Positions 1 to 64,000 of a stretch of 64,000 bases of DNA are shown here, piece after piece. Below the pieces are notes generated by a model that worked only from the letters and a program-made list of their open reading frames with translations, was not told the DNA's origin and made no database searches. The stretch's first letter is position 1. Each line of letters begins with the position of its first letter. Origin of the DNA: Lachnospiraceae bacterium (lineage in GTDB: Bacteria > Bacillota > Clostridia > Lachnospirales > Lachnospiraceae); assembly GCA_017621815.1 (NCBI GenBank), contig JAGASK010000043.1:62001-126000 (forward strand), written 5' to 3'. A program made the position numbers and the translations under genes.

Positions 1-1782
1 ATGCTGCTTCTGGCAGAAGCAGAGCCGGTTTATCGTATGGCATCCGGCCGGACAGAAGGTGCACGGGTCTGGGAAGAGGGATGGTATATAGTCACAGATA
101 CCGGTAAAGAATTTTGCAGGCTGCCCTATGAGACTGATGCCGGGAAGGGGCAGAAACTGATATTGGAGCATGAAATAACCGGGGAAGAATGGAATAAATG
201 GTTTGTCATCCATATTGTGAATGAGTTCTATACAGTTTATGCGGATGATACGCTGCTCTTTGAGCAGGAAACAGCTTATTCGCCCAAGTATGGCGTGGTG
301 CCTGCCGGAGGCCGGCATTATATGCAGATACCGGAAGGTACTAAGATACTGCGTATGGAGGTATCTACTCCGTACATGAACAGCATTCTCAGATACAACA
401 ATATCATGATTGGGGACAGTGAAGGGGCATTGGTACGCGTGTATTATAATGTGTACCAGTATCATTTTGTGATAGACGTGCTGCTGATTGTAACAGGAAT
501 CATTGGTATTTTGTGTGGATTATACCTGTATCTGTTGAAGGAACAGGATAATCTCTTTTTAAAATCAGGCTTTCTGATGGTAGCAGTAGGGGCCTGGCTG
601 CGGGTTGGAACCAGTAATGTTGAGTTTAGCCTGCTGCAGTATCCGGTACAAAGACAGGCATCCTATGCGACCTTTTTGCTGATATCCATTGCAATGTGCG
701 GATTAACCAAATATTATTTTCAGGATGATTACCGGAAATACCGTATCCTGCAGTTTCTATGTCTGGCACAGATGGTCCTGTATTATGGATTGTATTTTAT
801 GGGAATCTTTGAACTGCCGGAAATGATCCCTGCGGTGCATGTGACCTGGGTGGTGCTGGCAGCAAACATCCTGTATGATAACTTCAAATTGATGAAAGCA
901 GAAACCAGGGTGAAGAAATATATCCGTCTGTCTGCTATCATGTTTGTCATCTTGTTCGGCTGTATTGAGTTATTTGTCTATTATTGCAGGCTTAACAGCA
1001 TGAATAAAGGCCTTTGGCTGCGGCTTGGTATTATCCTGTGGGTTGTACTGTCTGCGGCAGAGTATCTTCATGACCGCCGGCGCAGGCGGATTGTTTTGCT
1101 GGAGCAACAGGCCATGCAGAAAGAATTGCAGCTTCAGGTGACATTAAGCCAGTTACAGCCTCACTTTCTTTTCAATGCATTAGGAGCTATCCGCATAATG
1201 ATATATACTGATGCAGAAACGGCATATGATATGCTGTATGATTTTTCGGGATTCCTGAGAGCATGCATCAATAATCTGCGTAACTCCAATATGATTTCTT
1301 TTAGCAAAGAATTGAAGCAGATTAAGAATTATCTGAATATAGAGAAGAAACGATTTAATGAAAGAATACAGGTCGTTTATGAAATTGAGACGGAAGAGTT
1401 TGATATTCCGCCCCTGACGGTGGAACCGCTTGTAGTTAATGCGGTGTATCATGGACTGCGTAAAGGTAAGGATGGAGGAACAGTCACCCTGCGGACGTAT
1501 CGGGAGGAGAAGTATGTTGTTGTCCAGGTGATAGACGACGGTGTAGGTTTTGATACAAAGGCGTGGGAAAGAGAACACCCAATCCGTGAGCAGGATGAAC
1601 TTAGCGGCGCATCTTATATGGGGTTGGAAAATATACGAAGCAGGCTTATAGCTCAGGCGGGAGCAGAAATGCTCATGGACAGCAGCCCTGAGACAGGTAC
1701 GGTGATAACCATTCGCATTCCTACCCGGGCGGAGGAACGCAAAGAGGAGACATTTATAGATGAGAACGATTATAGTAGATGA
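1..1782 (+). CDS. LytS/YehU-type sensor histidine kinase, probably 5'-partial
   Basis: Membrane sensor kinase that would phosphorylate the regulator encoded just downstream. The window opens inside what looks like the hydrophobic part of a signal peptide (MLLLAEAE), so the true start is probably upstream. Residues 20-150 look extracellular. Residues 155-355 contain about seven hydrophobic segments, resembling 7TMR-DISM proteins. The His_kinase box QLQPHFLFNALGAI lies near residue 387, with an ATPase domain after it (IDDGVGFD near 511, YMGLENIRSRL near 539). The N-box reads VEPLVVNAVYHG, so the Glu usual before the Asn is Val. The gene overlaps the regulator gene by 23 bp, which implies translational coupling. 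Confidence 0.9.
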   Translation: MLLLAEAEPVYRMASGRTEGARVWEEGWYIVTDTGKEFCRLPYETDAGKGQKLILEHEITGEEWNKWFVIHIVNEFYTVYADDTLLFEQETAYSPKYGVVPAGGRHYMQIPEGTKILRMEVSTPYMNSILRYNNIMIGDSEGALVRVYYNVYQYHFVIDVLLIVTGIIGILCGLYLYLLKEQDNLFLKSGFLMVAVGAWLRVGTSNVEFSLLQYPVQRQASYATFLLISIAMCGLTKYYFQDDYRKYRILQFLCLAQMVLYYGLYFMGIFELPEMIPAVHVTWVVLAANILYDNFKLMKAETRVKKYIRLSAIMFVILFGCIELFVYYCRLNSMNKGLWLRLGIILWVVLSAAEYLHDRRRRRIVLLEQQAMQKELQLQVTLSQLQPHFLFNALGAIRIMIYTDAETAYDMLYDFSGFLRACINNLRNSNMISFSKELKQIKNYLNIEKKRFNERIQVVYEIETEEFDIPPLTVEPLVVNAVYHGLRKGKDGGTVTLRTYREEKYVVVQVIDDGVGFDTKAWEREHPIREQDELSGASYMGLENIRSRLIAQAGAEMLMDSSPETGTVITIRIPTRAEERKEETFIDENDYSR

Positions 1783-2572
1783 TGAACAATGGGCATTGAC
1801 GCAGCTGCAGGAGGAATTGAAAGATTTTGGTCAGATAGAAATTGTGGGATGCTTCGAGGACCCGAGACAGGCACTAGAATATGCCCGGACGAATCCGGTG
1901 GATTTTGCGCTTTTAGATATCGAAATGCCTTTTCTGGATGGGATGAAGCTTGGCGGCATGTTGAAAGAACTGCACGAAGGGATGGTATTGATCTATCTGA
2001 CGGGTTATGATGAGTATGTTAAAGAAGCAATTCTGGAAGTAAAGGCAGATTACTATCTGTTGAAACCGTTTAATCATCAGGACATAGAGGAAGTGGTAAT
2101 CCGTGCGCTTTCCCTGGGAGAAGTCCGTTTGAAGAAGGAAGTGCGGATTACAGTTTATGGAGGCTTTGAGGTATATATCCGCGGAGAACTGATACATTTT
2201 GTTAATAAGAAGGCAAAAGAACTTCTGGCGCTGTGTGTGCATATGGGCGGTAAACATGTGTCACTGGAGCGGGCGGTAGATACATTGTGGGAAGACCACC
2301 CTTTTGACAACAGTGTAAAAAGTCTTTACCGCAAGTCGGTCATTTATTTGAATACTGTGTTCCGGGATCATGGTATTTCTAATGTATTTGAGAATGGCAG
2401 AGGCTACTGCTGTATTCACAGAGAAAATGTAGAGTGTGATTATTTTGATTATCTTGAGGGTAAGCATAAACCGAAAAATGCCGGTCCTGACAACTGCTAT
2501 CTGCAGGAGTACTCATGGGCTTATGGTATGGACAGCATTGATTCAGAATATTACAAGAAGGACTTCCAATGA
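1760..2572 (+). CDS. Response regulator with SARP/BTAD-like DNA-binding domain
   Basis: Two-component response regulator of 270 residues. The receiver domain (1-118) has the acidic pair in VDDEQ, the phospho-acceptor Asp53 in LLDIEMP and the conserved Lys in LLKPF. Residues 127-235 look like a SARP-type winged helix (VYGGFEVYIRGE, KKAKELLALCV, VDTLWED, then a Tyr/Arg-rich recognition region). This is a fold known from Streptomyces antibiotic regulators and from some clostridial response regulators. SARP domains bind direct repeats spaced 11 bp apart next to the -10 box, and such arrays lie upstream of three nearby genes. The partner kinase gene overlaps its 5' end. Confidence 0.85.
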   Translation: MRTIIVDDEQWALTQLQEELKDFGQIEIVGCFEDPRQALEYARTNPVDFALLDIEMPFLDGMKLGGMLKELHEGMVLIYLTGYDEYVKEAILEVKADYYLLKPFNHQDIEEVVIRALSLGEVRLKKEVRITVYGGFEVYIRGELIHFVNKKAKELLALCVHMGGKHVSLERAVDTLWEDHPFDNSVKSLYRKSVIYLNTVFRDHGISNVFENGRGYCCIHRENVECDYFDYLEGKHKPKNAGPDNCYLQEYSWAYGMDSIDSEYYKKDFQ

Positions 2573-2587
2573 CGGAAGTCTTTTTTT
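2558..2587 (+). terminator. Intrinsic terminator of the kinase/regulator operon
   Basis: A 7-bp stem (GACTTCC at 2561-2567 with GGAAGTC at 2574-2580) is followed by seven T. The hairpin overlaps the stop codon of the response-regulator gene. Confidence 0.85.
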
Positions 2588-2593
2588 ATGCAT

Positions 2594-2630
2594 GATAATA
2601 GAAAGTTCGCAAAGTATGCTTTCTATTGTT
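2594..2630. repeat. Dispersed palindromic element, single copy
   Basis: GATAATAGAAAG pairs with CTTTCTATTGTT across a 13-base loop, allowing two G-T pairs. It belongs to the same family as the four-copy array at 18577-18736. Its loop shares TTCGCAAAGT with the half copy at 9941-9960. Confidence 0.7.
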
Positions 2631-2720
2631 GTGTATATCTGGCAAGCGAATTGTGCGTAAAAATACAAAAAATGGTAAAATCGCCGAAATTGTATAAAAA
2701 TTTCCCAAAATGCCGGAAAA

Positions 2721-2753
2721 GTTGCGCTTGAGTAGCACTTTAAATGCTATGCT
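2721..2753 (+). promoter_or_regulatory. Activator-type promoter of the giant adhesin gene: 11-bp direct repeats plus -10
   Basis: GTTGC at 2721, GTAGC at 2732 and AATGC at 2743 are spaced exactly 11 bp apart. The -10-like TATGCT lies at 2748-2753 and there is no good -35 box. The block matches the one upstream of the chemoreceptor gene (10944-10976) at about 25 of 36 positions. This layout suits a SARP-type activator replacing the -35 contact; the regulator identity is inferred. Confidence 0.6.
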
Positions 2754-2784
2754 GTTTACAATTTGAAAATGAAGGAGAGGCAAT

Positions 2785-5700
2785 ATGAATATAAGGGAGA
2801 CTAAAAAAAGAATCTTGAGTTTACTGCTGGCGCTTGCGTTGTGTGCGGGCACATGGGCAGGTGATTTTCAAACGGTTATGGCGACTGAAAACATGGCGGC
2901 GACGCAGGAGGAGCAGAACAGTACCGGCAGTGATGCCGACAGCAGCATCACCAACAGTACTGACATAGGTAGCAACGGCGATACTACGAGCGGTACCAAT
3001 AGCAGCACCGACAGCGATATCGACAGCAGTTCCGGTGCTGAAAATATAATTAATGGCACAGCCATAACGAAGACAGAGGAAAGCGGAACGGAAACCATAA
3101 TTGTAACGGGAGATAATGGAACCGGAAATAACGGTATTGGAACCGATACAGGGACACAAGCCGTGTCCGGCAGCGGAGACAATATTGATGATGACGATAC
3201 CGGTGAAGAAGAAACCACGCTGACAGACGAGGACATTGAGAAGAACAGCATAGCTATTTATGATGCTCTGTATGGTGAGATAGAAGGGAACTTCAATGAG
3301 GAATGTGGAAAACTGTATAACTCTATTGCGTCAGAATATGGTCTGAACGATGAGGACAACGGGGAGATTACGGATGAACTGTATGCACAGTTTTATGCTA
3401 AGTTCTATGAATCGGCATGCACATTGTTAGACAAAGTGGTGACAGAGAAATTGAACACTGCCAGTGAGCAGGAAGCGTATGCTGATTTACAGAATGAGGC
3501 AGTATATAAAAAAGTATATGACAGTATCCATGATAAGTTGTATGAGGAATATGTTGCGGGACTGAAAGAGATGGGGATAACTACTACTGATGATGATGCG
3601 TTGGACAGTAGTCCCAAAGAATTGACTGGGGAGGCTTTGAAGAGCGAAGTAGAGGTGACCTCGCTTACTGTTGGTGGTGAGACTGTTTACGCCGGAGACA
3701 CCATTAATCTTTCTAGTTATAACGTTAATGATAAGCCGGAATTTAGTGTAATGATGAATTTCGCATTATTGCAGGGTGTAGGCGTAGATGGGGAGGATAA
3801 TTACACAAATATTCAGGAGCGTAAAATAAAATGCGGCGACTACTATATCATTGAAGTACCGAAAGGTTTACTTGTAAAAAGTCTGCCAGGTTCGGGAAAT
3901 TTGACATTTACACTTGGTCAAGAATACATAGTTGCGACTGCCAAACTTGTGAATGAAAATGGTTTGGATATAGATGCGGGTAGTAATGCCAGGTATATTA
4001 AGATAACTTTCACAGACGCGGTTGAATATAGTAATGACAATGAGGACCTGTATGACGTATCATACGGTCTGCAGATGATAATGACGCTTGACGCAGATAA
4101 TTTACCGAATGATGGCGATGATAACATATCTTGGGAACCAATAGTAGGTGATATATTTAATATCAAATTACCGCAGGCGCTTCCAGAGGGCCCGGATGCT
4201 TTGGTGAAAAAGGGTGAATATGATTCTAGGACCAATCAAATTACATGGACGATTACTGTAGGACAGGAGAGCACCAGCGGAATCAAGTTGGACGGATATA
4301 CGCTTGAAGATACCATGGATATGGCTTATCAGACTTTTAAATCAGCAAAGTTTGAGAGCAAAGACATAACCGAGAGCACTGAGGAGGGAACCTTAAGTTT
4401 AACTGCTGCTGATTCGTCAAGTTTAAACGAAAAAATCTATAAGTATACATTACCGACTGGTGCGACAACACCTGCGACATTAACCATTGTAACAGAAGTG
4501 ACAGATGAGCTGACGAAGGCGTTACTGGCAAAACCCGCGGAAGGCGCATCCAGAATAGATGTTGTGAATAAGGTCAATTTGAATGGCTCTGACGGAAATC
4601 TGTTGAAGGATACGGAAGACACGGTATACTTTAACTACAAGAAACCTATCACCAAAGAGGGTAAGCAGATATCAGCGGATTTGATAGAATGGACTTTGAA
4701 GATCAATCCGGAGGGGGCTAATATATATGGTGCCACGGTCAAAGATGAATTAGCATCCTATTTAAAAATAAAGGGTGATATTAAAATAGGAGGCACTTCG
4801 TATTCTTCAGTGGACGGGAGTGTAACAGAAGGATCTGAGATAGAGGGCATAACCTGCAGCTATGATAGTAACAGTGATAATACTTTGACAATAAACTTTA
4901 CAGATGGCAGTGGAGCACTTGCAGGTAAGAGCTATACGGTTACTTTCTATACGGCCATTGATTTGGGGCAGGATTATAATGATGCAATCAAGGAGATTAA
5001 AAATGATGCAGAGATAGTTTGTCGTTTTCCGAATATGAGTGAAGGAACTTATAAGAGTAGTGATTATGGAGACGGTATTGTAGGAGTTAGCGCAAACCAG
5101 AACATGATCATCAAATCTGCTTCTAAAGTAGATCTTAAGACCGGAAATATCACATGGACGATTAAACCGTCTACCGCACAAGGCTCATTTGGTACGGCTG
5201 TGATTACTGATGAGATTCCTGATACGACTTCTGAAGGTTCCAATAAACAGACCTATGTGGATGACAGTGTTAAGGTGGTTTATACCGATACCAATGCAGC
5301 TGTTGATAGCGGTAAGTATGATGTAAAATTTAAAGACTCAACACTAACCATTACGTTGTACGGGAAAGACACCAGTAACTCGGGTAAGGATAATGGACTT
5401 GAACCAGAAGAGTTAAATACTGTTGAGATTACGTATCAAACCCATGCGGACGATCTGGGAACCTTTGTTAATTCTTATGGTGTAGCGCAAAATCAGACAT
5501 ATAAAAACACAGCGGAGTTGCGTGTTGACGGTGCGGCGGCAGTATCAGATACAGCTACAACCTACGTCATAGACAGTATGCTCTCGAAAAACGCCTCTAC
5601 TTATTATAAAGAGTCAGATGACAGTGATTGGCGCGGTTATAAATATACATTAACGGTTAACAATAATAAAATGGTAGTTAATAAGGCTGGTGCCGAAAAG

Positions 5701-8700
5701 GAATTGTTGATAGAGTTAAGAGACTATTTGAATAATCTTGCGCTTACTTATTATGACAAGAATGGCAATCCAATAGATGATACCTCTTTAGCAAGAAAAG
5801 CTAAACTACAGCTGGATATAAGTAAACTTGCGATTACAATCGAAGATGCTGAATATAATAGCTCTACATATACCGGAAATGAAGCAGCGAAGTATTATTC
5901 GTATTCAGGTGCGGATGCTGAGAATGGTACATTAGGAACACTGACAACGACCGGTGACTTTTCCGGTGAAGTAGCACAAGGTAAGAAAGCGACGATTGAG
6001 TTATATGTGCAGATTACCAATGCCGATGAACTATTTAACCAGGGCATCATAGTAAAGGCAAAAAATAGTGCAGAATTATCAGTAACAACCGATGAAAGAA
6101 CAGCTGTTTTTGAAGCTGATGCAACGGGCAGCACGAGCGCAAACAGCACCAGTAGTGATAAAATGATTACGAAAACATCTTCAGGCGGTGTAACTGATAA
6201 CCACGATGGAACATTTTCTTCGGAGTGGAAGGTAGTAATCAATCCATGGAGCGCTAAGCTTGGTGATGTCACGATCACAGACATGATTCTGGCGGAAAAC
6301 TTAGAGAGTGTTGCCTTTGATGCAGATAGTGTGACATTACAGTATGCAACGCATGACACAAGCGGTGAGATATCACCCGGCGATACGGTGCCGACAAGTG
6401 CTTATACGAAGACGATTGCAGAAGATACAGACGGCAATCTTGTGTTGACAGTTACTATTCCTGACTGTGCGGATGCCTATTATTTAACATATAGGACAGA
6501 CTTTTTCAGTAACATTGCGGGGAACAGTTATAAGAACGATGCAACATTGAAATTTAATAAGGATGAGTACACTGCCTCTGCTACGGTTTCACTTGCCAAT
6601 GCTAGCTGGGCGACAGGCACGATGCGTGATTCAGTTACAGTGATCAAACAAGATGCGGATGCAATCGGAAGTAATAAGGTGATTGAAGGCGCAACATTTG
6701 CATTGTACAAGAACGGCATTAAGCTGCGGGAGCAGACTACCAAATCGGATGGTAAGGCCACTTTTCGAAGTTTGAGCTTCAATACAGAATATGAGATAAG
6801 AGAAACGGCACCTGCGCCGGGCTATGAGAAAAACAGTACCTCTTGGAGTTTTAAGACCGGATCAACTAAGAGTGACGAGGATAGAATAAGACTGGCACAG
6901 GAACATACCTTTGAGAACAACCGTACCACCGGTACCGTATCATTCACAAAAGTAGACAACAATGACTCGACGAAAGGCCTGGGCGGCGCAAAGTTTTTAC
7001 TGTACTATACAGAAGACGGTGTAACCAAACTTGTCAGGACGCAGAGCTCGGGAAGCAATACTGACGGTTCCTACAAATTCCTGGAGTTCGTGAATGCGGC
7101 TTCAGGCGATAATGCGCTGGCAACAGACGCTGAAAACGCAGGCGGCGTACTGGTATCCGCCGGGAGCGGCACTGTAGGCAATATAGAAGTGACCGGTCTT
7201 CCATGGGGTGAGGGCACTTATTACTTTATAGAGACAGAGGGACCGAACGGCTATAAAGCTGACTCCACGAAGCATTATGAATTTACCATGAGGAGGCCAT
7301 CCTCTGTGGACAAGCCTGACCCTGAGTATGGGGCGAATTTTGCGGTGACTGACGCGAAAGGAAATATTATTAGTGATATCACAGATGCTATCAGCAAAGA
7401 TGCAAGATACATTATTTTTAACAGCAAATATAAATTTAAGCTGATCAAACAGGACGAGAGCGGAAATCCGATTGCAGGTGTTGAATTCGGACTGTATAGT
7501 GATGAATCGTGTACAAAACTTGTTCCGCTTAAGGAAAATCCATTCAGCACTGATGAGAACGGTACGGTGCTCATTGATGATAGCGCAATAGAATTAAGCA
7601 GTGCTGATAATCCGACCTGCTATTATCTGAAGGAAATCAGTGCACCGGCAGATTACAAGGTCAGTCCGGATGTGGTACAGTTTTATATTGACAGTACTAC
7701 CAAAAAAGTGGTAGTGCTTAATAAAAATAAAATTAAGGACTATGACATATCAAAAGCAGAGAATGAGAATACCTTTACGCTGAAGGACGGTGTAATTCAG
7801 GGTTCCATAGCCCTGTATAAGACGGACGATAAAGGTAAAGGTATCCAAGGCGTTAAGTTTAATCTGTATAAGCTGGCGGATACTGCGGTGACGAAAGCAT
7901 CCGGCAGTGCTTCCTATAGTTTGTCGGGCAAGTTGGCTGCACTCATGTACAGCTCAGAAGCCAAACTGATTGTGAATAATCTGACGACAGATGCGGATGG
8001 ATACTGGTACAGCAGAGAATGTACGAAGACATATACTGATTTTGCCGGTTCTGAAAGAACGGTTTCAGACGGTTTGACAGGCGGCTGGTATTGTTTCTTT
8101 GAGACGGAAGCCGTCGGCAATGTGATTAAAAGTGATGAGGCGTATCTGTTCTGTATCGGGGAAGATGCGGACGGTAATATAACGATAACGGATGCGGAAG
8201 GCAATTCTTTATTGAAAGGCGCAATAGATATTAATGCAGACGGCAGATATGATATCATCAACACCAGAATCACGGCATACCTTCGCAAAGAGGGTGTCGA
8301 CAAAGCGGGCACCAGTACCGAATTGCTGACAGACCCGGGGAAGCAGCTGACTTTGACGCTTTATGAGAAGCAGAACGGTGAATGGATTAAAGTAACCGAT
8401 TTTAAGCCGGGCAATGTGCCGGTAACTGATAAGTCGCTGGCACCTTATGATGGATACAGTAATGATATCAGTCAGTATTTAAAAACCGGCAAAGAGTATA
8501 AGATTGTAGAAACAAAGCCCCATTCTTCTCTGACATATATGAAGGCCGACGATTACTATTTTAAAGTAGATGCATCGGGAGATTTGTACCCGATGACCTT
8601 ACAGGAGAACGGCAGCTTTAAGGTCGAAAGCAAGCTTGAACCTGCAGTGATTGTTATGCAGGATGTGGAAGCGACTATGGCGATTTGGAATCATTACACG

Positions 8701-9831
8701 CATGCAGGCATATTTGTATGTAACCTTGTGGACAGCCGGGGGCGGAAGATAGTTGCAGACCAGACTTTGACCAGCTATAACGAGAATTCTGCACATGATA
8801 TAACAGTGGACGGTATAGACAGCACACCCGGTGGTTCAACAGCATCTCTGTATATGCTTCAAAGAGGAGTGGAATATACATTAACCAGTACCTATTATCT
8901 GACGAAGGATGACTATCAGAATAATAGAAACGGCTATACAACAACCACTGTGGTAACGTGTGATGAATACGGACAGCTGGTACTGGCTGACGGAAGGGAA
9001 CTGACGGACAACACATTCCATATCTATGGCGCAACACAAATAGTTGTCAGGAAGGTGGCTGCTGACGGTGTTCTTGAAGGTTACGAGATTCCGGGAGCCT
9101 CATTAACGCTGCTGCAGGGCGGTATACAGGCTCCGGCAGTGGAATATAATGGTTCTGCTGTTGAATGGAGTTGGAAAACCGACGGATATAAGCCTGTTGC
9201 GGGTAATACGAATGCTTCGGGAACTTCGTTTACAGGTACTGACGGTAAGACTTATGTATATGAAAAACCTGATGGCAACCTGAATGCAAGGGCAGGTTAT
9301 GTGGCAGGGTTCTCAGGAGCGACCGTCTTCACCCTGAGGGAGACTGAGGCTCCGTCCGGATATAAGAGAGCTGCAGATATTGAATTTTCTTTTGATGACA
9401 GCGGCAATATTGAAATCTTAAGCGGTGCAGAAAATGCCCAGGCCACTGTTGATGATAAGGGTACTGTGACTATAACCATGAAAGATGAAGAGGGTTCTGA
9501 TGAAGGCTCTGATGAGACTCCTGATGAGGGTCCTGGCGGAACTTCCAATGGGACTTCTGATGAAACTTCCGATAAGAGTAACAATGATAGTGAAGCAGCC
9601 GCCGAAACCGGCAGCAGTGCCGATGGCAGCAGCGCCGGTTCGTATACCGCATCTTCTGCGGTACAGCCGGAAGCAGCAGAAACCGATGCAGGTGAGCAGG
9701 TTAAGGACGGAGGACGCAATGTAAAGACGGAGGACAAAACCCCGATTGAACTTTACATGATTTTGTCAGTTGCGGTATTAGGTGCCTTTGTAATCCTGAC
9801 ATTGATACTTAAGAAAAAGAAATCGAAATAA
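2785..9831 (+). CDS. Giant sortase-anchored surface protein with Cna/SpaA-type domains
   Basis: Secreted adhesin-like wall protein of 2348 residues. The signal peptide is about residues 1-33. A Ser/Thr/Asn/Asp-rich low-complexity stretch follows to about 155, then a Tyr-rich helical part to about 270. Several large beta domains (about 290-1280) repeat the pattern GNITWTI...VITDEI, as in collagen-binding adhesins. At least five SpaA/Cna-B prealbumin-like repeats follow (near 1283, 1381, 1550, 1672 and 2085), with GATFALYK-type strands and ETEAPSGY-type ends whose Glu could support Lys-Asn isopeptide bonds. An acidic Ser/Thr-rich linker leads to the C-terminal NVKTEDKTPIELY, one membrane segment and KKKKSK. 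There is no LPXTG; NVKTE fits a class B-like sorting motif. A strong SD (AAGGAGAGG) sets the start. The sortase gene follows. Confidence 0.92.
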   Translation: MNIRETKKRILSLLLALALCAGTWAGDFQTVMATENMAATQEEQNSTGSDADSSITNSTDIGSNGDTTSGTNSSTDSDIDSSSGAENIINGTAITKTEESGTETIIVTGDNGTGNNGIGTDTGTQAVSGSGDNIDDDDTGEEETTLTDEDIEKNSIAIYDALYGEIEGNFNEECGKLYNSIASEYGLNDEDNGEITDELYAQFYAKFYESACTLLDKVVTEKLNTASEQEAYADLQNEAVYKKVYDSIHDKLYEEYVAGLKEMGITTTDDDALDSSPKELTGEALKSEVEVTSLTVGGETVYAGDTINLSSYNVNDKPEFSVMMNFALLQGVGVDGEDNYTNIQERKIKCGDYYIIEVPKGLLVKSLPGSGNLTFTLGQEYIVATAKLVNENGLDIDAGSNARYIKITFTDAVEYSNDNEDLYDVSYGLQMIMTLDADNLPNDGDDNISWEPIVGDIFNIKLPQALPEGPDALVKKGEYDSRTNQITWTITVGQESTSGIKLDGYTLEDTMDMAYQTFKSAKFESKDITESTEEGTLSLTAADSSSLNEKIYKYTLPTGATTPATLTIVTEVTDELTKALLAKPAEGASRIDVVNKVNLNGSDGNLLKDTEDTVYFNYKKPITKEGKQISADLIEWTLKINPEGANIYGATVKDELASYLKIKGDIKIGGTSYSSVDGSVTEGSEIEGITCSYDSNSDNTLTINFTDGSGALAGKSYTVTFYTAIDLGQDYNDAIKEIKNDAEIVCRFPNMSEGTYKSSDYGDGIVGVSANQNMIIKSASKVDLKTGNITWTIKPSTAQGSFGTAVITDEIPDTTSEGSNKQTYVDDSVKVVYTDTNAAVDSGKYDVKFKDSTLTITLYGKDTSNSGKDNGLEPEELNTVEITYQTHADDLGTFVNSYGVAQNQTYKNTAELRVDGAAAVSDTATTYVIDSMLSKNASTYYKESDDSDWRGYKYTLTVNNNKMVVNKAGAEKELLIELRDYLNNLALTYYDKNGNPIDDTSLARKAKLQLDISKLAITIEDAEYNSSTYTGNEAAKYYSYSGADAENGTLGTLTTTGDFSGEVAQGKKATIELYVQITNADELFNQGIIVKAKNSAELSVTTDERTAVFEADATGSTSANSTSSDKMITKTSSGGVTDNHDGTFSSEWKVVINPWSAKLGDVTITDMILAENLESVAFDADSVTLQYATHDTSGEISPGDTVPTSAYTKTIAEDTDGNLVLTVTIPDCADAYYLTYRTDFFSNIAGNSYKNDATLKFNKDEYTASATVSLANASWATGTMRDSVTVIKQDADAIGSNKVIEGATFALYKNGIKLREQTTKSDGKATFRSLSFNTEYEIRETAPAPGYEKNSTSWSFKTGSTKSDEDRIRLAQEHTFENNRTTGTVSFTKVDNNDSTKGLGGAKFLLYYTEDGVTKLVRTQSSGSNTDGSYKFLEFVNAASGDNALATDAENAGGVLVSAGSGTVGNIEVTGLPWGEGTYYFIETEGPNGYKADSTKHYEFTMRRPSSVDKPDPEYGANFAVTDAKGNIISDITDAISKDARYIIFNSKYKFKLIKQDESGNPIAGVEFGLYSDESCTKLVPLKENPFSTDENGTVLIDDSAIELSSADNPTCYYLKEISAPADYKVSPDVVQFYIDSTTKKVVVLNKNKIKDYDISKAENENTFTLKDGVIQGSIALYKTDDKGKGIQGVKFNLYKLADTAVTKASGSASYSLSGKLAALMYSSEAKLIVNNLTTDADGYWYSRECTKTYTDFAGSERTVSDGLTGGWYCFFETEAVGNVIKSDEAYLFCIGEDADGNITITDAEGNSLLKGAIDINADGRYDIINTRITAYLRKEGVDKAGTSTELLTDPGKQLTLTLYEKQNGEWIKVTDFKPGNVPVTDKSLAPYDGYSNDISQYLKTGKEYKIVETKPHSSLTYMKADDYYFKVDASGDLYPMTLQENGSFKVESKLEPAVIVMQDVEATMAIWNHYTHAGIFVCNLVDSRGRKIVADQTLTSYNENSAHDITVDGIDSTPGGSTASLYMLQRGVEYTLTSTYYLTKDDYQNNRNGYTTTTVVTCDEYGQLVLADGRELTDNTFHIYGATQIVVRKVAADGVLEGYEIPGASLTLLQGGIQAPAVEYNGSAVEWSWKTDGYKPVAGNTNASGTSFTGTDGKTYVYEKPDGNLNARAGYVAGFSGATVFTLRETEAPSGYKRAADIEFSFDDSGNIEILSGAENAQATVDDKGTVTITMKDEEGSDEGSDETPDEGPGGTSNGTSDETSDKSNNDSEAAAETGSSADGSSAGSYTASSAVQPEAAETDAGEQVKDGGRNVKTEDKTPIELYMILSVAVLGAFVILTLILKKKKSK

Positions 9832-9882
9832 ACAGCAACAGGTAAAAAATTGCAGTGTATTATTTTGCAGTCATAAGAAGTA

Positions 9883-9935
9883 AAGGAAGCCGCAGGAGCA
9901 ATGATATGTTCTTTGTTCTTGCGGTCTCCTTGATT
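9883..9935 (+). terminator. Imperfect terminator or attenuator between adhesin and sortase genes
   Basis: AAGGAAGCCGCAGGA (9883-9897) can pair imperfectly with TCTTGCGGTCTCCTT (9917-9931). The T tract after it is short (TTGATTT). It could reduce read-through so that less sortase than adhesin is made. Confidence 0.45.
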
Positions 9936-9940
9936 TATGG

Positions 9941-9960
9941 CAATAGAAAGTTCGCAAAGT
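9941..9960. repeat. Half copy of the dispersed palindromic element
   Basis: CAATAGAAAGTTCGCAAAGT matches the left arm and loop of the element at 2594-2630 over 19 bases. The right arm is absent. It lies just before the sortase start. Confidence 0.55.
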
Positions 9961-9998
9961 TAATTGATAAGCTGACTCATTTGAGGATAGAGAACATC

Positions 9999-10898
9999 AT
10001 GAGAAAACAGGCAAGAAAACAGGCAAGAGAGCAGGTAAGAGAACAGGCAAGAAGACGGGCAAGAAAACGGGCAAGAGAACAGGCAAGAATGCAAACAAGA
10101 AAACAAGTCAGGGCACGAATAAAGAGTAATAGGAAAAAACAAGATAAGAGTATTCTCGTATTGCAGACGGCCAGAGTCATTATGGCATTGGCATTCTTCG
10201 TGCTGCTGGTTCTTATAGGATATCATTTGTATGAATACAGGAAAGGAGACAGGATATACAGTCAAATCAGGGAGAAAACGATAACGGATAAGACGGAGGC
10301 GGCATCTGTGGAAGAAACTGCTGTGGAGAATGGCGGAGAAATTGACTTTGAAGCGCTTCGGAACCTGAATCCCGATTGTGTGGCATGGATATACGGTTGT
10401 GACGGTGAGATTGATTATCCGGTAGTTCTCTCTAAGGATGATGCCTACTATCTGACCCATACCATTAGCGGTGAGGTAAATAAAGCGGGCAGTATTTTTG
10501 TGGATCAGTATGCGGAAGAGCCGTTTCGGGAATTTCAGACGATTTTGTACGGACACAATATGAAAAACGGCAGTATGTTTCATGCGCTGATGAATTATCG
10601 GAATCCGGAATATTGGGAGAATCATCGGACGGTCACGATATATCTGGAGGGGGAAAAGAAGGAATACCGGATTTTTGCCGCCTATTACAGCTATTATTCG
10701 GAGCTGCCGATATATGATAACATGGAAACACAGGAAGAGCGTGCGGCATATCTTGCCCGTATCAAAGCGTTGTCCCGCTATGATACAGAGGTGGAAGTTA
10801 GTGCTGAAGATAAGCTTCTGACTCTGGTTACCTGTGAATACAGCGGCGAGGATTATCGAATGGTCGTGCACGCTGTAGAAATTACGGAAACAGATTAA
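9999..10898 (+). CDS. Class B-like sortase with Arg/Gln-repeat cytoplasmic tail
   Basis: Membrane transpeptidase expected to link the adjacent adhesin to the cell wall. ATG 9999 is preferred (GAGGA 11 bases upstream, 299 aa) over a GTG at 9855, whose extension would run through a repeat element. Residues 2-37 are a four-residue repeat (R-K/E-Q/R-A). A membrane anchor lies near residues 55-77. The catalytic domain has the His in YGHNMKNGSMFHAL, the Cys in LTLVTCEYS and the Arg in YRMVVHA. The Cys motif and the inserted region before it fit class B. The unusual part is the long basic tail on the cytoplasmic side. Confidence 0.88.
   Translation: MRKQARKQAREQVREQARRRARKRAREQARMQTRKQVRARIKSNRKKQDKSILVLQTARVIMALAFFVLLVLIGYHLYEYRKGDRIYSQIREKTITDKTEAASVEETAVENGGEIDFEALRNLNPDCVAWIYGCDGEIDYPVVLSKDDAYYLTHTISGEVNKAGSIFVDQYAEEPFREFQTILYGHNMKNGSMFHALMNYRNPEYWENHRTVTIYLEGEKKEYRIFAAYYSYYSELPIYDNMETQEERAAYLARIKALSRYDTEVEVSAEDKLLTLVTCEYSGEDYRMVVHAVEITETD
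10002..10109 (+). repeat. 12-bp tandem repeat inside the sortase gene
   Basis: Nine successive 12-bp units with the rough consensus AGARAACAGGCA, each encoding R-(K/E/R)-(Q/R)-(A/V). The first two units are identical and the later ones have diverged. The array keeps the reading frame, so gain or loss of units would change only tail length. Confidence 0.85.
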
Positions 10899-10943
10899 AT
10901 AATATGGGAAAAATGTCCCAAAAGGGGATAAATTCGAAAGAAA

Positions 10944-10976
10944 GTTGCGTTTGGGTTGCACAAATAATGTTATACT
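10944..10976 (+). promoter_or_regulatory. Activator-type promoter of the chemoreceptor gene: 11-bp direct repeats plus -10
   Basis: GTTGC at 10944, GTTGC at 10955 and AATGT at 10966 are in exact 11-bp register. The -10 TATACT lies at 10971-10976, five bases into the third unit, just as at 2743-2753. The shared block strongly suggests one regulator for both promoters. Confidence 0.6.
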
Positions 10977-11022
10977 GCAACGCGAAACTGTAGTCATTTG
11001 TGAGAAGAGGAGATAAGTGAAA

Positions 11023-12723
11023 ATGAAATTGAGGATGAAAATATTGCTGCTGGCTTTGGTTCCGGTGCTTGCGCTGGGAATTGTCATGTTTCTGGTAGCA
11101 TGCGATAAGATTGCCAACGGCATTTATGATGAAGCATATGTAGGGATGCAGGCGACTACACTTGCCGTTCGGGATATATTTGAGACAGGAAATGAAGAGC
11201 CTTATTGTATGGATGAAAACGGGGAATTATGGAAAGGGACGTTGAATATATCACAGGCTACGGATATTACTGACCATATTAAGACCAATACGAATATGGA
11301 GGTTACCGTATTCTGGGGAGACACCAGAATCCTTACTTCTATAGTTGATGAAAAGGGAAACCGGCAGATCAATACAAAGGCTTCCACGCAGGTAACGGAA
11401 CGCGTGCTTAAAAACGGGGAAGTGTATCAGGCCAGAAATGTGGAAATACTGGGTGAAGAATATATTGTATGTTATATCCCTATGTATCAGGCAGGAAGCG
11501 ATGAAATAGTAGGTATGATATTCCTTGGAACGTTGCAGTCCACAGTCAGTCAGATTATCAATAAGGTGCGTCTGCAGTTCCTTCTTATTATAGTATGCGC
11601 TGTGGTTTTGATGACTGTTCTCATTTATTTCATGGTAAGCAGGATCGTGAATGCTCTCAATAGAAGCATGAGGGCTTTAAATGATATTGCGGAGGGCAAT
11701 TTAAATGTCGTGGTGGAACCAAGCGTGCTGAAAAGGAAAGATGAAATGGGTGATTTGGGCAGGAGTGTAGTTAATCTGCAGAGTAAGCTCAATGGTATTG
11801 TGACAGGTATCAGCGAAAAAAGCCGCAATCTGGACATGGAGGTTTCCAATATCGACAAAGTTGCGGCGGATGTTTATCAGGTGATGCAGGAAGTCAATAA
11901 TTCGGCACAGGAAATGGCTGTAAGCAGCACCGAACAGGCACAAAGCGCTAATGAGGCAAGCGAGAATGTGTCGGTTATGGGAGAAATGATTGGAGAGAAT
12001 GGGGCGGAAATTATGAAATTGAATGAAGCCTCAGTACATATGAGAACCGTATCAGAACAGGCAGTAGAACAATTCGTACAGCTGAACCAAATCATTGATC
12101 ACGTCAGGGAAGCTATTCATTTCCTGTCGCAGCAGACAGCGCAGACGAATGAGTCGGTAGCCAGGATCAGTTCGGCGGCGGAATTAATTACGGCAATTGC
12201 CTCCCAAACGAAATTATTGTCTTTAAATGCCAGCATTGAGGCTGCACGTGCAGGAGAGCATGGGCAGGGATTTGCAGTCGTTGCGGCAGAGATACAACAG
12301 TTGTCGGAACAGTCCAACAGTGCAGTAGGGGAGATTCAGATGATGATATCTAATCTGAATACTAATTCAAAGCAGTCCATGGAGCGCACAGAAGGAGTAA
12401 AGGAAGTCATTGAAGAACAGGAAGCAAATATCAAAAAGACGAGCGAAATCTTTAAAGAGGTTTGTGAAGGAATTGAGGAGTCTGTTGAGGGTATGAGCAG
12501 GATTATGGAGAAAGCAGAGAATTTAGAGAATGTCAGAGTCAATACGGTATCTCTTGTACAGAATGCCGCAGCTGTCTCCGAAGAAAATTCTGCAAGCATT
12601 GAAGAGGTTATGGCGTCTGTGGAAAGTATTTATAATGACCTTGGCAATATTAGGGAAAAGACCCATTATTTAAATGATCTGTCGCAGCAGATGAAAGACA
12701 GTGTAAATGTGTTTTCTATTTAA
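11023..12723 (+). CDS. Methyl-accepting chemotaxis protein with single extracellular Cache-like sensor
   Basis: Transmembrane chemoreceptor that would signal to CheA/CheW. Membrane segments lie at about residues 5-26 and 185-210. They flank a roughly 160-residue sensor of single-Cache type ([16 protein letters not shown]). A HAMP domain spans about 210-262. The cytoplasmic coiled coil has the conserved tip [20 protein letters not shown] near residue 400. ATG 11023 lies 10 bases after AGGAG; a GTG at 11017 is an alternative only 4 bases from it. The gene has its own repeat-type promoter and a strong terminator. The ligand cannot be read from sequence. Confidence 0.92.
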
Positions 12724-12747
12724 TTTCCTGTATGATTAAATAAGTGA

Positions 12748-12791
12748 AGAGCCATTTATTGCACAGAGGATGTGTAATAAATGGCTTTTTT
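12748..12791 (+). terminator. Intrinsic terminator after the chemoreceptor gene
   Basis: GCCATTTATTGCA (12751-12763) pairs with TGTAATAAATGGC (12773-12785), with one G-T pair. Six T follow. Confidence 0.9.
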
Positions 12792-12816
12792 GTGTCCAAT
12801 AAGACGGTTCGCAAAT

Positions 12817-12870
12817 GATGCAATTTTGATGCAAAAATGATGAAACTTTGATGCAAGGGGTTTGTAAAAT
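12817..12870 (+). promoter_or_regulatory. Four-copy 11-bp direct-repeat operator and promoter of the LRR gene
   Basis: GATGC/GATGA units start at 12817, 12828, 12839 and 12850, exactly 11 bp apart (GATGCAATTTT, GATGCAAAAAT, GATGAAACTTT, GATGCAAGGGG). The next in-register unit contains a -10-like TAAAAT at 12865-12870. The repeat-to-(-10) layout resembles the promoters at 2721 and 10944, with one more unit. The repeats lie in a non-coding gap and put one face on each DNA turn. Confidence 0.65.
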
Positions 12871-12910
12871 AATGATAGAAAGAAAGCTTTGATAGATGTG
12901 AGGTATTCAA

Positions 12911-15900
12911 ATGAAAAAAGGGCGGAGCATATGGGTAAGGCTGGCTGCAATGGTGTTATTGTATTTGATTGCGATGTCGGCTGTGATTCTGATTACATGG
13001 ATGGTAGTTGAAAAATGCATGGGAATGCAGCTGCAGACAGCGGATGATTTTATAAAGGAAGATAAGCTTGGCACGCTTAACATATCCTCCGACGGATTTT
13101 ATGAAATCAAAAACAGGGAAGACTACATGATTTTCTGGGAAGCCGTAGAAGACGGAAATTTCAATATTAACGGAAGGCTCCTTGATGATATCCGGTTGAA
13201 TGATACTGAAAATATTGAAAACTGGGGATATGTAATGCCTGAATATGTATGCGGTAAGGCGAAGCATTATTCAGGAATCTTTGACGGCGGGGGTTATACT
13301 ATCTACGGTCTTTATGCAAAAGACGGTTATGGAATCGTATGCAATAATAACGGAACCATTCAAAATGTAAAAATTAAGGATTCTGTTGTCAGGGGCGGCG
13401 TCCAGGGTGCCGGTATCTGTCTTTATAACAGCTCTTCAAACGCCCTTATCAGTAATTGCAGTTTTTATGGGGAAATCAGCAGCACCTACAGCAGCATACC
13501 GGCATCCCTTTCAGGAATATGCGCATTTAATGAGGGCGTTATAGATAAATGCGGGTTTATGGGAAGGATGAATCTGAAAAACAGCACTGCGGACAGCTGT
13601 GATGTTGCAGGAATCTGCATGAGGAATCTTGGAAAGATTTCAAACTGCTATAATTTAACGCAGAGTTCTTTTAAAGGAAAAGGGAAAAAATATGCAATTA
13701 CGGATGTGGGGGAAAAGAATTGCTATATGCTGGTAAATACGGGCTGGCTGTCCTACACCCACCAGACCCTGCCGCTTACTGTGGAGCAGAGTTTTCTCAT
13801 TGATGCGTATATAAATAAGGACATTAATGCGCTAATAAACAGTCAGCAGCCTGTATGGCTGGCCCAGCTTTCCGCCATGCGGAATGGATTGACGAAAAAA
13901 AAGGAAAATGGAATTCAATTTGGAAAAGCAGCTGATGCGGAAGGTTCCGGAACTGCGGGATATTTTGCCATAAATGAAAAAGACGGTGAGACAGTACGCC
14001 TTTACAGTATTTTGCAGGATGAAGTAATAAGGAATATTGTTTTTGATATCTTATGTCAGAAAAACGGCAGCATAGAAAAATTTTCTTTTGATGCAGTAGA
14101 AACGAAAAATGGTTTTTGCTTAAATATTACTTATGGAAAGGAAAACATATTATTAAGCAGATATTCCGCAAACGATGTTTTTGATGAAAATGAACTTTGG
14201 GAGAAATGCAGTCAGATTCTTGCAGAAGAAAATGAAGACACGTGGTCTCATGAAACTTATATGCTTCTGCCGGCGTATGTGCTCTTGCCGGAAGCGTCAT
14301 TCGGAGAAAAGCTTCTTTTTTATCATACGCAGGAAAAGGAATCCGGTATTTTTTATGTCAATGAAGAAAATCTCTATCAGATGGTACCGGGAGATGCGGA
14401 TGGAGAGGAAGAGATTACGCTTGCAGGAGATTATCTTCTGGCAGTTTATGATGCTTACCGTGGAAAAGAAGAAAGTGAGGCAGCAGTTTCTAAGAAAAAC
14501 GGCAGCAAAAAAGTATCTGTTTTTCAAGTGGCTTTCAGGGAGATTTTAGAAGATAAAATACCAGGTGACGGAGTAGGATGGAAGGATGAAAAGGTTCGGG
14601 AAACGGTCTGCAGAGAAATTTCAGGGAACAAGGATGTCTTGCTTTCCAGGGAAGAAATTTTAAACTTTAAAAGTCTGGAAATTGCGGATGGGGAAGGATT
14701 AAAGACTTTAATGGATTTGGAAAAACTGCCGGGGCTGACCTGCCTGTATGTGGAAGGCTGTGACAGCGAAAAAGCCATAAAAGACTTGAAAAAGCTTAAG
14801 TTAAATCATTTGACTGAGTTGTATCTGATTGGCTGCGGAATTACGGATATCTCATTTATTGAAAATATGCCTGAACTGACAGAGGTTTCCTTTTACTCCA
14901 ACCAGATATCCGATATTACACCGCTGGCAGCCTGCAGGAAACTGACAGTTATGTCACTTGGAATGAATGATATTTCTGATATTTCCGTGTTGTCAGAACT
15001 GCCTATGTTAGAAGAAGCGGGACTGCAATGGAATCAGATAGAAAATATAGAAGTTTTAGGAAGCTTAGAGAATCTGACAGCAGTGAATCTTTCGGCAAAC
15101 CAAGTGACAGATTTATCACCGCTTAAGAATAACACAAACTTAACGGCTCTTGGACTTGCGGGGAATAACATTAGTGACATTACTGCCTTACAGGATATGA
15201 CTAATATGGTCAATCTGTCTCTTTCCCTGAATCAGATTCAGGATATCAATGCCCTTAGGAATATGACGGAAATGGAATGGCTTGGGCTTTCCTGCAACAG
15301 AATAGAAGATTTTACCCCTATTGGGGAGATGAAGAATTTATTTTTCCTGGATGTATCCGATAATCCAAGTCAGGATATCGGAGAACTGTGTCTGGTTCCT
15401 AATCTGACAGTGGGAATGAGAGCCATAGAGGAAGACCATTCCGAAGAACTTCAGTGGGCACAGAGGCTAATCAGCCAATATGAGCCGCAGCAGGGAATGT
15501 TTGCGGAAGATTTGGCATGGGGAGATTTTAACGGTGACGGTATCAGGGATGTTGCCATCACCGGCTGTATGGGAGAAGAAGTGGATGAAAAGGGTAAAGT
15601 TATTAATTGGAACCAAAGAGAAAGGAAGGTTTATTCCTTTCTGGGCCTGGGAGAGGGGAAATACACTTTGCTGAGAGCCGTGCAGACCCTTACTCCCAGT
15701 GACGGTGGAATATGGGGAGACCCTTATCTTGGAATTGCCATATGTAATAATCGGTTGGTGGTGCAGTGTTACGGAGGAAGCAGTTACAGATGGGCTCAGA
15801 CAGATATTTATGAATATCAGGACGGATATTTAAAGGAAAGATGCAGCCTGTCTTTAAATAATTATGTATGGTCCCAGGGTTATGACTGGTATGTATGGGA

Positions 15901-16492
15901 CTTAAAAAATGATGCAAAAAAGAGATATGCTTTTGTGGGAGAACGGGAAAGACATATGGAGAAGCTGCTGTTAGCTGATGAGAAGGAAAGTGGAGAAAAA
16001 AGCAGTTTGCAGGAAGAATATGAAGCACGGCTGTCAGAGCTTAAGCAAAAGACAGATGAAAAACTGCCGGAAATAGAAAACTGGAACTATATGCCGGAGG
16101 TTGGTAAAGGACATTATGCATATGAAATTCATGAGCCTCTTTATGAAACGAAAAAGGATGCGGATTTTATTCTGTGGTATACGGCGCAGACTTATATGAG
16201 GGATATCCTGAATGTTCCGATTCCGGAATACAGCAATGCAGAAATTAAGTATAATCATGATATTTTAGCGGGAGTGGAATTGCCTGAATGCTTTTATGCC
16301 GGAAAAGGCGGTTTTAAATATCCGTTTTATGAGAATATTCAGATATTGACTTATGAGAATTGTTTTGTGGAAGAAGACGGCGGATATGTGCATGTGATGA
16401 AGGTATGGGAACCGGATATGGAAAATGATTGCTGGAATTATACGGCACGTGTTTATTACTATGAAAGTACAGCTTCTTTTGAAATACATTAA
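12911..16492 (+). CDS. Membrane-anchored GLUG / leucine-rich-repeat / VCBS-like surface protein
   Basis: Protein of 1193 residues with an N-terminal membrane anchor (about 10-32), so probably displayed outside the cell. Residues 119-250 carry GLUG-like repeats (FSGIFDGGGYTIYGLYA). Residues 630-830 hold about nine internalin-like LRRs of 21-22 residues (ITDISFIENMPELTEVSF spacing, NQISDITPL, NNISDITAL). Near 872 a calcium-loop-like DFNGDGIRDVAITG resembles FG-GAP/VCBS repeats. No sorting signal or lipobox was found. The start has SD GTGAGGT at 6 bases. The next gene, also LRR-bearing, follows after 40 bp and is probably cotranscribed. A role in binding partners or glycans is inferred only from domains. 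Confidence 0.82.
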   Translation: MKKGRSIWVRLAAMVLLYLIAMSAVILITWMVVEKCMGMQLQTADDFIKEDKLGTLNISSDGFYEIKNREDYMIFWEAVEDGNFNINGRLLDDIRLNDTENIENWGYVMPEYVCGKAKHYSGIFDGGGYTIYGLYAKDGYGIVCNNNGTIQNVKIKDSVVRGGVQGAGICLYNSSSNALISNCSFYGEISSTYSSIPASLSGICAFNEGVIDKCGFMGRMNLKNSTADSCDVAGICMRNLGKISNCYNLTQSSFKGKGKKYAITDVGEKNCYMLVNTGWLSYTHQTLPLTVEQSFLIDAYINKDINALINSQQPVWLAQLSAMRNGLTKKKENGIQFGKAADAEGSGTAGYFAINEKDGETVRLYSILQDEVIRNIVFDILCQKNGSIEKFSFDAVETKNGFCLNITYGKENILLSRYSANDVFDENELWEKCSQILAEENEDTWSHETYMLLPAYVLLPEASFGEKLLFYHTQEKESGIFYVNEENLYQMVPGDADGEEEITLAGDYLLAVYDAYRGKEESEAAVSKKNGSKKVSVFQVAFREILEDKIPGDGVGWKDEKVRETVCREISGNKDVLLSREEILNFKSLEIADGEGLKTLMDLEKLPGLTCLYVEGCDSEKAIKDLKKLKLNHLTELYLIGCGITDISFIENMPELTEVSFYSNQISDITPLAACRKLTVMSLGMNDISDISVLSELPMLEEAGLQWNQIENIEVLGSLENLTAVNLSANQVTDLSPLKNNTNLTALGLAGNNISDITALQDMTNMVNLSLSLNQIQDINALRNMTEMEWLGLSCNRIEDFTPIGEMKNLFFLDVSDNPSQDIGELCLVPNLTVGMRAIEEDHSEELQWAQRLISQYEPQQGMFAEDLAWGDFNGDGIRDVAITGCMGEEVDEKGKVINWNQRERKVYSFLGLGEGKYTLLRAVQTLTPSDGGIWGDPYLGIAICNNRLVVQCYGGSSYRWAQTDIYEYQDGYLKERCSLSLNNYVWSQGYDWYVWDLKNDAKKRYAFVGERERHMEKLLLADEKESGEKSSLQEEYEARLSELKQKTDEKLPEIENWNYMPEVGKGHYAYEIHEPLYETKKDADFILWYTAQTYMRDILNVPIPEYSNAEIKYNHDILAGVELPECFYAGKGGFKYPFYENIQILTYENCFVEEDGGYVHVMKVWEPDMENDCWNYTARVYYYESTASFEIH

Positions 16493-16532
16493 AGTTTTTG
16501 GTTTCTGCTGTCTTACAGAAAGGGAGTTAATT

Positions 16533-18428
16533 ATGGGAAAGAAAAAAATCCTGGCTTTGGTTTGTTCTGTTCTTGCTCTGATTTTGGCGGCCTGTGCAGG
16601 CAATGCGTATCAGGAAAAAAATGAGCAGAAAAGTTTTTCCGGAAAGACGGTTATGGAAATGTCGGCTGAAAATGCGGCAGAAAGTGAAGCTGCGGGATTA
16701 AAGGAAGAAGAAAATAAAAGTGCTGAAAATGAAGAAGGAAAAAGTGATTCAGCCTTCCGGTATCCGTTAATATCCCAGGCCTTGGCGGCAGGGCGGTACA
16801 GCCCAAATGCAGAACGTGATATTCTGCTAAGGGACCTGGATAATTCTTTTTTCTATCAAATCCGGGAAGGGGATACCCTGTGGGGCATTGCGGAAAAATA
16901 TTATAACAACGGGTCAGCATGGAAGATGATAAAAGATGCTAACCTGAATCCGGAAGAAGACGGCAATTTCATTCTTGCGGGAGAAGAGATTATCATACCG
17001 CAGAATTATTATATCCGCAGGCAGATAGGAAGCCGGGGAGGATTTTCTTCTGATGCCTGTTCTTATGATGTTCCGTGGAATTGGCTGTGCGGAAGACCCG
17101 GCTGGGAGGTGTGTCTGGAATACAGCTGGTGGCCGGAAGAAAAGGGAATGGGAGTGTATACCCATGTGACTGAGAACAGGCTGTTTCCGAATGGAATCGG
17201 AGATGCATGGGAAAGTGTTCAGCAGAAAATTATAGAAATTGCTGAGGAAGAAACGGCAGTTACTTTTACCATTCCCGTATTTGAGCGATATCTTCGTGAA
17301 GACGGGACGGAGCTTTTATTCTATTATTTTATCTGCAATGCGGGGGAGGAACGTATTCAGTATGCAGCTGCTTATGTGGCAGGAAAGAGGTTTCTGGCGG
17401 AATTTATCGGTTATGATATTCTTGCGGATGAGAAAGAAACTTCAGAGGATATTATTGACATTACCCGTTATATGGCAGCTTCCTATACGGAAGGTGAGGG
17501 CGAAAAATCCTGGGACAGTTTAAAATATCGTCCTTATCTGGGTGCGGAAAACTGGCCTTTTGAGGATTTGCACAATCCCTTCGCTATGGCTGTTGAAGTA
17601 TTTGGAAGTGAAAAACCGGATGCAGAATTTAGGGGAGAGGACAGGGAAGTAACTTTTGTATCAAAGGAATGGGAAAGGTTTTTGAAAATGCTGACCTGCT
17701 ATCATTATGATTTGACTGATGAACAGTGGGAAGAATTTCGGGACAGACCCATTTATTTAAGTGAACTGGCATGGATTCAGGAAGTAGAGCTTGTGGAAAG
17801 CCCCATTCCGGGAAGAGATATAGTATGTGTCCAAGGGCTGCAGAGTGATGAATTTGATTCTTGCCTGAAATGCAATCTGACTACTCTTTCGGATATTGCA
17901 GTGCTTCCTAATCTGAGAAAGCTGACGTTGGAAATCGGCAGTGCGGCAGATTATGAGGTGCTTAAAGAATGTTCCTCGCTTGAAGAAATTTCCATTGCCG
18001 GGGAAGAACAACTGACAGAGCTTGCATGGATTTCAGAGCTTCCGCAGTTGGAATCATTAACCTTAAGCGTCAGCTCCATGCCTCATATAATTGAAATCGG
18101 TTATCAAAAAGAGGGAGGCTCTACATTTTCGGCAAAAACCGGCATTGGGGAAGAGGAAAAGACAGCTGACAACAGCGATATTGATGTTATGGAACCGGAG
18201 GAGGCTATAGGAAAATGTACAGCACTGAAATATCTTGAATTGGAATATAATGGGGAATTTGATTTTTCCTGTTTGAATCAATTGCCGGAATTATACACTT
18301 TTATTCTTGGTGGAGAGGATGCAGGCAGCAGTGAAGCCGGTCAAAGAGGAAGTGAAATTACGGACGAGGACTATTCGCAGATTAAATGTCTGGTTGTGGA
18401 TGAAAAGTGGATTCGAAATCCGGGGTGA
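16533..18428 (+). CDS. LysM-domain lipoprotein with LRR-like C-terminal part
   Basis: Predicted 631-residue lipoprotein. ATG 16533 follows AAAGGGAG and gives a clean signal peptide with lipobox LILAAC. Residues 30-75 are a Glu/Ser/Ala-rich spacer. A LysM domain at about 108-155 (YQIREGDTLWGIAEKYY ... GEEIIIPQ) would bind peptidoglycan. The middle (175-370) is unrecognised. The C-terminal 200 residues contain degenerate LRR-like units (LSDIAVLPNLRKLTLEI, LAWISELPQLESLTLSV). It follows the GLUG/LRR gene by 40 bp, so the two are probably cotranscribed and may form a surface pair. Confidence 0.82.
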   Translation: MGKKKILALVCSVLALILAACAGNAYQEKNEQKSFSGKTVMEMSAENAAESEAAGLKEEENKSAENEEGKSDSAFRYPLISQALAAGRYSPNAERDILLRDLDNSFFYQIREGDTLWGIAEKYYNNGSAWKMIKDANLNPEEDGNFILAGEEIIIPQNYYIRRQIGSRGGFSSDACSYDVPWNWLCGRPGWEVCLEYSWWPEEKGMGVYTHVTENRLFPNGIGDAWESVQQKIIEIAEEETAVTFTIPVFERYLREDGTELLFYYFICNAGEERIQYAAAYVAGKRFLAEFIGYDILADEKETSEDIIDITRYMAASYTEGEGEKSWDSLKYRPYLGAENWPFEDLHNPFAMAVEVFGSEKPDAEFRGEDREVTFVSKEWERFLKMLTCYHYDLTDEQWEEFRDRPIYLSELAWIQEVELVESPIPGRDIVCVQGLQSDEFDSCLKCNLTTLSDIAVLPNLRKLTLEIGSAADYEVLKECSSLEEISIAGEEQLTELAWISELPQLESLTLSVSSMPHIIEIGYQKEGGSTFSAKTGIGEEEKTADNSDIDVMEPEEAIGKCTALKYLELEYNGEFDFSCLNQLPELYTFILGGEDAGSSEAGQRGSEITDEDYSQIKCLVVDEKWIRNPG

Positions 18429-18576
18429 TGGATACAAAAAAGGTATTATTAACTTTGTATAAAAAGTGAAGAAAATCATTTTAAAAACTTGACATAATGT
18501 ATAGAAATGTAAGACAATAGGGAGGAAAGAAGTGCTTATCAAAACAGACAGGAAAGGAACGGCGTAATCTGATTCA
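18429..18576 (+). other. Non-coding stretch with a possible 11-codon leader
   Basis: No gene of normal size is seen. A TTGACA at 18490 could be a -35 box, with no convincing -10. GGGAGG at 18520 precedes GTG 18532, which opens a reading frame of only 11 codons ending at 18567. Whether it is translated is unknown. Confidence 0.25.
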
Positions 18577-18736
18577 TGACAATAGAAAGCTCGTAAGGCG
18601 TATTTTCTATTGTACATGACAATAGAAAGCTGGCAGAGCGTACTTTCTATTGTACATGACAATAAAAAGCTGGCAGAGCGTACTTTCTATTGTACATGAC
18701 AATAAAAAGTTCGCAGAGCGTACTTTTTATTGTATA
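18577..18736. repeat. Four tandem copies of a 40-bp palindromic repeat
   Basis: Units start with TGACAATA at exactly 18577, 18617, 18657 and 18697. Each folds into a hairpin, CAATAGAAAG with CTTTCTATTG, around a 13-base GCTGGCAGAGC-type loop. Copy 4 has CAATAAAAAG paired with CTTTTTATTG, a compensated arm change. Copy 3 has only the left arm changed. There are no spacers, so this is not CRISPR. The array lies between the LysM gene and the PocR gene. Confidence 0.9.
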
Positions 18737-18762
18737 AGGGGATGAACCGAAGGGGTTGAAAG

Positions 18763-19542
18763 ATGAAAATTAGTGAATTCATGGATTTGAAAAAGCTTCA
18801 GGATATTCAGGATCAGTTTTCTGATGCTACCGGGCTTGCAGCCATTGCAGTGGATGCAGATGGAAAATACATAACAGAAGGAAGTAACTTTACGGACTTT
18901 TGTATGAAGTATACAAGAAACAGCACTGAAGGCGCAAGGAGATGTGTGAAGTGTGATACGGAATGCAAAGGAACTTATTACTGTCATGCAGGGCTTATGG
19001 ATTTTGCGGCCGATATTATTGTAGAGGGAGAAAAGGTAGGCGCGATTATCGGAGGACAGGTATTGCCCATGGAACCGGATGAGCAGAAATTCAGGGAGAT
19101 TGCAAAGGAGCTCTCCATAGACCCTGATGATTATGTGGAAGCGCTTAGGAAAGTACCTGTCCGGTCTGAAAAATCTATTCGCGCAGCAGCAGATATGCTT
19201 GCCAATGTCATGAATCAGGTAGTAAATCTGGAATATATGAAGTACTGGAACAGCAAAAGACTCAATATATTTGATGAGGAACTGGAAGCAGCCACTCATA
19301 CAGTGGATGTAATTAACAGGAAGACCAAAGAGTTGGAGAGCATTGCATCCAAACAAAATATACTGGCGCTGAATGCTTCCATTGAATCGGCAAGAGCCGG
19401 TGTTGCCGGTGCAGGATTTGCAGTAGTAGCCAAGCAGATGGGAGAACTGGCAAGCCAGTCAGCCGGTATTCATCGTGAAATCAGTGATGCCGCAAAGCAG
19501 ATTAAAGAATCAGTAACAAAGATGAATCATAAAAAAAGTTAA
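18763..19542 (+). CDS. Soluble PocR-domain chemoreceptor, compact signalling domain
   Basis: Cytoplasmic sensor of 259 residues with no membrane segment. Residues 8-165 match the PocR ligand-binding domain, with its cysteine cluster ([24 protein letters not shown]) and IIGGQVLP. The C-terminal 70 residues are a short MCP hairpin with tip [21 protein letters not shown]. Most MCP coiled-coil length and any methylation helices are missing, yet the CheA/CheW contact tip is kept. PocR domains sense small organic compounds such as diols. The SD AAGGGG sets the start. A strong terminator follows. Confidence 0.88.
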
Positions 19543-19550
19543 AAACAAAG

Positions 19551-19586
19551 CCCCGTCACAGCCGTTGTGACGGGGTTATTTATTTA
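19551..19586 (+). terminator. Intrinsic terminator after the PocR chemoreceptor gene
   Basis: CCCCGTCACA (19551-19560) pairs perfectly with TGTGACGGGG (19566-19575), followed by TTATTTATTT. It may also serve the converging - strand gene. Confidence 0.92.
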
Positions 19587-19606
19587 TGACAATAGAAATT
19601 CTGTGA
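19587..19606. repeat. Half copy of the palindromic element
   Basis: TGACAATAGAAATTCTGTGA matches the left arm of the 40-bp repeats. The right arm is lost. Confidence 0.45.
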
Positions 19607-19615
19607 ACATGCTTA

Positions 19616-20056
19616 TTAATGCTCAGCTTCTGATTCTACAATAATAATATCGGAAATTCCCTTTTTAGCCTGTTCAATTACAGCATAGGACAATTTTTTA
19701 AAATTGCCGCCGGAGCTGCTGGCACCGCTGACAGCATCCACATCTTCGGAATTCTGAACTTCGATAAGCTGGGCAACATAATTTCTGGTATATTCATTAG
19801 GATAAGTACCGGAAATGGCAGCCATGTTTTTCATATAGGCATTGTCCCAGGCTTTGATGTAACCGCTGGGGTCTTTGGCGTTAAATTCTGCATAAACAAT
19901 GGTATCATTTTTCACCATGATACATAAGTATTCTTTCCATCCATGGGAAAAATCTGACATTTCTGCGGTATAAAATCCATCCTTCATTGAGTTTGAGCCG
20001 CAGCCGCCTAAAAGGAAAGTAAATAAGATAAGAACAAAGCAAATATATTTTTTCAT
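19616..20056 (-). CDS. FMN-binding-domain lipoprotein
   Basis: Small lipoprotein of 146 residues with lipobox LLGGC near residue 19, so tethered outside the membrane. The rest resembles the FMN-binding domain of NqrC/RnfG and related redox lipoproteins. DAVSGASSSG near residues 107-116 matches the D-x-x-(S/T)-G-A-(S/T)-x-(S/T) signature where ApbE attaches FMN to the last Thr/Ser. The SD GGGAGG fits this start. It lies 15 bp downstream of a dCache chemoreceptor gene on the same strand, so the two are probably cotranscribed. Confidence 0.78.
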   Translation of the reverse strand: MKKYICFVLILFTFLLGGCGSNSMKDGFYTAEMSDFSHGWKEYLCIMVKNDTIVYAEFNAKDPSGYIKAWDNAYMKNMAAISGTYPNEYTRNYVAQLIEVQNSEDVDAVSGASSSGGNFKKLSYAVIEQAKKGISDIIIVESEAEH

Positions 20057-20071
20057 CAGTAAATCCTCCCG

Positions 20072-22036
20072 CTATACGTTTTCTTTCATTTTCACCTGTG
20101 AAACATAATCCTTCAGGTTTTCGGATTGAGCCAGAGAACCGGCTGCCATCTTATCGGTTTCTTCAGCCAGGCTTCTGTTTGCATCAGCAATGTTTTTCAG
20201 GGATTCCAGCTGATTATTAACACATTCCACAGCGGTGGTCTGTTCCCTGACGGTGTCGGAAAGCGTTCTGGAGATTTCATTGTATTGTTCCGTAACCTTC
20301 TGGATTTCCCGGAAGGCCTGGGCTGTCTGATTAGCGGTTTCCAGTCCCTTTTGGATAATATCGGCAGAGTGGCTGATGATGTCGCCTGTCTGTCTTAAGG
20401 CATTTGTGGTCTGACCGGACAGCTGTCCGATTTCTGCGGCAACAACTGCAAAACCGCGGCCTGCTTCTCCTGCCCTGGCTGCCTCGATAGAAGCGTTTAA
20501 GGAAAGAAGATTTGTCTGGTCGGAAATATCTTCAATCATCTGGCTGATTTGTGAAATTTCTTCAACAGCAGAGTGAATGTCTGACATAGTGGTAAGCATA
20601 CTTTGCATATAGCTGTCACCTAAAGCAGTTTTTTCATTGGCATTAATGGAACAGCTTTCAATCTGCAGTGCATTTGTTCTGGTCTGTTCGATGGAAGAAG
20701 TGATGGCGTTCATACTCTCTTCCAGCTGTTTCAATAAGACAGCCTGATTCAAAGAACCGTCATGAAGCTTATTGGCATAATCGGAAACCTCTATAGAATT
20801 TTTGTTTACTTCCGAAGAAGAGAGATTCATCTGCATCATAGTGCGGTTTAAAGAATCTGTAATACCCGCCAGTGAATCCCGGATAGAAGTGAAATCGCCA
20901 TGGAAGTTGTCAGGAATTTCAATGGTGTAGTCTCCTTTTGATAAAGCGCCGAGACTTACCTGGATATCCTGTATGTAGTTGTTTAAGCTTTCGATTGTTT
21001 TTGATAAAGCCCGGGTAAGAATATCTGTTTCATCGTTGTTATGTGATATGACTACTTCCTCAGTCAGATTTCCTTCAGCCAGCTTTTGCAGACGTCCCGT
21101 TGCAGCGGAAAGAGAAGCCCCGATTTTCTGGGAAACAGGTACGATAACAGCGCCTGCAGCAGAAAGAAGCAGCAGGGCAAATAATGTGGACAGTACAATA
21201 GAAAGTAATACTGACGACATAAATTCCCTTTGAGGAGCATGGATGAGCAGCGCCCAGTTGGTTCCGGGAATCGGAGCATATCCTGCATAGTTTTTAGTAT
21301 GGTTCATGGTTATTAAAGCGGAGCCGGTCTGGTAAGAAAGTATTTTATCGAAAATTTCCGTATTTTTTGAGGAAGCATATAAATCATAAATGTTTTTACC
21401 GTCTATTACATTTTGAAGATTGCGGTCACCGATAATTAAACCGCTTTTGTTTAAAATGCAGGCACTTCCTGTGTCTCCCAGAATAAGCATGCTTAAGACA
21501 TCATTTAAAAGGTCATATTTATAGCTTCCGATTAAGTATCCGGTCAGCTCATCACCTGACTTTAAGGGAACGCCTACGCACAGCTGCAGTAAGTCATTAT
21601 CATAATAGGGTTCGCCGATAACAATATTCCCGGTCTGTGTTAAATCGGAAAAATATCCGGTATCTGCAATAGAAGCGGGTGCAACATCATCCCCGTAAAG
21701 TTTTTGTCCGGAGGTATCATAAGCAGACAGCCATACAAATTCGATTTCAAGCTTGACAGCATCCAGCCTTGCCAGTTTATCGGAGTCTGAGGAAGCTGCG
21801 TCGGTAAGAATCCGGTCGGAAGAAAGATTATACATACGTTCCGTAAGAAGATGAAGATTGGAACTGATGCCCTGTGATGCGATACGTGCCGTAATCTGCA
21901 TATTGTCAAGTAAAACCGTATTGGTGGAGCGGATGCTGCCTGCAGACATGATTGTGACAATAAGTATTGCAGCTAAAACAGATACTGTCATTACATAAAA
22001 AATAATTTTCTGCTTTAAATTATGTAGTTTTATCAT
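20072..22036 (-). CDS. Methyl-accepting chemotaxis protein with double Cache sensor
   Basis: Chemoreceptor of 654 residues. ATG 22036 has SD GGAGAAAT at the right distance; an upstream extension lacks one. TM1 is about residues 9-31, followed by an extracellular dCache-type domain to about 275 ([26 protein letters not shown]). TM2 lies at about 280-302, then HAMP and a full MCP signalling domain with tip [20 protein letters not shown] near residue 525. A -10-like TATAAT on this strand (22143-22148) may be its promoter. The FMN-binding lipoprotein gene follows, a hint of redox or electron-acceptor sensing. Confidence 0.9.
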
Positions 22037-22294
22037 GGGTATTTCTCCTTCAAAAACGCATATTTTTGATTCCTGCGGCAACGGACCGGCGTATGTGTCC
22101 GCATATCCCTTTGGCGGCTGCCGCAACAATAAAGTGCATGTTATTATATCATAATAAGAAAATTTTTCCTAGACCGTATATTTTATCTGTTTACCAAATA
22201 AAATCTTCTTGCCGATGGAACATGGATAAGGTAAAATCAAAAGGCAGAGCTTTGTACAGGCTTTTTCAGGAATTACATGGAAATGAGGAAAACA

Positions 22295-23635
22295 ATGGAT
22301 TTATTTGAATATATGAGAACCTCCAATATGGAAAAGGAATCTCCCCTGGCTGCAAGACTGCGTCCCACTACCTTAGATGAGGTGGTAGGACAGCAGCATA
22401 TAATCGGAAAGGACAAGCTGTTATATCGCGCCATCAAGGCTGACAAGCTCAGTTCCATTATTTTTTACGGCCCTCCGGGTACCGGAAAAACTACACTGGC
22501 CAAGGTGATAGCCCATACTACCAGTGCCGAATTCACCCAGATTAACGCTACCGTGGCGGGTAAAAAGGACATGGAAGAGGTAGTGAAGACTGCCAAAGAT
22601 ACCCTGGGAATGTATGGGAAAAAGACAATTTTGTTTATTGATGAAATTCACCGTTTTAATAAGGGACAGCAGGATTATCTGCTGCCGTTCGTGGAGGACG
22701 GAACTATTATCCTGATTGGCGCTACTACGGAAAATCCTTATTTTGAGGTAAACAGCGCGTTGATTTCCCGCTCCATTATATTTGAACTGAAACCTCTTGA
22801 CAGGGAGGATATCAAAACACTGATAAACAGGGCGGTTTATGATAAGGAAAAGGGAATGGGCGCATATGATGCGGTAATAGATGAAGAAGCCCTTGACTTT
22901 CTTGCGGATATTGCGGGCGGAGATGCAAGGCACGCTTTAAATGCTGTGGAACTTGGCATTATGACTACGGAAAGAAGCGGTGACGGCAAGATACATATTA
23001 CTTTATCCGTAGCCCAGGAATGTATTCAGAAACGTGCTGTCCGTTATGATAAAACAGGAGACAATCATTACGATACAATATCTGCTTTTATCAAAAGCAT
23101 GAGAGGTTCTGACCCGGATGCGGCGGTTTATTATCTTGCGAGAATGCTGTATGCAGGGGAAAGCGTTACCTTTGTGGCAAGGCGCATTATGATTTGTGCC
23201 GCAGAGGACGTGGGAATTGCAGACCCCCAGGCTCTTCAGGTAGCGGTAAATGCTTCCCTGGCAGTGGAGAGAGTGGGAATGCCGGAAGCGCAGATAATAT
23301 TGTCGGAGGCTGCCATGTATGTGGCATGCGCACCTAAAAGCAACGCCTGCGTAAAGGCCATAGGAGAAGCGATGGAGACAGTGGAAGCAACGGGAAATCT
23401 TCCCATACCCACCCATTTGCAGGATGCCCATTATAAGGGCGCAGCCAAACTGGGACATGGAACGGGTTATTTATATGCTCATGATTATCCGAATAATTAT
23501 GTAAACCAACAGTATCTGCCTTATGAGCTGAACGGAAAAGAATTTTATCATCCTTCAGGCAACGGATATGAGGTGAAGGTAAAGGAGCATATGAAGAAGA
23601 TTAAAGAAGAAGCAAAAGGAAAAAAGAGCACATGA
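22295..23635 (+). CDS. rarA: Replication-associated recombination protein A (AAA+ ATPase)
   Basis: Cytoplasmic AAA+ ATPase of the RarA/MgsA/WRNIP1 family that acts at stalled forks. ATG 22295 gives the typical N-terminus MDLFEYMR and has GAGG upstream; an ATG at 22277 is less likely. Walker A is GPPGTGKTT and Walker B is LFIDEIH, followed by sensor GATTENP. The C-terminal tetramerisation part is present (ARMLYAGESVTFVARRIMI, NYVNQQYLPYEL). At 446 residues it is full length. Its stop overlaps the next start by 4 bp (ATGA). Confidence 0.95.
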   Translation: MDLFEYMRTSNMEKESPLAARLRPTTLDEVVGQQHIIGKDKLLYRAIKADKLSSIIFYGPPGTGKTTLAKVIAHTTSAEFTQINATVAGKKDMEEVVKTAKDTLGMYGKKTILFIDEIHRFNKGQQDYLLPFVEDGTIILIGATTENPYFEVNSALISRSIIFELKPLDREDIKTLINRAVYDKEKGMGAYDAVIDEEALDFLADIAGGDARHALNAVELGIMTTERSGDGKIHITLSVAQECIQKRAVRYDKTGDNHYDTISAFIKSMRGSDPDAAVYYLARMLYAGESVTFVARRIMICAAEDVGIADPQALQVAVNASLAVERVGMPEAQIILSEAAMYVACAPKSNACVKAIGEAMETVEATGNLPIPTHLQDAHYKGAAKLGHGTGYLYAHDYPNNYVNQQYLPYELNGKEFYHPSGNGYEVKVKEHMKKIKEEAKGKKST

Positions 23636-25518
23636 ATTCAGATACCGGAAAAAGAAAAAAAACAGCCGGCAAAAGAAAAGCAATTAACAGAAGACCAATC
23701 AATAGAAAAAAAGCGGATAAGAAGAACTTTAAGAAACTGATAGCAGCGCTGTGTGCAGTTTTGGCGGTCAGTGTTATCATCGCAGCAGTTCTGATTTATC
23801 TTTTAGTGATTCGGGAGCAGAGTGCAGATACCCCGGCAGAAGAAATTGAACTGCCGGTGATAACCGAAAGCGAAAAGGAAAGTGAAATACCGGAAAATCT
23901 GGGAACGGATGTTGTAGAGCACATTATTACGGCGGGAAATGCAGTGGATGAAGCTTATAAAAGCAGGCCGGAAAGCCACGAGCTTACGGATGAAAATGCT
24001 GCGGATTTCGCTGCTGTGGAAAGCTGTGAAATAGAAGCGGGTACAGGAAAAATTGCAGTTACAATAACAGGAGACGGAATTCCTGCAAGCGATGATAAAT
24101 ATTATTATCTGTTTGCGCTGAATACTTATGACAGCGGTATTACAGCGGAAAGTGAAGCGATTGCAAAGGAATACAAGGATAATACCACGAAGATGACCGT
24201 TGCCTTAAATTATAACCGTTCTAACAGCAGATTGTATAAAAAATTTGTTGCCGCGATAAAAATTGACGGTAAGTTTGTGCAGGTCAGTGCCCCTGAATAT
24301 ATCACCAATCCTGAGGTGATTGCGAAATATGGAAGTGTTTACCAGCAGCCCTCCTCCAAGAAGGGACTGCTTGTTGACCCCAATAAACTCCGGGGAAATG
24401 AACTGGATGACCTTGGAGTAAAGCAGGCGGCATATAATATTCCCATTGCCAGACTTTTAGGGCCTACAACCAGCAGCGCTTATCCCACAATTAATTATAC
24501 ATATAATGGAAAAACCTATACCTTCAACGGTCAGGTGGTGGCGGAGTATGATTTGGTATTCAGTACGCTGACCTCCAAGGGAATTTGTACCACAGCCATA
24601 CTTTTAAATAATTATTCTTCCTCTTATCCCCAGCTGATTCATCCTGATGCAAGAAGCGGAAGCACAGCGCCGTATTATATGTTTAACGGTGCGGAAGAAT
24701 CCGGAGTGGAATATATGGCGGCTGTGGGCACATTTCTGGCAGAGCGGTATTCTGACAGCAGGCACGGAAGGGTTTCCAACTGGGTCATTGCCAATGAAAT
24801 CAATGCCAGAAAAGAATGGAATTATATGGCGAAGACAGATATAGAAACTTATGTGGAGGAATATGCCAAAGCATTCAGGGTCTTTTATACTGCGATAAAG
24901 AGCGTCAGCAGCAGTGCCAGAGTCTACATTTCCATAGACCAGCAGTGGGACAGGAATTTGAAGAACAATCCGAATTATGACGGCAGGGATATTGTGGATG
25001 TATTTAACAGAAATATTGCTTCGAAAGGGAATATTGACTGGGGACTGGCCCAGCATCCTTACAATGTGCCTTTGACAGAAGCCAGAATCTGGAAATCCTC
25101 CAAATACGTGACGCACAGTGTGGATACTTCCATGATTACCATGGCAAATATTGAAGTGCTTACCAATTATATGGAGCAGGAGCAGCTTTTGAATCCGCAG
25201 GGGGAAGTAAGAAGCATTCTTTTAAGTGAACAGGGCTATACCTCTCAGGCAGGGGAAGCAGTGCAGGCGGCAGCCTTTGCCTATGCGTATTACCGGGCAG
25301 AAGCAAATCCCCATATAGACGGCTTTCTGCTGAACCGTGAAACAGATGCGCCGGAGGAAGTGAGCCAGGGACTGTCCTTTGGGCTGAATCATGCAGGAGG
25401 CGGCCATAAGCAGATTTATAATGTATTTAAATACATAGATACCGCCCAGCATGCGGAGTATACCGAATTTGCCAAGAGTATAATCGGAATTTCCGGCTGG
25501 AGTGAAATTATGTATTAA
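23632..25518 (+). CDS. Membrane-anchored DUF5722-like glycosidase-fold protein
   Basis: Protein of 628 residues with a very basic N-terminus (about 35 residues) and a single anchor at about 37-62, so probably outside the membrane. Residues 80-210 look like a beta-sandwich. Residues 235-625 look like a TIM barrel of the DUF5722 kind. NEINARKEWNY (Glu near 387) and LLSEQGY (Glu near 533) sit where clan A glycosidases keep their acid/base and nucleophile. This is a comparison by eye, and activity is not established. It is coupled to rarA by a 4-bp overlap, though a functional link is not obvious. Confidence 0.7.
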   Translation: MNSDTGKRKKTAGKRKAINRRPINRKKADKKNFKKLIAALCAVLAVSVIIAAVLIYLLVIREQSADTPAEEIELPVITESEKESEIPENLGTDVVEHIITAGNAVDEAYKSRPESHELTDENAADFAAVESCEIEAGTGKIAVTITGDGIPASDDKYYYLFALNTYDSGITAESEAIAKEYKDNTTKMTVALNYNRSNSRLYKKFVAAIKIDGKFVQVSAPEYITNPEVIAKYGSVYQQPSSKKGLLVDPNKLRGNELDDLGVKQAAYNIPIARLLGPTTSSAYPTINYTYNGKTYTFNGQVVAEYDLVFSTLTSKGICTTAILLNNYSSSYPQLIHPDARSGSTAPYYMFNGAEESGVEYMAAVGTFLAERYSDSRHGRVSNWVIANEINARKEWNYMAKTDIETYVEEYAKAFRVFYTAIKSVSSSARVYISIDQQWDRNLKNNPNYDGRDIVDVFNRNIASKGNIDWGLAQHPYNVPLTEARIWKSSKYVTHSVDTSMITMANIEVLTNYMEQEQLLNPQGEVRSILLSEQGYTSQAGEAVQAAAFAYAYYRAEANPHIDGFLLNRETDAPEEVSQGLSFGLNHAGGGHKQIYNVFKYIDTAQHAEYTEFAKSIIGISGWSEIMY

Positions 25519-25530
25519 GAAAAGACAGCA

Positions 25531-25578
25531 AAAAAGAACTCCTTTCCATTCTGAGTAAATGGACAGGAGTTCTTTCCT
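25531..25578 (+). terminator. Terminator between convergent genes
   Basis: AAAAAGAACTCCT (25531-25543) pairs with AGGAGTTCTTT (25565-25575). It has A on one side and T on the other, so it could work on both strands. Confidence 0.8.
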
Positions 25579-25585
25579 TCGGCTG

Positions 25586-25622
25586 GACAATAGAAAGCAG
25601 GCTTTGTGTGCTTTCCGGTGTC
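25586..25622. repeat. Degenerate copy of the palindromic element
   Basis: GACAATAGAAAGCA (25586-25599) faces TGCTTTCCGGTGTC (25609-25622). They pair except for a 3-base block. It lies in the convergent gap. Confidence 0.5.
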
Positions 25623-25627
25623 ATGAA

Positions 25628-26140
25628 CTAAAATAATTGCCCCACAAGATATTGATAAATTTCCTGGTTTTTCTTCTGCCAGTTGTCACAGATGGATGCG
25701 GCTGTTTCTTCTAAGGGAACCGAAAGGGTGATATCAATTAAGTTAATTCCCTTATCCTTGGCAACAAGGTGGGCTTCATATTCTCCTGAGGTGGATTTAT
25801 AATAATCTGCCAGAATGGAGGTTTCATTTCTGAGCACCATCTCGTTATCCCTCAGGTAATCATCAATTTCCGTTTTAATAGTGCTGCTGATTTGATTTCC
25901 GAAAAACTCAAGAGTCTGTGCACCGTCTCCGGTAAGAATCAGCTGGGTCCTGTTTCGGATAGTTTCTGCACTTACAAGTCCGGCATCAATTAATTCTCCG
26001 ATTACCTGCTGCAGGGTAAGAAAATTCGTATATTCCCGTTCCAGGATAAAATCACTTATCTGGGTTCTGGTTAAGGGAAAATCCACCCTGTTTAACATAT
26101 ATAGTACAATTAATTTATAGAGTGTCAGTGGGTCCTGCAT
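25628..26140 (-). CDS. DUF4364 family protein
   Basis: 170-residue cytoplasmic protein typical of Clostridia. ATG 26140 is chosen for its AAGGATGG upstream. The N-terminal 75 residues look like a winged helix (TLYKLIVLYMLNRVDFPLT, QISDFILE, QQVIGELIDAGLV, a wing of RNRTQLILTGDG), so it may bind DNA. The C-terminal half is an alpha-beta part of unknown role. Its start overlaps the end of the radical SAM gene by 26 bp, so it is the last gene of a malic enzyme/radical SAM/DUF4364 run. Confidence 0.85.
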   Translation of the reverse strand: MQDPLTLYKLIVLYMLNRVDFPLTRTQISDFILEREYTNFLTLQQVIGELIDAGLVSAETIRNRTQLILTGDGAQTLEFFGNQISSTIKTEIDDYLRDNEMVLRNETSILADYYKSTSGEYEAHLVAKDKGINLIDITLSVPLEETAASICDNWQKKNQEIYQYLVGQLF

Positions 26141-27137
26141 GATAAACCATCCTTTCTTCATTATAAAGTCTTCCCTGAAAAGTCCCCTGTTCTTTCATTG
26201 TCCGGTGAAGTGCATTGAGGACGCCGCGTTTGTCGCCGCTCCATAAGGGAGCAATCAATAAAGATTTTGGGGCATCGCCTGTTACTCTGTGGAGAATCAT
26301 GTCGGGTCTCAAATGTTCAATGCAGCTTATCAGCAAATCAAGATAAGCTTCTTTGTCAGGGAATGCGCAGATTTTTTGTGGATTTTCAAAGTACAATTCC
26401 GCAAGGTCAGTGTCTTTTAAAATATGGAGAAGCTGAAGCTTAATTCCCCATACGGGAAGTCTGTTTAAATAGGATATGGCAGAAAGGGTATCTGCCTTTG
26501 TTTCTCCCGGAAGTCCCAAAATCAAATGGACAATGACAGGAAGGGAGAGGTCATGTAAAGCATCAAGGGCAGCTTCAAAGCAGGATAAAGAGTATCCGCG
26601 GCGTATAAAAACAGCGCTCTGTTCCCTGATGGTCTGCAGTCCCAGTTCGAGCCAGATGAACTTGTGAGGATAGTCCTCTTTCAGCTTTTTTAATAATGCC
26701 AGAACCTCTTCCGGCAGACAGTCGGGTCTTGTGGCAATGGAAATACCGGCAACGGAATCATCCTCTAAAGCAACACGGTAAATGGCTTCCAGGTAGGAAA
26801 CAGGGCCGTAAGTATTCGTATATGCCTGAAAATAAGCGATGAATTTTGCCCCGGCGGTTTTGTACGCAAGTCTGCGCCTGCCGGAAAGAAAAGCAGCCCT
26901 GAATTCCTCCGGTGAGGAAAGCGGGGCTGCAAAATCACCGCTTCCGCCTTTGCTGCAAAAGATGCACCCTCTTGTATCCAGGCGTCCGTCTCTGTTAGGA
27001 CAGGTAAGACCTGCGTTTAAAGCAACCTTATATATTTTTTCTCCGTAAGTATTTTTTAAATAAGCATCAAGTGAATAATAAGGCTTTCCATGCCAAAGAG
27101 CAGAAGGAAAGGATGCTGTCTGTTCCTTATTTTTCAT
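26115..27137 (-). CDS. TIGR01212-type radical SAM protein (YhcC-like)
   Basis: Radical SAM enzyme of 340 residues. ATG 27137 has GGAG 6 bases upstream. The cluster-binding cysteines are in LTCPNRDG and GCIFCSKGGSGDF, the spacing peculiar to this family rather than plain CxxxCxxC. A GLQTI-type motif (LELGLQTI) and GLPGET follow. Homologues are widespread and poorly characterised, with roles in RNA or stress suggested. It lies 25 bp downstream of the malic enzyme gene. Confidence 0.88.
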   Translation of the reverse strand: MKNKEQTASFPSALWHGKPYYSLDAYLKNTYGEKIYKVALNAGLTCPNRDGRLDTRGCIFCSKGGSGDFAAPLSSPEEFRAAFLSGRRRLAYKTAGAKFIAYFQAYTNTYGPVSYLEAIYRVALEDDSVAGISIATRPDCLPEEVLALLKKLKEDYPHKFIWLELGLQTIREQSAVFIRRGYSLSCFEAALDALHDLSLPVIVHLILGLPGETKADTLSAISYLNRLPVWGIKLQLLHILKDTDLAELYFENPQKICAFPDKEAYLDLLISCIEHLRPDMILHRVTGDAPKSLLIAPLWSGDKRGVLNALHRTMKEQGTFQGRLYNEERMVYHAGPTDTL

Positions 27138-27162
27138 AATAAACTCCGGATAAAAGGGGATA

Positions 27163-28317
27163 TTAGCGGACAATATGCGATTTAACCGCTTCGGCAACCA
27201 CTTCGGCAACCCTGGGATTAAAAGCCTCCGGCATAATATTGTCTTCGTTTAATTCCTCATCAGGAACAAGAGAAGCAATGGCATTTGCCGCAGCCAGCTT
27301 CATTTCTTCCGTAATCTGTGTGGCGCGTCCTTCTAAAGCGCCCTTAAAAATACCGGGGAAAGCAACTACATTATTTACCTGGTTGGGGAAGTCGCTTCTG
27401 CCTGTTCCCACAACTCTTGCGCCTGCTGCTTTGGCAATATCAGGCATAATTTCCGGTACGGGATTGGCCATGGCAAATAAAATAGCATCTTTATTCATAG
27501 AGGAAACCATTTCAGCGCTTACGATTCCCGGGGCGGAAACGCCTATGAAGATGTCGGCACCCTTTAAAGCATCGGCTAAAGTACCTGTTTCATTATTTGG
27601 GTTGGTAACTTCGGTCATTTTTTTCTGCATCCAGTTAAGTCCTTCAGTATCTTTTGATACAATGCCAACCTTGTCACACATAACAATATTGGGAAATCCA
27701 TAGGTGAGAAGAAGCTTTGTAATGGCCACTCCGGCGCTTCCTGCACCATTTACCACTACCTTGCAGTCTTCCTTCTTTTTGCCTACAACCTTAAGGCCGT
27801 TAATGATGCCTGCAAGCACTACAATAGCAGTACCGTGCTGGTCGTCGTGGAATACGGGAATGTCCAGGATTTCTTTTAAACGTTCTTCAATTTCAAAGCA
27901 TCTGGGAGCGCTGATATCTTCAAGATTAATTCCGCCAAATCCCGGAGCTAAATAAGTGACAGCCTTAATAATTTCTTCTGTATCCTGCGTATCAAGGCAG
28001 ATGGGAACTGCGTTGACACCGCCGAATTCCTTGAACAGTACAGCCTTTCCTTCCATAACCGGCATAGCGGCATAGGGACCGATATTTCCAAGACCGAGCA
28101 CTGCACTGCCGTCTGAAACTACGGCTACAGTATTAGCTTTCATGGTATAGGTATAAGCGGCTTCCTTATCCTGAGCAATGACCTTACAGGGCTCTGCGAC
28201 GCCGGGAGTATACGCAATGGATAAATCTTCTCTTGACTTTACGGGTGATTTGGCAACGGTTTCTATTTTGCCGTTCCATTCTTTATGAAGCATAAGCGCT
28301 TTTTCATTTGTTGTCAT
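27163..28317 (-). CDS. NAD(P)-dependent malic enzyme
   Basis: Oxidative decarboxylation of malate to pyruvate and CO2, cytoplasmic. ATG 28317 (384 aa) has GAGGAG upstream; five extra codons from 28332 lack one. The N-terminal domain has SIAYTPGVAEPC and the catalytic Lys region MKANTVAVVSDGSAVLG. Metal ligands are in GGINLEDISAPRCFEIE and FHDDQHGTA. The Rossmann motif is VVNGAGSAGVA. The length fits the short bacterial class. A promoter with a palindromic operator-like site lies upstream. Confidence 0.95.
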   Translation of the reverse strand: MTTNEKALMLHKEWNGKIETVAKSPVKSREDLSIAYTPGVAEPCKVIAQDKEAAYTYTMKANTVAVVSDGSAVLGLGNIGPYAAMPVMEGKAVLFKEFGGVNAVPICLDTQDTEEIIKAVTYLAPGFGGINLEDISAPRCFEIEERLKEILDIPVFHDDQHGTAIVVLAGIINGLKVVGKKKEDCKVVVNGAGSAGVAITKLLLTYGFPNIVMCDKVGIVSKDTEGLNWMQKKMTEVTNPNNETGTLADALKGADIFIGVSAPGIVSAEMVSSMNKDAILFAMANPVPEIMPDIAKAAGARVVGTGRSDFPNQVNNVVAFPGIFKGALEGRATQITEEMKLAAANAIASLVPDEELNEDNIMPEAFNPRVAEVVAEAVKSHIVR

Positions 28318-28419
28318 GTGTCGTCTCCTCATATTTTCTTATTTTGCAGAACTGTGCTTTCCATTTACGGCAGCAGGTTGCAGCACCTGTTGTATGCGGT
28401 CTGTTCTGCCAACAGTAAT

Positions 28420-28448
28420 ATTTTATAATAATTGCATGATGCATGCAA
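28420..28448 (-). promoter_or_regulatory. Malic enzyme promoter with overlapping palindrome
   Basis: On the - strand, TTGCAT (28448-28443) and TAAAAT (28425-28420) are 17 bases apart. The -35 sits inside the perfect palindrome TTGCATG-ATG-CATGCAA (28432-28448), a likely operator. Confidence 0.6.
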
Positions 28449-28483
28449 GTAAAAAGAAAGGGCAGAATAAATAGTAAAAGCTC

Positions 28484-28512
28484 TTTACACTTATATTATT
28501 ATGTGCTATCAT
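28484..28512 (+). promoter_or_regulatory. Promoter of the degV-family gene
   Basis: TTTACA (28484-28489) and TATCAT (28507-28512) are separated by 17 bases. The start codon lies 65 bases downstream with SD GGAGG. Confidence 0.55.
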
Positions 28513-28576
28513 ATGTAGTAATGAAAACTACGTTAAACGTCTTCGTAAAATAAATGAAATGGTTTTGGAGGTTCTT

Positions 28577-29413
28577 ATGAGTTACAAAATAGTTGCGGAC
28601 AGCTGCTGTGAATTCCCGGCAGAATGTCATCAGGATTCGAGATATGAAATTGTTCCTTTGGGACTTGAAGTGGAAGAGGAACTGATTATGGATGATGAAA
28701 GCTTTGACCAGGCATATTTCCTTAAAAAAGTGGCAATGTCCCAGAAGTGTCCGAAATCTTTTTGTCCCTCACCTGAAAAGTTTATGGAGGCATACAAAAC
28801 AGAGGCGGAGAATGTTTTTGTTTTTACCTTATCAGCCAAACTGAGCGGAAGCTATAACAGCGCAGAACTGGGTAAAAAGCTTTATATTGAAAAATACGGG
28901 AATAAAAACATATTCGTGTGTGATTCGGAATCCGCGAGCTGCGGGGAAACTCATCTGGCGCTTCTGGCAGCAGAGCTTTCCGAGGAAGGTCTTCCTTTTG
29001 AAGAAATATGCAGAAGAGTTACGGACTATCGTGACCATATGAAGACATATTTTGTACTGGACAATCTGGAAACTCTTCGCAAGAACGGGAGACTTACCGG
29101 AGTAAAGGCGCTTGTGGCATCCACTTTGAGTATCAAGCCTGTTATGGGTTCCAATAAAGGAGAAATTATTCAGCTCAGTCAGGCAATCGGAATTAAAAAG
29201 GGACTTGCTAAAATGGCGGAGACTATAGCAAAAGAAGCAGTCAATCCGGAAAAGAAAATATTGATGATTACCCATTGCAACTGTCCGGACAGGGCTGAAA
29301 GTGTCAAAAGAATGGTACTTGAAAAAATTAAGTGTAAAGATGTGCTCGTTATGGATACCCGGGGCGTCAGCAGCATGTATGCCAATGACGGAGGCGTGAT
29401 TGTAACCTTATAA
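28577..29413 (+). CDS. DegV family fatty-acid-binding protein
   Basis: 278-residue cytoplasmic protein of the DegV/FakB family, which binds a fatty acid for phosphorylation by the FakA kinase. Seen are the N-terminal KIVADSCCEFP, the Ser-rich loop FVFTLSAKLSGSYNSAELG and the lipid-pocket region LRKNGRLTG with SIKPVMG. ATG 28577 follows GGAGG by 5 bases. No fakA is nearby. It has its own promoter and terminator, so it is monocistronic. Confidence 0.9.
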   Translation: MSYKIVADSCCEFPAECHQDSRYEIVPLGLEVEEELIMDDESFDQAYFLKKVAMSQKCPKSFCPSPEKFMEAYKTEAENVFVFTLSAKLSGSYNSAELGKKLYIEKYGNKNIFVCDSESASCGETHLALLAAELSEEGLPFEEICRRVTDYRDHMKTYFVLDNLETLRKNGRLTGVKALVASTLSIKPVMGSNKGEIIQLSQAIGIKKGLAKMAETIAKEAVNPEKKILMITHCNCPDRAESVKRMVLEKIKCKDVLVMDTRGVSSMYANDGGVIVTL

Positions 29414-29439
29414 ATTTGAATTACGGCAACAGATGTAAA

Positions 29440-29462
29440 AAGCCCGCTTTTGCGGGCTTAAA
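29440..29462 (+). terminator. Terminator of the degV-family gene
   Basis: AAGCCCGC pairs perfectly with GCGGGCTT over a TTTT loop (29440-29459). A-rich flank on one side and TTA on the other; it lies between convergent genes. Confidence 0.85.
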
Positions 29463-29486
29463 ATATGCATAAATTACGGCATTTCA

Positions 29487-30215
29487 TTACGGCGTTTCTG
29501 CCTGAAACATCTGCAGGGCGCTTTTAATATATTTGGATGCAAAAGGAGTGGATTTGATTTTGGTTCCGTTCTTTAAAGTCACCTTAAAGGGAGTATAGCT
29601 CTGCATATAAGCAATATTGAACAGTGCATGGTCATTAATCAGCACAATATGGCTGAACATGTAGATTTCATCATAAAAGTTGAACATATTGGTAAGAAGA
29701 ACGACCTTTCTGCCGTCTTTTAAATAGACGTGAACATACCTGCCTTCCGTGAGGGCATAAACAATATCATCCTCTGTTACATAATAGGTATCTGTTTCGG
29801 AACGAAGCTCAATGGTAGGCACTTTTTTCGCGCACAGCACATGCGCCTTATCAAGGGTATCGGTAAGCTCAGCTGTTTTAATGGGTTTTTCCAAATGCAT
29901 GAAGTTGGGAGGGCAGGAGGTAAGTTCCTTCATCTGCTCAAGGTAATTAATTTCAGAAGAACATAAAACAATGGGAACGGAAACACCGGATTTGACAAGT
30001 TCTAAGGCGAAAGTAAGTCCGTCAGGTTTTTCTGCAGTCATATCAATAAAGAATAAATCATATTGCATGTGATTTTTTGCAAGAATTGTGCTGTTTCCAA
30101 AAGAATCTGCATAAAGCAGGCCGGTAGTGTTTTTTCTTTTTTCGGATTCTCTTTTGAGCAGGCGCTCCAACTGTTTTCTGTCGGCGACATTATCATCACA
30201 AATTGCAATATGCAT
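29487..30215 (-). CDS. LytTR-type response regulator
   Basis: 242-residue transcription regulator. The receiver has ICDDN near residue 6, an Asp in FFIDMTAEKPDG near 56, and Lys in LEKPI. The usual acceptor context is D-hydrophobic-x-M-P; here MTAE follows, so the receiver is slightly divergent. Residues 135-240 form a LytTR DNA-binding domain (DDIVYALTEGRYVHVYLKDG, LINDHALFNIAYM). ATG 30215 lies 8 bases after AGGAGG; an ATG at 30221 is too close. No kinase gene is adjacent. Confidence 0.88.
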   Translation of the reverse strand: MHIAICDDNVADRKQLERLLKRESEKRKNTTGLLYADSFGNSTILAKNHMQYDLFFIDMTAEKPDGLTFALELVKSGVSVPIVLCSSEINYLEQMKELTSCPPNFMHLEKPIKTAELTDTLDKAHVLCAKKVPTIELRSETDTYYVTEDDIVYALTEGRYVHVYLKDGRKVVLLTNMFNFYDEIYMFSHIVLINDHALFNIAYMQSYTPFKVTLKNGTKIKSTPFASKYIKSALQMFQAETP

Positions 30216-30247
30216 TCCCATGACCTCCTGAATATATTTATAGAATG

Positions 30248-30541
30248 TTATAAGATTGAAACCTGAAAGGGTGCATTTAAGAGTACGATAATCAGAATAA
30301 TCTGTATAACTAAAATAAAAGGCATTCCATAGACAAAATACCAGTGTCTCGTTTTATGACGAAAAGCATACATTCCAATAATGGAACCTATGCTTCCGCC
30401 AATGATAGCAACGATAAAAAAGGTGGCTTCCGGTATCCGGAAGGCCCTTTTTTTCGCTTTGTATTTATCAATTCCCATCAGGGCAAAGCCGATGAGATTC
30501 AGTGCAATGAAATATACTGAGAGTAAAGTGATTACATCCAT
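30248..30541 (-). CDS. DUF1294 family small membrane protein
   Basis: 97 residues with three to four hydrophobic segments. The family motifs MGIDKYKAKKRAFRIPE and GGSIGSIIGMYAFRHKTRH are present. The function is not known. It lies 15 bp downstream of argG on the same strand, so it is probably cotranscribed. Confidence 0.85.
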   Translation of the reverse strand: MDVITLLSVYFIALNLIGFALMGIDKYKAKKRAFRIPEATFFIVAIIGGSIGSIIGMYAFRHKTRHWYFVYGMPFILVIQIILIIVLLNAPFQVSIL

Positions 30542-30556
30542 TTCTTACCTCGGGTT

Positions 30557-31774
30557 TTATAATTCTCCGCGTTCCTGCATTTTCATGGCGCGTACCTTGG
30601 TTGAAAGACCAAACAGATTGATGAAGCCTTCTGCATCATGATGGTCGTATAAATCACCTGTTGTAAAGCTTGCAATGCTTTCGTTGTAAAGAGAATAAGG
30701 TGATGTTGTTCCTGCCTTAATGATGTTGCCCTTGTATAATTTGAATTTAACTTCACCTGTTACATACTGCTGTGTGGATTCAATGAAAGCCTGTACTGCT
30801 TCGCGAAGAGGGGAGAACCATTTTCCTTCGTAAACAATCTGTGCCATCTTGTTGCCCATATCTTTCTTAACAGCGTAAGCATCACGGTCAAGAATCAATT
30901 CTTCAAGCTGCTGATGTGCTTCATAAAGGATGGTGCCGCCGGGGGTCTCATAAACACCGCGGGATTTCATGCCTACAACACGGTTTTCCACAATATCTAC
31001 AATACCGATACCGTGCTTGCCGCCTAATTTGTTCAGCTCACGGATAATATCGGAAACCTTCATCTGTTTGCCGTTTACGGCAGTGGGAACACCCTTTTCA
31101 AAAGTAAGAGTTACATATTCTCCTTCATCAGGTGCTTTTTCGGGAGTTACGCCAAGAACTAACAGGTGGTCAAAGTTCGGTTCGTTGGCAGGGTCTTCAA
31201 GTTCAAGGCCTTCATGGCTGATATGCCATAAGTTACGGTCACGGCTGTAACTGGAATCAGCTGAGAAAGGCAGGTCAATTCCATGAGCCTTACAGTATTC
31301 GATTTCGGATTCACGGGAATCAAGAGTCCACTTTTCATTTCTCCAGGCTGCAATAATTTTAAGGTCGGGAGCCAGAGCCTTAATGCCAAGCTCGAAACGA
31401 ATCTGGTCATTACCCTTACCTGTTGCACCGTGGCAGATAGCAACAGCGCCTTCTTTACGCGCAATTTCAACCAGTTTTTTGGCAATTAAAGGTCTTGCCA
31501 TAGAAGTTCCCAACAGATATTTGTTTTCATAAACTGCATGTGCCTGTACACAGGGAACAATGTATTCATCACAGAACTCATCAATTACATCTAAAATGTA
31601 TAATTTTTCAGCGCCGCAGAATTTTGCTCTTTCTTCAAGACCGTCAAGCTCTTCCTCCTGACCGCAGTCGATGCAGACGCATACAACTTCATAATCGAAG
31701 TTTTCTTTTAACCAGGGGATGATGGCTGTGGTGTCAAGACCGCCTGAATACGCTAAAATAACCTTTTCTTTCAT
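30557..31774 (-). CDS. argG: Argininosuccinate synthase
   Basis: Joins citrulline and aspartate with ATP, the seventh step of arginine synthesis, in the cytoplasm. ATG 31774 has GGAGG upstream and gives 405 residues, the usual length. The ATP pyrophosphatase P-loop is LAYSGGLDTTA. CHGATGKGNDQIRFE and SRDRNLWHISHEGLELEDP are diagnostic. The gene points away from argCJBD, 17 kb off, with an accessory region between. A promoter with ARG-box-like sites lies upstream. Confidence 0.97.
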   Translation of the reverse strand: MKEKVILAYSGGLDTTAIIPWLKENFDYEVVCVCIDCGQEEELDGLEERAKFCGAEKLYILDVIDEFCDEYIVPCVQAHAVYENKYLLGTSMARPLIAKKLVEIARKEGAVAICHGATGKGNDQIRFELGIKALAPDLKIIAAWRNEKWTLDSRESEIEYCKAHGIDLPFSADSSYSRDRNLWHISHEGLELEDPANEPNFDHLLVLGVTPEKAPDEGEYVTLTFEKGVPTAVNGKQMKVSDIIRELNKLGGKHGIGIVDIVENRVVGMKSRGVYETPGGTILYEAHQQLEELILDRDAYAVKKDMGNKMAQIVYEGKWFSPLREAVQAFIESTQQYVTGEVKFKLYKGNIIKAGTTSPYSLYNESIASFTTGDLYDHHDAEGFINLFGLSTKVRAMKMQERGEL

Positions 31775-31823
31775 AATTAAATGCCTCCAGTGTGTATTTT
31801 TAGTTGTTTTTCCGACAAGCCAT

Positions 31824-31852
31824 AATATACTACAAATTGAATGGGAATGCAA
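31824..31852 (-). promoter_or_regulatory. argG promoter
   Basis: On the - strand, TTGCAT (31852-31847) and TATATT (31829-31824) are 17 bases apart. The predicted start is about 40 bases before the argG ATG. Confidence 0.7.
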
Positions 31853-31948
31853 TACCTATTTTTGCATATTTAAAAGAAAATTTTGAATAAATTGCATAAA
31901 AATAAAAAAGTATTGCATATTATGCATAAAAGTTGTATTATTATGCAA
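31845..31948. promoter_or_regulatory. Candidate ArgR operators (ARG boxes) upstream of argG
   Basis: An AT-rich block with repeated TTGCATA/TATGCAA-type half-sites: 31847-31866 over the -35, TTGAATAAATTGCATAAA at 31883-31900, and TATTGCATATTATGCATAAA at 31911-31930, with TATTATTATGCAAG after it. These resemble the TGAAT/ATTCA-like halves of ArgR/AhrC sites. No argR gene is in the window. Confidence 0.45.
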
Positions 31949-32557
31949 GTGCAGCAATAGAGACAGGGGGTATTGATTTGGAGATGAAGCCGCACAACAA
32001 TGGTAAGTTGCTTTACAATAGTGTGTTTTTCAATATTTTGGATTTTACCCTTAGCGGTATTTTCCTGACTAATGTGTAAAATATGAAAATGTACATATCC
32101 CATTATTATTTTTGCATTTGTTTCATGTGTATATTGAAATATGGAAGCTTTCCCATTAGCTTTTTCATGTGTATATCATAAATAGCGATTTCCCCATTAG
32201 TCTTTTTCTCTAAAAAATAATGTGTTTTGTGGAAAAAAGGGGAATCCCCATGAGTTTGCTCATAAATAAATCATGGGAAAGTCAGGAAAAGGCTTAATTC
32301 CACTAAGTGCTTGCCGGATGTGCTGATTGGAGGAAGGGAAGAACTATTATTGTGTCCGGTAAACATGAAGAGTGGAACACATGAAGATGTGAAATGCAGG
32401 AACACATGAAGATGTGGAAAATATTGAGATTTGAGGCAGAAAAGAGTATAGTGATTTTATAAGTATTGTAAGGGCTTGATTAAAGAAGAGTTGCAAAATG
32501 AATTAGAAAATTATATTCGTATATTGTTCTTCAAATACTGTTTCAGAGGTAAAGATA
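31949..32557. other. Long intergenic region with two small direct-repeat sets
   Basis: About 600 bases with no convincing gene. An imperfect repeat of about 42 bases (TTTCATGTGTATAT at 32121 and 32163, each followed by CCCATTAG at 32152 and 32193) lies in an AT-rich part. A second set, AACACATGAAGATGTG at 32376 and 32401 with a diverged copy at 32361, repeats every 25 bases. No riboswitch or tRNA fold was recognised. It marks the argG-side edge of the accessory region. Confidence 0.5.
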
Positions 32558-33232
32558 ATGTTAGCTGTTTTGCTGATTGAAATGAAATGGCTTAAGGAAA
32601 ACCGTTCACCCGCCGGAGCGGCGCAAAGACAGAAATATTACAGACCCCTTAAAATTGAGGATGATGTGGACCTTGCGGGAGAAGGTGTATTTCTGAAAAA
32701 ATGCCAGTACTTCCAGGAAGGAAATTCCGTCTTCTGTGATGCCGGGGTCTGTACAAAATCAGATGAAAAAATGCAGGAACAGGAAAAGGGAAAACCGTTT
32801 ACAGCGGGGGATGAATGCCGGCATAAAATGGCGCGCTTAAGAAATCAGGGTATTAATCAGGAAAAGGGGGCATTCTATGCTGTTAATGAACTGGAAATTC
32901 CCTGCATCACGGTTTCCGAGGAGCAGAATAACAGAATCCGCATAAAGTGGTTTGATTCCGGAGAGGGAATGCCAAGGCGCAGGGGCGGCAATGAGGATTT
33001 ATATAAAAGAGGGGCGAAGCTTGCCGGGAAGCCTAATGTATGTAATGAGACAGCATTTGTTTTAGAACAGGGACAGTCCGGCGTGTTAAAGTACAATTAT
33101 CGGTATACCTTCTATTCCGGGCAATGGTATAAATGTTATTATGTTTACGCTGTTAATGCCAAAGCACTGACACGGGATATTTTTATAAGAAATTATGATT
33201 TTGAATATAATCAGCTGGCAGACCTTTTTTAG
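32558..33232 (+). CDS. Hypothetical protein
   Basis: 224-residue protein of unknown family. SD-like AGAGGT lies 9 bases before ATG. There is no signal peptide and no membrane segment. The N-terminal 100 residues are charged and carry four cysteines (KKCQYFQ, VFCDAGVC, ECRHK). The C-terminal half is aromatic-rich (YNYRYTFYSGQWYKCYYVYAV). It stands alone on the + strand after the repeat-bearing gap. Confidence 0.55.
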   Translation: MLAVLLIEMKWLKENRSPAGAAQRQKYYRPLKIEDDVDLAGEGVFLKKCQYFQEGNSVFCDAGVCTKSDEKMQEQEKGKPFTAGDECRHKMARLRNQGINQEKGAFYAVNELEIPCITVSEEQNNRIRIKWFDSGEGMPRRRGGNEDLYKRGAKLAGKPNVCNETAFVLEQGQSGVLKYNYRYTFYSGQWYKCYYVYAVNAKALTRDIFIRNYDFEYNQLADLF

Positions 33233-33263
33233 AAGTCAACAAATAAAGAAAGAAGATGGTTTT

Positions 33264-33677
33264 ATGTGGTTTGTTTTTGCTTTATTGTCCGCTGTATTTG
33301 CGGCGCTTACTTCAATTCTTGCAAAAGTCGGAATTGACGGCGTTAATTCAAATCTTGCTACCGCAATCAGAACCGTAGTTGTGGTGGTCATGGCCTGGGG
33401 AATGGTGTTTATTACAAATGCGCAGAACGGACTTGCGGATATCAGCAAAAAAAGCTGGATTTTCCTTATATTGTCAGGGCTTGCTACAGGAGCATCATGG
33501 CTTTGTTATTACCGTGCCCTGCAAATCGGGGATGCATCAAAGGTTGTACCCATTGATAAACTGAGCGTAGTCATAACCCTGATTCTGGCATTTGTGTTTT
33601 TGCATGAGTCCTTTACGGTGAAGTCGCTCATAGGCTGCATCCTGATAGGCGCGGGTACGCTGATAATGGTATTATAA
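33264..33677 (+). CDS. Small EamA/DMT-type transporter protein
   Basis: 137-residue membrane protein with about five hydrophobic segments. It resembles one half of an EamA-type drug/metabolite transporter (LSAVFAALTSILAKVGIDG at the start, DKLSVVITLILAFVFLHES near the end). Single-EamA proteins are thought to work as dimers. ATG 33264 (after AAAGAAAGAAG) avoids the 23-codon extension that would overlap the previous gene. Confidence 0.8.
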   Translation: MWFVFALLSAVFAALTSILAKVGIDGVNSNLATAIRTVVVVVMAWGMVFITNAQNGLADISKKSWIFLILSGLATGASWLCYYRALQIGDASKVVPIDKLSVVITLILAFVFLHESFTVKSLIGCILIGAGTLIMVL

Positions 33678-33689
33678 TTGAGGGCAGCA

Positions 33690-33752
33690 ATGAGGATGGC
33701 TGAAAGTAATGAAAAAAGAATCATACTGACAGTAATTATTGTTGTATTTTAG
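33690..33752 (+). other. 20-codon stub, possible truncated gene start
   Basis: ATG 33690 opens MRMAESNEKRIILTVIIVVF and then a stop. It looks like the first residues of a membrane protein cut off by deletion. No SD-like sequence is convincing. Similar stubs precede other genes in this region. Confidence 0.25.
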
Positions 33753-33803
33753 AGAAACGGGCGAAAAGACAGCTGATTTCTGCTGATGATTAAGGGTAAT
33801 GAT

Positions 33804-34454
33804 ATGAACGACTATATGGTATATTTAGCCGGGGTGATACCGGAAAAAGACAGTCTGAAAATTGTTAAGACTGAAAGCGCAAAATATTATAAAGCACATA
33901 CACTGGAGGAATGTTATCGTATGGGGCTTGAACTTTACCAGTCTGATAATTTTCAAATACAGGAAGTCGGGATTTTTCTGCTGGGGTATTCCGCCCATGA
34001 ATATAAAGAAGCGCTGTCGTTCCTGAAAGATACTGTCAGTCTGCATGAAAGCTGGAAGGTGCAGGAAATACTGGCTATGACTTTTGATAATCATTGCAAA
34101 ATTATCGGATATGAAAATGCATTGCCCCTTATCAGGGAATGGTTTTGCAGTGACCGGGCAAATGTCCGAAGAGCTGTTTCTGAAGGCTTAAGAGTGTGGA
34201 CAAGCCGTCCATATTTCAAAGAAAATCCTCAGGAAGCTATTGACTTACTTGCTGCCCATAAGGAAGATAAGAGTGAATATGTTCGGAAATCAATAGGAAA
34301 TGCACTGCGGGACATCAGCAGAAAGAATCCGGAGCTTGTCGCAAAAGAATTAAATACCTGGGATTTGTCTTCAAAAGAAATAAAGCAGGTACATAAGCTG
34401 GCGGTCAGATTTATAGAGGAAAGGAGAGAAGATTATGGAAGTAGAATTTTATGA
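33804..34454 (+). CDS. HEAT-repeat protein, AlkD-like
   Basis: 216-residue all-helical protein. ATG 33804 is preferred to 33786, which has no SD. Repeated helical pairs (IQEVGIFLLGYSAHEY, VQEILAMTFDNHC, NVRRAVSEGLRVWTSR, YVRKSIGNALRDISRKNPEL) fit the HEAT-like DNA alkylation repair/AlkD fold. Catalytic Asp and Trp residues of AlkD could not be placed with confidence, so it may be only a scaffold. It overlaps the Nudix gene by 20 bp. Confidence 0.72.
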   Translation: MNDYMVYLAGVIPEKDSLKIVKTESAKYYKAHTLEECYRMGLELYQSDNFQIQEVGIFLLGYSAHEYKEALSFLKDTVSLHESWKVQEILAMTFDNHCKIIGYENALPLIREWFCSDRANVRRAVSEGLRVWTSRPYFKENPQEAIDLLAAHKEDKSEYVRKSIGNALRDISRKNPELVAKELNTWDLSSKEIKQVHKLAVRFIEERREDYGSRIL

Positions 34455-34887
34455 CAGCATAGAGGATGAGCTTATTGAATTTGCAGTAATCATTACAAAA
34501 TCAAATGGTAAGTGGGTATTTTGTAAGCATAGGGAGCGGGACACCTACGAAGTTCCCGGCGGTCACCGTGAAAAAAATGAAGAAATTGATGATACGGCAA
34601 GGAGAGAACTCTATGAGGAGACAGGAGCAGTTGAATATACCATAAAGCCTGTTTGTATTTATAATGTGATTAAAGACAGCAGTAAAGTCAAAAGCTCTGC
34701 CGCAGCAAATACAGTAAAAACGGGGAGTTATGGGAAATTGTATTATGCTGAAGTTACCAGGTTTGAAGAAGAACTGCATAGTGAAATTGAGTACATCATT
34801 TTTTCGAATGAGCTTGTTGATAACTGGACTTATCCTTTGATACAGCCAAAGCTCCTGGAAGAAGCAGGACGCAGAGGGTTTGTTTAA
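34435..34887 (+). CDS. Nudix hydrolase
   Basis: 150-residue hydrolase of nucleoside-diphosphate derivatives. The Nudix box is complete: G-x5-E-x7-R-E-L-x-E-E-x-G in GGHREKNEEIDDTARRELYE followed by ETGA (residues 43-66). The substrate cannot be told from sequence. Its start lies inside the HEAT-repeat gene end, with GGAGAG upstream, so the two are coupled. Confidence 0.9.
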   Translation: MEVEFYDSIEDELIEFAVIITKSNGKWVFCKHRERDTYEVPGGHREKNEEIDDTARRELYEETGAVEYTIKPVCIYNVIKDSSKVKSSAAANTVKTGSYGKLYYAEVTRFEEELHSEIEYIIFSNELVDNWTYPLIQPKLLEEAGRRGFV

Positions 34888-34971
34888 GTACATAATGAGA
34901 GTTTGAACAGGTACCGGAAACGTTAATTTTCTATTGTTGCGGATGCATGGTAATGAATTGAAAGGAAAAGA

Positions 34972-35496
34972 ATGAAAATAGAAGATATTAGGACTCCCAA
35001 TGATGTATATGAATGGATTGATGAGAATATTCAGTATGGATGGCTGGATAAAGAAGGCATAAAGCACATTGGGGAAATGAAAAATTTCAGAAAATTATAC
35101 CGTACCATGTCCATTGAAGAAGTGTTGGAAAATAAGGTTGGAACATGTATTGAGCAGGTTGCGGTTATGCATTTTATGCTGGATAAAATAAATATCAGCA
35201 ATAAGATGTTCTGCTGCAGAATATATGAACCTGATGATTACGGAAATCTGGAAGAAGATGAGCATATGCATTGCTTTGTTTTATTTTTTCAAAATGGCAG
35301 GGTATACCATATGGAGCATCCCAATTTTGAAAGAAAAGGGATATATGAATTTGCCGGTGAAGAGGAAGCTGTAAAAACAATTGTGGATTATTATGTAAAT
35401 TTGCGCGGAGGAAAAGAAAGTCCCACTACCAGGTTTTATGAAGTACCCAGGGGGCTTTCATTTAGGGAGTTTAACGCATTTATAAATAATCAATGA
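34972..35496 (+). CDS. Transglutaminase-like protein
   Basis: 174-residue cytoplasmic protein. A papain-like triad can be suggested: Cys in KVGTCIEQVAVMHFML (near 64), His in EHMHCFVLFFQNG (near 103) and Asp/Glu around YHMEHPN (near 116). This is the order of microbial transglutaminase-fold proteins, which may be proteases or ligases. SD AAAGGAAAAG precedes the start. No partner gene was identified. Confidence 0.65.
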   Translation: MKIEDIRTPNDVYEWIDENIQYGWLDKEGIKHIGEMKNFRKLYRTMSIEEVLENKVGTCIEQVAVMHFMLDKINISNKMFCCRIYEPDDYGNLEEDEHMHCFVLFFQNGRVYHMEHPNFERKGIYEFAGEEEAVKTIVDYYVNLRGGKESPTTRFYEVPRGLSFREFNAFINNQ

Positions 35497-35565
35497 GGAT
35501 ATAAAACGGTAAGCATATTGTTTATGTTTACTTAAAACTATTAAGAGATGCGGAGGAAGTCAGGG

Positions 35566-36153
35566 ATGCTGCCAGCCAGAGAAAAAGCTGAAATAATATT
35601 AAGAGAAGCCGAAAAGTGCAATCCGGGACCATGGGGAAATCACAGCAGGGTAGTTGCCCATTGTGCGGAAAAAATAGCGCAGGGGTGTGATGATTTGGAT
35701 GCGGAAAAGGCTTACATAGTCGGTCTTCTTCATGATATAGGAAGAAAATTCGGAACCAGGCATTTGGGTCATGTGTATGACGGTTATGCTTATATGACGT
35801 CCCTGGGATATGACGAAGCTGCGAGAATCTGCCTGACTCATTCTTTTAATAATAAATCCACAAAAGATTATATTGGAAACTTTGATACCACGGAAGAAGA
35901 GACAAAAGTAATCTGTGATGCCCTGGAAAGTATTGAACTGGATGAATATGATAAGTTAATTCAGTTATGTGATTCTCTGGCAGGAGCAGAGGGCGTACTG
36001 GACATTGAAGAAAGAATGAATGATGTGAAAAGGCGGTATGGCGCTTATCCAAAAGAAAAGTGGGACAGCAATCTTGCGTTAAAAAAGCATTTTGAAGATA
36101 AAGCCGGTAAAGATATCTATGAAATAGTTGAAAAAGGCACATTCCGGCCATAG
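35566..36153 (+). CDS. HD-domain phosphohydrolase
   Basis: 195-residue metal-dependent hydrolase. The HD signature is HSRVVAHCAEKIA, LLHDIGRKFG and a later CDSLAGAEG Asp. ATG 35566 lies 9 bases after GGAGG; ATG 35548 includes that SD in its own coding. Single HD-domain proteins often act on nucleotides. Neighbours include Nudix, HIT and pyrophosphatase remnants, suggesting nucleotide clean-up functions collected here. Confidence 0.85.
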   Translation: MLPAREKAEIILREAEKCNPGPWGNHSRVVAHCAEKIAQGCDDLDAEKAYIVGLLHDIGRKFGTRHLGHVYDGYAYMTSLGYDEAARICLTHSFNNKSTKDYIGNFDTTEEETKVICDALESIELDEYDKLIQLCDSLAGAEGVLDIEERMNDVKRRYGAYPKEKWDSNLALKKHFEDKAGKDIYEIVEKGTFRP

Positions 36154-36163
36154 GGGAAAAGAG

Positions 36164-36214
36164 ATGGAAAACGGGAATTACTTTATTGATGCATGCCAAA
36201 GCGGGGGCATATGA
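36164..36214 (+). other. 16-codon stub before the LRR-like gene
   Basis: MENGNYFIDACQSGGI with GGGGAAAAG before the ATG, stopping at TGA inside the next gene start (ATATGA). Either a coupled leader or a truncated gene start. Confidence 0.25.
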
Positions 36215-37050
36215 AAATAGATTTAAATAATTTTGAAAAACATGATGCTGATATTTTTGATTTGATAATAGTGCCACTTGATAATGATATCGGCGGCGGA
36301 AGGGTAACGAAGGAGGAAATAGATATTATCCGGCAATATCCTGATGCAAAATCCCTTAGAATATCAGGACTTAATCAGGAAACTTTTGAGTATTTTATAA
36401 GCAATTACGGCTGTCAATTTGAAGCAATATCATTTTTTAAAAATAAACTGGTCAGTAATTTATCTTTATTAGGAAACTTAAGAAATATTAAATATATTCA
36501 TTATTTCTTCAATCAAAGGGCTTCTGAATTATGGGATATGAGAAGCAATTACAGTCTTACAGGATTAGCCATCTATGATTTTAGCAGATTACATGCCATA
36601 GACAAAATTACGGCCGCACCGAATTTGAAGTATTTTGCAATAGGAGACAGAGTTTGGGATGGAACCCGGATTAAAAGCTTAAAGCCGTTGATTAATAGCA
36701 ATGTTACTCATTTTGCATGGTGGGGCAAGGAAGTGCAGGATAATGATTTCCTGTGCTTATCAGGGAGCAGAATCAATGAGCTTGATTTAAATATCTGTCA
36801 ATTTGAAATGAAGGAACTTGCCAGGCTTATTGCAGCAATTCCAGGGTTAAAAGGAACTGCTTCAAAGCCCTATAAGGAAGCCAATATCGTTGAGTCCCGC
36901 GGAACAACAACTTTCTATTTTTTGTGTAAGGGGAAGCGAAAATTGATAAAAGGGAAGGATGATGCAAAACTGGAGAAATATATTCTGGAATTTGAAGAGA
37001 TGGTTGAGAGGTTTAGAGACAAAGAAACAGTCGGAGAAGATATATTATGA
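36211..37050 (+). CDS. LRR-like protein of unknown function
   Basis: 279-residue cytoplasmic protein with irregular leucine-rich strands (AKSLRISGLNQETFEYF, LSLLGNLRNIKYIHYFF, YSLTGLAIYDFSRLHAI, PNLKYFAIGDRVWDG, INELDLNICQFEMKEL). It reads like an LRR solenoid without a canonical consensus. ATG 36211 follows GGGGGC closely. Its stop overlaps the next gene start (ATGA), so the small membrane protein may be a partner. Confidence 0.6.
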   Translation: MKIDLNNFEKHDADIFDLIIVPLDNDIGGGRVTKEEIDIIRQYPDAKSLRISGLNQETFEYFISNYGCQFEAISFFKNKLVSNLSLLGNLRNIKYIHYFFNQRASELWDMRSNYSLTGLAIYDFSRLHAIDKITAAPNLKYFAIGDRVWDGTRIKSLKPLINSNVTHFAWWGKEVQDNDFLCLSGSRINELDLNICQFEMKELARLIAAIPGLKGTASKPYKEANIVESRGTTTFYFLCKGKRKLIKGKDDAKLEKYILEFEEMVERFRDKETVGEDIL

Positions 37051-37262
37051 AAAAAGAGAATGTTTATAAATTAATGTATGGAATATCAGCATTATTGCTG
37101 ATTGGTTTTTGCATAAGAACAGCAGCGGATTATTTACAATATAGCTCAACTCTTAATTCTGCGCCGTTTTATCTTTGGGTAATTGTGAGAGCAGTAGAGT
37201 TTATTCTTCCAGGTATTATTGTTTTTATAGCTGCAAGATTGATTAGAAAGAAATATGAATAG
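37047..37262 (+). CDS. Small membrane protein
   Basis: 71 residues with two hydrophobic segments (about 8-25 and 42-62) and a basic C-terminus (RLIRKKYE). Translationally coupled to the LRR-like gene by a 4-bp overlap. No family was recognised. Confidence 0.55.
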   Translation: MKKENVYKLMYGISALLLIGFCIRTAADYLQYSSTLNSAPFYLWVIVRAVEFILPGIIVFIAARLIRKKYE

Positions 37263-37292
37263 TAAATTCCTAAATATTCGGGTTTTATTTAT

Positions 37293-37409
37293 CGGGTAGA
37301 TTACGGATATTTAAAAAATACAACATCAATGGATGGTACAGGAATAGATGTATGGGTTGGGACAGGCGAAAAAAAGGTAGATGCAGGTATTTTAATCCGC
37401 AGGCAATGA
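37293..37409 (+). pseudogene. Inorganic pyrophosphatase remnant
   Basis: One frame reads VDYGYLKNTTSMDG and IDVWVGTGEKKVDAGI before a stop. This matches the substrate-site region of soluble pyrophosphatase-like proteins (NYGYLP...SxDGxxxDxxV). There is no start codon in place, and the rest of the gene is missing. It is followed by sequence with no recognisable coding. Confidence 0.6.
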
Positions 37410-37500
37410 AAATTGGACGGTGTTGTAAAGTATGCTTTTTCAACGCAGGTCAAAAGAAGACTGCAAAAGAAGATTCAGGATTTCTATGGGGAGATAAAAA

Positions 37501-37695
37501 ATGTGGTTTTGGTGGTTTATGTTTGTTTGTGATTTACTTATTCCGGTGTTTATGATTATTTGTGGAAGAATGATGTGGAAGAATTCCCCCAAAAGTATCA
37601 ATGGAATTATTGGTTACCGAACAACACGTTCTATGCAAAATAAGGATACATGGAGATTTGCCCATGATTATTGCGGAAGGCTGTGGGAGCTTTAA
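37501..37695 (+). pseudogene. Truncated SdpI-family membrane protein
   Basis: 64 codons with SD GGGGAG before ATG. One hydrophobic segment is followed by INGIIGYRTTRSMQNKDTW and AHDYCGRLWEL, then a stop. SdpI-family proteins have this GYRTxRSxxNxxxW motif followed by at least one more membrane segment. The C-terminal part is gone, so it is probably a pseudogene. Confidence 0.65.
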
Positions 37696-37756
37696 AAAGA
37701 AACCTTACAGATGAGGGAATACGAAAATAGAGCGGAAGTTTAAGAGGAAATGAGAA

Positions 37757-38125
37757 ATGGATGTAAAAGGATTTTGGAAAGCCATTCTTGCGCAAAATGA
37801 AAAAGAAATTAGGAAATATTTTCATGAAGAGGCTTATATAAACTGGCATTGTACAAATGAACATTTTAATGTTGATGAATTTATTATTGCTAATTGTGAG
37901 TATCCGGGAGATTGGGATGGAATTGTTGAAAGAATAGAAATGATGAATGATTTAGTTATTACAGCTACATTTGTCTATCCGAAAGACAGGAGTCTTTCGT
38001 TTCATGTAATATCATTTATTAAAATCGTAAATAACAAAATCGTGTCAATGGATGAGTACTGGGCGGATGATGGAAGTGCTCCGCAATGGAGAAAAAATAA
38101 GCATATAGGAACATCAATCCGCTAA
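37757..38125 (+). CDS. NTF2/SnoaL-like protein
   Basis: 122-residue protein with the alpha-plus-beta cone fold pattern of SnoaL-like/nuclear transport factor 2 proteins: FWKAILAQNEKEIRKYFHEEAYINW at the start and IKIVNNKIVSMDEYWADDG at the end. Such proteins bind small ligands or act as simple enzymes. AAGAGGAAATG is the SD region. No partner gene was identified. Confidence 0.75.
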   Translation: MDVKGFWKAILAQNEKEIRKYFHEEAYINWHCTNEHFNVDEFIIANCEYPGDWDGIVERIEMMNDLVITATFVYPKDRSLSFHVISFIKIVNNKIVSMDEYWADDGSAPQWRKNKHIGTSIR

Positions 38126-38149
38126 ATCGTAATTTGTGGGGGTATGTAT

Positions 38150-38686
38150 ATGAAAAACTTTGAACGAAATAATCCACTATTTTCATTGTGCGGGCTGAAT
38201 TGCGGTTTGTGTACGATGAAGCTCGGCGGTCATTGCTCGGGATGTGGACAAGGAAACAAGCCCTGTAAAGCCGCTCGCTGCGGAATGGAACATAATATAG
38301 AATACTGTTTCCAGTGTTTGGAATATCCCTGTCAGATTTATGATCACGCAGATGAATACGATTCTTTTATTACACATCTGCACCAAAAGGTGGATATGAT
38401 GAAAGCAAAGAAAATCGGAATTGAGTCGTATTGTGAGGAACAGATTGAAAAGGTGAAGCTTTTGGAAACATTGCTTGCCAAATACGATTCTGGCAGGGAA
38501 AAGACTGTGTTTTGCCTTGCAGTGAATCTTCTTGATATTGAGGACATCCATAAGGTTTTGAATGAGGGTAGCCAGCTTGCATCGGATATGCCCATTAAGG
38601 ATAAAGCCAAGTGTGTCTCAAATAGATTGCGTGAAATCGCAAATGAGAGAGGGATAGCTCTGAAATTAAGAAAGAAGAGGAAGTGA
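38150..38686 (+). CDS. Cysteine-rich DUF3795-like protein
   Basis: 178-residue protein. The N-terminal 70 residues have eleven cysteines in LCGLNCGLCTM, HCSGCGQG, CKAARCG and YCFQCLEYPC, a pattern that could bind zinc or an iron-sulfur cluster, as in DUF3795 proteins. The C-terminal half is helical and basic. ATG 38150 lies 7 bases after GGGGG; ATG 38144 is the alternative. Confidence 0.75.
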   Translation: MKNFERNNPLFSLCGLNCGLCTMKLGGHCSGCGQGNKPCKAARCGMEHNIEYCFQCLEYPCQIYDHADEYDSFITHLHQKVDMMKAKKIGIESYCEEQIEKVKLLETLLAKYDSGREKTVFCLAVNLLDIEDIHKVLNEGSQLASDMPIKDKAKCVSNRLREIANERGIALKLRKKRK

Positions 38687-38855
38687 AAAATTCCCGTTTG
38701 TGGAGGAGGGGCAGAGGACGAAAAATCGGAATTGACCGAGCTGAAAGCGAGGGATGCTTCTTGAACGTCAATTCAAGAAGATGAGTTTGAAAGATAAATC
38801 GGAATTTCTACGCTTTCAAATTGTAATAAAAAAGGAACTGTAGGTAGGTGATACA

Positions 38856-39356
38856 ATGACAGAACGGCAACAATTAATCGCTCAAAAATTACAAATCTTA
38901 TCTGTGAAACAGACATTAGAGAAACTTTCTGGAATAGAGATTATGGGGATTGTTAATGACAATGACAATAGTATATTAAGTGAAATATATTCAGCTTATG
39001 AACCAATAATGTGTTCCTATACAACCGTACCATATAGTAAGATTTCATATAAATCATCTGAAGAACAAGTAATTTCTTGGATTGCTGTAAGTATGGAATT
39101 AAAAGAAAATATATGCTATTTTTTTGATTGTCATGGTACATGGGTCAAAATAAGATTTTTGAATTTGCATGATGGAATTAAATCGTTATGGAAACACCAT
39201 GATTTGGGGTTTATTCTTGTAAATAATAACCTAACTCAGATTATGGAAGCATCTTTTGATTCACGAGATGAAGATAACTATTTGATAGATATTTGGAATT
39301 ATGAAAAACAAGAACATATAGAAAAAAGCGAAAATTCCAGCTTATCAAACAGCTGA
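38856..39356 (+). CDS. Hypothetical protein
   Basis: 166-residue soluble, acidic protein not assigned to a family. There is a helical N-terminus (ERQQLIAQKLQILSVKQTLEKL) and a beta-rich middle (WIAVSMELKENICYFFDCHG). AT-content is higher than in the flanking core genes. GTAGGTAGGTG precedes ATG. Size and context would suit a toxin-immunity protein, but nothing else supports that. Confidence 0.55.
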   Translation: MTERQQLIAQKLQILSVKQTLEKLSGIEIMGIVNDNDNSILSEIYSAYEPIMCSYTTVPYSKISYKSSEEQVISWIAVSMELKENICYFFDCHGTWVKIRFLNLHDGIKSLWKHHDLGFILVNNNLTQIMEASFDSRDEDNYLIDIWNYEKQEHIEKSENSSLSNS

Positions 39357-39393
39357 TCAGAGTGGGAAATCGGTATGTAGGAGATAAGGGGAA

Positions 39394-39756
39394 ATGAAAC
39401 TGAAAAATATTTTGATTGTTGTAAAAGATATTGAAAAATCCAAACAGTTTTATCATGACCTGTTTGGTTTGAATATGGTGCTTGACAATGATGGTAATAT
39501 GATTTTAACAGAGGGTCTTGTACTTCAGGATGAGAAAATTTGGAAAAAGTTTTTGGGGAAAGATATTATTCCGGAAAATAATTCTTGTGAACTGTATTTT
39601 GAAGAAAAAGATATAGAAGGGTTTGTTGAAAAATTGGAAAATTTATATCCTTCAGTCCAATATGTCAATCGGCTTATGACGCATAGCTGGGGGCAAAGAG
39701 TGATTCGCTTTTATGATTTGGACGGCAATCTGATTGAAGTAGGAACGCCGATATAA
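39394..39756 (+). CDS. VOC (glyoxalase/dioxygenase superfamily) protein
   Basis: 120-residue protein with two beta-alpha-beta-beta-beta modules: ILIVVKDIEKSKQFYHDLFGL at the start and RVIRFYDLDGNLIEVGTPI at the end. The C-terminal Glu ligand (LIEVG) is present. The N-terminal ligand position (ILIVVKD) lacks His, so metal binding is uncertain. AGGAGATAAGGGGAA is the SD region. Confidence 0.85.
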   Translation: MKLKNILIVVKDIEKSKQFYHDLFGLNMVLDNDGNMILTEGLVLQDEKIWKKFLGKDIIPENNSCELYFEEKDIEGFVEKLENLYPSVQYVNRLMTHSWGQRVIRFYDLDGNLIEVGTPI

Positions 39757-39832
39757 TTGTATTACATGTTGCAGTAATGGAATAAAAATGCAATTACGCT
39801 GTACATAAAAGCAGGATATGAAGGATGGTTTT

Positions 39833-40219
39833 ATGAAAAAATTTGGAATAGTATTATTGCCTGTTTTCACAATTATTCTGGAATTATTGCCGCATGGTGC
39901 TGTTTTGATATTTGCACCATCTCCCGCTGATACGATTAGGGAAACATACGCATACTTTAGTTTAGAGCCGATAGGATATGCCAATCTCGCCCCATTTGTT
40001 ACGGCTTTTCTTACTTGCATAATATTGATATTGGCAATAATTACAATCATAAAAAACGATATGAAAGTGGGAAAAGCTCTTTTTATAATATCTTTAGTTG
40101 CAGTAATGGTTTCACTCGTTCCTTTGAGATTGGGTATTGATTATTATTCAATTATAGGCGGTATGATTACAGTTATGTTAGTTGTCGAATGTATTTTGGC
40201 AAAAATGATGACAAAATAG
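39833..40219 (+). CDS. Hypothetical four-segment membrane protein
   Basis: 128 residues. ATG 39833 follows GAAGGATGG. Hydrophobic segments lie at about 4-24, 45-68, 76-94 and 100-122. No family was recognised. It is followed by another small membrane-protein gene 28 bp on. Confidence 0.55.
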   Translation: MKKFGIVLLPVFTIILELLPHGAVLIFAPSPADTIRETYAYFSLEPIGYANLAPFVTAFLTCIILILAIITIIKNDMKVGKALFIISLVAVMVSLVPLRLGIDYYSIIGGMITVMLVVECILAKMMTK

Positions 40220-40247
40220 GGCAATTTCATTGCCGGGAGGGGTTCTG

Positions 40248-40658
40248 ATGAAAAAATCAATAATGGCGAAGAAGTATTTAATAGTCGTTATTTTATTGTT
40301 TAGCTTTTTAACTTTCCTGGAAATCGGAATTTGTTTTGAAGTGATGTGGCATGGTTTTAGCGGCTATGGAGATATACCAATGAAGTATACCACAATAGGA
40401 CTTATTGGAAGTGATTTCCTGGTATTTTTTATTCCGGTGAGCGTTATTACAATATTTATCTGTGGCATTGCAATGCAGGCAAAAAAGATTATCAAAAGGA
40501 GAGAACTTTTTCTTATTTGTATTTGTGCATTGGCTGGCATAGGTATCGCAGTTGGAATATTTGTCATTGCACCTGATATTCCCATTTCGAGGATGGGCAG
40601 ACAGATGACAGCCTTCCTTATTGATTATTTTAACTGGATGGAATATCCGGTGCCTTGA
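40248..40658 (+). CDS. Hypothetical membrane protein
   Basis: 136 residues with three to four hydrophobic segments. ATG 40248 has a strong GGGAGGGG SD. Probably in one transcript with the preceding membrane-protein gene. Function unknown. Confidence 0.55.
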   Translation: MKKSIMAKKYLIVVILLFSFLTFLEIGICFEVMWHGFSGYGDIPMKYTTIGLIGSDFLVFFIPVSVITIFICGIAMQAKKIIKRRELFLICICALAGIGIAVGIFVIAPDIPISRMGRQMTAFLIDYFNWMEYPVP

Positions 40659-40734
40659 GGATGATATAGATTATGAATATAATTTAAAGAATATAACTAT
40701 AAATGAAAGCCGGAAACCCAAAGGAGAAAATTAA

Positions 40735-41370
40735 ATGAAAAATCCCTGGGAAGAAATTTCATTAGCAGATTATGAAAATCATATGAAATTAGATTCTGTT
40801 ATGCAGCTGCAGGCCATGAATGAAATGATGAAAGGTCAGTTTTCTGCTTATCCTATTTCCAGTGTAATGATATTAGGGGTTGCAGGCGGTAATGGACTTG
40901 AGCATATCAGGAAAGGCAAAATTAAAAAAGTATATGGAGTAGATATTAACTCTTCTTATCTGAAAGCAGTCAGCCTGAGATATCCGAATTTAGGAGGGCT
41001 TCTGGAATGTTTATGTATCAATTTGATTAATGAAACTGATAAATTGCCCCAAGCGGATATGGTTATTGCGAATCTCTTGATTGAGTATATCGGATATGAA
41101 TGTTTTCAGAAAGCAATCCGGCAGGTAGCTCCGAAGTATGTTTCATGTATTATTCAAATCAATATGGAGGATAACTGGGTGTCAGATTCCCCGTATCTGC
41201 ATGTGTTTGACGGACTGGAACAGGTACATCATCAAATGGAAGAACAGGCACTGGAGAAAGCAATGCTTGAAATTGATTATCTTGCAAGCAGAACTTTGGA
41301 GCATATGCTGCCTAATGGGAAAAAATTAGTACAGATAGATTTTGAAAGGCAGAGCAAACCAAAGAGGTGA
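40735..41370 (+). CDS. Class I SAM-dependent methyltransferase
   Basis: 211-residue cytoplasmic enzyme. Motif I is VMILGVAGGNGLEHI (residues 43-57), the acidic motif II is VYGVDINSSYL, and IANLLIEYIG sits at motif IV. The methyl acceptor is unknown. GGAGAAAATTAA before ATG is the SD region. Confidence 0.85.
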   Translation: MKNPWEEISLADYENHMKLDSVMQLQAMNEMMKGQFSAYPISSVMILGVAGGNGLEHIRKGKIKKVYGVDINSSYLKAVSLRYPNLGGLLECLCINLINETDKLPQADMVIANLLIEYIGYECFQKAIRQVAPKYVSCIIQINMEDNWVSDSPYLHVFDGLEQVHHQMEEQALEKAMLEIDYLASRTLEHMLPNGKKLVQIDFERQSKPKR

Positions 41371-41484
41371 CTTTACAGCTGTAGACTGATTTTTCAGAAA
41401 ATTGGTATTGAAGCATTAAAATAGAAGGATTTGATTCCCGGACGGATAAATAACTTTGAATTAGTAAGGAAGGCAGTATATAAA

Positions 41485-41957
41485 ATGATTGCATTGATAG
41501 TGGCTCGTTCTAAAAATAATGTCATTGGTAAAAACGGAGAAATACCGTGGAAGATAAAAGGTGAACAGAAGCAATTCAGAGAACTTACAACAGGGAATGT
41601 TGTGGTTATGGGGCGAAAATCCTATGAAGAAATCGGGCATCCGCTGCCCAAAAGAAAAAATATAATTGTTTCAAAAAGCCAGAATTTTTCAGATGAAAAT
41701 CTTGTTACAGTTCATTCTTTGCAGGAAGCAATTGATATTTCTGCTGGTGAAAATTCTACATATCGGGAGGATATGGATTATTTAAGGAAGCACTTCCCTT
41801 AGTGGACAAAATGTATATTACAGAAGTGGATATAACGGTTGATAACGGAGATGTGTTCTTCCCGGAGTTTGATGCTGATGAATTTGATATATCTATAGGA
41901 GAAACCGGTGGGGATGATATCAAATTTACAAGAACTGTTTATACCAGAAAGAAATGA
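41485..41957 (+). pseudogene. Frameshifted dihydrofolate reductase
   Basis: DHFR would reduce dihydrofolate with NADPH. The first frame (41485-41802) gives IALIVARSKNNVIGKNGEIPW, VVVMGRKSYEEIG and PLPKRKNIIVSKS, then runs out of register after GENST. From 41760 another frame continues ISGGYGLFKEALPLVDKMYIT through FTRTVYTRKK to the TGA at 41955-41957. One missing base near 41760 explains this. Unless it is a sequencing error, the enzyme is dead. The stop overlaps the next ATG (ATGA). Confidence 0.82.
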
Positions 41958-42787
41958 TTTTAACAGCGGTGAAGCGGATAAAAGCAAAAGGTCATGATGT
42001 TACTATCGCTACAAGAGGAAAAGCTTCTGATGGATATGGTAACAGAGTGAGGCGGATTATTCTTGAAAGAACAAATGAAGAGAGCATGAAAAATGCTTTG
42101 AGGGGCAGAAGTTATGATGTTGTAATTGATAAAATAGCTTATTGTTCCAATGATATAAGGTATGCAATGGAAGCTGTTGATTGTGATAAATATATTCATA
42201 TGTCAAGCACTTCGGTTTATGAGCCTAAGCACATAAATACTATTGAATCCGATTTTAATGGAAAGTCAAAAAAACTGGTATGGTGTGATAGAAAAGCTTT
42301 TCCATATGAGGAAATAAAGAGACAGGCTGAGTGTGCTTTATGGCAGGAGTATTCCAATAGAAATTGGATTGCTGTAAGATATCCGTTTGCATTAGGAAAA
42401 GATGATTATACAAAAAGACTGTTGTTTTATGTTGAGCATACCATGAAATCAGTTCCGATGAATATTGATAATCCGGATTATCAGATGGGATATATACGTT
42501 CTGATGAAGTCGGAAGGTTCATGGCTTTTCTGGTCGATAAAGATGTCAGAGGGGCAATTAATGGAAGCGCTGAAGGAACTATTTCCATAAAAGAAATAGT
42601 TGAATATGTTGAAAAGAAAACAGGAACAAAGGCAATTATTGATAAAGCAGGAGATAGTGCTCCATATAATGGAGAACCGGAATACAGCATAAATACGGAT
42701 AAAGCAAAAGCATTAGGTTTTAAGTTTTCGGTGCTTCGGGATTGGATATATGAACTTTTAGATTATTATATTCAATCACTCAGATGA
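41954..42787 (+). CDS. NAD-dependent epimerase/dehydratase-like protein, N-terminally truncated
   Basis: 277 residues of the extended SDR type. The reading frame starts at ILTAVKRIKAKGHDVTIATRG. Relatives begin about 13 residues earlier with the GGTGxIS dinucleotide motif, which is absent here. Downstream features remain: VVIDKIAYCSND, HMSSTSVYEP, RYPFALG and a C-terminal helix. The start sits on the TGA of the DHFR relic, so a deletion probably fused the two loci. Likely non-functional for NAD binding. Confidence 0.65.
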   Translation: MILTAVKRIKAKGHDVTIATRGKASDGYGNRVRRIILERTNEESMKNALRGRSYDVVIDKIAYCSNDIRYAMEAVDCDKYIHMSSTSVYEPKHINTIESDFNGKSKKLVWCDRKAFPYEEIKRQAECALWQEYSNRNWIAVRYPFALGKDDYTKRLLFYVEHTMKSVPMNIDNPDYQMGYIRSDEVGRFMAFLVDKDVRGAINGSAEGTISIKEIVEYVEKKTGTKAIIDKAGDSAPYNGEPEYSINTDKAKALGFKFSVLRDWIYELLDYYIQSLR

Positions 42788-43300
42788 TGGTTTTTAGCGG
42801 AGTGAAAGTTCAGGAGAATGGCAGAATGAATTTGTGTAAAATGCAGAAAGCAGTTTATCAAAATAAAAAAGAAAAAGGATTCAATACTTCTGATGTAAAT
42901 TTATATAATGAAAAAAGAGAGTATGAAGCGGTTAATGAAAAAAGTGAACATTGTTTACCTCAGGAGAAATGCGAATGGTGTAATTTGAAAGAGAATGACA
43001 GGAAATGGTTGCTCTTTGAAACTGCAAGTTGGTCTATATATTTGTCTGATATACAAGACTATATTGGCAGATGATTTGTGTAACTGGAGTTGCTTAATGA
43101 ATGATTTTTACAAAAAGGCTGAACCTAATCCACATGTGCATATCCATGTTCGTCCAAGATATAAACAACCTATAATAATTAAAAATAAAGCTTATGAAGA
43201 TACTGAATATGGGCATCATTACGCATTAAAAAAGACGGTTTTATTAAGTGACGAGGATAGAGTAATGCTTTACGAGTTGATGAAAAGAAATTTGAATTGA
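42784..43300 (+). pseudogene. HIT-family hydrolase with internal deletion, preceded by a MazG-like fragment
   Basis: Frame 1 (42784-43074) has KMQKAVYQNKKEKGFNTSDV, like the start of MazG-type pyrophosphohydrolases. It then has CEWCNLKENDRKWLLFETAS and YLSDIQDYIGR, the N-terminus of HIT hydrolases, and stops. Another frame (to 43300) has NWSCLMNDFYKKAEPNPHVH with the catalytic IHVRPRYKQP triad and the end YGHHYALKK. The roughly 40 residues normally between YIGR and NWSCL are missing, with a frame change. So this is a composite relic. Confidence 0.75.
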
Positions 43301-43363
43301 CAAGTTTCAGTAACGCAAAGGAGGGCCTTTATATATTATTCCTTAATTTACTGTGTGGACTTT

Positions 43364-43483
43364 ATGGGTGAACGGGGTATGCAATTCGGGGATAAAAGGA
43401 TTGATGTAAATGAAATGATAATCAATCGGTTGAACCAAATATATGATAAACTTATTATTGAATGGAATTGTTTGAATTTGTAG
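43364..43483 (+). other. 39-codon reading frame of unknown status
   Basis: MGERGMQFGDKRIDVNEMII continues to INRLNQIYDKLIIEWNCLNL. No convincing SD. It may be the tail of a lost gene. The sequence CAGTAACGCAAAGG (43308-43321) lies just upstream and recurs at 48696-48709. Confidence 0.3.
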
Positions 43484-43545
43484 AAAGCAGTACTGTAACT
43501 TCCTGTTTAATGAATTAGCAAATGGGTATTTGTGGAGGTGTTGTT

Positions 43546-44085
43546 ATGCAATATGCGATAGAACTATATTATGATAGAAAAACAGAAAAGGAACTTTGGG
43601 GGTTGGCTAAAAGAATTGCTGATGAAAAAATAAGTACCAAGTTTCTGGAATGGAAAACGAGACCGCATCTTACATTAGCCTGTTTTAATGACGTGGATGA
43701 GGCTTATTGTACAGAGAAACTAAAAAGTTTTGCACAAAGTCATAAGGTTATGCCCGCTTATATTGGTTCTGTAGGAATGTTTAACGATACGAAAACGATT
43801 TTTGTATCGCCTATAATGAACAGTAGTATGTATCAGTTTCAGAGAGAATTATATGCGGAACTGAAAGAGTTTGATGCAACTGGCTGGGAATGGTATTGTC
43901 CTGAACGTTGGGTACCGCACTGTACGATAGCGCTTACCCGTGATGATGAAAGTACGGCTTTTTATCGGGCAAGTGACTTGTTGCTGCGCGAGTTCAGGAA
44001 GATGAGTGGCGAGTTTGTTTCGATAGGGTTGGTTAAAATTACATTTCCTGTGGAAGAAATATTTACAGTAGACTTGAGCCGTTAA
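43546..44085 (+). CDS. 2'-5' RNA ligase / 2H phosphoesterase family protein
   Basis: 179-residue protein with two H-x-T motifs: RPHLTLACF (residues 45-53) and VPHCTIALT (near 125). These are the paired His-Thr of 2H phosphoesterases (LigT-like), which hydrolyse or ligate cyclic and 2'-5' phosphodiester bonds. ATG 43546 follows GGAGGTG at 5 bases; an upstream ATG at 43522 includes that SD. The substrate is unknown. Confidence 0.88.
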   Translation: MQYAIELYYDRKTEKELWGLAKRIADEKISTKFLEWKTRPHLTLACFNDVDEAYCTEKLKSFAQSHKVMPAYIGSVGMFNDTKTIFVSPIMNSSMYQFQRELYAELKEFDATGWEWYCPERWVPHCTIALTRDDESTAFYRASDLLLREFRKMSGEFVSIGLVKITFPVEEIFTVDLSR

Positions 44086-44106
44086 TTTACAATTTGGAAT
44101 AAGGAA

Positions 44107-44235
44107 ATGTATTATGAATTACAGCCACTGCGGATTCAGACAGGATGGAAAATAGGATATAATAACTTTACAGAATATGATATAGATACATATGGAGAAA
44201 ATGATTTGCTTGAGTTGGTAAATTCATATTTTTAG
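44107..44235 (+). other. 42-codon small ORF, possible truncated gene
   Basis: MYYELQPLRIQTGWKIGYNN continues to TYGENDLLELVNSYF. AAGGA lies 3 bases before the ATG. It reads like the N-terminus of a larger soluble protein. Confidence 0.35.
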
Positions 44236-44253
44236 AGCAAAGGACAAGTGATA

Positions 44254-45027
44254 ATGAGCAAAAAAACAAAAGTAATCCTGACAATTTTATGTTTAGCAAT
44301 TGCCTTTATGGACATATCAGGATTACCGGGAGTGTTGTTAAAAGTAAATATTGCTGATGTGGATGAGTATATTATTCCCTTGATGATTAATTTCATTATA
44401 ATTGGGATAGTTGCAATAGTTGTATTAAAACTGTTTAAAGTAACATATAATTTCGGATTTTCGGTAAATGGATTAAGCGAAGGATTGAAAAGATATGCCA
44501 AACCGGGAATTGCGGCAGGGGTATTATCTTTTGCAGCCTTTTTTATCGGATTATTTCCCTTTGATTATAAACCAACAATATGGAAAATATTGATAGAAGG
44601 TATTTTGTATTATGTTGGGGTGGGGATTGTTGAAGAATTTTATGTCAGAGGATTATTTCTTAATATTGTTGAAGAATTTGCAGACAGAAAGAACAACAAG
44701 ACCGAAATAGCAGTTATTGTCTCAGCGGTAATTTTTGGATTAGGACATATCCCGGGTATGTTAGGGATGGGAATTGGGGTTATATTATTTAAAGTCATTT
44801 CCACCATTGGTATGGGATTTTATTTCGGAACAATTTATAAAAAGACGGGTAATTTATGGGTTCCTGTTATTATGCATAGCTTTATTGATATATGTGCTTT
44901 GCCATATTGTTTTACGCAGAACATGAGATACGAGACAATATCGTTAATTATATTAGTAATCACATATGCAGCATTAGCCGTTTACTGTTGTAACCTTTTG
45001 TTCAATAAAAAGCCGGAGCAGAAGTAA
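44254..45027 (+). CDS. CPBP-family intramembrane metalloprotease (CAAX protease)
   Basis: 257-residue membrane protein with about eight hydrophobic segments. Catalytic motifs are complete: motif 1 VEEFYVRG (EExxxR), motif 2 FGLGHI, and motif 3 HSFID. Family members process or protect against peptides. ATG 44254 has AAAGGACAAG upstream; a GTG at 44248 is close to the same SD. No peptide gene was recognised nearby. Confidence 0.88.
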   Translation: MSKKTKVILTILCLAIAFMDISGLPGVLLKVNIADVDEYIIPLMINFIIIGIVAIVVLKLFKVTYNFGFSVNGLSEGLKRYAKPGIAAGVLSFAAFFIGLFPFDYKPTIWKILIEGILYYVGVGIVEEFYVRGLFLNIVEEFADRKNNKTEIAVIVSAVIFGLGHIPGMLGMGIGVILFKVISTIGMGFYFGTIYKKTGNLWVPVIMHSFIDICALPYCFTQNMRYETISLIILVITYAALAVYCCNLLFNKKPEQK

Positions 45028-45201
45028 ATACATTATAAGTATTAAGCCGCTGCAATATTGGAGAGGTGCCAAAGATAATAAAATTTCTGGTTATCGGGAA
45101 AATGAGCAGAGGGAAAAATCGGGAGTTTCAGAAATAGCAGTGGCTGTTTTCTAAGAGAAGAAAACAATGATTGAAAATGAAAAAGTTGGAAGGCGAAAAA
45201 T

Positions 45202-45804
45202 ATGAAATTACGAGAAACGTATGCAAATTGCAAAGCAAAAGAATATAACAATTTGAAGGAATTCTTTGTCCAAAATGTGGAGTTTTCTAAAGAAAATGTT
45301 CCTAATAAAATCGAAGAAATATCTAATTCCAGTCGAGTTTGGCTGTTATTTGCCAGTCTTGATAAGAATGATTGGAAGTGTTTACAAGTTGCCCATAGCA
45401 AGAATGGTGTACAAAGTGAAATAAAAGATGTTATAGAATTTTTATTTTGTAACGCCTACCAAAATGCAGAGAATATTTCATACACTAATAGCGCTTTTTA
45501 TGAAAAGGTATGTCCTAAAACTACAAATGAACCTTATCGTAGACTTCTTTATAGTAAAATTGGTAGTGAATATAAATATTTTCGGATTTGTTTTCTTGAT
45601 GTAGATAAGTACCTTGGAACAAAACCGGATAATGATTCGCTCAAATCAGATAGTGAACGGATTATTCAAATATGTAAGAATCAATATGCCGAAGCAAAAA
45701 TAGCTTATCAAACACTTGCTGTATATTGGAGATTATGTTCAAGTGGTATTGATGGTCAAACTATCGCTTATATAGCAGGTCATTTTACTGAATTTGAAGA
45801 ATAA
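45202..45804 (+). CDS. Hypothetical protein
   Basis: 200-residue soluble protein, mixed helix and strand, with aromatic and Lys/Asn-rich stretches and higher AT-content than the core genes. GGAAGGCG is the likely SD. No motif or family was recognised. Confidence 0.5.
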   Translation: MKLRETYANCKAKEYNNLKEFFVQNVEFSKENVPNKIEEISNSSRVWLLFASLDKNDWKCLQVAHSKNGVQSEIKDVIEFLFCNAYQNAENISYTNSAFYEKVCPKTTNEPYRRLLYSKIGSEYKYFRICFLDVDKYLGTKPDNDSLKSDSERIIQICKNQYAEAKIAYQTLAVYWRLCSSGIDGQTIAYIAGHFTEFEE

Positions 45805-45806
45805 AA

Positions 45807-45908
45807 ATTATCGGGAATGAAACTGCAGATGTTGTTGAATATTGTATCAATAAGGTTTTAGATAAAAATTGCAATGAGATAATAAAAGAAGGGCATATCT
45901 ACAGATGA
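45807..45908 (+). pseudogene. C-terminal relic coupled to the esterase gene
   Basis: An open frame without a start reads IIGNETADVVEYCINKVL and then EIIKEGHIYR. It ends with TGA overlapping the esterase ATG (ATGA). It looks like the tail of a lost gene that was translationally coupled. No family was recognised. Confidence 0.3.
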
Positions 45909-46876
45909 AATACAAAAAACAGATTAATTCTGAATTAAAGCAAATAGCAAGAAATATACCATATAATAAGGTGATTATAAGGTGTGCCAATATCTTTCAG
46001 AGCATATCTTTTAAATTAACAAGGATTCCGAAGGCGGTTGTTCATAAAAAAATTACTTTGGAAGGATATAAGGGGCTGAAATGTAAGGCAGAGATATTTG
46101 AGCCGGCAAATGTAAAAGAAAAGCTGCCCTGTTTGATTTATGTTCATGGAGGGGCATTCAGTTACAGGGCTTCTGCCTATCATAAAAAACTTGCGTGTAT
46201 GTATGCAATGAGAGTAAAATGCAGGGTTTATTTTCCTGATTATCATTTGACACCTGAGTATCCATATCCGGCTGCATATGATGATGTTTTGGCGTTATAT
46301 AAATACATTATGGAAAATGCTGAAGAATTTGGAATTGATAATGAAAAGATTGGAATGGCTGGAGATAGTGCCGGTGCATCAATAGCTGCATTGATTTGTA
46401 ATAATTATGAGCAGGAAGAGTTGAAACAGCCATGTATTCAAATGCTTGTATATCCCTTAACAGATGTAAATATGCAGACGGATTCAATGAAGAAATTTAC
46501 AGATACTCCATTGTGGAACTCAAAAAATAACAGACGAATGTGGTTATATTACTGCAGAAATTTAAAGAGTGAAGAGATATATGCCGCATCTCCGATGCAT
46601 AGCAGTCTGCCTCAAGTAATTCCGGATACATATATCGAAACTGCGGAATATGATTGTTTACATGATGAAGGCATTCTATATGGAAAGAGACTGCGGGAAG
46701 CAGGGGCGAATGTTGAAATAAATGAAACAAAAGGAACTATTCATGGATATGACTCTGCCTTAAATACCAAAATAGCAATTAGTAATATTGAAAAACGCAT
46801 TGTGTTTTTGAAGAAAGGATTCAATGGGGGAAATTATGAAAGAAAAAATGAGGAACAATCTTTGTCAGATACTTAA
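45905..46876 (+). CDS. Alpha/beta-hydrolase, HSL-type esterase
   Basis: 323-residue cytoplasmic esterase. The oxyanion motif is YVHGGAFSYRA, the nucleophile elbow is GMAGDSAGAS (Ser near 160), and the Asp (ETAEYDCLHDEG) and His (GTIHGYDS) complete the triad. DYHLTPEYPYPAA is typical of the hormone-sensitive lipase branch. The substrate is unknown. A small membrane-protein gene overlaps its 3' end by 41 bp. Confidence 0.9.
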   Translation: MKYKKQINSELKQIARNIPYNKVIIRCANIFQSISFKLTRIPKAVVHKKITLEGYKGLKCKAEIFEPANVKEKLPCLIYVHGGAFSYRASAYHKKLACMYAMRVKCRVYFPDYHLTPEYPYPAAYDDVLALYKYIMENAEEFGIDNEKIGMAGDSAGASIAALICNNYEQEELKQPCIQMLVYPLTDVNMQTDSMKKFTDTPLWNSKNNRRMWLYYCRNLKSEEIYAASPMHSSLPQVIPDTYIETAEYDCLHDEGILYGKRLREAGANVEINETKGTIHGYDSALNTKIAISNIEKRIVFLKKGFNGGNYERKNEEQSLSDT

Positions 46877-47102
46877 CGCTGTTATAATAGCCGGAGTTAT
46901 TATTCTTTTCATGGGTTTGTATTATTGCGTGGTAAAAGCAGGAATCCCCTATCAGGACCCACCGCTGGATTTAAGGATACAATATGAAGTCAATGCGGGG
47001 ATTGGCAGCTTGCTTGTGGCAAACGGCTTTAAAATTATTCTATGCGGCGGAATTATCCGTTTGCTTTTTGGATTGATATTGAAGAAATATCAGAGGAAAT
47101 GA
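46836..47102 (+). CDS. Small membrane protein
   Basis: 88 residues with two hydrophobic segments (about 10-32 and 58-82). ATG 46836 follows GGGGG, inside the esterase gene end, so translation may be coupled. Function unknown. Confidence 0.55.
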   Translation: MKEKMRNNLCQILNAVIIAGVIILFMGLYYCVVKAGIPYQDPPLDLRIQYEVNAGIGSLLVANGFKIILCGGIIRLLFGLILKKYQRK

Positions 47103-47182
47103 CAATTACGGCCCGCCTGGCAGCGGAGTGAAAAATAGTAAGGTTAAAAATCGGGAGCCAAATAAGGGGAGGTAATCGATAT

Positions 47183-47689
47183 ATGAATAATCAATCTGAA
47201 AAAGGACATTTACCTATCTATGGAGTAGGACCTTTTTACGGAATAGGCGTTATTTTATTGACTATTGCAGGCATTTTTATGTCAGTCATTGGGCTGTTAA
47301 ACAGCGGCATAGTACATAATATTATTCTTGTGATAGCTTTTATTACGCTGGGAGTACTTGTTATTATAGGTGGCTTTATAGTATGGAAGTCTGCCGCTTT
47401 GGGAAAAGGCAGTATAGATGGATACATAGAGTCAAATACTCTTTGTACAACTGGAATATATGGAATTGTCCGAAATCCATGTTATTCTGGAATTGTAATG
47501 ATGTGTACAGGGGCATTACTGATTGCTCACAATTTATGGCTTTTAATTCTTCCGTTTGTATTTTGGATTGCTATGACAATTATGCTGGTAAATTCAGAAG
47601 AAAAGTGGCTTAGGGATTTATATGGTCAGGAATATATTGATTACTGCAGGAAAGTAAACAGGTGTATTCCCTGGTTTCACGGAAAATAA
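47183..47689 (+). CDS. ICMT/PEMT-type membrane methyltransferase
   Basis: 168-residue membrane protein with four to five segments. The C-terminal SAM-binding region matches isoprenylcysteine carboxyl methyltransferase-like proteins: TGIYGIVRNPCYSGIVMM, then NSEEKWLRDLYGQEYIDYCR. The substrate in bacteria is usually unknown. GGGGAGG lies about 11 bases before the start. Confidence 0.85.
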   Translation: MNNQSEKGHLPIYGVGPFYGIGVILLTIAGIFMSVIGLLNSGIVHNIILVIAFITLGVLVIIGGFIVWKSAALGKGSIDGYIESNTLCTTGIYGIVRNPCYSGIVMMCTGALLIAHNLWLLILPFVFWIAMTIMLVNSEEKWLRDLYGQEYIDYCRKVNRCIPWFHGK

Positions 47690-47720
47690 ATTCCGGTTTT
47701 TTAGTTTTAAGGAAGTAGAG

Positions 47721-47834
47721 ATGAATGAGAATAAGTTATTGACTAAATATTTGTTTCCTATGATGCTGCAAATGATAATAATAGCTTTAATTGCTGTTGC
47801 CTTGTACAATATGACTTCAAAGAAGAAAGTGTAG
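47721..47834 (+). CDS. 37-residue single-span membrane peptide
   Basis: MNENKLLTKYLFPMMLQMII continues to ALYNMTSKKKV. One hydrophobic segment (about 11-29) ends in a basic tail. A good SD (AAGGAAG) lies 5 bases before ATG, so it is probably translated. It could be a real small membrane protein or a truncated gene start. Confidence 0.45.
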   Translation: MNENKLLTKYLFPMMLQMIIIALIAVALYNMTSKKKV

Positions 47835-47865
47835 TGAATTATAAGAACTTGCAGGAGGTGATTAT

Positions 47866-48546
47866 TTGAAACTATCGATAAAAAAGGATATAGCTGTCAT
47901 TTTGTCCGTGAGCGTGATGGCGGCAATTTTGTATATTGTATTAGAAGGACCGATTATGGATTATGGCCGTGATGTGTCACATCCGCTGCTGTTAAGATTT
48001 TTGCCCGTTCTTTTAATACAGTTTGGAATGTCAGGCTTAGGTATGATTATCGTCTTAATTAAAAATAGAGAAAAATTATCAAATTATGGACTGGTGAAGA
48101 AGAATGTACTCCCATCAATTATAGGGTGTTTACTGGTTGCTTTACCTATGGTACTTTTCCTCTGGATTACGAATGATATTCAGGGATTTTTACCTTTTCA
48201 GGGTATGTTTCTGACAAAGGATATATTGGACGCATCCTTTCCGTTTAATGTGTTGGGATATCTTACAATAGCTTTGGTTTGGGGTGCTTCCGAAGGAATG
48301 TTTTATGTGGTTTTATCCGATAAGATAAATGCCATTAAAGAACCCCGAAAGCTTTGGAATCCCGGAGCTTTTATCTGTGCGGTTATTGCGATTGTAATAC
48401 ACGGCATGTTAGGATTGGATTTAAAGAGCCTGGCTGAAGCTATTACAACATTCATTCTTATGTATGGCTCCTTGATGATACGGGAAAAAACAGGCAATGC
48501 ATGGGGAAATATATTGATATTCTTTGTAATATGGAATGCCCTATGA
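47866..48546 (+). CDS. CPBP-like membrane protein with degenerate active site, TTG start
   Basis: 226 residues with six to seven hydrophobic segments. GASEGMFYVVLSD and IAIVIHGMLGLD align with CAAX-protease motifs, but the EExxxR core reads SEGMFYV, so catalysis is unlikely. TTG start at 47866 is 5 bases after AGGAGGTG. After the stop, another frame carries on YDLIGYFGTEEFYR to 48586, so the tail may have been lost by a frameshift. Confidence 0.65.
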   Translation: MKLSIKKDIAVILSVSVMAAILYIVLEGPIMDYGRDVSHPLLLRFLPVLLIQFGMSGLGMIIVLIKNREKLSNYGLVKKNVLPSIIGCLLVALPMVLFLWITNDIQGFLPFQGMFLTKDILDASFPFNVLGYLTIALVWGASEGMFYVVLSDKINAIKEPRKLWNPGAFICAVIAIVIHGMLGLDLKSLAEAITTFILMYGSLMIREKTGNAWGNILIFFVIWNAL

Positions 48547-48586
48547 CTTAATCGGCTATTTCGGAACAGAAGAATTTTACCGGTAA

Positions 48587-48712
48587 AAGAATATATTGCA
48601 TGATAAACCTGTTACGGACAGTATAAAATTTATTAAGGAACTTGCAGAAAAGTATAATGTGATATATATTGGAGCAAGACCGGAGAATACACTTGCAGTA
48701 ACGCAAAGGTGA
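48587..48712 (+). pseudogene. HAD-like hydrolase fragment
   Basis: A frame without a start reads LHDKPVTDSIKFIKELAEKY then NVIYIGARPENTLAVTQR and a stop. This resembles the cap-to-motif II part of HAD phosphatases (TARPE...). It is cut off right at CAGTAACGCAAAGG (48696-48709). The remaining gap to argC holds no recognisable gene. Confidence 0.45.
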
Positions 48713-48803
48713 AGGAATATCAGGGGAATTTTGATTTTGTGAGAAAGTATACAGGATAAGAAACGGGCGCAGAGCCTGAAAAAATAAAACAGGAGTAAAA
48801 ATT

Positions 48804-49757
48804 ATGAGCAGCAGAACAAAAATATTTATTGACGGAAGTGAAGGAACTACAGGACTTAGAATATATGAAAGATTTGAGGGCAGAGATGATATTGAGCTGA
48901 TGCCCATTGATTCTAAGCTGCGAAAGGATGTAAAGGAAAGGAAGCGGCTGATTAACGAATCTGATATTACTTTTCTCTGCCTGCCGGATGCGGCTGCAAA
49001 GGAATCTGTTTCCCTGGTGGAAAATGATAAAGTCAGGATTATTGATACTTCTACCGCACACAGAACGCAGGAAGGATGGGCATACGGATTTCCGGAATTA
49101 TCGGAGGAACACAGAAAAGCCATTGCAACAGGTAAAAGGATTGCTGTTCCGGGCTGTTATGCAACAGGATTTATTTCTTTGGTGTATCCCATGGTAAAGG
49201 AAGGTGTTCTTCCTTATGATTATCCGGTCAGTGCTTTTGGACTTTCGGGCTACAGCGGAGGCGGCAAAAAAATGATTGCGGCATATGAGGCGGGAGAAAG
49301 GCCCATAGAGTTTGAGGCACCGAGAGAATATGCCCTTACTCAGTCACATAAGCATCTGAAGGAAATGAAAAAGATTCCGGGACTTAAGAGAGAACCTTTG
49401 TTTTCTCCCATCGTTTCAAGCTACTACAGCGGAATGGTTATGAGCGTTCCTCTTTATACGGAATTGCTTGATAAGGCACATACGCCGGAGGCGGTACATA
49501 AGGTTTTAAGTGATTTTTATGAAGGACAGAAATTTATTAAGGTAATGCCCCTTGATGCACAGGCGGGCGAAGGAAATATGCTTTCAGGAAACGCCTGCTC
49601 GGGCTGGGACGGGCTTCGGATTTTTGTAACCGGAAATGAAGACAGAATCGTGCTTTCTTCTCAGTTTGATAATCTGGGAAAAGGCGCTTCGGGAGCAGCC
49701 ATCCAGTGTTTGAACATTGCCCTTGGCTGTGAAGAGGATAAAGGCCTGCATTTATAG
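48804..49757 (+). CDS. argC: N-acetyl-gamma-glutamyl-phosphate reductase (short type)
   Basis: Reduces N-acetylglutamyl phosphate to the semialdehyde with NADPH, third step of arginine synthesis. At 317 residues it is the short type 2 ArgC. Seen are the N-terminal IFIDGSEGTTGLRIYER, the catalytic Cys in AVPGCYATG (near 115) and FGLSGYSGGGKKMI. AACAGGAG is the SD. First gene of the arg run; the acyl-phosphate substrate comes from ArgB encoded downstream. Confidence 0.96.
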   Translation: MSSRTKIFIDGSEGTTGLRIYERFEGRDDIELMPIDSKLRKDVKERKRLINESDITFLCLPDAAAKESVSLVENDKVRIIDTSTAHRTQEGWAYGFPELSEEHRKAIATGKRIAVPGCYATGFISLVYPMVKEGVLPYDYPVSAFGLSGYSGGGKKMIAAYEAGERPIEFEAPREYALTQSHKHLKEMKKIPGLKREPLFSPIVSSYYSGMVMSVPLYTELLDKAHTPEAVHKVLSDFYEGQKFIKVMPLDAQAGEGNMLSGNACSGWDGLRIFVTGNEDRIVLSSQFDNLGKGASGAAIQCLNIALGCEEDKGLHL

Positions 49758-49812
49758 AGCCGGACCTGCAAAAAGACTTTGCAAAAGAGACTTGAAAGAG
49801 GGATGTCATTCA

Positions 49813-50376
49813 ATGAATGAATTAATTCACGATACTACTTTATATGAAGATATTCCTTCGCCGGAAGGCAGGGAAGAAAAGGAAATGGCAGTTTACAGGC
49901 TTTTAAAGGAACTTCAGATTCCTTACAAAAGAATGGACCATGAGGCTATGGCAACTATTGAAGCCTGCCGGGGTGTAGATGAGCTTTTGGGGATTCATAT
50001 GTGCAAGAACCTGTTTTTATGTAATTCCCAGAAAACAACCTTTTATCTTTTGATGATGCCCGGTGAAAAGAAGTTTAAAACAAAGGAACTGTCAAAGCAG
50101 ATAGGCAGTGCCAGACTTTCCTTTGCAACGGAAGAATATATGATGGAGTTCTTGAATATCCATCCAGGTTCCGTCAGCATTATGGGACTGATGAATGATA
50201 AAGAAAACCGTGTCAATTTGCTGATTGATGAAGATGTGCTTAAGGAAGAATATCTGGGATGCCACCCCTGTGTAAATACGGCAAGCCTGCAGATAAAGAC
50301 CCGGGATGTAATTGAAAAATTTCTGCCTTATGTGAATCATTCCTACCGGGTGGTAAAGCTTTTGGGAGAAGATTAA
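49813..50376 (+). CDS. YbaK/ProX-type aminoacyl-tRNA deacylase
   Basis: 187-residue cytoplasmic editing enzyme, probably clearing mischarged Ala or Cys from tRNA-Pro. YKRMDHEAMATIEACRGVDE, the Lys in CKNLFLCNSQ and the end loop VSIMGLMNDKENRVNLLID are typical. ATG 49813 follows GAGGGATG; a 32-codon extension has no support. Placement inside the arg run after argC is probably only positional. Confidence 0.88.
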   Translation: MNELIHDTTLYEDIPSPEGREEKEMAVYRLLKELQIPYKRMDHEAMATIEACRGVDELLGIHMCKNLFLCNSQKTTFYLLMMPGEKKFKTKELSKQIGSARLSFATEEYMMEFLNIHPGSVSIMGLMNDKENRVNLLIDEDVLKEEYLGCHPCVNTASLQIKTRDVIEKFLPYVNHSYRVVKLLGED

Positions 50377-50438
50377 AATACGGAAAAAGCGGAATGAAAA
50401 GAATGTGAAAAATCACACTTAAGGAACGGAGGATTAAT

Positions 50439-50885
50439 ATGACAGTCAGGACAATGACCATAGAAGATTATGAAGGTGTATATGATTTATGGATGACCAT
50501 TAAAGGGTTTGCCATTCGGAGCATAGACGATTCTAAAATCGGAGTGGAGAGGTTTCTTAAGAGAAATCCGACCACAAGTGTGGTGGCAGTAGAGGATGGC
50601 AGAATTGTTGGAAGCATTTTGTGCGGTCATGACGGCAGAAGAGGCTGTCTTTATCATGTGTGTGTCCATGAGGATTACCGTATGCGGGGCATAGGTAAAA
50701 GCATGGTAGTGTACTGCATGAAGGAACTGGAAAAGGAGCATATCAGTAAGGTTTCGCTGATTGCCTTTACAAAGAATGATATCGGAAATGCGTTCTGGAA
50801 GGAAATCGGCTGGACGAAAAGAGAAGATTTGAATTATTATGATTTTGTATTGAATAAGGAAAATATTATCAATTATAATAAGTAA
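50439..50885 (+). CDS. GNAT acetyltransferase, YpeA-like
   Basis: 148-residue acetyl-CoA-dependent N-acetyltransferase. The acetyl-CoA loop is RMRGIGKSMV (near 87), preceded by LYHVCVHEDY; the C-terminal part NAFWKEIGWTKREDLNYY is typical. The position between argC and argJ makes an N-acetylglutamate synthase role possible. That would be redundant if ArgJ is bifunctional. AACGGAGGA is the SD. Confidence 0.85.
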   Translation: MTVRTMTIEDYEGVYDLWMTIKGFAIRSIDDSKIGVERFLKRNPTTSVVAVEDGRIVGSILCGHDGRRGCLYHVCVHEDYRMRGIGKSMVVYCMKELEKEHISKVSLIAFTKNDIGNAFWKEIGWTKREDLNYYDFVLNKENIINYNK

Positions 50886-50896
50886 AAGATGGGGTG

Positions 50897-51241
50897 ATGG
50901 TGGATATGGATGGAGGGGCATTTATAGCATTATTTGTCTGTGTTGCAATTTTTGCTGTGTATTTGGCTGCAATAAACAGAAATAAGACAGATTACGAAGA
51001 TGAAAGTGCGTGGGTTGATTCAGAGGCTGTATTGACCGGTAAACAGAATACATATGAATCATCATCATGGGGCAATGGGTATATGCATGTTCCGGCTGAA
51101 CATACGGAATATGAAATAGAATATTGGGTGGATAATGTGAGATATGTGAAATGGATAGAGAATGTTCCGTCAGAAGAGAGCGGCACAAAAATCCCGATTC
51201 AGTATTACAGGGAAAGACCATCAAGGTTCCGGGAATGTTAA
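50897..51241 (+). CDS. Small membrane-anchored protein, DUF3592-like
   Basis: 114 residues with one N-terminal hydrophobic segment (about 8-25), then a small soluble domain (ESAWVDSEAVLTGKQNTYES, EYEIEYWVDNVRYVKW). The pattern of two short strand pairs resembles DUF3592 proteins. The start is uncertain: GTG 50894, ATG 50897 and ATG 50906 are all possible, and the GGGGTG at 50891 best suits 50906. Role in the arg cluster unknown. Confidence 0.6.
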   Translation: MVDMDGGAFIALFVCVAIFAVYLAAINRNKTDYEDESAWVDSEAVLTGKQNTYESSSWGNGYMHVPAEHTEYEIEYWVDNVRYVKWIENVPSEESGTKIPIQYYRERPSRFREC

Positions 51242-51297
51242 ATGGAATAGAAAATGATGAAATAACAGGTGCGGGAAAGCACGGAAAAGAGGAGAAA

Positions 51298-52521
51298 ATG
51301 AAAGTAAGAACAGGCGGCGTGACCGCAGCAAAAGGCTTTGAAGCAGCAGGCGTGGAAGCCGGCATCAAGTATAAGAACAGAAAGGATATGGCTGCAATTT
51401 ACAGCAGAAAGCCCTGTGTGCTTGCGGGAACCTTTACAAGTAATGTGGTGAAAGCTGCTCCGGTACTGTGGGACAAAAAGGTGGTAGAGGAATCACCTTT
51501 CGGACAGGCCGTTATTATCAATGCGGGAATTGCCAATGCATGTACCGGACAGGAAGGATATTCTTATTGTGATAAGACAGCCAGGGCAGCAGCCAGGGCT
51601 CTGGATGTGCCGGAGGATGCAGTGCTTGTAGCATCTACCGGAGTGATTGGTATGCAGCTTCCTATTGACAGAATTGAAGCCGGGATTGAAAAACTTGCAA
51701 AGGCTAAGGCGGAGACACTGGAAGCAGGAACTCAGGCAGCAGAAGCTATTATGACTACGGATACGAAATCCAAGCAGGTGGCAGTTGAAATTGAAATCGG
51801 CGGGAAAAAGGTGACCCTCGGGGGCATGAGCAAAGGTTCCGGCATGATTCATCCCAATATGTGCACGATGCTTGCTTTTGTTACCACGGATGCGGTTATT
51901 TCCAAGGAATTGCTCACAAAGGCAGTAAAAGAGGATGTGATTGATACCTTCAATATGATTTCCGTGGATGGGGATACCTCAACCAATGATACGCTTCTGG
52001 TTATGGCAAACGGCATGGCGGAAAATCCGGAAATTCAGGATGACACGCCGGAATATGAAGAATTTAAGGCGGCTCTTCATTACATAAATGAATCTCTTGC
52101 CAAAATGATGGCGGGAGACGGAGAAGGCGCAACTGCCCTGCTTGAAGTTAAGGTTACAGGGGCTGATACAAAGGAAAATGCCAGAATCTTAAGTAAGTCC
52201 GTAGTCTGCTCCAGTCTGGTGAAAGCAATGATTTACGGTCATGATGCAAATGCAGGAAGAATTTTATGTGCCCTTGGATATTCAGGAGTGCAGTTTGACC
52301 CTGAAAAGATAGACCTTTATTTTGAAAGCAGATCAGGACAAATTTTAGTTTATAAGGACGGTGTTGCCACGGATTTCAGCGAGGAAGAAGCCTCTAAGAT
52401 TCTGGCAGACCCGGAGGTGACTGTTCTGGTTGATATGAAAATGGGAGAGGAAAGCGCTGCTGCGTGGGGCTGCGATTTAACCTATGATTATGTAAAAATC
52501 AATGCGGATTACAGAAGCTAG
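51298..52521 (+). CDS. argJ: Glutamate N-acetyltransferase / amino-acid acetyltransferase
   Basis: Transfers acetyl from N-acetylornithine to glutamate, recycling the acetyl group; many ArgJ can also use acetyl-CoA. 407 residues from ATG 51298, SD GAGGAG. The precursor cleaves itself before a Thr; here the site reads PNMCTMLAFVTTD, so Cys replaces the commoner Ala before Thr. GGMSKGSGMIHPN and VSVDGDTSTNDT-like SVDGDTSTNDTLLVMANG are present. Lies in the argC-argD run. Confidence 0.95.
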   Translation: MKVRTGGVTAAKGFEAAGVEAGIKYKNRKDMAAIYSRKPCVLAGTFTSNVVKAAPVLWDKKVVEESPFGQAVIINAGIANACTGQEGYSYCDKTARAAARALDVPEDAVLVASTGVIGMQLPIDRIEAGIEKLAKAKAETLEAGTQAAEAIMTTDTKSKQVAVEIEIGGKKVTLGGMSKGSGMIHPNMCTMLAFVTTDAVISKELLTKAVKEDVIDTFNMISVDGDTSTNDTLLVMANGMAENPEIQDDTPEYEEFKAALHYINESLAKMMAGDGEGATALLEVKVTGADTKENARILSKSVVCSSLVKAMIYGHDANAGRILCALGYSGVQFDPEKIDLYFESRSGQILVYKDGVATDFSEEEASKILADPEVTVLVDMKMGEESAAAWGCDLTYDYVKINADYRS

Positions 52522-52551
52522 AAAAAAGCAGATAAAAGGAGAATCACTATC

Positions 52552-53448
52552 ATGAACAAGGATATGGAGCAGGTATTAAAGAAGGCGGAGGTTTTAATTG
52601 AGGCTCTTCCTTACATACAGAAATTCAACAGGAAAATTATTGTGGTAAAATACGGCGGAAGCGCCATGAGCAACGAAGAACTGCAGAAGAATGTAATTAA
52701 GGATGTGACGCTGCTTAAGCTGGTAGGTTTTAAACCCATTATCGTGCACGGAGGCGGCAAGGAGATCAGCCGCTGGGTGGGTAAAGTCGGCAAGGAGGCA
52801 CAATTTGTTAATGGTCTTCGGGTGACTGATGATGAAACTATGGAAATTGCGGAAATGGTGCTTTCCAAAGTAAATAAAAGACTTGTTACCATGGTGCAGG
52901 AACTGGGTGTAAAGGCAGTGGGAATCAGCGGCAAGGACGGCGGTCTCCTTCAGGTGGAGAAAAAGTATGCGGATGGACAGGACATCGGTTTTGTAGGAGA
53001 TATTACGGAAGTGAATCCTAAAATTCTGTATGACCTTTTGGAAAAGGATTTTCTTCCCATTGTGGCGCCTATAGGACTGGGGGATAATTTTGATACCTAT
53101 AATATCAATGCGGACGATGCAGCCTGCGCCATTGCCAAGGCAGTAGGGGCTGACAAGCTGGTATTTTTGACGGATATTGAAGGGCTTTATAAGGATATTA
53201 ACGATAAAGCTTCTTTCATTTCCAGAATTACGGCTTCTGAAGCAGATGCGCTGATTGAAGAAGGCTTTATCGGCGGCGGTATGCTGCCCAAGTTGAATAA
53301 CTGCACTTCTGCTATTAAAAACGGTGTTAACAGAGTGCATATTCTGGATGGAAGGATACCTCACTGTCTGCTGCTTGAAATCTTTACTAATCAGGGAGTG
53401 GGAACGGCAATCATCAGGGATGAGGATAAGCATAATATGCTTCAGTAA
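52552..53448 (+). CDS. argB: Acetylglutamate kinase
   Basis: Phosphorylates N-acetylglutamate with ATP, second step of the pathway. 298 residues, amino-acid kinase fold: [11 protein letters not shown] at the ATP site, [11 protein letters not shown] at the substrate site, and [20 protein letters not shown] near 190. The N-terminal extension (about 25 residues before VVKYGG) is the helix found in arginine-inhibited hexameric forms. AAAGGAG is the SD. It lies 30 bp after argJ. Confidence 0.97.
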
Positions 53449-53480
53449 AAGCAGAAAATAATCAGAAAAGAGGATTTATT

Positions 53481-54671
53481 ATGGAAACCATGAAACAATA
53501 TATTGAGGATGCTGAAAAGGCGCTGCTGCATACCTACAATCGTTATCAGGTAGTGCTTGATAAGGGTGATGGTGTATATCTGTATGATATTGAAGGGAAA
53601 AAATATCTTGATTTCTGCGCAGGAATTGCAGTATTTGCCCTTGGATATAATAATAAAAAATACAATGATGCTTTAAAAGCCCAGATTGATAAATTAATCC
53701 ACACCTCTAATTATTACTATAATGTTCCGGCTATTGAAGCAGCGAAAAAGATAAAAAAAGTATCCGGCATGGACAGAGTTTTTTTTACTAACAGCGGTGC
53801 AGAAGCTGTGGAAGGTGCGATTAAAGCAGCAAGAAAATATGCTTATTTGAAGGACGGAACCACGGACCATGAAATTATTGCCATGGAGCATTCCTTTCAT
53901 GGAAGAACCATGGGAGCCCTTTCGGTAACGGGAAATCCCAAGTACAGGGAAGCTTTTGAGCCTATGATTGGCAATATCCGTTTCGCGAAAATGAATGATT
54001 TTGAAAGTGTGCTTTCCCAGGTGACAGATAAGACCTGCGCCATTTTGTTTGAAACTGTACAGGGGGAAGGCGGAATTTATCCTGCTTCTGAGGAATTTTT
54101 AAAGAAGGTCAGAGCTCTTTGCGATGAAAGGGATATTTTGCTGATTTTAGATGAGATTCAGTGCGGCATGGGCAGAACAGGATTTATGTATGCATGGCAG
54201 AAGTATGGGGTGAAGCCGGATATTATGACCACCGCCAAGGCTCTTGGCTGCGGCGTTCCCGTAGGCGCTTTCCTGATGACGGAAAAAGTAGGAGAGAACT
54301 CCCTTCAAAGCGGTGACCACGGAACTACATACGGAGGCAATCCTCTGGCAGCAGCGGCAATCAATATTGTGCTTGATTTATTTGAGGAGAACCATATAAT
54401 AGATAATGTAAATCAAGTGGGTGCGTATCTGACGGAGAAATTGGATAAGCTGGCTTTAAAATATGATTTCATTACGGAAAGACGCGGAATCGGTCTTATA
54501 CAGGGGCTGGTATTTGACAGGCCTGTTGGTGAAATTATTACAAAAGCGCTTGATAAGGGATTGATACTGATAAATGCGGGGACCAATATCATTCGGTTTG
54601 TGCCGCCTCTTATTATTTCAAAAGAGAATGTGGACGAGATGATTGATATTCTGGATTCCTGCCTGAACTGA
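53481..54671 (+). CDS. argD: Acetylornithine aminotransferase
   Basis: PLP enzyme converting N-acetylglutamate semialdehyde to N-acetylornithine. 396 residues, class III aminotransferase: VFFTNSGAEAVEGAIKAARK, HSFHGRTMGALSVTG, the Asp in LILDEIQCGMGRTG and the PLP Lys in MTTAKALGCGVPVGAF. GAGG 7 bases before ATG. Last arg gene here; carbamoyltransferase and argH are not in the window. Confidence 0.96.
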   Translation: METMKQYIEDAEKALLHTYNRYQVVLDKGDGVYLYDIEGKKYLDFCAGIAVFALGYNNKKYNDALKAQIDKLIHTSNYYYNVPAIEAAKKIKKVSGMDRVFFTNSGAEAVEGAIKAARKYAYLKDGTTDHEIIAMEHSFHGRTMGALSVTGNPKYREAFEPMIGNIRFAKMNDFESVLSQVTDKTCAILFETVQGEGGIYPASEEFLKKVRALCDERDILLILDEIQCGMGRTGFMYAWQKYGVKPDIMTTAKALGCGVPVGAFLMTEKVGENSLQSGDHGTTYGGNPLAAAAINIVLDLFEENHIIDNVNQVGAYLTEKLDKLALKYDFITERRGIGLIQGLVFDRPVGEIITKALDKGLILINAGTNIIRFVPPLIISKENVDEMIDILDSCLN

Positions 54672-54686
54672 TAAATGGAGTGTGGA

Positions 54687-56246
54687 ATGGGTCTGAAAAA
54701 ACGACTGATTGCGGCAGGTGCCGTTGCGCTGATTGCGGCGCTTACTTTTGGAATCGCAAAAACGGGAATGCAGGTGACGACGAAAGAGGAAGAGCCTGTT
54801 TTTACCAGGGGAAAGGAAACGCTTTATCTGTGGTATACGGATGAAGCGCTTACTTCTTATTTGAGCAGCGCAGCAGTTACTTATAACGAAAGCCATGATG
54901 TGAGAATTGTTCCGGTACTGGAAAAGGGGCTGGAATACCTTGAAAAAATCAATCAGGCATCTCTGTCGGGAGAAGTGCCGGATATGTATATTTTAAGTCA
55001 TGATTCTCTGGAAAAGGCATATCTGGCGGGACTGGCGCAGGAGGTATCTCCGGCAGAAAATATAAACCTGGATGAACTTTATATGGGAGCAGGCCTGCAG
55101 GCAGCCACCTACAAAGATAAAATAATCGGATATCCGTTTTATTTTGAGACCAGTTCGCTTTTATACAACAAAACATATCTTGAGGATATGGCAAAAAAGC
55201 AGCTGGAAGCGGAGGCCGATGTGCTGGCTGCGGAGGAAGCACAGCAGGACTTGCTTGAAAACGGGCCGGTGCAGGAGGCAGAAGCTGATGAAGCTATGCC
55301 TGATCTGGATGCGGAACCGGCAGAATCGGCAGATGAAGAAGCAGTAACGGAAGAGGAGCAGCAGAAGATAGAAGAAAGAATGAAAGAGCTTTTGCCCTCT
55401 ACAATAGAGGAAATTAAGGATTTTGCCGATAATTATGATGCGCCTGAGCAGGTGGAGGCTGTTTTTAAATGGGATGTCACGGATATTTTTTATAACTATT
55501 TCTTTATCGGAAATGCCATTAATATGGGCGGTGAAGCAGGCTGGGATGTATCTTTAATTGATATTTATAATGAGGATACCATCAGCAGCATGCGCGCCTA
55601 TGCGGATTTGAATCAGTTCTTTTCCATTGATACCAGCGAAATTGATTATGACAGTGTCATAGATGAATTTATTGAAGGAAAACTGGTATTTACTGTGGCA
55701 ACCACTGATGCAGTCTCCAAACTGGAACAGGCAAAAGAGGATGGATTATTTATTTATGATTATGGGATAACACTGACGCCTGATATTGATGAAAACAGAA
55801 AAACCAGGTCTTTGTCAATGACGAACTGTGTCGTGATAAACGGATATTCCGAGCATCAGAAGGAAGCGAATGATTTTGCATTATTTTTATCATCCGAATA
55901 TAATGATATTTTATATGCGAGAACAGGCAAAGTGTCTGCAGCACGTGACGTTGATTACGGTTACGAAGCGCTTGATGAGTTTGCAAAGGAATATGAGAAT
56001 TCCATTTCCATGCCCAAGATGATAGAAACCAGTAACTTCTGGGTATCCCTTGAAACCGTATTTGCGGAAGTCTGGGATGGGGCAGATGCCAATTTGAAAT
56101 TAAAGGATCTTTCAGAGCAGATTAGAAAGCAGGTAACAGGACACAGCTTTGAAGAAGAGTATATAGAGGAAAATCAGGAAACAGAAGAAGTAGAGTATCT
56201 GGATGAGGAATATTATACTCAGGAAGCGATAAGCGGAGAAGAATAA
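54687..56246 (+). CDS. Orphan extracellular solute-binding protein, membrane-anchored, with acidic insertion
   Basis: 519 residues resembling ABC family 1 sugar-binding proteins (TLYLWYTDEALTSYLSSAAV, DMYILSHDSLEKAYLAG, GYPFYFETSSLLYNKTYLED). There is an uncleaved-looking anchor (about 6-26) and no lipobox. Residues 170-235 are an Ala/Glu-rich acidic insertion in the middle of the binding lobe. The C-terminus is also Glu-rich. No permease or ATPase genes adjoin, so its transport role is doubtful. ATG 54687 has GGAG; ATG 54675 has none. Confidence 0.78.
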   Translation: MGLKKRLIAAGAVALIAALTFGIAKTGMQVTTKEEEPVFTRGKETLYLWYTDEALTSYLSSAAVTYNESHDVRIVPVLEKGLEYLEKINQASLSGEVPDMYILSHDSLEKAYLAGLAQEVSPAENINLDELYMGAGLQAATYKDKIIGYPFYFETSSLLYNKTYLEDMAKKQLEAEADVLAAEEAQQDLLENGPVQEAEADEAMPDLDAEPAESADEEAVTEEEQQKIEERMKELLPSTIEEIKDFADNYDAPEQVEAVFKWDVTDIFYNYFFIGNAINMGGEAGWDVSLIDIYNEDTISSMRAYADLNQFFSIDTSEIDYDSVIDEFIEGKLVFTVATTDAVSKLEQAKEDGLFIYDYGITLTPDIDENRKTRSLSMTNCVVINGYSEHQKEANDFALFLSSEYNDILYARTGKVSAARDVDYGYEALDEFAKEYENSISMPKMIETSNFWVSLETVFAEVWDGADANLKLKDLSEQIRKQVTGHSFEEEYIEENQETEEVEYLDEEYYTQEAISGEE

Positions 56247-56319
56247 ACAGCAGAAAAACAGATGAATAAAATCCAACCATAAGGGCACAATTAAGTAATA
56301 TAAAAGGAAGGAGGCCTTT

Positions 56320-56751
56320 ATGATTGGATTTTTTATTGCGTTAATTTCAGGTGCGCTTATGAGCATACAGGGAGTGTTCAATACTCAGGTTACAAAGGCA
56401 ACCAGTATATGGGTAGCCAGTGCTTTTGTGCAGCTTTCGGCGCTTGCCGTATGTCTGGCGGCATGGGCTGTGAGTGACCGGTCTTCTTTTGCCGGGCTTT
56501 TTAAAGTGGAGCCCAAGTATATGCTTTTAGGGGGCGCAATCGGCGCATTTATTACTTACACGGTTATTAAAAGTATGGATATGCTGGGACCTGCAAAGGC
56601 AGTTATGCTGATAGTCATTTCCCAGCTGATAGTGGCTTATGTGCTGGAGCTGTTCGGATGGTTCGGTGTGGAAAAGCAGCCCCTTGAAGGAAGAAAGATT
56701 GTGGGTATGATTATTGCCATTGCGGGAGTCATTATTTTTAAATGGAATTGA
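56320..56751 (+). CDS. YdcZ/DUF606-type DMT transporter subunit
   Basis: 143-residue membrane protein with five hydrophobic segments. MIGFFIALISGALMSIQGVF at the start and IVGMIIAIAGVIIFKWN at the end fit the YdcZ family of the drug/metabolite superfamily. AAGGAAGGAGG is a strong SD. Substrate unknown; no second YdcZ gene adjoins. Confidence 0.87.
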   Translation: MIGFFIALISGALMSIQGVFNTQVTKATSIWVASAFVQLSALAVCLAAWAVSDRSSFAGLFKVEPKYMLLGGAIGAFITYTVIKSMDMLGPAKAVMLIVISQLIVAYVLELFGWFGVEKQPLEGRKIVGMIIAIAGVIIFKWN

Positions 56752-56847
56752 TGAAAATTCCTTGATAAACATTTGGTTTTAATTTACAATATTATCAGTC
56801 GTTATATGGGGGCTTTCTGCTGGCGCGCAGGAAGGAGTATGGCGATT

Positions 56848-57483
56848 ATGATTAAAAAATATAACAGGATTTTTTTAAGTATACTGGCAATTATTGTCTG
56901 TATACTTTTTGGCTGTGAGAGAAAGGAAACCATATATCTGACTGAGCAGGGAATCGGTGAGACAGAAGAAGCCCTGCAGATTCCGGAGACCTCTTCTTCG
57001 CCCGTCATGCCGGAGAATGAAAGGCAGGAAACGGAAGTCTGTATGGTACATATCTGCGGTGCTGTGGTGCATCCCGGGGTTTATGAGCTTACGGAGGGAA
57101 GCCGGATTTATCAGGCTGTGGAGGCAGCAGGAGGCTTTACGAAGGAGGCGGCGCAGGATTATTTAAATCAGGCGCAAAGCGTTAAGGATGGAGAACGGCT
57201 GTATATTCCTACCTTAAAAGAAGCTGAGCAGGCTATGGAAACCGGAATGGTTCCCGGTGGCTTTGACGGTTCCGGCACAGCTGAGGAAAACGGTCTTGTG
57301 AACATTAATACAGCTGATGAGGATGCGCTGTGTACGCTTCCGGGAATCGGAAGCGGAAAAGCAAAGAGCATCATTGAATACCGGACGAAGAACGGAGAAT
57401 TCCATAAGATAGAAGATATTATGCAGGTGGAAGGAATCAAGGAAGGGCTGTTTGAGAAAATTAAGGACAGTATTACAGTGTAA
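56848..57483 (+). CDS. comEA: ComEA-like DNA-binding protein (SLBB plus helix-hairpin-helix)
   Basis: 211-residue late competence protein that binds incoming DNA outside the membrane. N-terminal hydrophobic segment ending in ILFGC (a poor lipobox, or just an anchor). SLBB domain at about 70-125 (VHICGAVVHPGVYELTEGSR). Helix-hairpin-helix pair at about 148-211 (VNINTADEDALCTLPGIGSG, FHKIEDIMQVEGIKEG). ATG 56848 is 10 bases after GGAG; ATG 56839 is almost on the SD. comEC lies 3 kb downstream. Confidence 0.9.
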   Translation: MIKKYNRIFLSILAIIVCILFGCERKETIYLTEQGIGETEEALQIPETSSSPVMPENERQETEVCMVHICGAVVHPGVYELTEGSRIYQAVEAAGGFTKEAAQDYLNQAQSVKDGERLYIPTLKEAEQAMETGMVPGGFDGSGTAEENGLVNINTADEDALCTLPGIGSGKAKSIIEYRTKNGEFHKIEDIMQVEGIKEGLFEKIKDSITV

Positions 57484-57498
57484 AAATGTGAGGGCAGT

Positions 57499-58179
57499 AT
57501 GGCTAAGAAAATATTGGTTGTAGATGATGAAAAGCTGATTGTAAAAGGAATCAGGTTTAGTTTAGAACAGGATGGCATGGAAGTGGATTGTGCCTATGAC
57601 GGCGAAGAGGCATTGCAGAAAATAAAGGATAATGAATATGATATTATCCTGTTGGATGTAATGCTTCCCAAGCTGAATGGATTTGAGGTATGTCAGCAGG
57701 TAAGGGAATTTTCAAGTGTTCCCATTGTAATGCTGACTGCCAAAGGCGAAGATATGGATAAGATTCTCGGGCTTGAATATGGTGCGGACGACTATATTAC
57801 AAAACCTTTTAACATACTGGAGGTTAAAGCGAGAATTAAGGCCATTATCAGGCGTACGGCTCCTAAGAAAAAAGAGGAAGCCAAGGTGATTGAAAGCGGG
57901 GATATGCGCCTTGACTGTGACGGCAGGAGAGTTTATGTGGCAGGTAAAGAAATTAATCTGACTGCCAAGGAATTTGAATTATTAGAGCTGCTTATTTTAA
58001 ATCCCAATAAGGTGTACAGCCGTGAGAATCTCCTTAAACTGATTTGGGGAGTAGATTACCCGGGAGATGTAAGGACGGTGGACGTCCATATCAGGAGACT
58101 GCGTGAAAAAATAGAGGATAATCCCAGTGAGCCCAAATATGTGCATACAAAATGGGGCGTAGGGTATTATTTTGCATAG
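57499..58179 (+). CDS. OmpR/PhoB-family response regulator
   Basis: 226-residue DNA-binding regulator. Receiver with VVDDEK, Asp54 in IILLDVMLPKLNG, Thr in VMLTAKG and Lys in ITKPF. Winged helix at about 130-226 (NLTAKEFELLELLI, RTVDVHIRRLREKIE, KWGVGYYFA). It resembles WalR/VicR-type regulators. The kinase gene follows within 10 bp. Confidence 0.95.
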   Translation: MAKKILVVDDEKLIVKGIRFSLEQDGMEVDCAYDGEEALQKIKDNEYDIILLDVMLPKLNGFEVCQQVREFSSVPIVMLTAKGEDMDKILGLEYGADDYITKPFNILEVKARIKAIIRRTAPKKKEEAKVIESGDMRLDCDGRRVYVAGKEINLTAKEFELLELLILNPNKVYSRENLLKLIWGVDYPGDVRTVDVHIRRLREKIEDNPSEPKYVHTKWGVGYYFA

Positions 58180-58187
58180 GTGCTGAT

Positions 58188-59669
58188 ATGGCGGTAAAGA
58201 TAAAAGAAATTTTAAAGAAATTAAAAATATGGCGGAGTCTTAAGGTCCGCCTTTTTGTCATTATTTTTCTGGTAGGGCTTCTTCCCTGCTTTCTTATCAA
58301 GGGCGGAATCCTGCAGAATTATGAGGACCGTGCGGTAGCGGTAAGACAGTCAGATGTGCAGAATCAGCTTAAGATTATTGCAAATCATCTGATTACATAT
58401 AATTATCTGCAGGATACTTCATCAGAGGTAATCAATGCTGAACTTGAGCAGCTTTCCAATCTTTACAACGGGCGTGTGCTGATAATCAACGGAAACCTTA
58501 AGGTGGTAAAGGATACTTACGGAATCAGCGAGGGCAAAACGATTATTTCGGAAGAGGTCATTAAATGTATCAAAGGAACCGGAATGGCAAATTATGACAG
58601 AAATAATGGTTTTATAGAGATTACAACTCCTATTGTGGAGACTGTTTCAGCCAAAATGGCAACAGAAGAGATTCCGGAAGGGACAGAGCTTACAAGAGGT
58701 GTTATGTTAACCAGCGTTTCCACGGATATTATTGTAAATACCATGGATATTCTGAACAGAAAAGCATTGCTTATGGAAATTATCATGTTTTTCTGTATTC
58801 TGGTTATTGCCATGGTGCTTGCTAATATTCTGATTCGTCCATTTGACAGAATTTCCAAAGCCATCAGCGAAATTAAAGACGGACATGTGGATGAGCCTAT
58901 TTCTGTTCCGGATTATCTGGAAACAGAGCATATTGTAAATGCTTTTAACAGTCTGCTTAACAAGATGAAGATATTGGATGACTCCAGGCAGGAATTTGTG
59001 GCAAATGTCTCTCATGAGTTGAAAACACCAATAACCTCAGTGAAGGTGCTTGCGGATTCTTTGCTTGCACAAAAAGATGTGCCTGCAGAGGTGTATCAGG
59101 AATTTATGGAGGATATAGCTCACGAAATAGAGAGGGAAGATAAGATTATCAATGACCTGTTGGCACTTGTAAAACTTGATAAAGCGGCTGCTGAGTTAAA
59201 TATCAATGTGGTAAATATTAATGAACTTGCGGAAATTATTTTAAAAAGACTGCGGCCTATTGCCAGAAAAAATGATGTGGAGCTTCTTCTGGTCAGTACC
59301 AGGGAGGTAATTGCAGAGGTAGATGAGGTAAAAATGTCGCTGATACTTACAAACCTCATTGAAAATGCAATTAAGTATAATAAGGAGCACGGAAAGGTCA
59401 CAGTAACTCTGGATGCGGATCATCAGTTCTTTACGGTAGAGGTGTCAGATACGGGGATAGGGATTCCCAGGGAATCCATTGAACGGATTTATGAGAGATT
59501 TTACAGAGTTGATAAATCTCATTCCCGTGAGATCGGCGGTACCGGCCTTGGACTTGCCATTACCAGAAGCGCAGTGCTTTTGCACAGGGGTTCCATTAAG
59601 GTAGACAGCAAGCCGGGAGAAGGCAGCAGGTTTTTAGTGAAAATTCCTTTGATTCACGGAGCATTGTAA
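58188..59669 (+). CDS. HAMP-containing sensor histidine kinase
   Basis: 493-residue membrane kinase. TM1 about 18-40, an extracellular sensor of about 150 residues, TM2 about 192-213, HAMP to about 265. HisKA has FVANVSHELKTPITSVKVLA; ATPase has NLIENAIKYN, VSDTGIGIP and GGTGLGLAI. ATG 58188 (AGGTG upstream) is preferred to the overlapping 58152. Partner is the OmpR-type regulator. The following GerMN lipoprotein could tune it, by analogy with accessory lipoproteins of other kinases. Confidence 0.94.
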   Translation: MAVKIKEILKKLKIWRSLKVRLFVIIFLVGLLPCFLIKGGILQNYEDRAVAVRQSDVQNQLKIIANHLITYNYLQDTSSEVINAELEQLSNLYNGRVLIINGNLKVVKDTYGISEGKTIISEEVIKCIKGTGMANYDRNNGFIEITTPIVETVSAKMATEEIPEGTELTRGVMLTSVSTDIIVNTMDILNRKALLMEIIMFFCILVIAMVLANILIRPFDRISKAISEIKDGHVDEPISVPDYLETEHIVNAFNSLLNKMKILDDSRQEFVANVSHELKTPITSVKVLADSLLAQKDVPAEVYQEFMEDIAHEIEREDKIINDLLALVKLDKAAAELNINVVNINELAEIILKRLRPIARKNDVELLLVSTREVIAEVDEVKMSLILTNLIENAIKYNKEHGKVTVTLDADHQFFTVEVSDTGIGIPRESIERIYERFYRVDKSHSREIGGTGLGLAITRSAVLLHRGSIKVDSKPGEGSRFLVKIPLIHGAL

Positions 59670-59682
59670 AGGAGCAGGCAAC

Positions 59683-60624
59683 ATGACAAAAAAAAGAATA
59701 ATCCCGTTTTTTGCATTATTCTGCCTGACATTGCTGGCAGTGTCAGCCTGCGGAAAGCGTGAAGCGAAAAACGGAACTGTTTATAAAATATTTTATGTGA
59801 ATGATGATAATACAGGCGTGCTTTCCTATGATTATGAAACAGAAAGCACTGATACGGATGATGTCCTTCAGGAATTGCTGGATCAGATGGGAACCATGCC
59901 GGAAAGGCTGGAATATCATCCGCCCCTGGTGGGCAGTTTCCGCCTGACAGCTTATATGTTTTCAGACGGACAGTTATCTCTTGATTTCAGTGAAGAGTAT
60001 AGGAATCAGGAAATCATTACGGAAATTCTGGTAAGGGCAGCTATTGTAAGGACCCTGACACAGGTAAAGGATGTTCAGTATGTTTCATTTTCAGTGGGAG
60101 GGCAGCCACTTACTGATGCTTCCGGAAACGTAGTAGGAGTGATGAACAAGGATACCTTTATTAATAATGCAGGGAATGAAATTAATACTTATGAAAAAGT
60201 AAAGCTCCGGCTTTATCTTGCAAATGAAAGCGGAGATGGGCTTACGGAAGTGACCAGAACCAGAGTTTATAACAGTAATATTTCCGTGGAAAGGCTGATT
60301 GTGGAGGAAATCATTGCAGGACCGGCAGAAAACGATACGGGAATCGGAAACAGTGTGGCTTATCCGGTAATAAATCCGGGAACAAAGGTTGTGAGCGTCA
60401 ATATCCGTGACGGAATTTGCTATGTAAACCTTGACGGCAATTTTTTGAATCAGATTTACAATGTAACGCCGGAAGTGACGGTTTACGCATTGACGAATTC
60501 TCTTGTAGAACTGTCTAATGTCAATAAAGTGCAGATTTCAGTGAATGGAGAGACAAACATTAATTACAGGGAAAGCATCAGTTTGTCCACGATGTTTGAA
60601 AGAAATCTGGATTTGGTAAAATAA
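59683..60624 (+). CDS. GerMN-domain lipoprotein
   Basis: 313-residue lipoprotein with lipobox AVSAC near residue 23, so on the outer face of the membrane. Two GerMN (sporulation/spore germination) domains: about 45-150 (FRLTAYMFSDGQLSLDFSEE) and 170-300 (VVSVNIRDGICYVNLDGNFL). The family includes GerM and LpqB-like proteins. It lies 13 bp after the kinase gene, so it belongs to the same operon. Confidence 0.9.
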   Translation: MTKKRIIPFFALFCLTLLAVSACGKREAKNGTVYKIFYVNDDNTGVLSYDYETESTDTDDVLQELLDQMGTMPERLEYHPPLVGSFRLTAYMFSDGQLSLDFSEEYRNQEIITEILVRAAIVRTLTQVKDVQYVSFSVGGQPLTDASGNVVGVMNKDTFINNAGNEINTYEKVKLRLYLANESGDGLTEVTRTRVYNSNISVERLIVEEIIAGPAENDTGIGNSVAYPVINPGTKVVSVNIRDGICYVNLDGNFLNQIYNVTPEVTVYALTNSLVELSNVNKVQISVNGETNINYRESISLSTMFERNLDLVK

Positions 60625-60638
60625 AGAAAAGAGGTATT

Positions 60639-62903
60639 ATGGCGAGAAGACCATTGTGTATGGTCTGCCTGGCAGTCATTTTATTTATATTTATGGGAAC
60701 AAAACTTGCCGGTATTTCCCCTCCTGATTATTCAAAATGGGAGGGGAGGGCCGTAACCGTAACCGGCAGAGTATATAAAAAAGAATGCGCTGCATCGGCA
60801 GGCAGGGAAATATTGTATCTGCGCCTCATTGAGTCTGAGGACAATCTGCATCAGGCAGATACAGAAAGAAAAGCTGAAAAGCAAAATATAATTTGTTATC
60901 TGAAAGCAAATCAGATACTGCCGGAAATGGGAAGTATTGTAAGAGTGAAAGGAAAGCTGCAGTGCTTTGAAAAGCCATCGAATCCGGGACAGTTTGATGC
61001 AGAATCTTATTATCATACCTTAAAAATTTCATTTCAGTTAAATCAAACGGAAATTCAGGGGAAATCACAAAATTATAATTATATATCGGAAAAACTGTAT
61101 CAGATAAGGGTTTATTTTTCTGATATACTGGATAGTTTATTGTCCGGGCAGGATGCATCTGTTATGAAAATGATGCTGCTTGGAGAGAAGAAGGCTGCGG
61201 ATAAGGAAATTAAGGAATTATACCAGAGGAATGGGATGGCTCATGTGCTTGCCATATCAGGACTTCACATTTCCCTGCTGGGGATGAGCTTATTTCGGAT
61301 TTTAAGGAAAACCGGACTCCCGATATGGATTGCAGCCGGTTTACCGGCGTTTCTGATGGTGATGTATGGAATAATGACAGGATTTTCCGTATCAGCCCTG
61401 CGCGCCGTATGTATGTTTATGATTCATATGACAGCAAAGCTTTTTGGGCGTACCTATGATTTGATTACGGCTGCATTTCTGGCAGCAGTGCTTATAGTAA
61501 TCAATCAGCCGTTGTATTTATGGGACAGTAGTTTTTTATTTTCCTTCGGCTGTATTTTTGCCATTGGATTTCTGGTACCTGCTCTGACCAGGGAAAAGAA
61601 AACGCAGGAAAATGTGCAAATGCGGCAGGCGGAAAAGCAAGAGAAAAAACAAAAGCCTGTGAAACAGCCGGGAAAAGTCCTCACGGCTTTTTTATCAGGG
61701 GGAGCAATTACCATGGCGGGACTGCCGCTTCAGCTGCATTTCTTTTATCAGACGCCTCTTTATGCCACATTCTTAAATCTGCTTGTTATTCCTTTAATGA
61801 GCCTTTTGCTGCCGGTTGGCATTCTTCTTTGCGTATTCGGCAGGTGGAAAAGCATTGGGAGTCTTCTGGCTATTCCAATTGCAGGCTGTCTGTCTGTATA
61901 TGAAAAGCTGTGCCTGATTTTCGAAAAACTGCCGTTTCATACGGTAATGCCGGGCAGACCGGCAGGCTTTAAGATTTTCATTTATATTTCCGTTCTGCTG
62001 GCGGTTGTTATTTTTCAAAAGAAGTTGTCATTAAAGAAAAAATGGGCAATGGTAATATTGGGAGCCGTCCTGCTGTTCCTGCCGGGAACAGGGGAAACTG
62101 CGGTTACGTTTCTGGATGTGGGGCAGGGGGACTGTATCCATATTAAAAGTGAAGCAGGAAACCATTATCTCATAGACGGAGGCAGCACTACAGTGTCAAA
62201 TGTGGGCACCTACCGGATTATTCCTTTTTTAAAAGAGCAGGGTGCGGACAAAATAGAGGCAGTCTTTGTTACTCATCCGGATGCAGATCATTGCAACGGA
62301 ATCAAAGAGCTTTTAGAAGAAGGAAAGGAGCAGGGTATTCAGGTGAAAAGGCTGTATCTCCCTGATATTGATGAAAGTGTCAGGGACGAAAGCTATAACG
62401 AATTGATTGAAAGCGCAGAAGAAAACGGTGTTCCCTGTGATTTTATCAGCAAAGGGTATGAATTCAGGGAAGAAGATTTTCAGCTGCTTTGCCTGCATCC
62501 GGAAAAAGGATATGCAAACAGTGAAGCAAATCAATATTCCACGGTGCTTCTTTTTCAGACGGGCTTTTTTAAAGCGCTGCTTACAGGTGATGTGGAAGGA
62601 AATGGAGAAAGGGAACTGCAAAAAGTACTGGAAGAGATGAATTTAAGCAATATTACGGTATTAAAGGCTGCTCATCACGGCTCCGAAGGTTCCACCCCGG
62701 AAGAGATGCTTGCGGTTCTTTCTCCGGCTTATACGGTAATTTCCTGCGGAGAAAACAACAGTTACGGTCACCCGCATGCTAAGCTGCTTGAGCGGCTTGA
62801 CAATCAGAAGACGGAAATCTTAATCACTTACGAGTCGGGAGCCATTACTTTCCGTACGGACGGAAGGAAGCTGAAATTGGAGGAGTTTTTGAAAATTGAT
62901 TGA
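60639..62903 (+). CDS. comEC: ComEC/Rec2 DNA-uptake channel protein
   Basis: 754-residue membrane protein that moves single-stranded DNA into the cytoplasm. N-terminal DUF4131/OB-like part (about 1-150). Competence domain with NGMAHVLAISGLHISLLGMS (near 200) and several membrane segments to about 480. C-terminal metallo-beta-lactamase domain with VTFLDVGQGDCIHI, THPDADHCNG and AAHHGSEGST, the possible nuclease. Full length. It lies 14 bp after the GerMN gene. Confidence 0.95.
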   Translation: MARRPLCMVCLAVILFIFMGTKLAGISPPDYSKWEGRAVTVTGRVYKKECAASAGREILYLRLIESEDNLHQADTERKAEKQNIICYLKANQILPEMGSIVRVKGKLQCFEKPSNPGQFDAESYYHTLKISFQLNQTEIQGKSQNYNYISEKLYQIRVYFSDILDSLLSGQDASVMKMMLLGEKKAADKEIKELYQRNGMAHVLAISGLHISLLGMSLFRILRKTGLPIWIAAGLPAFLMVMYGIMTGFSVSALRAVCMFMIHMTAKLFGRTYDLITAAFLAAVLIVINQPLYLWDSSFLFSFGCIFAIGFLVPALTREKKTQENVQMRQAEKQEKKQKPVKQPGKVLTAFLSGGAITMAGLPLQLHFFYQTPLYATFLNLLVIPLMSLLLPVGILLCVFGRWKSIGSLLAIPIAGCLSVYEKLCLIFEKLPFHTVMPGRPAGFKIFIYISVLLAVVIFQKKLSLKKKWAMVILGAVLLFLPGTGETAVTFLDVGQGDCIHIKSEAGNHYLIDGGSTTVSNVGTYRIIPFLKEQGADKIEAVFVTHPDADHCNGIKELLEEGKEQGIQVKRLYLPDIDESVRDESYNELIESAEENGVPCDFISKGYEFREEDFQLLCLHPEKGYANSEANQYSTVLLFQTGFFKALLTGDVEGNGERELQKVLEEMNLSNITVLKAAHHGSEGSTPEEMLAVLSPAYTVISCGENNSYGHPHAKLLERLDNQKTEILITYESGAITFRTDGRKLKLEEFLKID

Positions 62904-62960
62904 ATATTGCCGCACCTGTGGTAAAATAAAAGCTGTGATAAGAGATAAACGGAGTGATTC

Positions 62961-63935
62961 ATGCAGCGTATAAATGAGGATATTAAAACAGGAAAACTGA
63001 AGCAGCTTTATCTTTTGTACGGCGAAGAGGCTTATCTGCGCAAACAGTACAGGGACAGGCTTAAAAGTGCAATTATCGGTGATGATACCATGAATTATCA
63101 TTACTATGAAGGAAAAAACATTTCTGTGGGAGAAATGATTGACCTTGCGGAAACACTGCCCTTTTTTGCGGAAAGAAGGCTGATTGTACTGGAAAACAGC
63201 GGACTTTTTAAAAGCGGAGGGGAGGAACTTGCGGAGTATTTGTCTGCAAAGCCCGAAAGCGCTTATTTTCTTTTTGTGGAAACGGAAGTGGATAAAAGAA
63301 GTAAGCTGTATAAAAAGGTCCAGTCGGCAGGCTACGCGGCGGAATTTACGGTGCAGGATGAGGCTACTTTGAAAAAGTGGATTCTGGGCATGGTAAAAAA
63401 GGAAGGAAAGAATATTTCCGGGGCGGCGCTGAATTATCTGATAGAAAAAACCGGCACTGACATGGAAAATATCAGAAAGGAAATGGAAAAGCTTTTCTGC
63501 TATTGTCTGGAAAAGGATATAATAGAAACTGCGGATATAGAAGAAATCTGCACTAAAAGAATCAGCAGCCATATTTTCGATATGATAAGCGCCATTGCCG
63601 ACAAAAAACAGAAAAAAGCGCTGGAATTATACTATGAGCTTCTTGCCTTAAAGGAACCGCCTATGAGAATATTATTTTTAATTGCAAGACAGTTTAATCT
63701 GCTGATGCAGGTGAAGGAATTGCAGAAAAAGGGATTCAGGGACAAGGCAATCGGAGAAAAGGTAGGACTTCCCGGTTTTATTGCGGGGAAATATGTCACT
63801 CAGTCCGCGCGTTTTTCCAAGGAGGATTTGCGGGAAGCAGTGGAGGCATGCGTGGAAGCGGAGGAAGCCATTAAGACAGGGAAAATGAATGATAACATGA
63901 GTGTTGAGCTTTTGATTATCAGATACAGCAGTTAA
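62961..63935 (+). CDS. holA: DNA polymerase III delta subunit
   Basis: 324-residue clamp-loader subunit that opens the sliding clamp. Seen are KLKQLYLLYGEEAYLRKQYRD at the start, LPFFAERRLIVLENSGLFK, the domain III segment FDMISAIADKKQKKALELYY, and FNLLMQVKELQKKG with a C-terminal ELLIIRYSS. The usual place after comEC supports the call. ATG follows ACGGAG at 9 bases. Confidence 0.93.
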   Translation: MQRINEDIKTGKLKQLYLLYGEEAYLRKQYRDRLKSAIIGDDTMNYHYYEGKNISVGEMIDLAETLPFFAERRLIVLENSGLFKSGGEELAEYLSAKPESAYFLFVETEVDKRSKLYKKVQSAGYAAEFTVQDEATLKKWILGMVKKEGKNISGAALNYLIEKTGTDMENIRKEMEKLFCYCLEKDIIETADIEEICTKRISSHIFDMISAIADKKQKKALELYYELLALKEPPMRILFLIARQFNLLMQVKELQKKGFRDKAIGEKVGLPGFIAGKYVTQSARFSKEDLREAVEACVEAEEAIKTGKMNDNMSVELLIIRYSS

Positions 63936-63974
63936 TTACCTAATTATTATAAGTAAGAAAGGAAGTATAAAATT

Positions 63975-64000
63975 ATGAGCATGATTGATGAAGTAAGAAG
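63975..64000 (+). CDS. Start of a gene cut by the window end
   Basis: ATG 63975 with AAAGGAAG upstream opens MSMIDEVR before the window ends. Too short to identify. It does not look like the S20 ribosomal protein often found after holA. Confidence 0.45.

Follow-up and report, generated by a model that had tools for sequence, protein, structure and literature searches.

Paired 11-bp repeat promoters probably place an adhesin-sortase operon and a chemoreceptor gene under one two-component system in a Lachnospiraceae bacterium

The locus and its regulator

The window, i.e., the whole stretch of 64,000 nt that was analysed, covers positions 62001-126000 of contig 34 in a 3.5-Mb genome of 52 contigs. 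The named organisms closest by regulator sequence suggest a Lachnospiraceae-like origin. On the plus strand it carries, in this order, genes for a sensor kinase and a response regulator, a promoter block designated S1, an adhesin gene, a sortase gene, a second block (S2), a chemoreceptor gene, a GATGCAA array, and an LRR gene (Table 1). The sortase is presumably co-transcribed with the adhesin. At gathering scores, no riboswitches were found in the window.

Table 1. Coordinates of the genes and promoter elements at the locus (window positions)
Feature	Position	Strand	Remarks
Sensor histidine kinase	1..1782	+	PF06580 His_kinase and HATPase_c; start about 70 bp 5' of the window
Response regulator	1760..2572	+	receiver and putative SARP/OmpR-type winged-helix DNA-binding domain; no BTA domain match
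S1 repeat unit 1	2721..2731	+	GTTGCGCTTGA
S1 repeat unit 2	2732..2742	+	GTAGCACTTTA
S1 extended -10	2745..2753	+	TGC-TATGCT; without -35 element
Giant surface adhesin	2785..9831	+	SpaA/Collagen_bind type, 2348 aa
Class B sortase	9855..10898	+	
S2 repeat unit 1	10944..10954	+	GTTGCGTTTGG
S2 repeat unit 2	10955..10965	+	GTTGCACAAAT
S2 extended -10	10968..10976	+	TGT-TATACT; without -35 element
Methyl-accepting chemotaxis receptor	11017..12723	+	sCache_3_3 sensor, HAMP, and MCP signalling domains
GATGCAA array	12817..12860	+	4 x 11 bp, 5' of the LRR gene; genus-wide, read as a different operator outside the S1/S2 system
LRR protein gene	12911-16492	+	

The receiver domain of the regulator matches PF00072 (E=5.6e-19), and its phospho-acceptor D53 is invariant in 48 of 48 sequences, the window protein included. 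With this aspartate and an adjoining kinase gene, the pair has the architecture of a two-component system. The DNA-binding half of the window regulator gave no Pfam match above cut-off. When a profile of 23 DNA-binding domain sequences was compared with solved structures, EmbR was the best match (E=4e-5), followed by the OmpR-type response regulator 1p2f (E=3.8e-4) and AfsR (E=0.004). For the window domain alone, the best NCBIfam match was the AfsR/SARP model BagI/FevR, at E=9e-4 and well short of the curated cut-off of that model. The models matched among the 23 members were VanR (7 members), RpaB (5, best 1e-6), BagI/FevR (5), and AfsR (4), so that OmpR-type models were at least as frequent as those of SARP type; 12 of the 23 also matched Trans_reg_C (PF00486) at E values up to 1 (best 1.4e-6), and the window protein did not. 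No Pfam match to a BTA domain was obtained in the window protein or in the domains of the 23 relatives, and the alignment to EmbR stops at residue 121 of the latter. Judging from these comparisons, the domain appears to be of the SARP/OmpR type and is perhaps SARP-like. The label "SARP" used in the earlier note is plausible, as EmbR is the best solved match, but not settled, as an OmpR-type regulator comes second. LytTR response regulators such as AgrA and AlgR likewise work with PF06580-type kinases and recognise direct repeats; the window regulator showed no match to a LytTR domain.

At an E value of 0.001, the genome holds 34 other matches to the regulator, mostly via the receiver domain. 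The next match (E=6e-12) covers residues 1-114, and there is no second one near the score of the regulator. At E 1e-40, the regulator was found in none of 36 congeners (completeness is 90% or more for 22 of the 37 genus genomes, counting the own one). Across the wider family, 64 of 200 genomes, again with the own one, carry a relative at E 1e-25.

Two promoter blocks of the same design

Both blocks are built of a pair of 11-bp repeats, a 5-nt stretch, and an extended -10. S1 (2721-2753) reads GTTGCGCTTGA GTAGCACTTTA AATGC-TATGCT, and S2 (10944-10976) reads GTTGCGTTTGG GTTGCACAAAT AATGT-TATACT. In both cases, the repeats are spaced by 11 bp, the -10 begins five bases into the third unit and 16 bp after the start of the second, and TGn precedes the hexamer. 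At spacings of 15-19, hexamers at S1 and S2 share at most 2 of 6 positions with TTGACA. An extended -10 without a recognisable -35 is as expected of activator-dependent promoters. The distance from the -10 to the start codon is 31 nt for S1 and 40 nt for S2.

The two blocks are identical at 25 of 34 positions, or at 25 of 36 when taken two bases longer. The next-best match in the window, on either strand, reached 20/34 for S1 and 21/34 for S2, the latter at the array at 12817. The agreement at about 25 of 36 positions, the 11-bp units, and the -10 five bases into the third unit, all proposed in the earlier note, were thus found in both blocks.

It had also been asked whether the block occurs at random across the genome. 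Exact full blocks occur in the 3.5-Mb genome only at S1 and S2. With up to 3 mismatches to the full pattern including the -10, three places were found, namely S1 and S2 without any mismatch and a further one with 3, compared with one for a reversed control pattern. The repeats alone match exactly three times in the genome; of these, C15:6198 was rejected as a third site because no phased -10 follows it. Within the window, the repeat pattern with up to 3 mismatches gave 2 places against 0.92 expected, and 17 of 100 shuffles reached 2 (both real places are exact). Loose GWTGCA repeat pairs showed no enrichment (24 vs 22.3). It is the full block with its phased -10 that carries the strength, and the looser repeat-only patterns are unremarkable.

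The block in related genomes

The block recurs after regulator orthologues in other genera. The closest orthologue (66% identity, Roseburia hominis An869) has GTTGCACTTTA GTTGCATATCA tattg TATTAT downstream of its gene, and an orthologue of 49% identity, which neighbours a Cna_B/SpaA and sortase locus, carries GTACGTTTTTG GTACATTGGAG 5' of a -10. The spacing was tested in 475 bp around the regulator gene end in 80 regions, namely the window and 79 of the 80 loci of relatives (L075 lacks a stop). A region passed when a repeat matched at least 6 of 7 bases and a -10 followed after two units. At 11 bp, 23 of the 80 regions passed, compared with 0-3 at spacings of 7-10 and 12-17 bp; the 80 loci are related and so not independent. 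The antisense strand gave 7/80 at 11 bp and 0-5 at other spacings. In 60 rounds of dinucleotide shuffling, 1.0 regions passed on average and 3 at most. The register and threshold of the test had been set after inspection of relatives partly shared with the regions tested: L069 is G122, L100 is G006, L080 and L090 are near-identical to G028 on the tree, and L107 has the site of L080. The window is among the 57 regions that failed, as its S1 units match at 5/7. When no -10 was required, -10 hexamers clustered 27-28 bp after the repeat start at 11 bp and not at 9, 10, 12, or 13 bp, in a count that takes neighbouring registers of one repeat separately.

A separate scan of 80 loci gave a match in 30, of which 19 were judged convincing. 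Minus-strand matches in L073, L085, L086, L089, L091, L092, L096, and L102 were dropped and read as coding conservation, because near-identical letters lie about 650-690 bp after the regulator stop, in or beside an ORF. The matches in L096 (plus strand), L131, L143, and L146 were dropped as doubtful. Where the regulator gene directly abuts the next gene, inspection by eye for an operator 5' of the kinase gave one weak candidate (L064).

We compared the recognition helix with the operator letters for 33 regulators with a site at hand. In the VKxLYRK subset (19 of the 33, picked after the table was seen), unit-1 base 4 is G in 6 of 6 cases with x=S, A, or R, and A in 13 of 13 with x=N (12 of 13 in the second unit). 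The operator letters in this subset vary with the recognition helix. On the tree, the N/A rows fall mostly into one clade, with L015 apart, so that few independent changes back the covariation. A VKTRYRK helix pairs with C at base 4 (L010), and counter-examples outside the subset exist in L023 and L114, which have S with A. It may be a single residue of the helix that determines base 4, which would provide a readable recognition code.

The regulons appear small. Among 397 genomes, a strict family pattern matched exactly at 9 places, spread over 8 genomes, and the control matched at 1; S1 and S2 are two of the nine. Four relatives' genomes were searched with a GTTGC-type pattern. Those of L070 and L071 each have an exact site next to the regulator gene and a second exact one on a different contig; in R. 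hominis An869 and [Clostridium] asparagiforme (genomes G122 and G434), the linked operator was the sole match when up to 1 mismatch was allowed. At the second operator, the species of L070 and L071 share the repeats and the -10 but differ in the spacer and in the sequence upstream. In the five genomes looked at, regulons of one or two promoters seem usual.

The genes that follow the operator differ between relatives. In L095, it lies 5' of genes for PqqD and a radical-SAM protein. The operator of L060 (G028) is followed directly by an HTH gene, as is that of the near-copy L080, and further on by PqqD and radical-SAM genes and an ABC transporter. A c-di-GMP-I riboswitch begins about 14 nt after the -10 in [Clostridium] asparagiforme. 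Behind the operators of the L070 and L071 genomes lie short stretches that form stable hairpins, have C-rich loops (UCCCC or CUCCUC), and end in a terminator-like manner, and a similar stretch follows the operator in L015. These C-rich stretches are probable anti-Shine-Dalgarno small RNAs. Rfam searches of L080, L087, L095, L098, L100, L114, L118, and L120 gave only rRNA and tRNA. The letters after the second L114 site look RNase-P-like; RNase P was rejected there, as no Rfam match was obtained up to E=1.

A chemoreceptor gene with the block was seen only in this genome. It was absent from the 250 bp searched 5' of 29 homologues in the genus (28 congener genes and one own paralogue; loci were available for 30 of 37 matches, own included). 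It was likewise absent at six closer homologues elsewhere in the family (42-63% identical; 0/6), whose genomes comprise two without the regulator at 1e-25, one with a 32% relative, and three outside the regulator search. The earlier proposal that the two-component system (1-2572) governs the adhesin and the chemoreceptor is supported by the recurrence of the block after regulator orthologues in other genera and by its absence at these 29 genus and 6 family homologues.

These findings bear on the choice of regulator. S1 and S2 might be bound by another of the cell's own regulators, e.g., one of OmpR type, with the adjacency of kinase and regulator being incidental. The 34 other matches in the genome, related mostly through the receiver domain, offer candidates, and CiaR, a different response regulator, has the same geometry (PMC3091779). 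Against this, the blocks recur by orthologues in several genera, their letters track the recognition helix in the VKxLYRK subset, and chemoreceptor homologues in congeners and elsewhere lack the block. We consider this alternative unlikely.

The earlier note had also placed the LRR gene in the same regulon. The array at 12817 has 11-bp units as well, its -10 lies four bases after the last unit, GATGCAA resembles GTTGCRC, and it is the third-best place for S2, after S2 itself and S1. Its 21/34 identity is barely above the background of 20, however, and the array belongs to the genus: by eye, it lies 5' of LRR homologues in congeners at 14 of 24 loci, corresponding to 13 of 22 genes (most loci without it stop short of the gene start), and it occurs in 30 of 37 genus genomes. 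There it was counted at 1-26 places each, 5 here, with overlapping registers of one array counted repeatedly; control matches were 0. As the regulator was found in 0 of 36 congeners at E 1e-40, the LRR gene was rejected as a third member, and the idea of one regulator running all three genes is largely refuted and quite improbable. The proposed regulon therefore shrinks to two promoters. By this distribution, the GATGCAA array is read as part of another system, giving two look-alike 11-bp systems in one genome.

That S1 and S2 are ordinary extended -10 promoters, alike by chance or by recent duplication of promoter DNA, is very improbable: the shared AATGnTATnCTG alone is an ordinary extended -10 and, with 3 mismatches allowed, the repeats by themselves are not uncommon in the window, but the identity of 25/34 stands against 20-21 for the next best on both window strands, and other genera have the same layout.

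Comparison with known systems and proposed mechanism

The layout of S1 and S2 resembles that of two known kinds of operator. In PMC3091779, the operators of CiaR (CiaRH, streptococci) are given as TTTAAG-N5-TTTAAG with the -10 ten nt after the second hexamer, i.e., a response regulator on 11-bp direct repeats with 16 bp from the start of the second unit to the -10, as in S1 and S2. The same text describes small RNAs, complementary to Shine-Dalgarno sequences, that are driven by CiaR; some relatives of the window regulator seem to drive such RNAs too, judging from the stretches behind their operators. Only the spacing agrees, as the letters are GTNRC.. in S1/S2 versus TTTAAG. In contrast to CiaRH, the kinase here is of the PF06580 type, and the window has an adhesin operon and a chemoreceptor gene as the proposed targets.

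For SARP regulators, PMC10936776 states that 11-bp direct repeats overlie the -35 region, with the 3' repeat about 8 bp from the -10, and that the AfsR box covers 22 bp centred at -29.5. S1 and S2 agree with this rule: their units are 11 bp, and 16 bp to the -10 leaves 9 bp after the heptamer. With the AfsR repeat letters from PMC10972967, and assuming that the -10 starts at -12, the GTT of the second afsS repeat also lies 16 bp from the -10 (PMC10936776, PMC10972967). In the comparison of the DNA-binding domain profile with solved structures, EmbR ranks first and AfsR is also found, with the OmpR-type 1p2f between them. Unlike SARP activators, the window regulator has a receiver in front, no detected BTA domain, a clostridial rather than actinomycete host, and no antibiotic-pathway genes among its targets in the window. 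It shares with OmpR/PhoB regulators the combination of receiver and winged helix, and 1p2f ranks ahead of AfsR; it differs from them in that its domain lacks a Trans_reg_C match and is best matched in NCBIfam by the AfsR/SARP model. Since the geometry is used by different winged-helix regulators, it cannot decide membership by itself. By analogy with CiaR and SARP operators, whose geometry S1 and S2 match, the mechanism would be of an already known kind. Among the literature matches listed, taken from titles and abstract openings in a search with most subscription journals outside its scope, we recognised no such regulators from Lachnospiraceae.

We propose, with a probability of roughly 80%, that S1 and S2 are the operator-promoters of the regulator encoded at 1760-2572, through which the adhesin-sortase operon and the chemoreceptor would be switched on together. 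Most likely, a SARP/OmpR-type response regulator acts on both as an activator. The membrane kinase would sense a signal and phosphorylate the receiver domain. The regulator would then dimerise, and its two winged helices, arranged head-to-tail, would each occupy one of the 11-bp repeats, both on the same face of the DNA. As the repeats occupy the -35 position, with 16 bp from the start of the second unit to the extended -10, the bound dimer could take the place of the contact that the sigma factor lacks without a -35 and recruit RNA polymerase, in analogy to AfsR, where the activator sits between the DNA and sigma region 4. The adhesin-sortase operon (from S1) and the chemoreceptor (from S2) would thereby be turned on, rather than repressed, at the same time.

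More broadly, the chances seem even that the regulator represents a widespread, apparently undescribed class of SARP/OmpR-type two-component systems in Lachnospiraceae and other Clostridia, with a rigid operator grammar (two 11-bp units, 5 nt, a TATACT-like -10), targets swapped between lineages, and possibly a code at base 4. The swapped targets would be adhesin-sortase and chemoreceptor genes here, and elsewhere a pilin-type locus, PqqD/radical-SAM peptide clusters, a transcript led by a c-di-GMP riboswitch, and C-rich anti-Shine-Dalgarno small RNAs. For this gut-type anaerobe, the arrangement of the two promoters suggests that attachment (adhesin and sortase) and steering (chemoreceptor) are turned on together and would answer one signal. 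A promoter likeness first seen by eye has thus become a testable regulon. If the wider reading is true, the fixed grammar would let sequence reveal the targets of many uncharacterised Clostridia regulators, and the recognition code would predict their regulons.

The GATGCAA array across the genus

Arrays of at least four GATGCAA units spaced at 11 bp were found in 30 of the 37 genus genomes, with a maximum of 26 matches in one genome (overlapping registers of one array counted separately), and a control pattern gave no matches in the same scan. In the loci that were read, the downstream genes encode LRR, lipoprotein-like, and secreted-protein-like products. The array is a predicted genus-wide operator.

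One array lies directly 3' of a gene pair that by eye resembles a response regulator and a kinase (L261:1821-3938). This pair is a candidate regulator of the array; its first gene was also found in the genome search with the regulator 1760-2572.

GATGCAA arrays (at least four 11-bp units) and operators followed by probable small RNAs (G000, source genome; C34, contig containing the window; L, loci)
Feature	Position	Strand
GATGCAA array	12817-12860 (window)	
GATGCAA array	G000:C34:189741	
GATGCAA array	G000:C34:30270	
GATGCAA array	G000:C17:85639	
GATGCAA array	G000:C6:3517	
Operator, small RNA	L289:9807	-
Operator, small RNA	L290:11475	-
Operator, small RNA	L070:10802	
Operator, small RNA	L071:4277	
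Operator, small RNA	L015:1482	-

The gene upstream of the kinase

By eye, the kinase is preceded by a gene with a receiver-domain-like end, upstream of window position 1 (L065:6700-6930). The same arrangement was seen by eye in R. hominis An869 (L057:3700-4150). Since such a gene precedes the kinase in both genomes, the order suggests a conserved signalling cluster.

Probable RNA elements behind the relatives' operators

The stretches 3' of the five tabulated operators carry C-rich loops and terminator-like ends and are probably small RNAs. CiaR operators likewise drive csRNAs. At L114, a second operator (L114:8924) is followed by a stretch containing GGAGGAAAGTCC, which appears to resemble RNase P; an Rfam search of this stretch returned no matches up to E=1.

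In [Clostridium] asparagiforme (L097:10862-10995), a c-di-GMP-I riboswitch lies directly 3' of the operator, suggesting a two-input switch.
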